In this document: positions 1 through 39,281 of the stretch, piece after piece
Numbering within the stretch: position 1 is the first letter of the stretch
Layout of the letters: each line of letters begins with the position of its first letter
DNA from: Neptuniibacter pectenicola
Lineage (GTDB): Bacteria; Pseudomonadota; Gammaproteobacteria; Pseudomonadales; Balneatricaceae
NCBI RefSeq assembly: GCF_001597735.1
Contig: NZ_LUTS01000017.1
Location: 1 to 39,281, forward strand
DNA: 39,281 bases
Direction of reading: 5' to 3'
Made by a program: the position numbers and the translations under genes
Notes under the pieces: generated by a model
What the model was told of the DNA's origin: nothing
The model's database searches: none
Seen by the model: the letters and a program-made list of their open reading frames with translations, nothing else

Positions 1-36
1 CATTCAGCGCCGCTTTGCGGGCCTCCCTAAGCAAGG

Positions 37-71
37 ACGGCGAATTATAGACACTTCCTAAACAACGTCAA
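37..71 (-). promoter_or_regulatory. Strong rRNA-operon-type promoter firing out of the left edge
   Basis: On the minus strand a -35 TTGACG (71-66) is followed after exactly 16 bases by a perfect -10 TATAAT (49-44). The next bases, TCGCCGTCC, form a GC-rich discriminator, and transcription would start near 37. A 16-base spacer plus a GC-rich discriminator is the pattern of stringently controlled rrn P1 promoters. The right edge of the window carries a 5S rRNA end on the same strand, so I infer that another rRNA operon lies to the left. A tRNA or ribosomal-protein promoter would look similar. Bases 72-163 show nothing else. Confidence 0.6.
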
Positions 72-163
72 CAGCCAAAACTAAAAAACTGCAAAATAAA
101 GGAAGAAAAGTGAGATTAAAGGGTTACTCCGTGCTTTTTGGTTAAAGCGTAAACAATAAGGCT

Positions 164-1138
164 CTATTTTAGCAGCCCCACTTCTTTATAGTACTTAACG
201 GCGCCCGCATGAAAGGGGGCCGACAGGCTATCTGCAACCATTTGCTGTTTAGTTAGACGCGCAAAAACAGGATGCGATCGTTTAAATTCGTCAAAATGCT
301 CAAACACCGATCTAACCACCTGATAAATGACAGTGTCTGAAACATGCGCTGAAGAGATAAGCGTAGCACCTACACCAAATGTCGCCACTTCTCGCTTATT
401 GCCTTGATACATTCCCCCAGGAATAGAAGCAAAACGGTAATAGCTGTGACTATTAATCAACTGATCCACCTCATCCCCTGTCACATCCACTATTACACTA
501 CGACATGAGGTAGTCGCTTCCTTAATTGCACCACTCGGATGGCCAACAATATAAACCATGACATCGATCTGGTCATTGCATAACGCTGTCGCTTGATTTG
601 AGGCACTCATTTCAAAAACACGAGAGAAATCATCCTCTGTCCAGCCCTTAGCCTTCATCAACATTTTCATCGTTGCATACTGCCCCGACCCTGGATTCCC
701 AAGATTAACTCGTTTACCTTTAATATCATCAATACTGCGGATACCACTATCTTCACGCGCAACGACGGTAAACGCTTCCGTATGCATCGAAAACACTGTG
801 CGCAAATCCGAGTTAGCCGCAACATCGAGTAATTGCCCCGACCCTTTATAGGCATGGTACTCCCAATCGGACTGCGTAATGCCTAAATCAAGTTCTTGAG
901 CACCCAAGGCGTCCAAGTTATAGAGGGAGCCACTGGTGGATTCAACCGCACAACGAATACCGTGTGTTGAGCGTTCCTTATTCACTAAACGACACAACGC
1001 TCTACCCGCTGGATAATAAACCCCGGTTACACCGCCACTACCAAGAGTGATCGACTCAGCAGCGGCCACATCAACAGCCATGCCTGAAAAAAGCACAACC
1101 CACAGTCCTAGATTTATAAAAAAACGCGAATAGAACAC
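164..1138 (-). CDS. TAXI-family TRAP transporter solute-binding protein
   Basis: Periplasmic substrate-binding protein of the TAXI branch of TRAP transporters, which captures small organic acids or amino acids for a sodium-driven permease. The GTG start at 1138 is chosen because an AGGAG lies 9 bases upstream. It gives 324 residues, a usual family length, and puts a signal peptide at the N-terminus (hydrophobic core about residues 6-20, cleavage near AAA-ES). A longer frame to 1228 would bury the signal peptide. The early glycine-rich segment GSGGVTGVYYPAG and the later NLGNPGSGQYATM are typical of the family. No DctQ/DctM-like or fused 4TM-12TM permease gene lies beside it, so the partner is elsewhere or absent. 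The substrate cannot be told from sequence. Confidence 0.88.
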   Translation of the reverse strand: MFYSRFFINLGLWVVLFSGMAVDVAAAESITLGSGGVTGVYYPAGRALCRLVNKERSTHGIRCAVESTSGSLYNLDALGAQELDLGITQSDWEYHAYKGSGQLLDVAANSDLRTVFSMHTEAFTVVAREDSGIRSIDDIKGKRVNLGNPGSGQYATMKMLMKAKGWTEDDFSRVFEMSASNQATALCNDQIDVMVYIVGHPSGAIKEATTSCRSVIVDVTGDEVDQLINSHSYYRFASIPGGMYQGNKREVATFGVGATLISSAHVSDTVIYQVVRSVFEHFDEFKRSHPVFARLTKQQMVADSLSAPFHAGAVKYYKEVGLLK

Positions 1139-1296
1139 AACTAAAAACTCCTGAGAGAGAACCAACGGGAGCACAATCCAGCTTTGCCCCACTAAGCATG
1201 AGAAGCACCCCATCATACCTCTTCCCATGCCGCCGAATTAATCCATATTAATACAGACGTCTTACAGCGCAGGCAAACTATAGTTTACAAATAGAT

Positions 1297-1318
1297 TTGC
1301 CCTTATCGACAAGGGCAA
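1297..1318. repeat. Perfect 8-bp inverted repeat in the TAXI/pfkA divergent region
   Basis: TTGCCCTT (1297-1304) and AAGGGCAA (1311-1318) are perfect complements separated by six bases. The repeat lies 40 bases upstream of the pfkA ATG and 160 upstream of the TAXI start. It could be a repressor operator or a hairpin in the pfkA leader. No T-run follows on the plus strand, so a terminator in that direction is unlikely. A TATAGT at 1279-1284 could be a weak -10 for pfkA, which would place the repeat at or just after the transcription start. Confidence 0.4.
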
Positions 1319-1358
1319 TTAAAGTTTAAAAAGAGATAAACCCTTTATTGAGGTTCAC

Positions 1359-2366
1359 ATGTATAAGATCCCCTCTCTACCCTCAAGCGATAAAAAACCT
1401 CGGGCGATTGCAATATTAACCAGCGGAGGAGACTCCCCTGGGATGAATCCCGCCATTCGAGGCGTTGTGCGTGCGGCATTACATAAGGGGATCAAAGTTT
1501 ATGGCGTCACTAAGGGTTACAGCGGCTTAATCATCGGCGATATGACCGAAATGAATTCGGCATCAGTGACAAATATCGTTCAACGGGGGGGCACATTATT
1601 AAAAAGCGACCGCTGCTTAGCCTTTAAGGACCCAGCGGTTCGCCACCAAGCAGCGATGGTCTTAAAAGAAAAAGATATCGATGCGTTAATCGTTATTGGT
1701 GGAGATGGCTCACTGACTGGCGCGCACCTACTCACTCAAGAAAACAATATTAATGTGATCGGCCTACCGGGCACCATCGACAACGACATTTACGGGACTG
1801 ATGATACGATAGGTTTTGATACAGCAGTCAATACCGCCCTAGATGCCATTGATAAAATACGTGATACCGCCCTGTCGCATGAAAGTCTATTCCTAGTCGA
1901 GGTTATGGGGCGAAACTCCGGCTTTATCGCGACACACGTAGGCATAGCTTGCGGCGCAGAGATGGTTGTCGTTCCTGAATATGAAACCAAAGCAGAAACC
2001 ATATGCTTCCAATTGGCGAATAATCGTTTATTAGGCAAAGGCGCGAGCGGCATCATTGTGGTTGCCGAAGGACAAACACCCGGTTTAACAACCCACCTAG
2101 CTAACGTATTAGCTCAACATCAACTAGAGGCAAAAGTCTGCATTTTAGGACATATACAACGGGGAGGCAGTCCATCAGGTCATGACCGTGTCCTAGCATC
2201 CTGCTTAGGGGCGGCCGCCGTTGATTATTTATGTGCCGGTTATAATGACGTCATGATTGGGGTACGTGATAGCATTATCACCGACACCCCATTAAAGCAG
2301 GTGATTGAGAAGAACAAGAAGCTTGATGATGCGTTTTTCCAACTCGCACTACTCCTGCATAAATAA
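1359..2366 (+). CDS. pfkA: ATP-dependent 6-phosphofructokinase
   Basis: Cytosolic glycolytic enzyme converting fructose 6-phosphate and ATP to fructose 1,6-bisphosphate. The 335 residues show the group A PFK signature: LTSGGDSPGMN near residues 20-30, the nucleotide loop GGDGS at 114-118, the catalytic PGTIDND at 137-143 and MGRNSG at 183-188. The glycine in PGTIDND, where PPi-dependent enzymes carry lysine, and GGDGS rather than GGDDT both point to ATP as phosphoryl donor. GAGG sits five bases before the ATG. The N-terminus is about 15 residues longer than E. coli PfkA. zapE follows on the same strand after 56 bases with no visible terminator, so the two may be co-transcribed. Confidence 0.93.
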   Translation: MYKIPSLPSSDKKPRAIAILTSGGDSPGMNPAIRGVVRAALHKGIKVYGVTKGYSGLIIGDMTEMNSASVTNIVQRGGTLLKSDRCLAFKDPAVRHQAAMVLKEKDIDALIVIGGDGSLTGAHLLTQENNINVIGLPGTIDNDIYGTDDTIGFDTAVNTALDAIDKIRDTALSHESLFLVEVMGRNSGFIATHVGIACGAEMVVVPEYETKAETICFQLANNRLLGKGASGIIVVAEGQTPGLTTHLANVLAQHQLEAKVCILGHIQRGGSPSGHDRVLASCLGAAAVDYLCAGYNDVMIGVRDSIITDTPLKQVIEKNKKLDDAFFQLALLLHK

Positions 2367-2422
2367 TTTTAAGATGTAGATGATTAGCGCTCCTTACCAT
2401 CTCAACCCATAAGCTGCTTCCT

Positions 2423-3667
2423 ATGACACTTGTTATCCACTCTATCGAACAACAGTACCAACACCTTTCGAAGCGAGCTCAACTGACTCCCGACCCAGCA
2501 CAAGTCGAGATCGTTCAGCGTTTACAGCAATGTTTAGATCAACTCCAGCAACGGGAATACACACATAAAAGGAAATGGCTCACCACCTGGTTAAAACAGC
2601 CTATATCTGTACCGGGGGTTTACATTTGGGGACCTGTAGGGCGAGGAAAAACCATGCTAATGGATCTATTCTGCCAATGCTTAGCGCCAGAGAAACACAT
2701 TAGACTCCACTTTCATCGATTTATGGTGATGATCCACCAGCAACTTTTTATTCACGCAGGCGAGCCCGACCCACTCACCTACATTGCCAGCGAACTCAGC
2801 CGCAAATACAGTGTTATATGCTTCGACGAATTTTTTATATCCGATATCGGTGATGCGATGCTACTCGGGCGACTGTATCGTGCACTGTTTGCACAAGGGG
2901 TGGTTATCATTAGCACCTCCAATACAGAGCCTGAACAACTGTATGCGGATGGTCTACATCGAGATCGTTTTTTACCATCAATTGAAATGATCAAACACGC
3001 TATGCATATCATCCCCTTAGATAACGGCAACGACCATCGCCTCAGGGATCTCCCACCAAGCCAAGCTTATTTTGTACAGGATAATAACGCTCTACAAAAA
3101 ATATATACCCGCCTAACTCGCCACTACAGCGACCAAATAACTAAACCCGTGACACTGTGTAAACGCAAGATAAATTGCATAGCCCGAAGCGAAGATGTTA
3201 TTTGGTTTGAATTTTCGGATCTCTGTGAAGGACCTAGATCAGCAAGGGACTATATTGAGCTCGCCTCAACTTATGCACATGTCTGCTTAAGCAATGTACC
3301 GCGTTTTCAAGGCCAGAGCCGAGAGCAGATCAAAGCACGGGGGACTGAAGATAGCGTCGGCGCATTCAACACCACAGGTCTACGCCAAGTTGTACAAAAC
3401 AACCATGACGATCCAGCAAGACGTTTCATCAGCCTGATAGACGAGCTGTACGACTGTCGCGTTAACCTATACATCAACGCCGAAGATATAGCAGAACAAC
3501 TCTATAAGGGCGAGCTGTTAAAAGAACCGTTTAAACGGACACTCAGCCGCTTACATGAGATGTCCTCAGCCGACTATCAGACCACACCGCCCGACTCCCT
3601 TAACGAACGTAAGGATTACTCGTCATCTCAACACCCAATGTCGAGCCTGGACCATGACCCGGTATAA
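2423..3667 (+). CDS. zapE: ZapE/AFG1-family ATPase, cell division protein
   Basis: P-loop ATPase of the AFG1/LACE1 family. The E. coli member ZapE associates with the Z-ring and is needed for division under stress. Visible motifs are Walker A GPVGRGKT (residues 70-77), Walker B VICFDEF (131-137) and the sensor-like STSNTEPEQLYADGLHRDRF, a family hallmark. At 414 residues it is somewhat longer than E. coli ZapE because of a polar C-terminal tail. No strong ribosome binding site precedes the ATG. The last 68 bases overlap the convergent gloC tail, so the final 20 or so residues are encoded opposite gloC. Confidence 0.9.
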   Translation: MTLVIHSIEQQYQHLSKRAQLTPDPAQVEIVQRLQQCLDQLQQREYTHKRKWLTTWLKQPISVPGVYIWGPVGRGKTMLMDLFCQCLAPEKHIRLHFHRFMVMIHQQLFIHAGEPDPLTYIASELSRKYSVICFDEFFISDIGDAMLLGRLYRALFAQGVVIISTSNTEPEQLYADGLHRDRFLPSIEMIKHAMHIIPLDNGNDHRLRDLPPSQAYFVQDNNALQKIYTRLTRHYSDQITKPVTLCKRKINCIARSEDVIWFEFSDLCEGPRSARDYIELASTYAHVCLSNVPRFQGQSREQIKARGTEDSVGAFNTTGLRQVVQNNHDDPARRFISLIDELYDCRVNLYINAEDIAEQLYKGELLKEPFKRTLSRLHEMSSADYQTTPPDSLNERKDYSSSQHPMSSLDHDPV

Positions 3668-4229
3668 ACGTGACCGACTCACCTAAAGGAAACAGCTTGT
3701 TTTTAATCGAGTCGATCAACTCTTGATGATTACCCTGCGGAAAATCTGTGCGGCCTATAGAGCCATGAAATAACACATCCCCAACCAACGCCATCTGGTC
3801 GTCTTCATTATAAAACACCACATGCCCAGGCGTATGCCCAGGACAGTGAACGACCTTAAACACACCCTCACCCACACTAACCTCATCGTCATCATCTAAC
3901 CAACGGGTAGGCGTAAACGTATCGCACGGCGGAAAGTTAAACATTGAGCATTGCTGCGACATACCCTCGATCCAAAACAGGTCACCGCGGTGAGGGCCCT
4001 CAATCGGTAGATGGTAATTAGTCGACAGTTCAGCCGTACCACCAGCATGATCAATATGTGCATGGGTAAGCATGATTTTTTCCAATACCACCCCTTCCTC
4101 TTCAACCGCCGCCAAAATTCGATCTAAATCCCCACCAGGGTCAACCACCGCCGCTTTTTTAGTATTTTCACACCAAACAAGGGTGCAGTTTTGTTGAAAA
4201 GGCGTCACAGGAATAATACGGTACTTCAT
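3600..4229 (-). CDS. gloC: Metallo-beta-lactamase-fold hydrolase, type II glyoxalase GloC (YcbL)
   Basis: Binuclear metal hydrolase resembling E. coli YcbL/GloC, which hydrolyses S-lactoylglutathione to D-lactate and glutathione. Metal ligands are visible as THAHIDH (H56, H58, D60, H61), then HCPGHTPGH, GDVLF and a late PGHGP. The Met-Lys-Tyr-Arg-Ile-Ile-Pro start at 4229 is chosen because it matches the family N-terminus. In-frame ATGs at 4235 and 4253 would add 2 or 8 residues. The 209-residue length fits. The gene is convergent with zapE and overlaps its tail. If transcripts from the riboswitch at 4729-4813 run on leftward, this is the first sense gene they reach. Confidence 0.9.
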   Translation of the reverse strand: MKYRIIPVTPFQQNCTLVWCENTKKAAVVDPGGDLDRILAAVEEEGVVLEKIMLTHAHIDHAGGTAELSTNYHLPIEGPHRGDLFWIEGMSQQCSMFNFPPCDTFTPTRWLDDDDEVSVGEGVFKVVHCPGHTPGHVVFYNEDDQMALVGDVLFHGSIGRTDFPQGNHQELIDSIKNKLFPLGESVTFIPGHGPGSTLGVEMTSNPYVR

Positions 4230-4460
4230 ACTCATCTCTAGGATAGGGTGCAATAAACCAGCATTATATCAATGGGTGTGGCTTAAAAGGCAAGGTTTAA
4301 CCTAGACGATTCGGATCTAAACACAAATGATGCTTTACAACGCCAAGAACTACGACGTCTAATACAACCATAGAACATCGTTAATAATTACCACAAAGAC
4401 TTGTTTTTTATCGATTTTCTATTCAAAGTGAATGCATAAGCATCAAACAGAGCGGCGATT

Positions 4461-4724
4461 ATGAAAAAGCATAAACATGAAGCAGAGTTAGTGAAGGAAG
4501 CACTACGCGTTGGCGCTATTTATTTAGAAAAACGTGGTGCTGGCAAATTCGAATCCAGCGACAGCGCCTCAAATAAGATTACAGCAATCTACCGACTTTT
4601 AGTGCAAGACGGCCTTATACAGCCACTTGCCAAAGGCCAAGACAATGAGATGCAAATGAAACATAAGCTAGCACTTTGGATGGAACGACAACTCCCAGCA
4701 GAGCATCCTTTACGACAGAAATAG
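4461..4724 (+). CDS. Small conserved protein resembling DUF5062
   Basis: 87 residues, charged and soluble-looking, with no signal peptide or membrane segment. The start MKKHKHEAELVKEALRVG, a central YRLLVQDGLI and the end KHKLALWMERQLPAEHPL resemble the DUF5062 family of marine gammaproteobacteria as I remember it. That assignment is from memory and no function is known to me. The ribosome binding site is weak. The stop codon is only four bases from the outer stem of a minus-strand c-di-GMP riboswitch, so RNA made from that riboswitch would be fully antisense to this gene. Confidence 0.72.
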   Translation: MKKHKHEAELVKEALRVGAIYLEKRGAGKFESSDSASNKITAIYRLLVQDGLIQPLAKGQDNEMQMKHKLALWMERQLPAEHPLRQK

Positions 4725-4728
4725 TAAA

Positions 4729-4813
4729 CCTCTCTTTCGGTAGCCCAGCCATCCCTTGGGATCTGTGACTTTGCGCCCTAAGATTACTCTTAGTTTGCCG
4801 TTATCGAGAGAGG
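4729..4813 (-). promoter_or_regulatory. c-di-GMP-I (GEMM) riboswitch, reads leftward
   Basis: Read on the minus strand, the segment carries the landmarks of the class I c-di-GMP aptamer in order. A 7-bp outer stem CCTCTCT/AGAGAGG (4813-4807 with 4735-4729) encloses the rest. Then come ACGGCAAAC, a hairpin TAAGA-GTAA-TCTTA whose GTAA is a GNRA tetraloop, GGGCGCAAAGTCACAG, a second hairpin ATCC-CAAG-GGAT, GGCTGGGCT and ACCGA. The unpaired conserved bases (GCAAAC, GCGCAAAG, ACCGA) fit only this strand. The family normally sits in the 5' leader of a c-di-GMP-controlled gene. Here the downstream strand is antisense to the DUF5062-like gene and the first sense gene is gloC, about 500 bases away. 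I see no intrinsic terminator directly after it. Confidence 0.85.
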
Positions 4814-4905
4814 ATCTATTCGCTGGAACAAGACTTAACGCACCTTTAAACTTGATTAAAAACCAAATATTCAGATTTCATTAAGCCTCTTACAAGGTTA
4901 GCAGA

Positions 4906-4935
4906 GTTATACAGGTTTACTAAAAAATATTTCAA
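4906..4935 (-). promoter_or_regulatory. Candidate promoter for the c-di-GMP riboswitch transcript
   Basis: Minus strand: -35 TTGAAA (4935-4930), an 18-base spacer, and -10 TATAAC (4911-4906). Transcription from here would start about 85 bases before the riboswitch. This is the best-looking minus-strand promoter I found in the gap, but it rests on hexamer likeness alone. Confidence 0.4.
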
Positions 4936-4972
4936 ATGAATCACGCCGAGCGCAATAACCTGATGATAACCT

Positions 4973-5002
4973 TTGCCATACCTTAGTAATCAATACTAAT
5001 AT
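4973..5002 (+). promoter_or_regulatory. Candidate promoter of the MarR-type gene with overlapping palindrome
   Basis: -35 TTGCCA (4973-4978), an 18-base spacer and -10 TAATAT (4997-5002) lie just ahead of the regulator gene. A perfect inverted repeat, TTAGTA-5-TACTAA (4983-4999), fills the spacer and overlaps the first three bases of the -10. That is where a MarR-family protein would bind to repress its own gene. The autoregulation is inferred. Confidence 0.5.
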
Positions 5003-5044
5003 TCTAAGATCACTAACAAGTAACACATTAAAGGCCACAATCTA

Positions 5045-5530
5045 ATGAGCGATCCGAACCTAGACACAGCACCCCGTAATCGAACCGACTTTTTAGAGTG
5101 CCTACGCCTAATCGAACGCTTACATCGACGAATCCTCGACCTCTTAAAGTTCAGACTTGAAGCGTTGGGCTATGCTGATATCAATAGTGTACAAGCCCTT
5201 CTACTGCACAACATTGCCGATCGCGAGATGACCGCAGGCGAGCTACGCACACGGGGTTACTATTTAGGCTCAAATGTCTCATACAATTTAAAAAAGATGG
5301 TCAGTAACGGATACATAACACAAGAGCGTTCCGAACATGATTTACGCTCAGTGCGTATCAAGCTGAGCACAAAAGGGTTAACCATTCACGCCTTAATCTC
5401 TGAGCTATTCGATCAACAGCTAGAATTAATTAATGCCGAACAGGTATTGGAGGGAGGCGATTTTAATCCACTACGCGAACAGCTCCGTCATTTAGAGACC
5501 TTTTGGGATCAACAAATCAGTTGCTATTAG
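5045..5530 (+). CDS. MarR-type winged-helix transcriptional regulator
   Basis: 161 residues with the MarR layout: an N-terminal dimerisation helix (residues about 12-40), a winged helix-turn-helix in which ADREMTAGELRTRGYYLGSN precedes VSYNLKKMVSNGYI, a wing around SEHDLRSVRIKLSTKG, and a C-terminal helical dimerisation arm. The recognition-helix segment resembles the LdtR-like subgroup of MarR proteins, as far as I can recall. AAAGG precedes the ATG. A palindrome in its promoter (4983-4999) suggests autoregulation. The last 14 bases overlap the convergent small membrane-protein gene. Effector and targets are unknown. Confidence 0.82.
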   Translation: MSDPNLDTAPRNRTDFLECLRLIERLHRRILDLLKFRLEALGYADINSVQALLLHNIADREMTAGELRTRGYYLGSNVSYNLKKMVSNGYITQERSEHDLRSVRIKLSTKGLTIHALISELFDQQLELINAEQVLEGGDFNPLREQLRHLETFWDQQISCY

Positions 5531-5756
5531 CTCGCTTCTTCTCATTCTGGGCCTGACGATACTGCTCATCAAGTTGCCCATATTGACGTTGATAAGCGTC
5601 AGGGTCAGAGCGCCACAACCGATAAAGCTTACGATCATTTGACGCTAAAGGTGGTGGCACCTCCTTTCTACGACGAAAGGCATTCAACGTCACTATGCCG
5701 AATGCAAACACAATCATAGATCCGACGGCGATATAACTTACCCATTCATCTGACAC
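5517..5756 (-). CDS. Small single-pass membrane protein, unknown function
   Basis: 79 residues from a GTG start preceded by GGAG at six bases. An upstream ATG in the same frame (5789) lies inside the terminator hairpin's A-run and lacks a site, so it is less likely. One transmembrane helix (about residues 7-25, AVGSMIVFAFGIVTLNAF) is followed by RRRKE and a hydrophilic, glutamine- and arginine-rich tail that would face the cytoplasm. I do not recognise a family. The gene lies behind the thiC terminator and overlaps the marR-type gene tail to tail by 14 bases. Confidence 0.65.
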   Translation of the reverse strand: MSDEWVSYIAVGSMIVFAFGIVTLNAFRRRKEVPPPLASNDRKLYRLWRSDPDAYQRQYGQLDEQYRQAQNEKKRANSN

Positions 5757-5789
5757 ATTACTCTCCACAAAACACGGACAACATGGCAC

Positions 5790-5817
5790 AAAAAAGCCGC
5801 TATATAAGCGGCTTTTT
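5790..5817 (-). terminator. Intrinsic terminator of thiD-thiC
   Basis: AGCCGC (5795-5800) and GCGGCT (5808-5813) form a 6-bp stem around a 7-base loop, with an A-run on the left and a T-run on the right. On the minus strand it follows the thiC stop by about 20 bases. The sequence would also work from the other side. Confidence 0.85.
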
Positions 5818-5833
5818 ACATAGCCCTAGATAA

Positions 5834-8598
<2,765 letters not shown>

Positions 8599-8659
8599 GA
8601 CTAACCTCGATACGTACGCGGAGGTCAGCAAAATGGTCAACTTGAAATGTGCTTATCAA

Positions 8660-8738
8660 CATCTGGATTTCCTACGCCGGAACAAACCGGATCAGGTTCA
8701 ACGGGTATAGTCTCAGCCCCCAAGGGCACCCCGACCAA
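8660..8738 (-). promoter_or_regulatory. TPP riboswitch (THI element) controlling thiD-thiC
   Basis: The minus strand shows the conserved TPP aptamer in order: GGGGTGCCC, GGCTGAGA, ACCCGTTGAACCTGATC, a short P3-type stem CGG, and CCGGCGTAGGAA. The family folds on thiamine pyrophosphate and shuts down thiamine genes by hiding the ribosome binding site or by termination. No T-run hairpin lies between it and thiD, so translational control by sequestering the thiD site is more likely. Outer edges are approximate. Confidence 0.95.
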
Positions 8739-8756
8739 AAAACAGCCATTAGTTTA

Positions 8757-8784
8757 ATTATCCCCTCACCCTATGTCCAGTCAG
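8757..8784 (-). promoter_or_regulatory. Candidate promoter of the TPP riboswitch-thiD-thiC transcript
   Basis: Minus strand: -35 CTGACT (8784-8779), a 16-base spacer, and -10 GATAAT (8762-8757). The expected start near 8750 is about a dozen bases before the TPP aptamer, the normal spacing for a riboswitch leader. Confidence 0.5.
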
Positions 8785-8854
8785 TAAACCAAAACCTAAC
8801 AAAAAGTAGCGATAAACAAGATAAAAACGCATAAACCTAGGTAAAAATCTAAAA

Positions 8855-8898
8855 TGTAGAATTTTTCTTATTTTTTTATCCCATAAAACAACCATAAT
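8855..8898 (+). promoter_or_regulatory. Upstream box and -10 of the first GGA-rich sRNA
   Basis: An 18-base imperfect palindrome (8855-8872, TGTAGA-6-CTTATT) resembles the GacA/UvrY box TGTAAG-N6-CTTACA, matching four of six bases in each half. A -10-like CATAAT lies at 8893-8898. The core GAATTTTTCTTAT (8859-8871) recurs exactly 239 bases downstream in front of the second sRNA, and its CATAAT is also offset by exactly 239 bases. No good -35 is visible, as expected for an activator-dependent promoter. The GacA assignment is inferred. Confidence 0.55.
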
Positions 8899-8904
8899 TA
8901 ATCA

Positions 8905-9054
8905 CATGGAACGCCAGTACAGGGATAGCACCAAATGGATGACCCCGTTAAGCGGAATGACGGCAGGCAGCACTCAGGGAGATGCCTTCGGGCTCCGCAG
9001 GGAAAAGGGATACCAATATATAAGGGCGACTCAACGGATTGAAGCGCTCTTTTT
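8905..9054 (+). ncRNA. Predicted Csr/Rsm-type CsrA-sequestering sRNA, copy 1
   Basis: A non-coding interval of about 150 bases with eight GGA motifs, several in AGGGA or CGGA context, far above chance. The segment GTACAGGGATAG (8917-8928) matches 10 of 12 positions of the high-affinity CsrA site RUACARGGAUGU. The 3' end is an intrinsic terminator: GGGCG/CGCTC (9024-9028 with 9045-9049) followed by five Ts. Its loop contains TCAA-CGGA-TTGA, showing GGA at the tip of a hairpin. CsrB, RsmY and RsmZ RNAs have this design and titrate CsrA/RsmA. The 5' end is set from the -10 at 8893-8898. ORFs crossing here on either strand look random. Confidence 0.7.
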
Positions 9055-9062
9055 GTACCTTC

Positions 9063-9078
9063 GATCTTGTACAAGATC
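9063..9078. repeat. Perfect 16-bp palindrome between the two sRNAs
   Basis: GATCTTGTACAAGATC is fully self-complementary. It lies nine bases after the T-run of the first sRNA terminator and 16 bases before the upstream box of the second sRNA. It has no loop, so it looks more like a protein-binding site than an RNA hairpin. No equivalent occurs upstream of the first sRNA. Confidence 0.5.
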
Positions 9079-9093
9079 AGCTTAAAGACAAAA

Positions 9094-9137
9094 TTAGGAA
9101 TTTTTCTTATATCTATACGCTCGGTAAACGGCATAAT
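9094..9137 (+). promoter_or_regulatory. Upstream box and -10 of the second GGA-rich sRNA
   Basis: The 18-base box at 9094-9111 shares 13 identical bases with the box of the first sRNA. Its right half CTTATA matches five of six bases of the GacA/UvrY box, while the left half TTAGGA is poor. CATAAT (9132-9137) lies at exactly the same distance as in copy 1. The bases after the -10 also align between the copies (AATT, then TGGA). Confidence 0.5.
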
Positions 9138-9143
9138 TGAATA

Positions 9144-9284
9144 CGTGGATCTCCTGTTCATGGAACGAATACGAAGGACGGCCTCGAGAAGCGGAATGGA
9201 TGGCAATGATGCCCTAGGATTTTTTGCCGCAAGGATTATGGAAGCCAATAAAGGGGATGCCTCAAGGAGTGAAGCATCCCTTTT
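9144..9284 (+). ncRNA. Predicted Csr/Rsm-type CsrA-sequestering sRNA, copy 2
   Basis: About 140 bases with ten GGA motifs. It ends in a strong terminator, GGGATGC/GCATCCC (9254-9260 with 9274-9280) plus TTTT, whose loop again shows GGA (TCA-AGGAG-TGA). It aligns with copy 1 at ATGGAACG, AAGCGGAATG and the terminator loop (CTCAA-GGA-like, then GAAG), so the two look like an old tandem duplication. Overlapping short ORFs on both strands show no protein-like features. The likely role is titration of a CsrA/RsmA protein encoded elsewhere. The start is inferred from the -10. Confidence 0.7.
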
Positions 9285-9421
9285 ACCTTTATTACATCTT
9301 ATCTATATCAACGGTTATGCTCTTTAACCGCTCAATCCCCATTGAAGCCATACACACAGATCGTGTAGCGACAGACAACTAAGCTGCAAAGACATCCCGT
9401 TAAACATCTACTAAGATTTGA

Positions 9422-10465
9422 TTACCCGCCAGAAACGCTGGGCCTACAGGTACGACTCCAGGCATCATCAACAACTGACTGCACGGTACGATTACAACCC
9501 GCCGCTATCCATTCCGCTAACACTGTTGCTAAGTCTGGAAATAGCTGAGGCTCAGGCATAGGCAACGCCAGCCACTGTGCCACCCGCTCAGAATAAAGAT
9601 CATGAATAACCGTGCCCAAGCCTAAATGCTCAAGCACTTCCGCATTAGATTCCTGCTCAGCCTGCCCCAGCTGCGGTAACGTTAAAATCTTCTTACCGTA
9701 CTGTATAGCCTCACTCAGCAAGCCAAACCCAGAATTACAAATAACACCGGCACAATCCGATAAGTCACGATGAAAACCTTCACGCGCAAATGGCCGAAAA
9801 TGCACATTACCGTCATCTAACGCCTGATCAACCGGTGCATACACAAAAAAATCGTATGCACTATGCACCGCTAACGCCCGTTTAATCATCTCCACATTGT
9901 CATGGGGCAGGTAGACAACAACCTTATTTGCGCACTTAGCGGGGGGAAATAGCGGCGGTTGAATCAAAGGGGGACAGATCGCCTGATTAAAATGATGCCA
10001 ATGAATACCGACCGCAATTTTAGCGGGCGCGAAACATTTAATTTGATGCCTAAAGAAAAAACCTGACTTTGAGTCAGGTAGTTGATGCAAAAAAGCATAT
10101 TGATGGGCAATACCTATACTCGGCACACCTTTAAGCTTGGCGGCCCATGCGGTCACCGGCTCAAAATCAGTAATAACAAGGTCGTAGTCATCTAAATTGA
10201 GCGCTAAAATATCTTGCACCAACCTTAGCGGGTTATTACCGGTCAACGTCTTCCACTTATCGACCTTACTCCCCTCCATATAGAAGGTTAAGCCCCGTTT
10301 ACACTGATACTCGCCAAAAGGCTCCATATTAAAGAAGCCATCAGGCGCTCGCCCACTAAAAAGGTAGTCAACCTCTACACCGGCTTTTGCTAACGCAGGG
10401 GCCATTACCCGTGCACGCGTAATATGACCATTACCTGTCGCCTGAACACCATAAAGTACTTTCAT
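9422..10465 (-). CDS. MJ1255/VC2487-type glycosyltransferase
   Basis: 347 residues with a GT-B look. The N-terminal VLYGVQATGNGHITRARVM is the substrate-side glycine-rich loop typical of the MJ1255/VC2487 family. The C-terminal half has ICNSGFGLLSEAIQYGKKIL and LPQLGQAEQESNA, matching the UDP-sugar-binding region of MurG-like and UGT enzymes. There is no signal peptide or clear membrane span, so it is probably cytosolic or membrane-associated. Its start lies three bases after the PAP2 phosphatase stop, so the two are almost certainly co-translated, suggesting work on a lipid-linked substrate. Acceptor and sugar are unknown. Confidence 0.82.
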   Translation of the reverse strand: MKVLYGVQATGNGHITRARVMAPALAKAGVEVDYLFSGRAPDGFFNMEPFGEYQCKRGLTFYMEGSKVDKWKTLTGNNPLRLVQDILALNLDDYDLVITDFEPVTAWAAKLKGVPSIGIAHQYAFLHQLPDSKSGFFFRHQIKCFAPAKIAVGIHWHHFNQAICPPLIQPPLFPPAKCANKVVVYLPHDNVEMIKRALAVHSAYDFFVYAPVDQALDDGNVHFRPFAREGFHRDLSDCAGVICNSGFGLLSEAIQYGKKILTLPQLGQAEQESNAEVLEHLGLGTVIHDLYSERVAQWLALPMPEPQLFPDLATVLAEWIAAGCNRTVQSVVDDAWSRTCRPSVSGG

Positions 10466-10468
10466 CAG

Positions 10469-11005
10469 CTAAAGCACAATCAACACAGGCAAAAAGCTTA
10501 ACGCGAAGGTCGCGCTACAAAGGCCTAACACGCCACCCGCTACAATATCAGACGGGTAATGAACACCTAAAAGTATCCGAGAAACCCCGACCATCAAGGC
10601 GCAACTATAAGCAAACTCAGCGTATGCAGGGTAAAAATGGGCAATTAATACCGCAAATACAAATGCGGCAGCGGAATGCCCTGACGGAAAGCTAAATTTA
10701 TCAGAAGGGACGATGTAGGCTTCGATTGAAAGCGATTCACACGGGCGATCTCGCTTAATCGTATTTTTTAGCAGTAAATAGAGCGGCAGTTCAATTGAGT
10801 AAGCAAATAATCCTGCGATCAGAAAAGCCATTCCTGAAACAGGCTCAAAGATCGCTAGAAAGACACCTAACAGCAGATAAAAACCACCATCACCTAGGCG
10901 CGAAATTTGACGACTAATTAACGCCATTTGAGGCGCTTGCGGTAAACCTAAACACCAGTTAAAGGCAAATAGGTCAAACGCGGTAAGAAACTTCATAGCA
11001 CTCAT
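10469..11005 (-). CDS. PAP2-family membrane phosphatase
   Basis: 178 residues, about five hydrophobic segments. The three phosphatidic-acid-phosphatase motifs are intact: KNTIKRDRP (K-x6-RP), PSGH, and SRILLGVHYPSD (SR-x5-H-x3-D). Such enzymes dephosphorylate lipid phosphates or undecaprenyl pyrophosphate at the outer face of the inner membrane. GGAG lies ten bases before the ATG. It is directly followed by the MJ1255-type glycosyltransferase, a pairing that suggests membrane lipid or glycolipid processing. The actual substrate cannot be read from sequence. Confidence 0.88.
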   Translation of the reverse strand: MSAMKFLTAFDLFAFNWCLGLPQAPQMALISRQISRLGDGGFYLLLGVFLAIFEPVSGMAFLIAGLFAYSIELPLYLLLKNTIKRDRPCESLSIEAYIVPSDKFSFPSGHSAAAFVFAVLIAHFYPAYAEFAYSCALMVGVSRILLGVHYPSDIVAGGVLGLCSATFALSFLPVLIVL

Positions 11006-11105
11006 ATTCGGAGGTCTCCAAGTACTCTTGTCATACCCAAAGATAATGAGCAGTCAAGGTGACATTCCGATGAATGAGTATTTACATTTTTATGACAACA
11101 CTAAG

Positions 11106-12038
11106 TTAAAGCACAGCCTCTGCCATCTCCTTCATAAACTGCCGCGTAAACCATTGCGCAGCCATCTCAACAACGATCTTAGGCTTCATTAAAGGCACCA
11201 TATGCCCTTCATTATCCATAACCAACAACTCTAAAGGCTGGTCGCAATAACTCATTACTCGACGGGAATAGCTCAATGGCAACACTTCATCTTGATCGCC
11301 ATGCAAAATAGCAGCAGAAAAATCAAACTCACGATTAACGATGTCACACCGGTAATTAAACAGGCTCGACAACGTTCGAAGGGGGTAGTCAAAAACAATT
11401 AACGGGTCTTGGTTAATCTCTTGCGCGACAGGGTGTCCCTTAAGCAACTGCTCAAAATCTACAAACGTTTTCAAAGGCACTTTATACCCCGGCATCATAA
11501 GCGACGATGCCCATGTCCAATTCCAGCCCATGCGATAGCCCATATCAGGCGCCACATCAGGGACCAGCAACGTGCCACATAAAACGGCACTTAATCGATC
11601 ATCCTTTTCTGCTGCAGCCATCGCTAATAAAGCACCGATGGAGTAGCCATAAATACCAAAAGGCCCGTCAAAGCGCTGTTCAAGTACATCTAATACATCC
11701 GAGACCGCTTCACACATCTGCTCAACCGTGTAATCGCCTCGCGTACCTGCAGAGTAGCCATGGCCTAGCGGGTCGATACCCACAACATTAAAGCCTTTCT
11801 TTGACAACTCAGCCAGCAACTCAGCATACAATTCACAGTAGGTGCCGATACCGGGTAAAAATAAGATAGTGGGGGCTTCTGGGCCGTATTCATACAACTC
11901 ACAATGAACAGCCTTCTCACCTACACAAAAAGCAGTCCGCTCTTTCAGGTAAGATTCAACATTGAGCTTTTCGCGCAAATTAGCACGAAAAGCACTACTT
12001 TCTTGGGATAAAACGGGGGGTCTAATCTGTACAGTCAT
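11106..12038 (-). CDS. Alpha/beta hydrolase, lysophospholipase-like
   Basis: 310 residues with the alpha/beta hydrolase triad: nucleophile elbow GYSIG (serine near residue 130), a late aspartate in HGDQDEVLP and histidine in DNEGHMVP. The oxyanion region is LFLPGIGTY. No signal peptide is seen. The ATG at 12038 is chosen over an upstream TTG (12056), which would overlap the mutM end. It begins five bases after the mutM stop, so it is probably in the mutM transcript. The substrate is unknown; esterase or lysophospholipase is a family-level guess. Confidence 0.8.
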   Translation of the reverse strand: MTVQIRPPVLSQESSAFRANLREKLNVESYLKERTAFCVGEKAVHCELYEYGPEAPTILFLPGIGTYCELYAELLAELSKKGFNVVGIDPLGHGYSAGTRGDYTVEQMCEAVSDVLDVLEQRFDGPFGIYGYSIGALLAMAAAEKDDRLSAVLCGTLLVPDVAPDMGYRMGWNWTWASSLMMPGYKVPLKTFVDFEQLLKGHPVAQEINQDPLIVFDYPLRTLSSLFNYRCDIVNREFDFSAAILHGDQDEVLPLSYSRRVMSYCDQPLELLVMDNEGHMVPLMKPKIVVEMAAQWFTRQFMKEMAEAVL

Positions 12039-12043
12039 AAATA

Positions 12044-12856
12044 TTATCTCTGGCAATGCTTACAAAAAACGGTAGAGCGTTGCCCTAATCGCACTTCAGT
12101 CAAAGGAGTTAAACAGTTAACACAAGGCTCTCCTTTACGGCCATATGCATGTAGCTTCTGTTGAAAGTAACCGGGTTTACCATCACTACCGACAAAATCT
12201 TTCAACGTAGTGCCTCCCTGCTTTATCGCGGCGGCAAGTACATCTTTAATGGCATCAACCAATATAAGAAGCCGCGCTTTGGAAATATTCCCTGCTGACC
12301 TTCGTGGATCTATTCCACTAATAAATAGCGCTTCTGTAGCATAAATGTTACCAACACCCACGACGACTTTACTATCCATAATTAACGATTTAATAGCCGT
12401 CTTTTTACTGGCACAACAACCCACTAAATAATCGACATTAAACGATTCACTCAGTGGTTCAGGCCCCAGCTTATAAAGTAACGCGTGATGTTCGCCTTCT
12501 GGCTGCCACAAAACAGAGCCAAATCGGCGAGGGTCGGTCAATCTAAGAATATGATCATTGGAAAAACAAAAATCCACATGATCATGCTTTTGAGGTTCAA
12601 TGCCCTCATCAACAATCCGTAGGCTTCCAGACATCCCCAAATGGAGCATGACCTGGCCACCTTCAAAACAAACTAAAATGTACTTCCCCCGACGATAAAC
12701 ATCTAACACCCGTTTACCTTCTATTCTTTCTGCAAGAAAATCAGGAATGGGCCATCTTAAATTCGGGTTTCGTACTTTCAATTTAGTCAACGTCTCGCCC
12801 TTAATATGGGGGCTTATACCGCGACAGGTGGTTTCTACTTCAGGTAATTCTGGCAT
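12044..12856 (-). CDS. mutM: Formamidopyrimidine-DNA glycosylase (Fpg/MutM)
   Basis: Bifunctional base-excision repair enzyme removing 8-oxoguanine and FapyG and cutting the abasic site. The N-terminal MPELPEVE supplies the catalytic proline and glutamate after Met removal. K58 in RRGKYIL and R260 in the zinc finger are the other key residues. The C-terminal zinc finger is CVNC...CKHC with C245, C248, C265 and C268. At 270 residues it is essentially E. coli length. It heads a short minus-strand unit with the alpha/beta hydrolase and is divergent from the antiporter gene across 160 bases. Confidence 0.96.
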   Translation of the reverse strand: MPELPEVETTCRGISPHIKGETLTKLKVRNPNLRWPIPDFLAERIEGKRVLDVYRRGKYILVCFEGGQVMLHLGMSGSLRIVDEGIEPQKHDHVDFCFSNDHILRLTDPRRFGSVLWQPEGEHHALLYKLGPEPLSESFNVDYLVGCCASKKTAIKSLIMDSKVVVGVGNIYATEALFISGIDPRRSAGNISKARLLILVDAIKDVLAAAIKQGGTTLKDFVGSDGKPGYFQQKLHAYGRKGEPCVNCLTPLTEVRLGQRSTVFCKHCQR

Positions 12857-13017
12857 CGATGTAACTAATTACACTCATCATATCAAGAAAAGTCTCTACC
12901 AGATTAACACAAAACAAAGAATTAAGTGCTAAAAGCCAATCCACAGCGCAAAATCAGCGTGTTAAACTTCACCCCTTTACTATATAAAGCTAATTTATCA
13001 GGCAGCCTCAATAGCTT

Positions 13018-14604
13018 ATGGATTTTATCTGGATACTCTTTGCATTTGTTTGTGGTTACACGCTACGTTTAATCGAAATGCCACCGCTTATTGGTTATCT
13101 TTTTGCGGGTTTTTTCCTTAATTTCATCGGCATAGAGCCCATTGATAGCTTAGACAGCTTGGCTGATCTAGGTATCACTTTGATGCTTTTCACTATAGGC
13201 CTAAAGCTAAATATAAAGGACCTATTAAGGCAAGAGGTCTGGGTAAGCAGCCTGTCACATATGGGGCTATGGACACTATTAGTCGGCTCAATATTATTAT
13301 TACTGTCGATCATGTCTGTGCCATTCTTTACCGGACTTGACCTTAAATCAGCCGCACTCATCAGCTTTGCACTCAGTTTCAGCAGCACCGTATGCATTGT
13401 TAAACTCTTAGAAGAAAATGGAGAGATGCAAACACGACATGGCCAGCTCGCTATCGGCGTGTTAGTTATGCAAGATATTGTTGCCGTTCTATTTTTAGCA
13501 TTCGCAACGGGTAAAGTGCCGTCAATCTGGGCACTAGGACTATTTGGTTTACTCCTAGTCAGGCCGCTATTGAATCACCTACTTATGCGCGCAGGCCATG
13601 GCGAACTCTTACCACTATCGGGATTTTTCTTAGCCCTAGGTGGCTATGAGCTGTTCACCCTCGTTGGGGTCAAAGGCGATTTAGGTGCATTAATTGTCGG
13701 CATGTTACTGAGCACACACCCTAAAGCCAGTGAGTTAACAAAATCACTTCTTAGCTTTAAAGACCTATTTCTTATCGGCTTTTTCCTATCCATTGGCTTC
13801 ACCGCGCTGCCTAGCTGGCCGATGCTTGGCATGGCGCTCGCTCTGGCAGTCCTAATCCCATTCAAGTACTTCATGTTCTTCTTATTATTTACAAAGCTAA
13901 ATTTACGAGGCAGAACATCCTATCTTTGCGCACTTGCGCTCAGCAACTTCAGTGAATTCGGCCTTATCGTGGCCTACCTTTGCGTCGATAGCGGCTGGTT
14001 AAACAAAGAGTGGTTAGTCATCTTGGCCTTAGCTGTATCTATCTCCTTTATATTAACCAGTATTGTATACCGCTCAGCCCACTCCATTTTTGCGCGCTAC
14101 AAGCAAAACATTAAACGTTATGAGAGCAACACCCCCCTAACAAACGACATATTCATTCAGCCGAAAGACTCCGAAATTCTAGTCATCGGCCTTGGGCGTG
14201 TCGGTAAAGGTGCATTTAGAGCGCTGCATAACATTGTAGGCGATAAAGTATGGGGGATGGATGCTGACCGTAACCGCATCAAGAAATTCCAAGAGAGAGG
14301 GCTGCACGTATTCTATGGTGATGGTGAAGATGCGGACCTTTGGAGCAACATGAATACCAATGACATCAAACTCATTTTGCTTGCCCTGCCCTCAATTGAT
14401 GACATCCTCAACATAGCCAGACAGTTGCGGAATGCAAACTATTCAGGTGATATTGCAGCCATCGCCCGCTACCCAGATGAACACGACATCCTCGTGGAGG
14501 GTGGCATTGATAATGTATTTAACTTCTATACTGAAGCAGGCCTAGGTTTTGCGGAAGAAAGCCTGCAGATCATTGCCAGCCGACATCACCAAACCTCACC
14601 TTAA
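13018..14604 (+). CDS. CPA2-type cation:proton antiporter with TrkA-N domain
   Basis: 528 residues. The first 370 or so form about a dozen hydrophobic helices of the Na+/H+ exchanger fold, including IGYLFAGFFL, LADLGITLMLFTIGL and the GVLVMQDIVAVLFLAF signature of CPA2/KefB-like proteins. A cytoplasmic Rossmann domain starts near residue 385 (VIGLGRVGKGAFRAL), an NAD-binding RCK/TrkA-N module ending in ARYPDEHDILVEGGIDNVF. No separate TrkA-C domain is visible. The best general match is the YbaL/RosB-like group. The transported cation (K+ or Na+) is not decidable. A terminator follows the stop. Confidence 0.85.
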   Translation: MDFIWILFAFVCGYTLRLIEMPPLIGYLFAGFFLNFIGIEPIDSLDSLADLGITLMLFTIGLKLNIKDLLRQEVWVSSLSHMGLWTLLVGSILLLLSIMSVPFFTGLDLKSAALISFALSFSSTVCIVKLLEENGEMQTRHGQLAIGVLVMQDIVAVLFLAFATGKVPSIWALGLFGLLLVRPLLNHLLMRAGHGELLPLSGFFLALGGYELFTLVGVKGDLGALIVGMLLSTHPKASELTKSLLSFKDLFLIGFFLSIGFTALPSWPMLGMALALAVLIPFKYFMFFLLFTKLNLRGRTSYLCALALSNFSEFGLIVAYLCVDSGWLNKEWLVILALAVSISFILTSIVYRSAHSIFARYKQNIKRYESNTPLTNDIFIQPKDSEILVIGLGRVGKGAFRALHNIVGDKVWGMDADRNRIKKFQERGLHVFYGDGEDADLWSNMNTNDIKLILLALPSIDDILNIARQLRNANYSGDIAAIARYPDEHDILVEGGIDNVFNFYTEAGLGFAEESLQIIASRHHQTSP

Positions 14605-14630
14605 TGCTAAGACCCGAAATTTAAAACAAA

Positions 14631-14660
14631 AAAAAACCCGATACAAGATCGGATTTTTTT
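14631..14660 (+). terminator. Terminator between the antiporter and rpmG, usable both ways
   Basis: CCGAT (14638-14642) and ATCGG (14648-14652) form a short stem around ACAAG, followed by seven Ts and preceded by a long A-run. It can stop the antiporter transcript and, on the other strand, rpmB-rpmG. Confidence 0.75.
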
Positions 14661-14675
14661 GAAGAACTTAAAATC

Positions 14676-14843
14676 TTATTTGATTTTGTGTTCTTTATAT
14701 TCAACGTGTTTACGCACTACTGGATCGTACTTTTTGAACACCATCTTTTCAGGAGTGTTACGTTTGTTCTTATCAGTAGTGTAAAAGTGACCTGTACCGG
14801 CAGAAGAAACCAGTTTGATCTTCTCGCGTGAGCCTTTAGCCAT
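14676..14843 (-). CDS. rpmG: 50S ribosomal protein L33
   Basis: 55 residues, identical in length to E. coli L33. It begins [20 protein letters not shown] and ends VEYKEHKIK. It has none of the paired cysteines of the zinc-binding form, so it is the zinc-independent (C-) type. It follows rpmB by 11 bases, the standard rpmB-rpmG operon. Confidence 0.97.
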
Positions 14844-14854
14844 GATTCAGTTCC

Positions 14855-15091
14855 TTATACTTTAATGCCGTTGGCACGAACATCAGCAAGAACTGCGTCG
14901 ATACCTTTTTTGTCAATGATACGCATACCTTTAGCAGATACACGAATACGAACAAATTTCTGCTCGCTCTCTACCCAAAAACGATGCCAATGCAGGTTTG
15001 GAAGAAAACGGCGACGAGTTTTACGCTGTGAGTGGGAAACATTATTCCCTGTAACTGGACGCTTGCCAGTTACCATACAAACTTTAGACAT
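14855..15091 (-). CDS. rpmB: 50S ribosomal protein L28
   Basis: 78 residues, the same length as E. coli L28, starting [20 protein letters not shown] and ending with the conserved [19 protein letters not shown]. It assembles into the large subunit. First gene of the rpmB-rpmG operon, behind a leader of about 195 bases. Confidence 0.97.
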
Positions 15092-15286
15092 ATTAATAGC
15101 CTTATAGATTAATGGTTACGTTTCTACCCTTTAAATTTATCAAAATAGCCTTCTGTGGCCTTAAACAGTCAAATAATGGCTATTCAAAACACGTTGGATA
15201 TATCTGCACTCATCAGATTCCAAGCTATCTCTTAGGCGGAGCGTCCCGTAACTGAACAAACTACCGTACCGGAGTGTGGATAGAAG

Positions 15287-15299
15287 GTCGCGCATTATA
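15287..15299 (-). promoter_or_regulatory. rpmB: Promoter of rpmB-rpmG (-10 and GC-rich discriminator)
   Basis: On the minus strand a perfect TATAAT (15299-15294) is followed by GCGCGACC, a GC-rich discriminator of the kind that makes ribosomal promoters sensitive to ppGpp. No convincing -35 is present at 16-18 bases. The start near 15287 leaves an untranslated leader of about 195 bases. I see no known leader motif in it. Confidence 0.55.
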
Positions 15300-15340
15300 C
15301 ACAAGTAAAACCAACAGCACTAGTCTAAAAGCACTTTTGT

Positions 15341-16015
15341 TTACAACAACCCTCTTTCTGCAAACGAAACCACCTCTCTATCCCCCACAACCATATGATC
15401 GATCACTCGAACATCAATCATATTCAGCGCTTTAACCAAACGTTCCGTTATCTGTTGATCTGCCATGCTCGGCTCTGCGACACCGGAAGGGTGGTTATGC
15501 GCAAGCACAACCGCCGCCGCATTATTCGCCAGCGCCCGAGCCACAACCTCACGGGGGTAAACCGCGGCCGCATTGATCGTGCCTAAAAATAGCGTTTCAT
15601 AATTGATCACTTGATGTTTGTTATCCAAAAACAAGCAGGCGAAAACTTCTCGGGATTGATGACGCAGCTTTAAACTTAAATACTCTCTCACCTGCTGAGG
15701 GTTTTCCATTGCATCGCCGCGCTCAATGGATGAACGCAAATGCCGCCGACTCATTTCAAGTACGGCCTGCAGCTGAACATATTTAGCAACACCCAGCCCA
15801 TGGGCAGCACAAAAAGAGGCTTGCGTACTTTCCAGCAACGCTCGCAGGGACCCAAAATCATTTAAAAGGTCCCGCGCCAAATCAACCGCACTCTTCCCTT
15901 TAACCCCCGTCCGCAAAAAAATCGCTAACAGCTCCGCATCAGATAAGGCTGATGCACCTTGATGTAGCAATTTTTCTCGGGGACGCTCAGATAATGGCCA
16001 ATCCGTAATCGACAT
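15341..16015 (-). CDS. radC: RadC-family JAMM-domain protein
   Basis: 224 residues. An N-terminal helix-hairpin-helix-like part starts [17 protein letters not shown], followed by a JAMM/MPN+ metalloprotease-like domain with HNHPSG (H173, H175) and D186. All zinc ligands are intact. Despite the historic name, a DNA repair role is not established for the family. GGGAG lies six bases upstream of the ATG. It is divergent from coaBC, the usual arrangement in gammaproteobacteria. Confidence 0.95.
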
Positions 16016-16181
16016 AGTTAACTCCCTTTAAATACCATCAATCCTTGATGTTTTTTATTGAAATTAGACCTATACAATCTACGAAACTTTTACTAAAAAT
16101 GATATGGTTAACATCCGTCTTAATCGTCAGTGTGACACAGCACTTCTTATACAACCCTACAGATCACAGTACCCAGCACGT

Positions 16182-17390
16182 ATGCAGAGACTTACTAACA
16201 AGCAGATCATTTTAGGTATTACTGGTGGTATTGCCGCATACAAAAGCGCCGAATTAACGCGGCTTCTAAAAAATGCGGGCGCTGATGTCAGAGTCGTCAT
16301 GACGCCGTCAGCAACGGAGTTTATTACACCACTGACACTGCAAGCACTTTCTGGCAATCCGGTTCACCTTCATCTATTAGATACTGAAGCCGAAGCAGGT
16401 ATGGGGCATATAGAATTAGCTAAATGGGCCGACCTCGTTCTTATTGCCCCCGGAAGCGCTAATTTCATATCAAGGGTCGCTTCTGGACAGGGGGATGATC
16501 TACTCACCACCTTATGCCTAGCCACCGAAGCCCCTATCTGTATCGCACCGGCAATGAATCAAGCGATGTGGCGCGACGCAGGCACACAAGAGAACGCCAG
16601 CACCTTAAAGAAACGCGGCGTCACGCTGCTTGGCCCAGGTATAGGCGAACAAGCGTGCGGGGATAATGGCCCCGGACGCATGTTAGAGCCGAGCGATATT
16701 GCTTTATTAACAGCCGCTCAGTTTGAATCAGGCACGCTCACTGGAAAAACAGTGTTTATTACCGCGGGCCCCACCCGTGAAGCACTCGACCCCGTGCGCT
16801 ACATATCGAATCACAGTTCGGGGAAGATGGGCTATGCCTTAGCCCAAGCCGCAGCAGAAGCGGGTGCAAAAGTTAAACTGATAAGCGGCCCCGTTACGCT
16901 CCCACCCCCCGCACGCATAGAAACCATCACAGTAGAAAGCGCGCAAGAGATGCTCGAAGCGTCACTACAAGGACTGGCACACTGCGACATCTTTATAGCG
17001 GCGGCAGCCGTGGCTGATTATCGACCAACCGCGGTCTCTGAGCACAAGATCAAAAAAGGTTCAGAAGAGATCATGGAGTTACACCTTGTTAAAAACCCCG
17101 ATATTGTGGCGACGGTGGCCAGCATGGAAAACAAGCCCTTTACCGTTGGCTTTGCCGCTGAAACACGGGATGTTTTAAAATACGCTAAAGATAAATTAAC
17201 ACGTAAAAATCTAGATATGATCATCGCCAATGATGTTTCCCGTAATGATATAGGCTTCAATAGTGATGAAAATGCGGTCACAGTTGTCACCCACTCAGGC
17301 GCTGAAACATTGCCGCAAACATCAAAACGTAAGCTAGCGACCCAGCTGATCGATCATATCGCTAACCAATACACGCCACCAGCACGCTAA
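16182..17390 (+). CDS. coaBC: Bifunctional phosphopantothenoylcysteine decarboxylase/phosphopantothenate-cysteine ligase
   Basis: Fused CoaC-CoaB enzyme for two steps of coenzyme A synthesis. The CoaC flavin domain (residues 1 to about 185) shows GITGGIAAYKS, the catalytic histidine in MGHIELAKWADL, PAMNQAMW and ACGDNGPGRM. The CoaB domain follows with ITAGPTREALDPVRYISNHS, AAVADYRP, a lysine-rich KIKKG and VKNPDIVA. The ATG at 16182 gives 402 residues, like E. coli Dfp; the longer frame from 16104 adds 26 residues without family support. Its ribosome site is weak. dut, often directly downstream in relatives, is absent. Confidence 0.95.
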   Translation: MQRLTNKQIILGITGGIAAYKSAELTRLLKNAGADVRVVMTPSATEFITPLTLQALSGNPVHLHLLDTEAEAGMGHIELAKWADLVLIAPGSANFISRVASGQGDDLLTTLCLATEAPICIAPAMNQAMWRDAGTQENASTLKKRGVTLLGPGIGEQACGDNGPGRMLEPSDIALLTAAQFESGTLTGKTVFITAGPTREALDPVRYISNHSSGKMGYALAQAAAEAGAKVKLISGPVTLPPPARIETITVESAQEMLEASLQGLAHCDIFIAAAAVADYRPTAVSEHKIKKGSEEIMELHLVKNPDIVATVASMENKPFTVGFAAETRDVLKYAKDKLTRKNLDMIIANDVSRNDIGFNSDENAVTVVTHSGAETLPQTSKRKLATQLIDHIANQYTPPAR

Positions 17391-17439
17391 CTATGTATTG
17401 GTTTTCCCTTATTCATTTTATGCAAATTAAAGGATTAAC

Positions 17440-18828
17440 ATGCGCTATACATTAAACGAAATTGATCATTCGATTTTTCGTGCCTACGATGTTCGTGGGA
17501 TAGTGGGCACAGCCCTAACCGACAGCACGGTATATCACTTAGGCCGCGCATTTTCAGCCGAAGCTAAATCCCAAGGCATAAACCACGTGAATGTGGCAGC
17601 TGACGGGCGTTTATCTAGCCCCTCGTTAAAAGAAATATTCAGTGAAGGCCTAATGGATGGAGGTTGCAATGTCACTGACATTGGCTATGTACCTACACCC
17701 ACACTTTACTATTCAGCCTACCAAGATGACCAATGCACGGGCGTCATGATTACCGGTAGTCACAACCCCGCCGATTACAACGGCTTTAAAATGATGCTCA
17801 ATGGCCACACGCTATCCGGCGATGATATACAAAATCTAAAACACCGGATTCTTGAGCAAAATTACTCTGAAGGTGAAGGCACACACGAAGTGTTAGATAT
17901 TCGTCAGCGCTACCTACAGCGAATATTGGGTGATGTTAAGCTTAATAGAAAACTCAAAGTGGTTGTCGATTGCGGTAATGGCATTCCCGGAGAACTCGCG
18001 CCCCAGCTAATTGAACAGCTCGGCTGCGACATTATCCCTATGTACTGCGAAGTCGATGGTACATTTCCTAACCACCACCCGGACCCCGGCAAACCAAAAA
18101 ACCTACAAGATGCTATTGCGATGGTCAAAAAGACCGGTGCTGATCTTGGTTTAGCCTTCGACGGCGACGGTGACCGTGTTGGCGTTATCACAAACGAAGG
18201 GAACATTGTTTACCCTGATCGTGTCATGATGCTTTTCTCTGAAGAGATCATAAAACGCAACCCAGGTGCTGAGATCATCTTCGATGTTAAATGCTCTCGC
18301 CTTCTGGCCAAAGTAATCGAAGAAGCAGGCGGCAAAGCCACCATGTGGCGTACAGGTCACTCGCTAATTAAGCAGAAAATCAAAGAGTCTGGCGCACTCT
18401 TAGGCGGCGAAATGAGCGGACATATATTCTTTAAAGAGCGCTGGTATGGTTTTGATGACGCCCTATACAGTGCCGCTCGCCTATTGGAAATCCTAACCAA
18501 TACAGACAAAACGGCGGAACAGCTTTTCACCCAGTACCCAGAAGATATCAGCACACCAGAACTGAATATTACGGTAACGGATGAAAATAAATTCGATATC
18601 GTCACAGCCCTGCAAGCAAAAACGTTCCCAGGCGGTGTTGCAAACCACATTGACGGCGTGCGCGTTGATTACCCCGATGGTTGGGGGCTGATACGTGCCT
18701 CGAACACAACACCTGTCTTAGTACTCCGCTTTGAAGCGGAAACTGAAGAAGTCTTACAAAGAATAAGACGTGAGTTTGAGCAGAAACTACATGAAGTAGA
18801 TAGTACCCTCATCATCCCTCACGAATAA
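17440..18828 (+). CDS. algC: Phosphomannomutase/phosphoglucomutase
   Basis: Alpha-D-phosphohexomutase interconverting mannose 6-/1-phosphate and glucose 6-/1-phosphate, feeding LPS and exopolysaccharide precursors. 462 residues, one fewer than Pseudomonas aeruginosa AlgC. The phosphoserine loop is TGSHNP (S107), the metal loop is DGDGDR from residue 241, the sugar-binding loop is GGEMSGH and the phosphate-binding loop lies near RASNTTPVLVLRFEAE. It lies 50 bases after coaBC and 56 before argB in a plus-strand run, with AAAGGA before its ATG. Confidence 0.95.
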   Translation: MRYTLNEIDHSIFRAYDVRGIVGTALTDSTVYHLGRAFSAEAKSQGINHVNVAADGRLSSPSLKEIFSEGLMDGGCNVTDIGYVPTPTLYYSAYQDDQCTGVMITGSHNPADYNGFKMMLNGHTLSGDDIQNLKHRILEQNYSEGEGTHEVLDIRQRYLQRILGDVKLNRKLKVVVDCGNGIPGELAPQLIEQLGCDIIPMYCEVDGTFPNHHPDPGKPKNLQDAIAMVKKTGADLGLAFDGDGDRVGVITNEGNIVYPDRVMMLFSEEIIKRNPGAEIIFDVKCSRLLAKVIEEAGGKATMWRTGHSLIKQKIKESGALLGGEMSGHIFFKERWYGFDDALYSAARLLEILTNTDKTAEQLFTQYPEDISTPELNITVTDENKFDIVTALQAKTFPGGVANHIDGVRVDYPDGWGLIRASNTTPVLVLRFEAETEEVLQRIRREFEQKLHEVDSTLIIPHE

Positions 18829-18832
18829 ATGA

Positions 18833-19783
<951 letters not shown>

Positions 19784-19793
19784 AGGCAATACC

Positions 19794-20387
19794 ATGAGCG
19801 ACAATGAAAAAATTTCTCGTCGTGAGCAAATTCTACAATCTCTAGCTCACATGCTTGAAAGCCCGGGACAAAAAATAACAACCGCAGCACTGGCCAAAGA
19901 GGTCGGTGTCTCCGAAGCCGCACTTTACCGCCACTTCCCCAGTAAAGCGCGGATGTTTGAGGGGTTAATTGGTTTTATTGAAGATACGGTTTTCAGCCGT
20001 GTGACCGTTATCACTCAGGTGGAAGGCGACGGCATAAAACAATGTGAGCAAGTACTTACCCTCATGCTTGCCTTTGTAGAACGCAATCCGGGCATGGCTC
20101 GCATCTTAACCGGCGAAGCCCTCGCCGGCGAAACGGATCGATTACGTCAACGTATTAACCAATTTTTTGAACGCCTAGAAACTCAGCTCAAACAGATCTT
20201 ACGTGAAGCTGAAGTCAAGAATGGTTTACGCACACATACCACCGCAGGCGCCTCAGCAAACCTAATGCTATCCGCCGCCGAAGGAAAAGTGAGACAATTT
20301 GTCCGTAGCGATTTCCGAAAAAAACCAACGGAGCAGTGGCAGGAACAATGGCCTCGCTTAGCTGAAGGGATTTTTCGCAACGTTTAA
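19794..20387 (+). CDS. slmA: Nucleoid occlusion factor SlmA
   Basis: TetR-fold DNA-binding protein that binds sites over the nucleoid and antagonises FtsZ there, preventing division across DNA. 197 residues from the ATG at 19794 (AGAGG seven bases upstream), against 198 in E. coli. The N-terminal helix-turn-helix is ITTAALAKEVGVSEAALYRH, followed by FPSKARMFEGLI and a helical C-terminal domain. The longer frame from 19776 overlaps argB. A strong terminator closes the unit. Confidence 0.95.
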   Translation: MSDNEKISRREQILQSLAHMLESPGQKITTAALAKEVGVSEAALYRHFPSKARMFEGLIGFIEDTVFSRVTVITQVEGDGIKQCEQVLTLMLAFVERNPGMARILTGEALAGETDRLRQRINQFFERLETQLKQILREAEVKNGLRTHTTAGASANLMLSAAEGKVRQFVRSDFRKKPTEQWQEQWPRLAEGIFRNV

Positions 20388-20403
20388 GCGATCAACGATC
20401 GAC

Positions 20404-20433
20404 AAAAAAGGGAGATGAGAATCTCCCTTTTTT
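20404..20433 (+). terminator. Strong intrinsic terminator after slmA
   Basis: GGGAGAT-GAGA-ATCTCCC (20410-20427), a perfect 7-bp stem with a GAGA tetraloop, flanked by six As and six Ts that extend the pairing. It ends the coaBC-algC-argB-slmA run. Confidence 0.92.
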
Positions 20434-20478
20434 CATCCAACTCCACACATTACTACACGGCCACACACGATAACGCCC

Positions 20479-21261
20479 ATGGACATGATAATAGAGCAAG
20501 GCACCCTACTGCTTCTGTCTTTAGTCGCTAACACCTTGTCAGCAATGGCAGGAGGTGGCGCTGGCCTGCTTCAGCTCCCCGTTCTACTCTTTTTAGGGTT
20601 AAGCTTTAATACCGCCCTTGCTACCCATAAGATTGCCAGTGTTGCACTCGGCATCGGCGCCACACTTCGTCATATGAAAGAAGGCAACTTAGACTACCGA
20701 TTCTGTGGTTTTGTTCTTTTATGTGGACTACCCGGCGTGATACTCGGCGCGGATATTATTTTAACTATACCGGAAGGCTGGACTATTTTTAGCTTAGGCA
20801 TTCTCACCTCAAGCTTAGGTATCTATTCCATTTTAAAAGGCTCACTAGGTTTAACTGCTGAGCCGAAAAACAGAGACCGCCGCGGCATGATTATTGGCGG
20901 TTTAATTCTTTTCATGATCGGTATATTGAATGGTTCATTAACCTCAGGCACAGGACTGTTTGTTACCCTCTGGCTCGTGCGATGGTTTGGGTTAGATTAT
21001 AAAACAGCCGTGACTTACGTCTTAATCTTAGTCGGGCTTTTTTGGAATTCTGCCGGTGCGATCACCGTGTCGCTTCAGCAAGCCCCTCGCTGGGAGTGGC
21101 TGGCTGCATTATTGATAGGTGCAACAGCGGGGTCATACCTTGGTGCGCACTTGGCCATCACCCAAGGGAACACACTAGTTAAGCGCGCTTTTGAGGCGCT
21201 CACGATCATCGTCGGCATTAAACTGATTACCGACGGCGTGCTCATTCTATCTACTGTTTGA
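20479..21261 (+). CDS. TSUP-family membrane transporter (TauE/SafE type)
   Basis: 260 residues, about eight hydrophobic helices in two related halves, the layout of TauE/SafE (TSUP) permeases. The N-terminal half has LSAMAGGGAGLLQLPVLLFLG and ALATHKIASVALGIGAT. The second half has the family-typical GILNGSLTSGTGLFVTLWLV. Members export or import sulfite, sulfoacetate and other organosulfur or organic anions; the substrate here is not determinable. It stands alone after the slmA terminator, and its last 11 bases overlap the convergent yibQ-like gene. Confidence 0.87.
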   Translation: MDMIIEQGTLLLLSLVANTLSAMAGGGAGLLQLPVLLFLGLSFNTALATHKIASVALGIGATLRHMKEGNLDYRFCGFVLLCGLPGVILGADIILTIPEGWTIFSLGILTSSLGIYSILKGSLGLTAEPKNRDRRGMIIGGLILFMIGILNGSLTSGTGLFVTLWLVRWFGLDYKTAVTYVLILVGLFWNSAGAITVSLQQAPRWEWLAALLIGATAGSYLGAHLAITQGNTLVKRAFEALTIIVGIKLITDGVLILSTV

Positions 21262-22108
21262 TTGTTCGCGCGGCTGATCCGCACTCGAGTGTTTTATCAC
21301 CACACAGTGGCTCCCGCTGAGGTTGATGCGCAACAACTAAACTAGGCTGGGCTCGTAAACTTAAAAGCTCAGAGGCCGTCACCAACTTAACTTCCAGATG
21401 AGCCAAAATAGGCAGCACCTCGGATAAGTAAGCGATGGTTTCAGGGTAAGGGTGGCCAATAACAACCGCATGGCCTTGCGTTACCGCTAAGCTTAACGCC
21501 TGTTTGAACTGGTTATGGATATAATCACGACGCGGCTGATTATCCAAAAAAACATCGCGAACTAAAAACGGAACCCCTTGATCTTGAGCGGCTTTCCACG
21601 CGACGGTATTAGGGGTGGTGACGCTGTCTAGAAAAAACAAATTTCGCTGACGGACAATCGACATCACGTCATCCATTTTCTGCCGATCTTCCGTTAGCAG
21701 GCTTCCCATGTGGTTGTTCATACCCACCGCATAAGGAATTGCATCGAGATTACCATTTAGAATCTGGCTTAACTTCTGGGAGCTGTGCTGCTGGGTAAGT
21801 GCGCCGGGGCCTAAACGCAACCCCGCTTTATTCTCCATCGGCGCATGGAGAATAACCTCTTTCCCCAAGTCGTGAGCCCTTTGGGCCAACTCAAACGAGT
21901 ACGGCGTATGGGGAAGAAAAGCGTAAGTAAGGGCGCCGGGCAAATCAATCGCCGCTAAGCCCTTGCTTCGGTTATCACCAATATCATCAATGATAATCGC
22001 CATAACAGGCTGTTCGTTAATAAACGTCTGATCCGCAAACGCCCGTACAACAAAACACGAAGGTAAGATGCAGAGCGTTAGCAGTAAAAATCTATTAACG
22101 ATGCCCAT
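21251..22108 (-). CDS. Divergent polysaccharide deacetylase family protein (YibQ-like)
   Basis: 285 residues with a signal peptide (hydrophobic core FLLLTLCILPSCFVV, cleavage near AFA-D). The mature part starts with AIIIDDIGDNRSKG, the divergent polysaccharide deacetylase (YibQ/DUF610) signature, followed by ALTYAFLPHTPY, ILHAPMENK and MNNHMGSLLTED. The aspartate pair and histidines of NodB-type deacetylases are partly retained; activity is unproven in the family. It starts two bases after the ctpA stop, so it is translationally coupled in envC-ctpA-yibQ, a grouping that points to peptidoglycan remodelling. Confidence 0.86.
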   Translation of the reverse strand: MGIVNRFLLLTLCILPSCFVVRAFADQTFINEQPVMAIIIDDIGDNRSKGLAAIDLPGALTYAFLPHTPYSFELAQRAHDLGKEVILHAPMENKAGLRLGPGALTQQHSSQKLSQILNGNLDAIPYAVGMNNHMGSLLTEDRQKMDDVMSIVRQRNLFFLDSVTTPNTVAWKAAQDQGVPFLVRDVFLDNQPRRDYIHNQFKQALSLAVTQGHAVVIGHPYPETIAYLSEVLPILAHLEVKLVTASELLSLRAQPSLVVAHQPQREPLCGDKTLECGSAARTIKQ

Positions 22109-22110
22109 CG

Positions 22111-23418
22111 TTATTTCTGTACGATAACAATAGCTTTTAATAGATTCAGCGCTTCATAGAGCTGGTAATCTCTCGCAGCCAGATCGGTCGAATCAGCGTT
22201 AGACGTATCCGCCTTACCCTCATTACTGTTCTCTAAATGACCGTTTAAATCACTCTCTTTTAGAAACTCATAGCTATCATTTCGAAGCGTTATTTCCGCA
22301 TCCTTAACTTCAATATCAGGTTTAATCCCTTGCGCTTGGATGGAGCGTCCCGCCGGCGTGTAATAACGCGCAGTGGTCAGCTTTAACGCCCGCTCTTTCG
22401 TTAACGGCAATACCGTTTGAACCGATCCTTTACCGAAACTAGGCAAGCCCATAATAATCGCTCGTTTCTGATCTTGCAGCGCTCCCGCGACAATCTCTGA
22501 CGCCGAAGCCGAGCCACCATTAATCAATACAACCATCGGCAGGTCCGGCACCAACGTATCGCTGGTTGCACCAAATCGCTGCTCCGAATCAGGCATACGC
22601 CCTTTTGTATAGACAATAAGTCCATCACTTAAAAAGGTATCCCCTATATCAACCGCGGCCTGAAGCACGCCTCCAGGGTTATTGCGCAAGTCCAGCACAA
22701 CGCCTTTCAAATCATTCTTCATTAAACGCTTCAGGTGTTTATTAACTTCTTTACCTGAATCAACCTGAAATTGAGACACGCGTAAATACGCAATATTCTC
22801 ATCAAGCATCCGGCTTCTAACACTTGCGACCTGAATAATATCGCGTACCACTTCGATCTCTAGTGGCTTCTCTTCACCTTCACGCACAACCGTTAAAATA
22901 ATTTTGCTGCCCGGCTTGCCCCGCATCAATTCAACCGCTTTACTCAAATCCATACCTTGAACCGCATGGTCATCAAGCTTAGTAATTAAATCGCCTGCTT
23001 TTACACCGGCCCGTTGAGCGGGGGTATCATCAATCGGCGTGATAACTCGCACAAAGCCATCCTCAATACCGACCTCTATACCTAAGCCCCCAAACTCGCC
23101 ACTGGTATGGGCTTGAAGGTTTTCAAATTCACTCGGCTCTAAATAAGCAGAATGAGGGTCCAGCCCAGCAATCATACCGCGCAGGGCATCTTCTAATAAT
23201 TGCGCATCATCCACCGGTTCCACATAGGATGATTTAATACGCTGAAACACTTCAGTGAATAACCGCAACTCATCGAGCGGTAGTGTTTTTTCGTTTTTAA
23301 TCGTTTCAGCATCAGGAACAGGGGTGTCGGCTGCAGTAGCCGATAATGATAAACACCCACTGAGCGCTATGCTTATAAGACTGTTTTTCAACGCGCCAGA
23401 GAGAAACACTGACTTCAT
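22111..23418 (-). CDS. ctpA: C-terminal processing peptidase (S41 family)
   Basis: Periplasmic serine protease with an N-terminal signal sequence, a PDZ domain (about residues 95-180, GGLGIEVGIEDGFVRV) and an S41 catalytic domain. The Ser/Lys dyad is the middle serine of GGSASASE (S305) and the lysine of SFGKGSVQ (K330), counted from the second ATG. That ATG is chosen because AAGGG sits too close to the first one (23424). The 435-residue length matches CtpA rather than the longer Prc. Cooperation with the neighbouring EnvC and YibQ-like proteins in cell-wall hydrolase control is inferred. Confidence 0.93.
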   Translation of the reverse strand: MKSVFLSGALKNSLISIALSGCLSLSATAADTPVPDAETIKNEKTLPLDELRLFTEVFQRIKSSYVEPVDDAQLLEDALRGMIAGLDPHSAYLEPSEFENLQAHTSGEFGGLGIEVGIEDGFVRVITPIDDTPAQRAGVKAGDLITKLDDHAVQGMDLSKAVELMRGKPGSKIILTVVREGEEKPLEIEVVRDIIQVASVRSRMLDENIAYLRVSQFQVDSGKEVNKHLKRLMKNDLKGVVLDLRNNPGGVLQAAVDIGDTFLSDGLIVYTKGRMPDSEQRFGATSDTLVPDLPMVVLINGGSASASEIVAGALQDQKRAIIMGLPSFGKGSVQTVLPLTKERALKLTTARYYTPAGRSIQAQGIKPDIEVKDAEITLRNDSYEFLKESDLNGHLENSNEGKADTSNADSTDLAARDYQLYEALNLLKAIVIVQK

Positions 23419-23435
23419 AATCATTCCCTTATCAA

Positions 23436-24578
23436 TTATCGACTAAGCCACCGCTTAGGGTCACTGGGCTTACCTTTGTAACGTACCGCAAAATAAAGCC
23501 CACTCGCTTCGTGGCCACCGCTATTACCAACAGTTGCCACCGTATCGCCCACTGAAACCCAATCGCCAGTATCAAGCAACAAACTCTGGTTGTAGCCATA
23601 AAGACTCATATAGCCAGAACCATGATCAATGATCAACACTAAACCGTAACCACGCAACCAATCAGAAAATACAACACGGCCATGGTGCACCGCTTTAACT
23701 GGCGAGGCTTCATTCGCGTTAATCCATATCCCATCATAACGGATATTATTACGGACAGAACCAAAAGTCTGCTTCACCCTACCTTTTAACGGCCAAGGCA
23801 ACTTACCCTTAAGCTGCGCAAACTTTTTATCGTCTTTCACTAAACTGGAAAAGTTGAGGCTTTTCTCGATTTCTCGCAACACCGCCTGCAATCTTTTTTG
23901 GTCCAATTTCAACTGCTTAAGCCGATCTTCATCCGAAGATAGGGTTTTTCGTAACTGCGCTAAGGTTTTTTCTCGCTGGCTGCGTGACGCCCGCAACGCA
24001 ACAACCTCTTTCTTCAACGCTTCTCGCTTTGACACCATTTTCTGCTCGGTATCTGTCAACTCACGTTCAGTGCCGCTTAATAAGGTTAATTTCTGAGAAA
24101 ACGTCTGCATATCATTACGCAGTTCATCGTTAATAAAATCATAGTAACGAATCATACGATCCAACGTTTCTGGGTCCCGTTGCGTTAACAACAACTGCAA
24201 CCTTGCTTGATTACCCATTTTGTATTGCTGAGTAATTTGCTGTTCAATTAACGCCGCTCGTTTTTTCAACTCAGCTTTTAACGCATCTCTTTTCTCTTCT
24301 AAATCATCCGCATGCTCGCCTAAACCACTCAACTGCTTGTCTAAGACTTGAATTTGGCGGGCAAGCTTACCGATCTCCACTTCACTTTTGCGTAGCTCGC
24401 TACTCAATTGACGAGACTCGCCTTCTTGTTTGCGTAGATTGGTTTGCAGGGTGCTGATACGAGAAGAAAGCTGTTTGATCTGTTTTTCAGTCAAAGCTTG
24501 TTTGTCGGCTGCTTGAAGCACCGAAGAGAAGAGTCCACAACAGACCAAAGAACTAATAATAAAAAGAACGCGCAACAT
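23436..24578 (-). CDS. envC: Murein hydrolase activator EnvC
   Basis: 380 residues: a signal peptide (to about residue 23, LQAADKQ), a long charged coiled coil (about 25-245) and a C-terminal LytM/M23 domain. The metal-binding residues of active M23 enzymes are missing: the HxxxD stretch reads DGIWINANE and the HxH position reads LYFAVRY. The domain is therefore degenerate, as in E. coli EnvC, which activates the amidases AmiA and AmiB at the septum instead of cutting peptidoglycan. First gene of envC-ctpA-yibQ, just behind the gpmI terminator. Confidence 0.92.
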   Translation of the reverse strand: MLRVLFIISSLVCCGLFSSVLQAADKQALTEKQIKQLSSRISTLQTNLRKQEGESRQLSSELRKSEVEIGKLARQIQVLDKQLSGLGEHADDLEEKRDALKAELKKRAALIEQQITQQYKMGNQARLQLLLTQRDPETLDRMIRYYDFINDELRNDMQTFSQKLTLLSGTERELTDTEQKMVSKREALKKEVVALRASRSQREKTLAQLRKTLSSDEDRLKQLKLDQKRLQAVLREIEKSLNFSSLVKDDKKFAQLKGKLPWPLKGRVKQTFGSVRNNIRYDGIWINANEASPVKAVHHGRVVFSDWLRGYGLVLIIDHGSGYMSLYGYNQSLLLDTGDWVSVGDTVATVGNSGGHEASGLYFAVRYKGKPSDPKRWLSR

Positions 24579-24591
24579 ATAATTTTCTAAA

Positions 24592-24621
24592 GAAAAAGGG
24601 ATAATATTTTATCCCTTTTTT
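24592..24621 (-). terminator. Intrinsic terminator between gpmI and envC
   Basis: GGGATAA (24598-24604) pairs with TTATCCC (24609-24615) around TATT, with A- and T-runs extending it on both sides. On the minus strand it follows the gpmI stop by about ten bases and precedes the envC start by 14. There is no room after it for an envC promoter, so envC expression must depend on read-through or on a promoter inside gpmI. Confidence 0.85.
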
Positions 24622-24631
24622 CAATTACAAC

Positions 24632-26182
24632 TTAAAACGATGCCAATGAGTGGCCATCCATCTCGGCCGGCGGCTCAATATCCATCATCGCCAATAAGGT
24701 CGGCGCCAAATCACATAATGCGCCATCCGCTAAGGTTAAACTACCTTTACGTGGGCCATCATAGATCAGTGCAACGGGCCAGTTTGTATGGGAAGTATGC
24801 GGTTGACCTGTTTCAGGATTCACCATCAACTCCACATTACCATGATCTGCGGTAATCAAGGCCTCACCATCCACCTCGGCTAACGCGGCAAGCACTTGTT
24901 TCACACTCTCATCGAGCACTTCACAGGCTTTTACGGCTGCATCAAATTTGCCGGTATGACCAACCATGTCACCATTGGCAAAATTACACACAATCAGATC
25001 ATATTTGCCACTTCTAATCGCTTCAACTAGCTTAGCGGTCACTTCTGGAGCGCTCATCTCTGGCTGAAGATCATAGGTTGCAACATCAGGAGAAGGGACC
25101 AGAATACGATCTTCCCCTGGGTATTCGTTTTCCTCTCCACCATTAAAGAAGAAGGTCACGTGTGCATATTTTTCAGTTTCGGCGATACGCAACTGAGTTT
25201 TACCTAACCCTGATAAATACTCACCTAGATCATTAGTGATTTTTTGTGGAGGGTAAGCACAGTCCGCAGCAATATCAGCCGCATATTGCGTCAATGTCAC
25301 AAAACTCGCTAATTCAGGCCGTTTTGCCCGCTCAAATCCAGTAAAACTATCCCCTTCAGTGAAGGCACGCGTAATTTCGCGGGCGCGGTCTGGACGGAAG
25401 TTAGCACAAATAACCGTATCACCATCACTCACGGGACCTACAGCAACACCGTTATCATCTGTAATCACCGTTGCCTGAACAAACTCATCGTTTTCATCAC
25501 GCGCATAAGCCGCAGAAAGTGCTTCTAAGGCTGAATGTCCCGTGCACGGTGCCTTATCTGATGTCATTGCATCATAGCCCAGCTGCACACGGTCCCAGCG
25601 GTTATCACGATCCATACTAAAATAACGTCCAACAACCGATGCTATAGCGCCTACACCTAAGGCGGCAAGCTTCGCTTCCGTTAACTCTATCGACGCTTTA
25701 GCTGAACGGGGTGGCATATCGCGCCCATCTAATATGGCGTGTATATAAACCTGTTTAGCGCCCCGCTGAACAGCCATTTCAACCAATGCAAGGATATGCT
25801 TTTCATGGCTATGTACACCACCTGGCGAAAGCAAGCCCAGAATATGGACAGCTTTACCCGCGGAGATCGCCGCATCCATTCCTTTAGTTAATGCACTGTT
25901 CTGGAAAAAGTCGCCATCTTTAATCGCTTTAGAGATACGGGTAAAGTTTTGGTAAACAATTCGTCCCGCACCAATGTTCATGTGGCCAACTTCAGAGTTA
26001 CCCATCTGACCATCGGGTAGACCCACCGCAAGACCCGATGTTTGGATTCTTGAATTAGGATTCTCTGATAACAGCTTATCCCAAACCGGTGTATTCGCTG
26101 CTTGGATAGCGGATGACTCTGAACTTTCAACGCCATAACCATCAAGAATAATCAGTGCTTTCGTTGCGCGTTTTTGTGTCAT
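24632..26182 (-). CDS. gpmI: 2,3-bisphosphoglycerate-independent phosphoglycerate mutase
   Basis: Manganese-dependent alkaline-phosphatase-fold enzyme interconverting 3- and 2-phosphoglycerate. 516 residues, close to E. coli GpmI. The N-terminal ALIILDGYG carries a metal aspartate. S63 in [12 protein letters not shown] is the phosphorylated nucleophile. [27 protein letters not shown] and the late [10 protein letters not shown] and HTSHTNWPV supply the remaining metal ligands. It is divergent from the rhodanese-grxC-secB unit, as in many gammaproteobacteria. Confidence 0.96.
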
Positions 26183-26314
26183 ATCTGCTGAATTCTGTAA
26201 TTAACTATTATGAAATGGGCGATAATTTTACTGTGAAAGCCCCAACAACGCTACGAATGAAGAAAATGAAAGCAATAAATAATCAAAATTAGACATTTTC
26301 CTTTATATATCCCC

Positions 26315-26343
26315 TTATACCGTCAAAAAACGCAAGGTATACT
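26315..26343 (+). promoter_or_regulatory. Candidate promoter of rhodanese-grxC-secB
   Basis: -35-like TTATAC (26315-26320), a 17-base spacer and -10 TATACT (26338-26343), some 80 bases before the rhodanese-protein ATG. The -10 is good, the -35 poor. Confidence 0.4.
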
Positions 26344-26421
26344 ATTGCCCACTTATCGTGGATCAATAGCATCCTTAGTTTTTTATCGGCCCGAACTTAA
26401 GCGGCCTCATCTGGATACGTA

Positions 26422-26835
26422 ATGGACCAATTTATCGAATTTATCAGCAACCACCCTCTGATGGTTGCAGCTTGGGTTTTAACCCTAGGTATGTTTCTTT
26501 TTTATGAGCGCAGCAAAGCGGGTAAAGCAGTAACCCCCGCCCAAGCGACGAACCTAATTAACAAAGAAGATGCGGTCGTCATTGATATCCGTCCGAAAAA
26601 AGAATGGGCTACTGGCCACATTACGGGCGCAAAACACATTCCGCTTTCAGATCTTGATCGCAGAATAGATGAGCTCTCCAAGTACCAGCAAAGACCCGTA
26701 ATCGTTGTATGTAATTTAGGTCAAGCCGCTGCGTCAGCGACGCGTACATTGAAAGCAGCAGGATTTGAAAATGCAGTGCGTTTATCCGGCGGCATGACTG
26801 AATGGAAGAGCCAAAGCCTTCCCATCATTAAGTGA
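26422..26835 (+). CDS. Membrane-anchored rhodanese-domain protein (YibN-like)
   Basis: 137 residues: one N-terminal transmembrane helix (about 12-28) followed by a rhodanese domain with VVIDIRPKKEW, HIPLSDL and the active-site cysteine C97 in CNLGQAA. It resembles E. coli YibN, which likewise sits directly upstream of grxC and secB. Rhodanese domains carry persulfide sulfur, but the role of YibN-type proteins is not settled. The stop overlaps a possible GTG of grxC, so the genes are tightly linked. Confidence 0.88.
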   Translation: MDQFIEFISNHPLMVAAWVLTLGMFLFYERSKAGKAVTPAQATNLINKEDAVVIDIRPKKEWATGHITGAKHIPLSDLDRRIDELSKYQQRPVIVVCNLGQAAASATRTLKAAGFENAVRLSGGMTEWKSQSLPIIK

Positions 26836-26840
26836 GCCCT

Positions 26841-27098
26841 ATGAATAAGGTAACGATTTACACAACTCAATGGTGCCCCTTCTGTATTCGTGCAAAAAAA
26901 CTACTCGAACATAAAAGTATTGAGTACACCGAAATCAAAGTGGATGGCGATCAAGCTAAACGCCAAGAGATGACGAAATTAAGTGGTGCACGTACTGTTC
27001 CACAAATTTTCATTGGCGATAAGCCCATTGGTGGCTGCGATGAGATATTTTTTCTTGAGCGCCAAGGCAAATTAGATGAACTTTTAAACGCCAACTAA
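26841..27098 (+). CDS. grxC: Glutaredoxin 3
   Basis: 85-residue thioredoxin-fold oxidoreductase using glutathione to reduce disulfides. The dithiol active site CPFC is near residue 11, with the cis-proline block RTVPQIFI and the glutathione-binding GGCDE. The ATG at 26841 gives the usual length and N-terminus; a GTG at 26832 would add three residues. It lies between the rhodanese protein and secB in the conserved yibN-grxC-secB order. Confidence 0.94.
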
Positions 27099-27121
27099 CT
27101 ATAAAATGCAAAGGAATTAAC

Positions 27122-27607
27122 ATGGCTGATAACGAACAGAACACTGCACCACAAGAAGAACAAGGACCACAATTTGCGGTTCAGCGTGTGTATATAAAAG
27201 ACGCTTCTTTTGAGTCTCCAAATTCACCTGCTATCTTCATGAGCCCATGGCAGCCAGAAGTTGGTTTAGAGATGAACACTCAAACCAATCAAGTGGGTGA
27301 AAATGCATTTGAAGTTGTGCTAACACTGACAGTAACAGTTAAAAACGATGATAAAACTGCATTTTTGGTTGAGTTACAGCAAGCAGGTATCTTCGCTATC
27401 TCTGGTCTAGGTGAGCAAGAGATGCACCATACACTTGGCGCATTTTGCCCTGGCATTCTGTTTCCTTATGCACGTGAAGCAATTGATGCCATGGTTATCA
27501 AAGCAAGCTTCCCTGCACTGATGTTAGCCCCTGTAAATTTTGATGCGCTATATGCACAACAGATGGCACAAGCACAGCAAGAAGTAACAGAAGAAGCACA
27601 GCACTAA
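27122..27607 (+). CDS. secB: Protein-export chaperone SecB
   Basis: 161-residue cytosolic tetrameric chaperone that keeps preproteins unfolded and hands them to SecA. The conserved core is [19 protein letters not shown], then LTLTVTVKN and [15 protein letters not shown], with an acidic C-terminal tail. AAAGGA lies six bases before the ATG. Last gene of the unit, followed by a strong terminator. Confidence 0.96.
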
Positions 27608-27623
27608 GTTTTAGTTGCGCCAT

Positions 27624-27663
27624 AAAAAAAAGAGCCTTAATCTCAATTAAGGCTCTTTTTTTA
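27624..27663 (+). terminator. Bidirectional terminator between secB and the M14 peptidase
   Basis: GAGCCTTAA (27632-27640) and TTAAGGCTC (27647-27655) form a perfect 9-bp stem with a 6-base loop. A run of As lies to the left and eight Ts to the right. It can serve both convergent genes. Confidence 0.93.
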
Positions 27664-27676
27664 TCTTTAATAAGCG

Positions 27677-28564
27677 CTACAGACCCGCTTCGCCTCCCAC
27701 CGTCGCAACCGCCGCTGACTGACGCTTCACTTTATAATTAAGCCAACCGACAAGATCTGTCCACATTTTGTCAATATCTCTCGGCTTAGGCATAATCCCC
27801 GCATAAGGCAGCTCAATAGTCACCACAGGAATATTTTTAACAAACCAGCCATAATTCCCTAACGAGCCGGGGTACGTTCCTAACTGACGCAACTGTAAAG
27901 GCCCTAACTTTCTCGGCGGCTGAATACCCCCATCAAAGTCCAAAATACCATGGGGCGCATGGACCGAAACGATAACAGAGGGTTGGTAGCTATCAATCAA
28001 CTCATGTATCACGCGGCTTTCCGGCTCACTTAACGGCTGATGGCCAGGATAATAACGTAAACGCTTTTTAGCCTGCTTTTGCCAGTGCACTAACGGCTCG
28101 GGAAACTCCGGTGCCGGTATAAAGTTACGATTTAAATCGACCTTATTGGCATTTACGCGGGTTGATTTACGTTGCAATAAACCATCGGGATTAAGCACCG
28201 GTAAAAAATACCAATCGAAGCGACCACTATGGTGTTTTTGTAGTGTATTTAGCCATTTAAAGGTCACACTTACGCTGGAATACTCATCCCCATGAATACC
28301 CCCTATAAATAAAATACGCGGCGCGCTCTCATCCCCTTCATTAGCTGGAAAGTGCGTTTCTAAAATAGCATGACCATTAACCGAAAAATAACGGGGTTCA
28401 TTATAGTGATGGCTCAAGCACTCTTTAGTCGAAACGCTCGCTAGCTTACGCCCAACCGCTTGGCATACACTTTTAACGTCAGCATTTACACCCGCCGCCA
28501 CTGTAGGTAGCGGGATAGATAACAGCATCACTAGCGTCAAAAAAGATAAAAAGCGTTTAATCAT
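27677..28564 (-). CDS. M14-family zinc carboxypeptidase, exported
   Basis: 295 residues from the ATG at 28564 (AGG seven bases upstream), with a signal peptide (FLSFLTLVMLLSIPLPTVAA). Zinc ligands are HGDE (H91, E94) and the histidine of SVHAPHG. NPDG and VDLNRNF are M14 substrate-binding blocks, and TIELPYAG provides the catalytic glutamate. It resembles the MpaA/M14 group that trims murein peptides, but the exported location differs from cytosolic E. coli MpaA, so the substrate is uncertain. Confidence 0.83.
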   Translation of the reverse strand: MIKRFLSFLTLVMLLSIPLPTVAAGVNADVKSVCQAVGRKLASVSTKECLSHHYNEPRYFSVNGHAILETHFPANEGDESAPRILFIGGIHGDEYSSVSVTFKWLNTLQKHHSGRFDWYFLPVLNPDGLLQRKSTRVNANKVDLNRNFIPAPEFPEPLVHWQKQAKKRLRYYPGHQPLSEPESRVIHELIDSYQPSVIVSVHAPHGILDFDGGIQPPRKLGPLQLRQLGTYPGSLGNYGWFVKNIPVVTIELPYAGIMPKPRDIDKMWTDLVGWLNYKVKRQSAAVATVGGEAGL

Positions 28565-28619
28565 GTAAAAACCTAAAAGCACTCAACCACTGCTCACTAA
28601 TTAATCAAATTTTCGCATT

Positions 28620-28952
28620 CTAACATGATTTTAAAGAAAGGCTTTGAAGAATTTCTTCCGCTTTGCCCGCATCAATCACACCCTGCATCGTCATTGCGGC
28701 GATAGGCACAATACTGACTAACGCGGTGGCCGGTATCTCAACCCGCTCATCGGTGCGTTGTACTACCTGATCCGATAGAACAACAATAGGAAAGTGCTGA
28801 TTTTGAATCGCCATGATATTAATCTGTTGCTCAGCACTTCCTAGTACTGAAATATCACGATGACAATAATCAAGCAGGCCAAGACGAAACACCTGACCGT
28901 CACACTCAGTCACATAGGATTCAATCTTAGTGAGAATAAAAGCATGCTGCAT
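28620..28952 (-). CDS. Conserved-looking small protein, unknown function
   Basis: 110 residues with GGAG seven or eight bases before the ATG. The compact sequence is rich in isoleucine and valine (IMAIQNQHFPIVVLSDQVVQ, VSIVPIAAMTM) but has no real transmembrane segment or signal peptide. I do not recognise a family. It lies between trmL (45 bases upstream on the same strand) and the M14 peptidase, probably in one transcript with trmL. The start site and spacing argue that it is real. Confidence 0.6.
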   Translation of the reverse strand: MQHAFILTKIESYVTECDGQVFRLGLLDYCHRDISVLGSAEQQINIMAIQNQHFPIVVLSDQVVQRTDERVEIPATALVSIVPIAAMTMQGVIDAGKAEEILQSLSLKSC

Positions 28953-28997
28953 AGGGCAACTCCACCACGCAAGGCTGTATCAAATGACGATAATGAA

Positions 28998-29525
28998 TTA
29001 ATCCACCGCACCGGGAAAGCCCAACTGACGCCAAGCTTCATATACAACCACAGCACAGGCATTGGACAGGTTAAGACTACGGCTATCGGCCATCATGGGC
29101 AATTTAATCCATTGATCTTCCGGCAGCGCCTCACGCACATCAACAGGTAAACCCCTTGTTTCTGGCCCAAGCAACAGCACATCCCCTTCAGCAAAGTCTG
29201 CCTCCACGTGCGTACGACGGCCTTTCGTTGTCAGCGCCCACACTTTTCGCGGTTGGATCTCAGCCAAACAGCTTTCAAGGTCTTTATGAACCTTCAATGC
29301 CGCAAACTCATGGTAGTCCAAGCCCGCACGACGTAAGCGCTTATCATCAATCTCAAACCCTAGCGGCTCGACCAAATGGAGATGAACGCCTGTATTAGCA
29401 CACAAGCGAATAATATTACCCGTATTCGGTGGAATTTCCGGTTCAAAAAGTACGACATGCAAACCGATTATACCCTGTTGAGCATCTATATCGGACATGT
29501 GAGCCGAGCTGTTTTCATTAGACAT
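28998..29525 (-). CDS. trmL: tRNA (cytidine(34)/uridine(34)-2'-O)-methyltransferase
   Basis: SPOUT-class methyltransferase that 2'-O-methylates the wobble base of leucine tRNAs with S-adenosylmethionine. The family start is [20 protein letters not shown], followed by the AdoMet knot segments [11 protein letters not shown] and [15 protein letters not shown]. The 175 residues include some 20 more at the N-terminus than E. coli TrmL. The ATG at 29525 has GAG eight bases upstream. The inner methionine at residue 10 is an alternative start. Confidence 0.93.
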
Positions 29526-29711
29526 GTAGTAACTCTAAAATTTTAATTAAGAACCTAAGCCTTAGTGTAGCGTTAGACAAAGGCTGGAGCTATCTCGAAT
29601 AGGTATGTTCTAGCGACTCTACCTGATAAAGATGCACTCAATCATTCGAATGATCCATTTCAAATTATTGACCCTGCATCAATCGATTACTTCAACGGTG
29701 GCATGCAACAC

Positions 29712-29746
29712 AAAAAAATCCCCGCACCGTTTAAAGTGCAGGGATT
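29712..29746 (-). terminator. Terminator of ntrB-ntrC
   Basis: On the minus strand AATCCC-x-GCAC pairs with GTGC-x-GGGATT (29746-29736 with 29727-29717) with one mismatch, followed by seven Ts. It lies about 45 bases after the ntrC stop. The remaining gap to trmL (29526-29711) contains only a 14-bp palindrome at 29641-29654 of unknown meaning. Confidence 0.85.
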
Positions 29747-29790
29747 ATATAGGAAACTACAAAGGAGATAAGTAATTAGGCAAAGTGAGC

Positions 29791-31227
29791 CTAAGCCGCA
29801 CTGTCTTGCGAATCCTCTTTCTCGTCATCCATACCCAATTCTTTAATTTTCCGCGTTAAGGTATTACGCCCCCACCCCAGTAATTCTGAAGCATCACGCC
29901 GACGCCCTGCCGTGTGTTTTAGGGCTGTTTCTATCATGATTTTTTCAAATGCGGGTACAGCAGAATCTAACAGGTTACGCTGTCCTAAACTCAGTTGCTG
30001 ATCCGCCCAGTTACGTAAAGATTGCTCCCAATTGCTGCCAGCAATTTTTTCGCCACCGGCCTGCTCCATTAACTCAGGGGGCAGGTCATCAACCAGCACT
30101 TCCCGACCGGTCGCCATTACTGTCAACCAGCGACAGGTATTTTCAAGCTGTCTAACATTCCCCGGCCACGCTAAGTTACATATGTAACTTTCGGTATCCC
30201 CATTGAGGATCTTTGGCTCAACATTCAACTCTTCAGCCGACGTTTGCAAAAAGTGTCTCGCCAGACGCGGTATATCTTCTCTACGCTGCGACAGTGTTGG
30301 AAGGTGAACACGAATAACATTCAAACGATGGAATAAATCCTCGCGAAAACGCCCCTCTTCCACCAATTTCTCTAAATTCTGATGGGTTGCTGCAATAATG
30401 CGCACATCCACTTTAACCGCCGTATGCCCACCGACACGATAAAACTCGCTGTCGGCCAATACTCGCAGCAGGCGCGTTTGCGCATCCGCAGGCATATCAC
30501 CAATCTCATCGAGAAAGAGCGTACCACCATCGGCTTGTTCAAAACGTCCACGACGTGCAGCCGCAGCGCCCGTGAAAGCACCTTTTTCATGACCAAACAA
30601 CTCAGACTCAATTAAGTCATGGGGAATCGCAGCCATGTTTAAAGGAATAAAAGGTCGATCTCGTCTTGGGCTATGCTTATGCAAAGCATGGGCAACCAAT
30701 TCTTTACCGGTACCCGATTCACCATTAATCAGTACGGTAATATTGGATTGCGATAATCGCCCTATCGCGCGGAAAACCTCCTGCATTGCAGGCGCCTCGC
30801 CAATAATTTCAGTGCTGTCTTCAAGTACCTGCTCAGCAACCTGCTGACGCTGTTCAATAGCATGCGCTAGCGCTCGCTTGGCTAATGCAACCGCATCGTC
30901 CACATCAAATGGTTTAGGAAGGTACTCAAAAGCCCCCCCTTGATAAGACGCTACAGCGGACTCCAAATCAGAGTGCGCTGTCATAATAATAATGGGTACC
31001 TCAGGATGCGTTTCTTGTATACGCTCCAACATCTGCAAACCATCAGTCCCAGGCATACGAATATCACTGATAATCGCATCGGGTGTATCTTTACTTAACC
31101 TTGATAGCAATGAATCTGCAGTTTCAAAAGCCTCTGTATACAAACCCTCTGCAGATAGCGCTTTCTCTAGGACCCAACGAATTGACCTATCATCATCAAC
31201 AATCCAAATTTTACATGGCAGATTCAT
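29791..31227 (-). CDS. ntrC: Nitrogen regulation response regulator NtrC (sigma-54 activator)
   Basis: 478 residues in three domains. The receiver domain has D55 as phosphoacceptor (IISDIRMPG). The AAA+ domain has Walker A GESGTGKE, the sigma-54 contact loop GAFTGA and Walker B GGTLFLDEIGD. A Fis-type helix-turn-helix lies at the C-terminus (RDASELLGWGRNTLTRKIKELG). Phosphorylated by NtrB under nitrogen limitation, it activates sigma-54 promoters such as that of glnA. GGAG lies seven bases before the ATG, which overlaps the ntrB end by 17 bases. Confidence 0.97.
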   Translation of the reverse strand: MNLPCKIWIVDDDRSIRWVLEKALSAEGLYTEAFETADSLLSRLSKDTPDAIISDIRMPGTDGLQMLERIQETHPEVPIIIMTAHSDLESAVASYQGGAFEYLPKPFDVDDAVALAKRALAHAIEQRQQVAEQVLEDSTEIIGEAPAMQEVFRAIGRLSQSNITVLINGESGTGKELVAHALHKHSPRRDRPFIPLNMAAIPHDLIESELFGHEKGAFTGAAAARRGRFEQADGGTLFLDEIGDMPADAQTRLLRVLADSEFYRVGGHTAVKVDVRIIAATHQNLEKLVEEGRFREDLFHRLNVIRVHLPTLSQRREDIPRLARHFLQTSAEELNVEPKILNGDTESYICNLAWPGNVRQLENTCRWLTVMATGREVLVDDLPPELMEQAGGEKIAGSNWEQSLRNWADQQLSLGQRNLLDSAVPAFEKIMIETALKHTAGRRRDASELLGWGRNTLTRKIKELGMDDEKEDSQDSAA

Positions 31228-32293
31228 TGTTCAGCTCCAAAGGGATTAATAGTTGAAATCTTGTTTCACCAGGGCGCGTTTCACACTCAATCAGTCCTTG
31301 ATGTTGATTAATAATTGATTGGGCAATGGATAGCCCTAGCCCGGTTCCTTCAGCACGCCCACTTACCATGGGATAAAATATTTTACTGAGGATATCTTCT
31401 GGAATGCCGGGGCCGTTATCAATAATTTCGACACTACAGACCAAACGGTGCTTCTCCGAACCTAAGGTAACCTGTCGGAAAGCGCGCGTTTTAATTTTGA
31501 TCGTCGGCACCCCAACATCTGCGCTTTGTATGGCCTGCATACTATTACGTAGAATATTAAGTACCGCTTGAATTAACTGCTCAGCATCCCCTGTTAGCTC
31601 TGGGATACTCGGATCGTAATCTCGCTGGAGAACGATCTCTCCTTTAGTTTCAGCTTCAATTAAATGGCACACCCGTTCTAAAATGGCATGAATATTAACC
31701 TGCTTCATATTAGGTAATTTTCTAGGGCCTAATAATCGATCCACAAGGTTACGTAGGCGGTCCGCCTCCTCAATAATGACCTGAGTATAATCATGTAAAC
31801 TAGGGTCATGCAGTTCCCGCTCAAGCAGCTGCGCCGCACCACGAATACCACCGAGTGGATTTTTAATCTCATGCGCAAGTCCACGCACTAATGAACGTGC
31901 AGTATCATGCTGCGTGAGTAGATCCTCTTCTCGCTCAATACGCATCAAACGATCTCTTGATTCAATCTCAATCAAGAGCTGCTGTCCTTGAGGCGTAATC
32001 AACGGGTTAATACTGTAATCTACCGTGAGGGTTGCGCCACTTAAGGTAACAATTTTGGCCTCCCTATGTGTGTACGGGTGACCTGTCGCTAAACACTCCT
32101 GCAGATCTTTCTGCTCCACTGTACACAAGGCAAACCACTCAGCGATATTAAGCTGACTCAGACGGCGCATGCTCGCCTCCAGCAACATCTCTGCTGCGGG
32201 GTTAACATACTCAACCACCATGGTTTCATCTAACAAGACAACCGCGGTGGAGAGGTTTTCTAAAATCTGTTTATGTAATTCTGTTTTTAACAT
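31211..32293 (-). CDS. ntrB: Nitrogen regulation sensor kinase NtrB
   Basis: 360-residue cytosolic histidine kinase/phosphatase partner of NtrC, normally governed by PII. An N-terminal PAS domain (about residues 5-110) precedes the dimerisation/phosphotransfer helix with H141 in GLAHEIKNPLGGI. The ATPase domain follows with the N-box ILRNSMQAI, DNGPGIPEDI and GTGLGLSIAQSI. No transmembrane segment is present. It follows glnA after 298 bases that hold the glnA terminator, its own promoter and an NtrC site. Confidence 0.96.
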   Translation of the reverse strand: MLKTELHKQILENLSTAVVLLDETMVVEYVNPAAEMLLEASMRRLSQLNIAEWFALCTVEQKDLQECLATGHPYTHREAKIVTLSGATLTVDYSINPLITPQGQQLLIEIESRDRLMRIEREEDLLTQHDTARSLVRGLAHEIKNPLGGIRGAAQLLERELHDPSLHDYTQVIIEEADRLRNLVDRLLGPRKLPNMKQVNIHAILERVCHLIEAETKGEIVLQRDYDPSIPELTGDAEQLIQAVLNILRNSMQAIQSADVGVPTIKIKTRAFRQVTLGSEKHRLVCSVEIIDNGPGIPEDILSKIFYPMVSGRAEGTGLGLSIAQSIINQHQGLIECETRPGETRFQLLIPLELNNESAM

Positions 32294-32391
32294 TAGCCTG
32301 CACTCAATATCCGTAACGTTAGTACTGCAAAAAGCAAACCAAGTTTGGCTAATATTAAAAAACAGCCACAGGACGCACTATTACGCTATCT

Positions 32392-32442
32392 AAATTATTA
32401 TTAGTCTAGCCTATTCACAAAATTACGCACCACAATAGTGCA
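32392..32442 (-). promoter_or_regulatory. ntrB-ntrC promoter with upstream NtrC site
   Basis: Minus strand: -35 TTGTGA (32420-32415), a 17-base spacer and -10 TAATTT (32397-32392). Just upstream, 32426-32442 matches 12 of the 14 defined bases of the NtrC palindrome TGCACCA-N3-TGGTGCA. This fits NtrC feedback on its own operon, as at the E. coli glnL promoter, where NtrC represses. The sign of the effect here is not decidable. Confidence 0.65.
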
Positions 32443-32548
32443 AACAAAAATACCCCCTTAGAGCAGCCCCCTTCACACACACTCAATCCCGCTCAATTGC
32501 CCCCAAGCCAAACCTCACACAGCACACGATTCACCAGCGATCAGGCAC

Positions 32549-32577
32549 AAAAAAGCCTCCACAAGGGAGGCTTTTTC
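32549..32577 (-). terminator. Terminator of glnA
   Basis: AGCCTCC (32554-32560) pairs with GGAGGCT (32566-32572). On the minus strand six Ts follow. It lies 15-20 bases after the glnA stop. It separates glnA from ntrB-ntrC, which also has its own promoter. Confidence 0.9.
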
Positions 32578-32591
32578 AGCGAAGAGCTAAC

Positions 32592-33998
32592 TTATACAGA
32601 GTAGTACAGATCAAACTCAACTGGGTGAGTTGTCATGTTAACTTTCTCAACTTCTTCACGTTTAAGGCCGATGAATGCATCAATCATGTCATCAGTAAAT
32701 ACGTTGCCTTTAGTCAAGAATTCACGATCTTCGTCCAGTGCATTAAGTGCTTCTTCCAAAGAACTAGCAACCGTTGGAATTTCAGCCGCTTCTTCAGCAG
32801 GTAGATCATATAGATCTTTATCTGCAGCATCGCCAGGGTGAATCTTGTTTTGGATACCGTCTAGGCCAGCCATCATCAATGCAGCGAAGCACAAGTATGG
32901 GTTAGCAGATGGATCAGGGAAACGCGTTTCAACACGACGTGCTTTCGGATTAGTCACGTAAGGAATACGGATAGACGCAGAACGGTTACGTGCAGAGTAC
33001 GCAAGCATTACTGGCGCTTCAAATCCTGGTACTAGACGCTTGTAAGCGTTAGTTGAGGAGTTAGTCAACGCATTCAATGCCTTAGCGTGCTTGATGATGC
33101 CGCCAATGTAGTAAAGCGACATTTCACTCATGCCCGCATACGCATCACCAGCAAACAAGTTAACACCGTCTTTAGAAAGAGACATGTGAACGTGCATACC
33201 AGAACCGTTATCACCAACAAGAGGCTTAGGCATGAACGTAGCTGTTTTTCCGTAAGCATGCGCAACGTTATGCACGCAATACTTAAGAATCTGCACTTCA
33301 TCCGCTTTAGCCGTTAGTGTGTTTGGACCTACGCCAATTTCACACTGACCTGCTGTTGCCACTTCGTGGTGATGTACTTCAATATGAAGATCCATTGCTT
33401 CCATCGCGTCACACATAGCGCCACGTAGGTCATGCAAGGAATCAATAGGTGGCACAGGGAAGTAACCGCCTTTAACACGTGGACGGTGACCTGTGTTTCC
33501 GCCTTCAATGCTGTGGCTTGAAGACCAAGATGCTTCTTCAGATTCAATAGAGTATCCACAACCACTGATATCAGCGTGCCATTTAACAGCATCGAATACA
33601 AAGAATTCTGGCTCAGGGCCAAACATTGCAGTATCAGCAATGCCTGTAGATTTTAGGTACTCTTCTGCACGCTTAGCAACAGAACGAGGGTCGCGCTCAT
33701 AACCTTGACCTGTAGCAGGCTCAACGATGTCGCAACGTACGATAATTGTTGTAGATTCAGAGAACGGATCCAGAACAGAAGCACTGTCATCAGGCATAAG
33801 AATCATGTCAGATTCATTGATGCCCTTCCAACCAGAAATGGAAGAACCATCGAACATTTTGCCTTCTTCAAAGAAGTCATCACCCATATCGGAAACAGGA
33901 ATAGTGACGTGCTGCTCTTTACCATGAGAATCAGTGAAACGCATATCGATCCACTTAGCTTCGCTTTCTTTGATCAGATTCAGAGTCTTCTCTGACAT
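32592..33998 (-). CDS. glnA: Glutamine synthetase, type I
   Basis: Dodecameric enzyme condensing glutamate and ammonia with ATP, the central nitrogen assimilation step. 468 residues, against 469 in E. coli. Blocks visible are [21 protein letters not shown], the ATP region [26 protein letters not shown] and the adenylylation site DKDLYDLP with Y397. That makes it a GSI-beta enzyme under GlnE control. GGAG lies eight bases before the ATG. A sigma-54 promoter and two NtrC sites lie upstream. Confidence 0.98.
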
Positions 33999-34080
33999 GT
34001 GACTTTCTCCACGTTGTAATTACCAGGTTGAGATTAGTTCAACCTTGAGAAATCAAATTTATAATATCGGCGAGAATTCA

Positions 34081-34096
34081 AGCAAGTAATATGCCA
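34081..34096 (-). promoter_or_regulatory. glnA: Sigma-54 promoter of glnA
   Basis: On the minus strand TGGCATATTACTTGCT (34096-34081) keeps the -24 GG and -12 GC exactly ten bases apart. It matches the sigma-54 consensus TGGCACG-N4-TTGCT apart from the two bases after TGGCA. Transcription would start near 34070, leaving a leader of about 70 bases. Confidence 0.9.
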
Positions 34097-34159
34097 GAAG
34101 ATTATTCCCATAACCTTCCCGCTATTGCTGGCATTACAGCGAAATAACAAAAAGCCAAG

Positions 34160-34206
34160 CGCACCAAAATAAGCCATCTTTTCAGGCTGCGCACTACATT
34201 GGTGCA
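34160..34206 (-). promoter_or_regulatory. Two NtrC binding sites upstream of glnA
   Basis: 34190-34206 matches 12 of 14 defined bases of TGCACCA-N3-TGGTGCA. 34160-34176 matches about 9, with one good half (CGCACCA). Their centres are 30 bases apart, about three helical turns, and lie near -128 and -98 from the predicted sigma-54 start. This closely resembles the E. coli glnAp2 enhancer layout. Confidence 0.8.
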
Positions 34207-34405
34207 AGTAACAATTAAATTGAACATCCACTATGATTCTTGCCCTTGCAATCATACTCCAACGGATATGTAAAAACCTAGCCTAAACCATAGTTTTAGA
34301 CACAGATAAGCAGATAGACACCTGCATAGATCCCATTATCAATACAAAAACACCCTTTAACTCACTTTTGTCTAAGAAATATGCGGCATTTTTCGCACAA
34401 ATCCG

Positions 34406-34411
34406 TATAAT
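34406..34411 (+). promoter_or_regulatory. -10 element upstream of typA
   Basis: A perfect TATAAT at 34406-34411 lies 38 bases before the typA GTG. No clear -35 is found 16-18 bases upstream. The rest of the glnA/typA gap (34000-34449) holds the glnA control region described separately; bases 34207-34400 show nothing further. Confidence 0.45.
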
Positions 34412-34449
34412 TCCGCATTCGCAAAAAAATATCTCACAGGTATACACAC

Positions 34450-36258
34450 GTGATTGAAAAGCTAAGAAATATCGCCATCATTGCGCACGTTGACCATGGT
34501 AAAACTACTTTGGTTGATAAGCTGCTTTCCCAATCGGGCACATTGGGTCGTCGTGATGAAGGTACTGAGCGCATCATGGACTCCAATGATCAGGAGAAAG
34601 AGCGCGGCATTACCATTCTGGCAAAGAATACTGCCATTAAATGGAACGACTACCGCATCAACATCGTAGATACTCCTGGACACGCTGACTTCGGTGGAGA
34701 AGTTGAACGCGTACTTTCCATGGTTGACTGTGTATGCCTATTGGTAGACGCGGTAGATGGCCCGATGCCGCAAACCCGTTTTGTGACTCAGAAAGCATTT
34801 GACCAAGGTCTTCGCCCTATAGTTGTTATCAACAAAGTCGACCGCCCTGGCGCGCGTCCAGACTGGGTTGTCGATCAAGTATTTGATCTATTTGATAGCC
34901 TAGGTGCTACCGATGAACAACTTGATTTCCCTATCGTTTATGCATCAGCACTAAACGGTATCGCTGGCCTTGAACCTGATTCAATGTCTGACGATATGAC
35001 ACCTCTATTTGAAGCGGTTGTTGAACATGTTAACCCACCAAAGGTTGATATTGACGGCCCTCTGCAGATGCAGATTTCAGCCCTAGACTATAATAGTTAC
35101 CTTGGCGTTATCGGCATAGGTCGTGTTTCTCGCGGTACTATCAAGACGAATACGCAAGTAAAAGTCATCGACCGTGAAGGTAAAATACGCAGCGGACGCA
35201 TTCTAAAAATCATGGGTTACCATGGACTAGAGCGTGTAGATGTTGATAGCGCTACAGCAGGCGACATCATCTGCGTAACAGGCATCGATGAACTAAATAT
35301 CTCAGATACCTTATGTGATCCAGAGCAAGTTGAAGCGTTGCCAGCACTTAGCGTCGACGAACCTACCGTATCTATGACGTTCCAGGTAAACGATTCTCCA
35401 TTTGCAGGCCAAGATGGTAAATTCGTTACTAGCCGTAATATTAAAGAGCGCCTAGAACGTGAACTTATCCACAACGTTGCCCTTCGCGTTGAAGATGGCG
35501 AAACACCTGAGAAATTTAAAGTATCAGGCCGAGGCGAGCTACATCTATCTGTATTGATAGAAACAATGCGTCGTGAAGGCTTTGAGCTAGGTGTATCTCG
35601 ACCAGAAGTAGTTCAAAAAGAGATCGATGGCGAAATCCAAGAACCCTACGAGAATGTAATGATTGATGTTGAAGACCAACATCAAGGCTCTATTATTGAA
35701 GAGCTAGGCAAACGTAGAGGCGACATGACTAACATGGAAGTAGATGGTGGACGTGTTCGTCTAACCTTCATGATTCCATCACGCGGTCTAATTGGTTTCC
35801 GCTCTCAGTTCCTGACAATGACATCAGGAACCGGCATCATGACCTCTACATTTGACCATTACGGCCCCGTCAAAGACGGTGACGTTGCAAGCCGTTCCAA
35901 CGGTGTGCTTGTATCCATGGTTACCGGTAAAGCCCTTGCTTACTCCCTATGGAACTTGCAAGAACGTGGCCGCCTCTGTGTTGAACCTAACATTGAAGTG
36001 TACGAAGGTATGTTACTGGGTATTCATAGCCGCAGTAACGACTTAGCCGTTAACCCGATTAAAGGTAAACAGCTTACCAACGTACGTGCGTCAGGCACGG
36101 ATGAAAACATTCAATTAACACCTCCAGTACGGTTCACACTTGAGCAAGCATTGGATTTCATCGAAGATGATGAGTTAGTTGAAGTAACACCTAACTTCAT
36201 TCGCCTACGTAAGAAACTACTAAAAGAAAACGAGCGTAAACGCTCTAAAAGCAAGTAG
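34450..36258 (+). CDS. typA: Translational GTPase TypA/BipA
   Basis: 602-residue ribosome-associated GTPase of the EF-G/LepA superfamily, involved in 50S assembly and stress adaptation. The G motifs are intact: [22 protein letters not shown] and [12 protein letters not shown]. Domains II, III and V and the BipA-specific C-terminal domain follow ([34 protein letters not shown]). The start is GTG, set by the invariant [19 protein letters not shown] beginning. It is divergent from glnA, as in many gammaproteobacteria. Confidence 0.97.
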
Positions 36259-36269
36259 TTTTGATCCCA

Positions 36270-36298
36270 AAAAGGCAGCCCACTAGGCTGCCTTTTTT
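36270..36298 (+). terminator. Intrinsic terminator after typA
   Basis: GGCAGCC (36274-36280) and GGCTGCC (36286-36292) form a perfect 7-bp stem around CACTA, followed by six Ts. It starts about ten bases after the typA stop. Confidence 0.93.
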
Positions 36299-36331
36299 CA
36301 TTTCAGCGTAGATTGCCTTCTCTCTCCTCTT

Positions 36332-36352
36332 TATACTGCTGTACATACAGCA
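36332..36352. promoter_or_regulatory. -10 and palindromic operator-like site upstream of pip
   Basis: TATACT (36332-36337) can serve as a -10 for pip. It runs directly into the perfect inverted repeat TGCTGTA-CA-TACAGCA (36337-36352), which ends 18 bases before the pip ATG. A repressor bound there would block the promoter. It contains CTGT and ACAG, but with four rather than eight bases between them, so it is not a normal LexA box. Confidence 0.45.
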
Positions 36353-36370
36353 AAACACAGCGGAGACACA

Positions 36371-37321
36371 ATGCGCACCCTGTACCCCGACATCAGCTCC
36401 TACAACAAGCTTCATCTCAACGTAGATGACCTCCACACCCTTTATATTGAAGAAAGCGGAAACCCTAAAGGGATCCCTGTTGTGTTTATTCACGGAGGCC
36501 CCGGCGGCGGAACCAGCTCGGCACATCGTCGTTTTTTTAACCCAGAAAAATATCGAATCATACTATTCGATCAGCGTGGATGCGGTCGTTCAACACCCCA
36601 CTCCGAACTACACAACAATACGACAGCGACACTGCTCGATGACATGGAAAAGATCAGAGAGCACCTCTCCATCGATCAATGGTTACTGTTTGGTGGTTCA
36701 TGGGGATCAACGTTAAGCCTACTCTATGCCCAAGCCTTTCCAGAAAAGGTATTAGGACTTATCTTGCGCGGTATATTTTTATGCCGAAAGCAAGATATTG
36801 ACTGGTTCTATCAACAGGGTGCCAGCGCCATTTTTCCCGATTACTGGAAAGAGTACCAACACCCTATCCCCCTAGCCGAACGCCACGACATGCTAAGCGC
36901 ATACCATAAACGCCTCACCTCTGATAATGAGATTGCACGCATGTCCGCAGCAAAAGCATGGTCTGTCTGGGAGGGCCGCTGCTCCACCATTGACCCAAAC
37001 GCTGACCTCGTTGATCACTTTTCCGCCCCTCATTTCGCACTCGCCATGGCAAGAATTGAAGCACATTACTTTATCAATCAGGCTTTCATTGATGAAAACC
37101 AGATACTTAATAACTGTGATCGAATTCAACATATTAAAACAACCATTGTCCATGGTCGGTACGACATGGTCTGCCCCATAGAGCAAGCACAAGCGCTCCA
37201 CGACAAACTACCCAACTCAGAGTTTCATATTGTGCGAGATGCGGGACATTCCGCCTTTGAAAAAGGCATTACAGATAACCTAATTAAGGCGACAGATAAT
37301 TTCGTTCTTTCACGTGCTTAA
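36371..37321 (+). CDS. pip: Proline iminopeptidase
   Basis: 316-residue S33 alpha/beta hydrolase releasing N-terminal proline from peptides. The oxyanion block is HGGPGGG, the nucleophile is S110 in GGSWGSTL, the acid lies in [10 protein letters not shown] and the histidine in [10 protein letters not shown]. The [11 protein letters not shown] stretch is characteristic of Pip. GGAG precedes the ATG by five bases. dtd follows after 20 bases, so they form a likely operon. No signal peptide, so cytosolic. Confidence 0.94.
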
Positions 37322-37341
37322 ACAAGGAATTAATCGTAAAC

Positions 37342-37779
37342 ATGAAAGCACTCATACAGCGGGTAAGCTCTGCATCAGTTGATATTAATGACGTTTCTGT
37401 CGGCGAAATTCAGCAAGGGATATTACTCTTATTAGGCGTAGAGAAAGAGGACACAGAGCAATCCGCGGACAAACTGCTGAAAAAGATCTTAGCCTACAGA
37501 ATATTTTCAGATAACGAAGGTAAGATGAACCTGAACCTCCAACAAAGCCAAGGCGGATTACTTATAGTCTCTCAATTCACCCTTGCTGCTGATACAAAGA
37601 AAGGCTTACGCCCCAGCTTCTCATCCGCTGCCCCTCCTCAGCTGGGGGAGACGCTCTACAATTACTTTGTAGATCAAGCTAAGGTGTTACACCCAACCGT
37701 TGCTACAGGGCGCTTTGGCGCTGATATGCAGGTTAATTTAACCAATGATGGGCCCGTAACATTCTGGCTAGAAAGCTAA
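37342..37779 (+). CDS. dtd: D-aminoacyl-tRNA deacylase
   Basis: 145 residues, the same as E. coli Dtd. It removes D-amino acids and glycine mischarged onto tRNA. The start [13 protein letters not shown], the SQFTLAAD block and the cross-subunit NDGPVTFWL with its Gly-Pro motif are present. It follows pip, the common pip-dtd order. The last four bases overlap the convergent DTW-domain gene. Confidence 0.96.
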
Positions 37780-38450
37780 TCAGACGCTAAGCCCCGCAAG
37801 AATAGTTTAGCCGCTGACTGATCATCTAAAGGACGACTCAGACGAGCCGCTTTATAATGATCATTAAAAATGGAATAGTAGGCCGACAGGATATTAGCCC
37901 CGACATTATCTTCAACTTGCCGCAACATCAGTGCGGCAACTTCAGCCGTACACAGCTGACCATCAACCGCAGCTTTACGTAAATGATAACTGGACGATAC
38001 CACCACATTCGGCTGTATAACCGGCAAATGGTCAAGATAGCGACTAAGACGGAACATCCGTCTAGCCTGACGCCAGGTTCCATCTAACAAGATGAACACG
38101 GGGCGCTTTCCTGCTTTAGGCACGTACTCAACCATTCGACCTTCATACCCTTCCCCCTCAGGGAAAACGATATAAGGGTCTATAGACTCATCTGTGATCG
38201 CACTTATCAGCGCGTCAGACGGCGCCGTTCTAGACCATTCAAAGCGCCGTGTATCAGCAATGCAATCCTCGATTAAACGCCCTGTATTGGTCGGCTTAAA
38301 GCCCTCATTATGGTGCATAAGCAAAAAGAATTGAGCGGCAGACTGATAAGAGGTCTTAAAATCGCAGATACAGACATGAGCGGCCAGCAGACACGACCGA
38401 CAACGAAGCACACGCGAGCCTCGCGCAACAAAAGGCTTAGGTAAATGCAT
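37776..38450 (-). CDS. tapT: DTW-domain tRNA-uridine aminocarboxypropyltransferase
   Basis: 224 residues of the DTW family. The E. coli member YfiP/TapT transfers the 3-amino-3-carboxypropyl group of AdoMet to U47 of tRNA. The N-terminal cysteine cluster CRSC...CIC (C17, C20, C27, C29) probably binds zinc. The DTW-type motif reads [13 protein letters not shown], and [11 protein letters not shown] takes the place of the later conserved block. The start lies three bases after the stop of the unknown gene 38454-38957, so the two are probably co-translated. Confidence 0.87.
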
Positions 38451-38453
38451 AAA

Positions 38454-38957
38454 CTATTGCAAAGTCACAGATGAGGAAGACCCTTCAGGCGCAAACAACT
38501 GAGAATCAGCCCCCCACTCTAAAGCTAAAGACCCACGATGAATAAGATGAAGCATCTGATGCAACTCATCGTACGTCAAAATACTGGCCGCCAACGGGCT
38601 TTCATCATTAACAAAAAACAATATACGATAACGCCCCGCTTGGTGACTAACATCTAATCGACATAACAGCGACGCGCTCTCCGCCTTCAGATCTTCACTT
38701 TCCGGCTCAACCTGCAAACCCTGTCGCGCACTTTCATGATGAAACTGAGCAAGATCAGACTTAAGCTGTACCGGTGCTCCAGCAATATCACTCGAGGTTT
38801 TCTCAATTAAGCCCGACGCCGCAGACAAAAGACGCAATACAAGCTTACGGGTCAGCCAAAAATCGACACGTTGCTGATCATTATTTAAATTGCCAACCAT
38901 CAAAATACGATCTTCAATATGATCATACTTAAAGGTAAATGCAGCTATATTTAGCAT
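38454..38957 (-). CDS. Uncharacterised protein upstream of tapT
   Basis: 167 residues, soluble-looking, no signal peptide or membrane span. It begins MLNIAAFTFKYDHIEDRILM, followed by VDFWLTRKLVLRLLSAASG, and has a serine-rich end. The YDxxEDRI...WLTR pattern looks like a conserved domain seen in gammaproteobacteria, but I cannot name it or give a function. It is coupled to the tRNA modification gene. The upstream region 38958-39213 shows no gene and no clear promoter. Confidence 0.7.
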   Translation of the reverse strand: MLNIAAFTFKYDHIEDRILMVGNLNNDQQRVDFWLTRKLVLRLLSAASGLIEKTSSDIAGAPVQLKSDLAQFHHESARQGLQVEPESEDLKAESASLLCRLDVSHQAGRYRILFFVNDESPLAASILTYDELHQMLHLIHRGSLALEWGADSQLFAPEGSSSSVTLQ

Positions 38958-39213
38958 TCAGAATACTCGTGGTCCATGTAGCCAACGGGACTTAAAAAGA
39001 CATTTATAATCCAGTCAGCTCCAAAAAAAACAAGGTAACGATAACCAATTAAATCAAAAAGGAAATCACCTTGAGCATAAAACGAAGTTAGCTAATCATA
39101 ACAAAAATTGAAACATAAACGCATCCATCACCCCAACTAACAGCGCAGACTACACAGAATAAAACCGCCACATCGTCCCGCCATTCGCAGGCCAAAACCT
39201 AAATCCCAGACGC

Positions 39214-39246
39214 AAAAAACCCCGGCTACGTAGTAACCGGGGTTTC
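39214..39246 (-). terminator. rRNA operon terminator
   Basis: AACCCCGG (39219-39226) and CCGGGGTT (39237-39244) form an 8-bp GC-rich stem. On the minus strand six Ts follow. It lies 12 bases after the 3' end of the 5S rRNA and closes an rRNA operon entering from the right. Confidence 0.88.
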
Positions 39247-39257
39247 TCTAAATAAAT

Positions 39258-39281
39258 GCTTGGCGATGACCTACTCTCACA
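39258..39281 (-). rRNA. rrf: 3' end of 5S rRNA (partial, runs off the right edge)
   Basis: The minus strand ends the window with TGTGAGAGTAGGTCATCGCC and AAGC, the conserved 3' end of gammaproteobacterial 5S rRNA (loop E/helix region plus the strand that pairs with the 5' end). Only about 24 bases are in the window. Together with the following terminator it marks the end of an rrn operon. Confidence 0.88.

Follow-up and report, generated by a model that had tools for sequence, protein, structure and literature searches.

The question raised by this locus is what is encoded in the gap between thiD and a glycosyl-transferase-like gene of Neptuniibacter pectenicola. We analysed a window of 39,281 nucleotides (assembly GCF_001597735.1, contig NZ_LUTS01000017.1), in which the gap is bordered by a TPP riboswitch on the side of its neighbour thiD (8652-8743, minus strand) and by the glycosyl-transferase-like gene on the other flank (9422-10465, minus strand). 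A c-di-GMP-I-GGC riboswitch was also found in the window at 4735-4808 on the minus strand (RF03167, 61.4 bits). The preliminary description had read the gap as a tandem pair of homologous small RNAs, probable decoys of CsrA/RsmA. The gap consists of two plus-strand units, each comprising a palindromic element, 22 nt, a CATAAT -10 box and an RNA, some 140-150 nt long, with a hairpin at its end. The 5' and 3' termini of both RNAs are predictions from the sequence. In the first unit, the palindromic element GTAGA-N5-TCTTA (8856-8870) stands 22 nt ahead of the predicted -10 box (8893-8898), with equal spacing in relatives, and is followed by sRNA copy 1 (8905-9056), its P2 helix (5' arm 8952-8955, partner 8995-8998, from the alignment and covariation) and a terminator hairpin with a CGGA loop (9022-9051, predicted fold -11.7 kcal/mol). 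The second unit has the element TAGGA-N5-TCTTA (9095-9109, by sequence match), a -10 box predicted from sequence and spacing (9132-9137) and sRNA copy 2 (9144-9284), which shows all features of the family: a conserved 5' block, UGGAUCUCCUGUUCA (9146-9160), that could form a hairpin with the anti-Shine-Dalgarno loop CUCCU (9151-9155), the covariation-supported helices P1 (GGC 9180-9182, partner GCC 9244-9246) and P2 (GCGG 9191-9194, partner CCGC 9227-9230), and a terminator hairpin with an AGGAG loop (9250-9284, predicted fold -17.7 kcal/mol). Copy 1 is without the anti-Shine-Dalgarno block and helix P1 and keeps the promoter, P2, the GGA motifs and the terminator. Copy 2 would thus be the full-featured gene and copy 1 a diverged duplicate.

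Two open reading frames of more than 80 amino acids cross the region (8898-9248, minus strand; 9067-9327, plus strand), so that a small protein gene had to be weighed. Both start with TTG, neither gave a match in the Pfam search, and they run across a promoter or a terminator; in relatives the core of the RNA varies in length from 100 to 143 nt. A coding function of the modules is therefore extremely improbable, in agreement with the earlier judgement that the gap holds no convincing protein gene.

The GGA counts reported for the two modules, 8 and 10, were reproduced, and no other stretch of the window reached 8 GGA per 150 nt on either strand (step 10). Ten GGA in copy 2 (9144-9283) were equalled by 3 of 1000 dinucleotide shuffles, and the eight in copy 1 (8905-9056) by 60 of 1000. 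Both motifs described as shared by the copies were found: ATGGAACG occurs at 8906 and 9160, AAGCGGAATG at 8950 and 9189, and the former is seen twice more in the window, at 4680 and 34641. The segment 8917-8928 does match 10 of 12 bases of the SELEX consensus for CsrA, but five other sites in the window match equally well. As to the proposed intrinsic terminators, both hairpins fold and carry GGA in the loop; copy 2 has a weak U-tract of four U, and the promoter/terminator pattern scan reported no plus-strand terminator or promoter at either module. Single-sequence folding energy gave no signal against shuffles (z 0.02 for copy 1, -0.44 for copy 2), and the evidence for structure is therefore comparative.

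The preliminary description had named CsrB/CsrC and RsmX/Y/Z as the known families of this design. The covariance-model check did not bear out membership: an Rfam 15 search, at the gathering cut-off and at E <= 10, gave no acceptable match for either module, be it to CsrB, CsrC, RsmX, RsmY, RsmZ or another family, and so the modules are not members of these Rfam families. An Rfam match to rli22 was rejected as a chance match, being on the opposite strand and far under its cut-off. Of 57 related genomes, 22 gave matches in a BLAST-type search that used the region as query. One genome of the host's own genus (G007) gave no such match, and its csrA match was partial (18 profile positions); since this assembly is fragmented, absence of the RNA from it is unsure. 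An exact scan for the 5' block across 84,980 species, each represented by a single genome, returned 55 stretches, in records of Neptuniibacter, Marinobacterium, Nitrincola, Neptunomonas, Pontibacterium, Osedax symbionts and metagenome-assembled genomes of Oceanospirillaceae/Oceanospirillales; three of the 55 were in unrelated records, and all three were without the upstream element. We also built a covariance model for the RNA family, R1, which contains the 5' block. It matched copy 1 at 8906-9016 (61.3 bits) and copy 2 at 9145-9248 (96.7 bits). Within the host's family 29 of 40 genomes had a match, and these represent 10 of 16 genera. Order-wide, 8 of 244 genomes matched under strict filters, all eight from the host's family, of which the set holds at least eight genomes. 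Because R1 and the exact scan both include the block, copies bearing it are favoured in these searches. A DNA similarity search of a plasmid collection with the modules gave no match. Multiple R1 matches occurred in 8 of the 29 genomes, with a maximum of five (G278); they were mostly adjacent, with up to three copies in tandem among relatives, and lay on separate contigs in G246, G029 and partly G278. The homology of the tandem pair was confirmed, and since diverged tandem copies also occur in relatives, the suggestion of duplication with divergence stands. Judged from sequence comparison, the modules belong to a conserved predicted RNA family that is absent from Rfam 15.

The alignment used 59 of 72 cores, near-duplicates being excluded; in 3 of 75 copies no 3' end was found by script, and the block filter excluded at least one altered-block copy (G005, L015 minus strand). 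Helices P1 (GGC/GCC) and P2 (GCGG/CCGC) were paired in 96.8% of cells across the 59 copies, against just 16.9-48.4% when the partner was shifted by 1-3 columns. In P1 and P2 together, 31 cells had changed on both sides, a value reached by 0 of 500 shuffles, where kinship among sequences can beat shuffles even without structure. A GGA was invariant in 59/59 copies at alignment columns 3-5, 18-20 and 33-35, and almost invariant at columns 57-59 and 140-142. In the predicted folds of 60 of the 75 copies, those with a readable terminator, the mean unpaired value was 0.57 for GGA and 0.42 for the entire RNA. Two further hairpins were considered: GUUC/GAAC (columns 12-22) was rejected for want of covariation support, and UGGAU/GUUCA showed 0 changes on both sides, its sequence being too conserved. 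The loss of the block and of P1 in copy 1 could suggest that the modules are untranscribed or decaying GGA-rich repeats without function, but the promoter element and the covarying helices are retained across 10 of the 16 sampled genera, and we consider this explanation very improbable.

By far the best reading of the sequence is that of sequestering sRNAs of the CsrB/RsmZ kind, and the modules are very probably paralogous sRNA genes of one CsrA-sequestering family, with binding deduced from the way they are built and from CsrA being encoded in the genome. GGA motifs exceed chance, though weakly in copy 1, and lie partly in loops, and promoter, upstream activator-type element and terminator hairpin can be assigned to each gene from the sequence. 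CsrA was found in the host and in 40/40 family genomes, and that of the host has L4 and R44, which we take to be RNA-contacting residues. Two genomes showed an unusual expansion of csrA paralogues, with 9 (G018) and 14 (G032) CsrA-domain matches, some of them under the cut-off. Together with the hairpins and the conserved structure, these features support the decoy function first proposed. In the proposed mechanism, a response-regulator-type activator would bind TARGA-N5-TCYTA just upstream of each promoter, and the 8-10 GGA per RNA, several beside P1/P2 and one in the terminator loop, would titrate CsrA dimers off mRNAs. Against the sponge reading are the negative Rfam result, the GGA count of copy 1, equalled by 60 of 1000 shuffles, its loss of P1 and the negative scanner result, as well as the lack of an over-cut-off GacA/UvrY in the family and a palindrome whose spacing and position are unlike those of the GacA box.

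The palindrome was followed through the family, where its consensus is TARGA-N5-TCYTA. Of 84 block matches (<=4 mismatches), 75 had the palindrome upstream with <=2 mismatches; the other nine, without the element, were dropped. The gap between the palindrome and ATAAT was 22 nt in 57 of the 75, 23 nt in 8 and unread by the script in 10. The element overlaps the -35 region, with its centre at about -42 from the predicted start. The GacA/UvrY box TGTAAG-N6-CTTACA, as given in PMC4682653, was absent as an element of the modules; in the same paper the UvrY site of E. coli csrB is centred at -183/-182. The modules resemble CsrB/CsrC in combining a GGA-rich, probably sequestering RNA with a palindromic, probable activator site, and differ from CsrB in the sequence and position of the palindrome. 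Canonical GacA/UvrY, scored as an above-cut-off match to NF007018 (UvrY/SirA/GacA), was found in 0/60 family genomes; across the order, 31 of 56 genomes had such a match, with none in the two listed from the host's family. Divergent relatives under the cut-off reached 183 bits in the host (L096) and up to 215 bits in the family. The L096-type protein is conserved across much of the family, and in a tree that includes it ten canonical GacA proteins form a separate branch, which fits descent of L096 from GacA as well as another origin. It is the natural candidate for the protein that reads the palindrome.

Four exact copies of RGAATTTTTCTTAT occur in the host genome, two at the modules and one each at C112:641 and C160:141661; allowing one mismatch, the palindrome piece gave 9 matches against 8 for the reversed control, which as a set is chance level. 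Behind the C112 copy lies a further RNA, unrelated to the modules, which has GGA hairpins (L028 minus strand 502-606, G000:C112 near 500-655) and an outer helix ACAGAG/CUCUGU. This RNA is conserved in five genus genomes, 4 of its 30 predicted pairs survive changes on both sides, and a search against Rfam gave no match for it; it is likely an additional CsrA sponge. Since the palindrome is common to both RNA families, it looks like the mark of a regulon of Csr-type sRNAs. At the C160 copy (L034, C160:141661 minus), the exact palindrome piece lies upstream of a gene whose Shine-Dalgarno sequence sits inside a hairpin, CTACA-AGGA-ATGTAG, and this gene is possibly a CsrA-controlled member of the palindrome regulon. 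In another genome (L117 ~393-620, G006:C1 near 1434482), the palindrome is followed, by eye, by an RNA with several GGA-loop hairpins and a terminator, which differs from both other RNA families. In several genomes, genes of small CxxC...CxxC proteins were also seen behind the palindrome (L039, G000:C171:21940 minus, with one mismatch; L115, L116 and L120), and two of these proteins, partial and translated by hand, had no match in Pfam.

Conservation along the RNA is highest in the 5' block UGGAUCUCCUGUUCA, which the preliminary description does not mention and which resembles the anti-Shine-Dalgarno tail of 16S rRNA. As the copies had been gathered partly by this block, it was recounted in copies picked out independently of it, solely by the promoter element and a minimum of six GGA. 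The core GGATCTCCTGTTC was exact in 31 of 35 loci from the BLAST search (2 variant, 2 lost) and in 31 of 37 from the R1 search (4 variant, 2 lost). The block was lost in copy 1 of the window, in one G005 copy and in the RNAs of two g16 genomes. Its conservation is greater than a CsrA site would need, for which the GGA would suffice, and this raises a dual mode, compatible with the sponge, in which GGAUCUCCUGUUCA, with its CUCCU, would pair with the Shine-Dalgarno sequence of csrA and block translation; one RNA would then lower both CsrA activity and CsrA synthesis. We put this forward tentatively, as a serious possibility that nonetheless falls short of an even chance. Nine block bases are complementary to the host csrA leader, ACAGGAGAT, and the predicted pairing of -20.8 kcal/mol was equalled by 2 of 338 sampled starts. 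The pattern AGGAGATYC-N2-9-ATG occurs five times in the 3.6 Mb of the host; three of the five lie where a gene plausibly begins, csrA among them. Across 11 genus genomes it was found 4-12 times per genome (0-6 in the reversed control), and it stands at csrA in 10/10 genus genomes with a full csrA.

Between genomes, csrA leaders reaching -16 kcal/mol were found in 33 of 34 with the block (a variant block in three of the 34) and in 1 of 13 without it (the RNA is missing from 11 and lacks the block in 2). Mean pairing was -20.1 kcal/mol with the block (n = 34) and -13.7 kcal/mol without (n = 13), against a background of -12.7 kcal/mol (324 genes). Four csrA paralogues in three of the genomes were at background level (-9.9 to -11.8), and the two g16 genomes that kept the RNA and lost the block have weakly pairing csrA leaders (-14.9 and -12.9). 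This contrast is confounded by phylogeny: on the LysC tree there are just two changes in the block, which amounts to 1-2 independent contrasts, and so the association is not statistically testable. Other observations also weigh against csrA silencing. G272 is block-less, yet its csrA leader pairs strongly (-19.6). None of the three variant blocks pairs best with its own csrA (ranks 2, 4 and 12 of 34 for the gain relative to the consensus block), which gives no sign of compensatory change, and CsrA autoregulation alone could conserve a GGA-bearing csrA leader. Most of the block is paired in the fold predicted for the RNA on its own (0.25 unpaired; loop bases 0.28-0.49), and the CUCCU-loop hairpin of the block, which appears in the minimum-free-energy fold of copy 2, is missing from the centroid and the RNAalifold consensus; the alignment shows no covariation by which to judge it. 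The search bias towards block-bearing copies bears on this reading as well. The block might instead seed pairing with the Shine-Dalgarno regions of other mRNAs in general, with csrA incidental. Four genus genomes, checked by translation, have AGGAGATCC at the start of a conserved 88-aa gene (L251, G000:C127:210522 minus), and 3 of these 4 have ACAGGAGATCC there; the gene has no Pfam match and is a candidate second pairing target. However, csrA is the most regularly found target, and we consider the general seed unlikely. The fullest version of the preferred sponge reading, in which sponge and csrA antisense act through one block, the upstream copy is a pure sponge and the reader of the palindrome has replaced canonical GacA, is somewhat doubtful when taken as a whole.

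Tandem Rsm sRNAs are already known, and the unusual feature here is the conserved antisense-like block. In Pseudomonas brassicacearum, RsmX-1 and RsmX-2 are tandem duplicate RsmA-binding sRNAs, and the modules resemble them, as described in PMC7911923, in tandem duplication, near-identical upstream elements and GGA motifs. Unlike RsmX-1/RsmX-2, the modules have no Rfam relation, occur in up to three adjacent copies, and have family-specific P1/P2 helices, an anti-Shine-Dalgarno block and another palindrome, in a family without GacA over the cut-off. Duplication of csrB is known in Vibrio, according to PMC6262261. For Pseudoalteromonas fuliginea, PMC11882849 lists sRNA0654 among CsrA-bound RNAs as a predicted cis-antisense RNA on the CsrA mRNA; the modules would share with it an action on this mRNA and differ in that sRNA0654 is a predicted cis-antisense RNA. 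Our literature searches found no report of a CsrA-linked sRNA in Neptuniibacter or Marinobacterium, the Oceanospirillales query giving E. coli BarA work, and none of base pairing with rsmA mRNA in connection with GacA and Hfq. CsrB is more than twice as long as the module RNAs. McaS of E. coli is a single RNA that titrates CsrA and base-pairs with mRNAs, the same two activities as proposed here; to our knowledge, it targets no csrA mRNA and is no dedicated Csr decoy.

With these modules the Csr/Rsm system would gain an RNA family that is missing from Rfam 15, has covariation-supported helices and belongs to a marine lineage. In this lineage, Csr sponges seem to operate in the absence of a canonical GacA, and the question arises of what reads the palindrome. 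Should csrA be silenced through the block, a single RNA would affect CsrA at two levels, and copies 1 and 2 would offer a natural comparison of a sponge alone with a sponge plus antisense.
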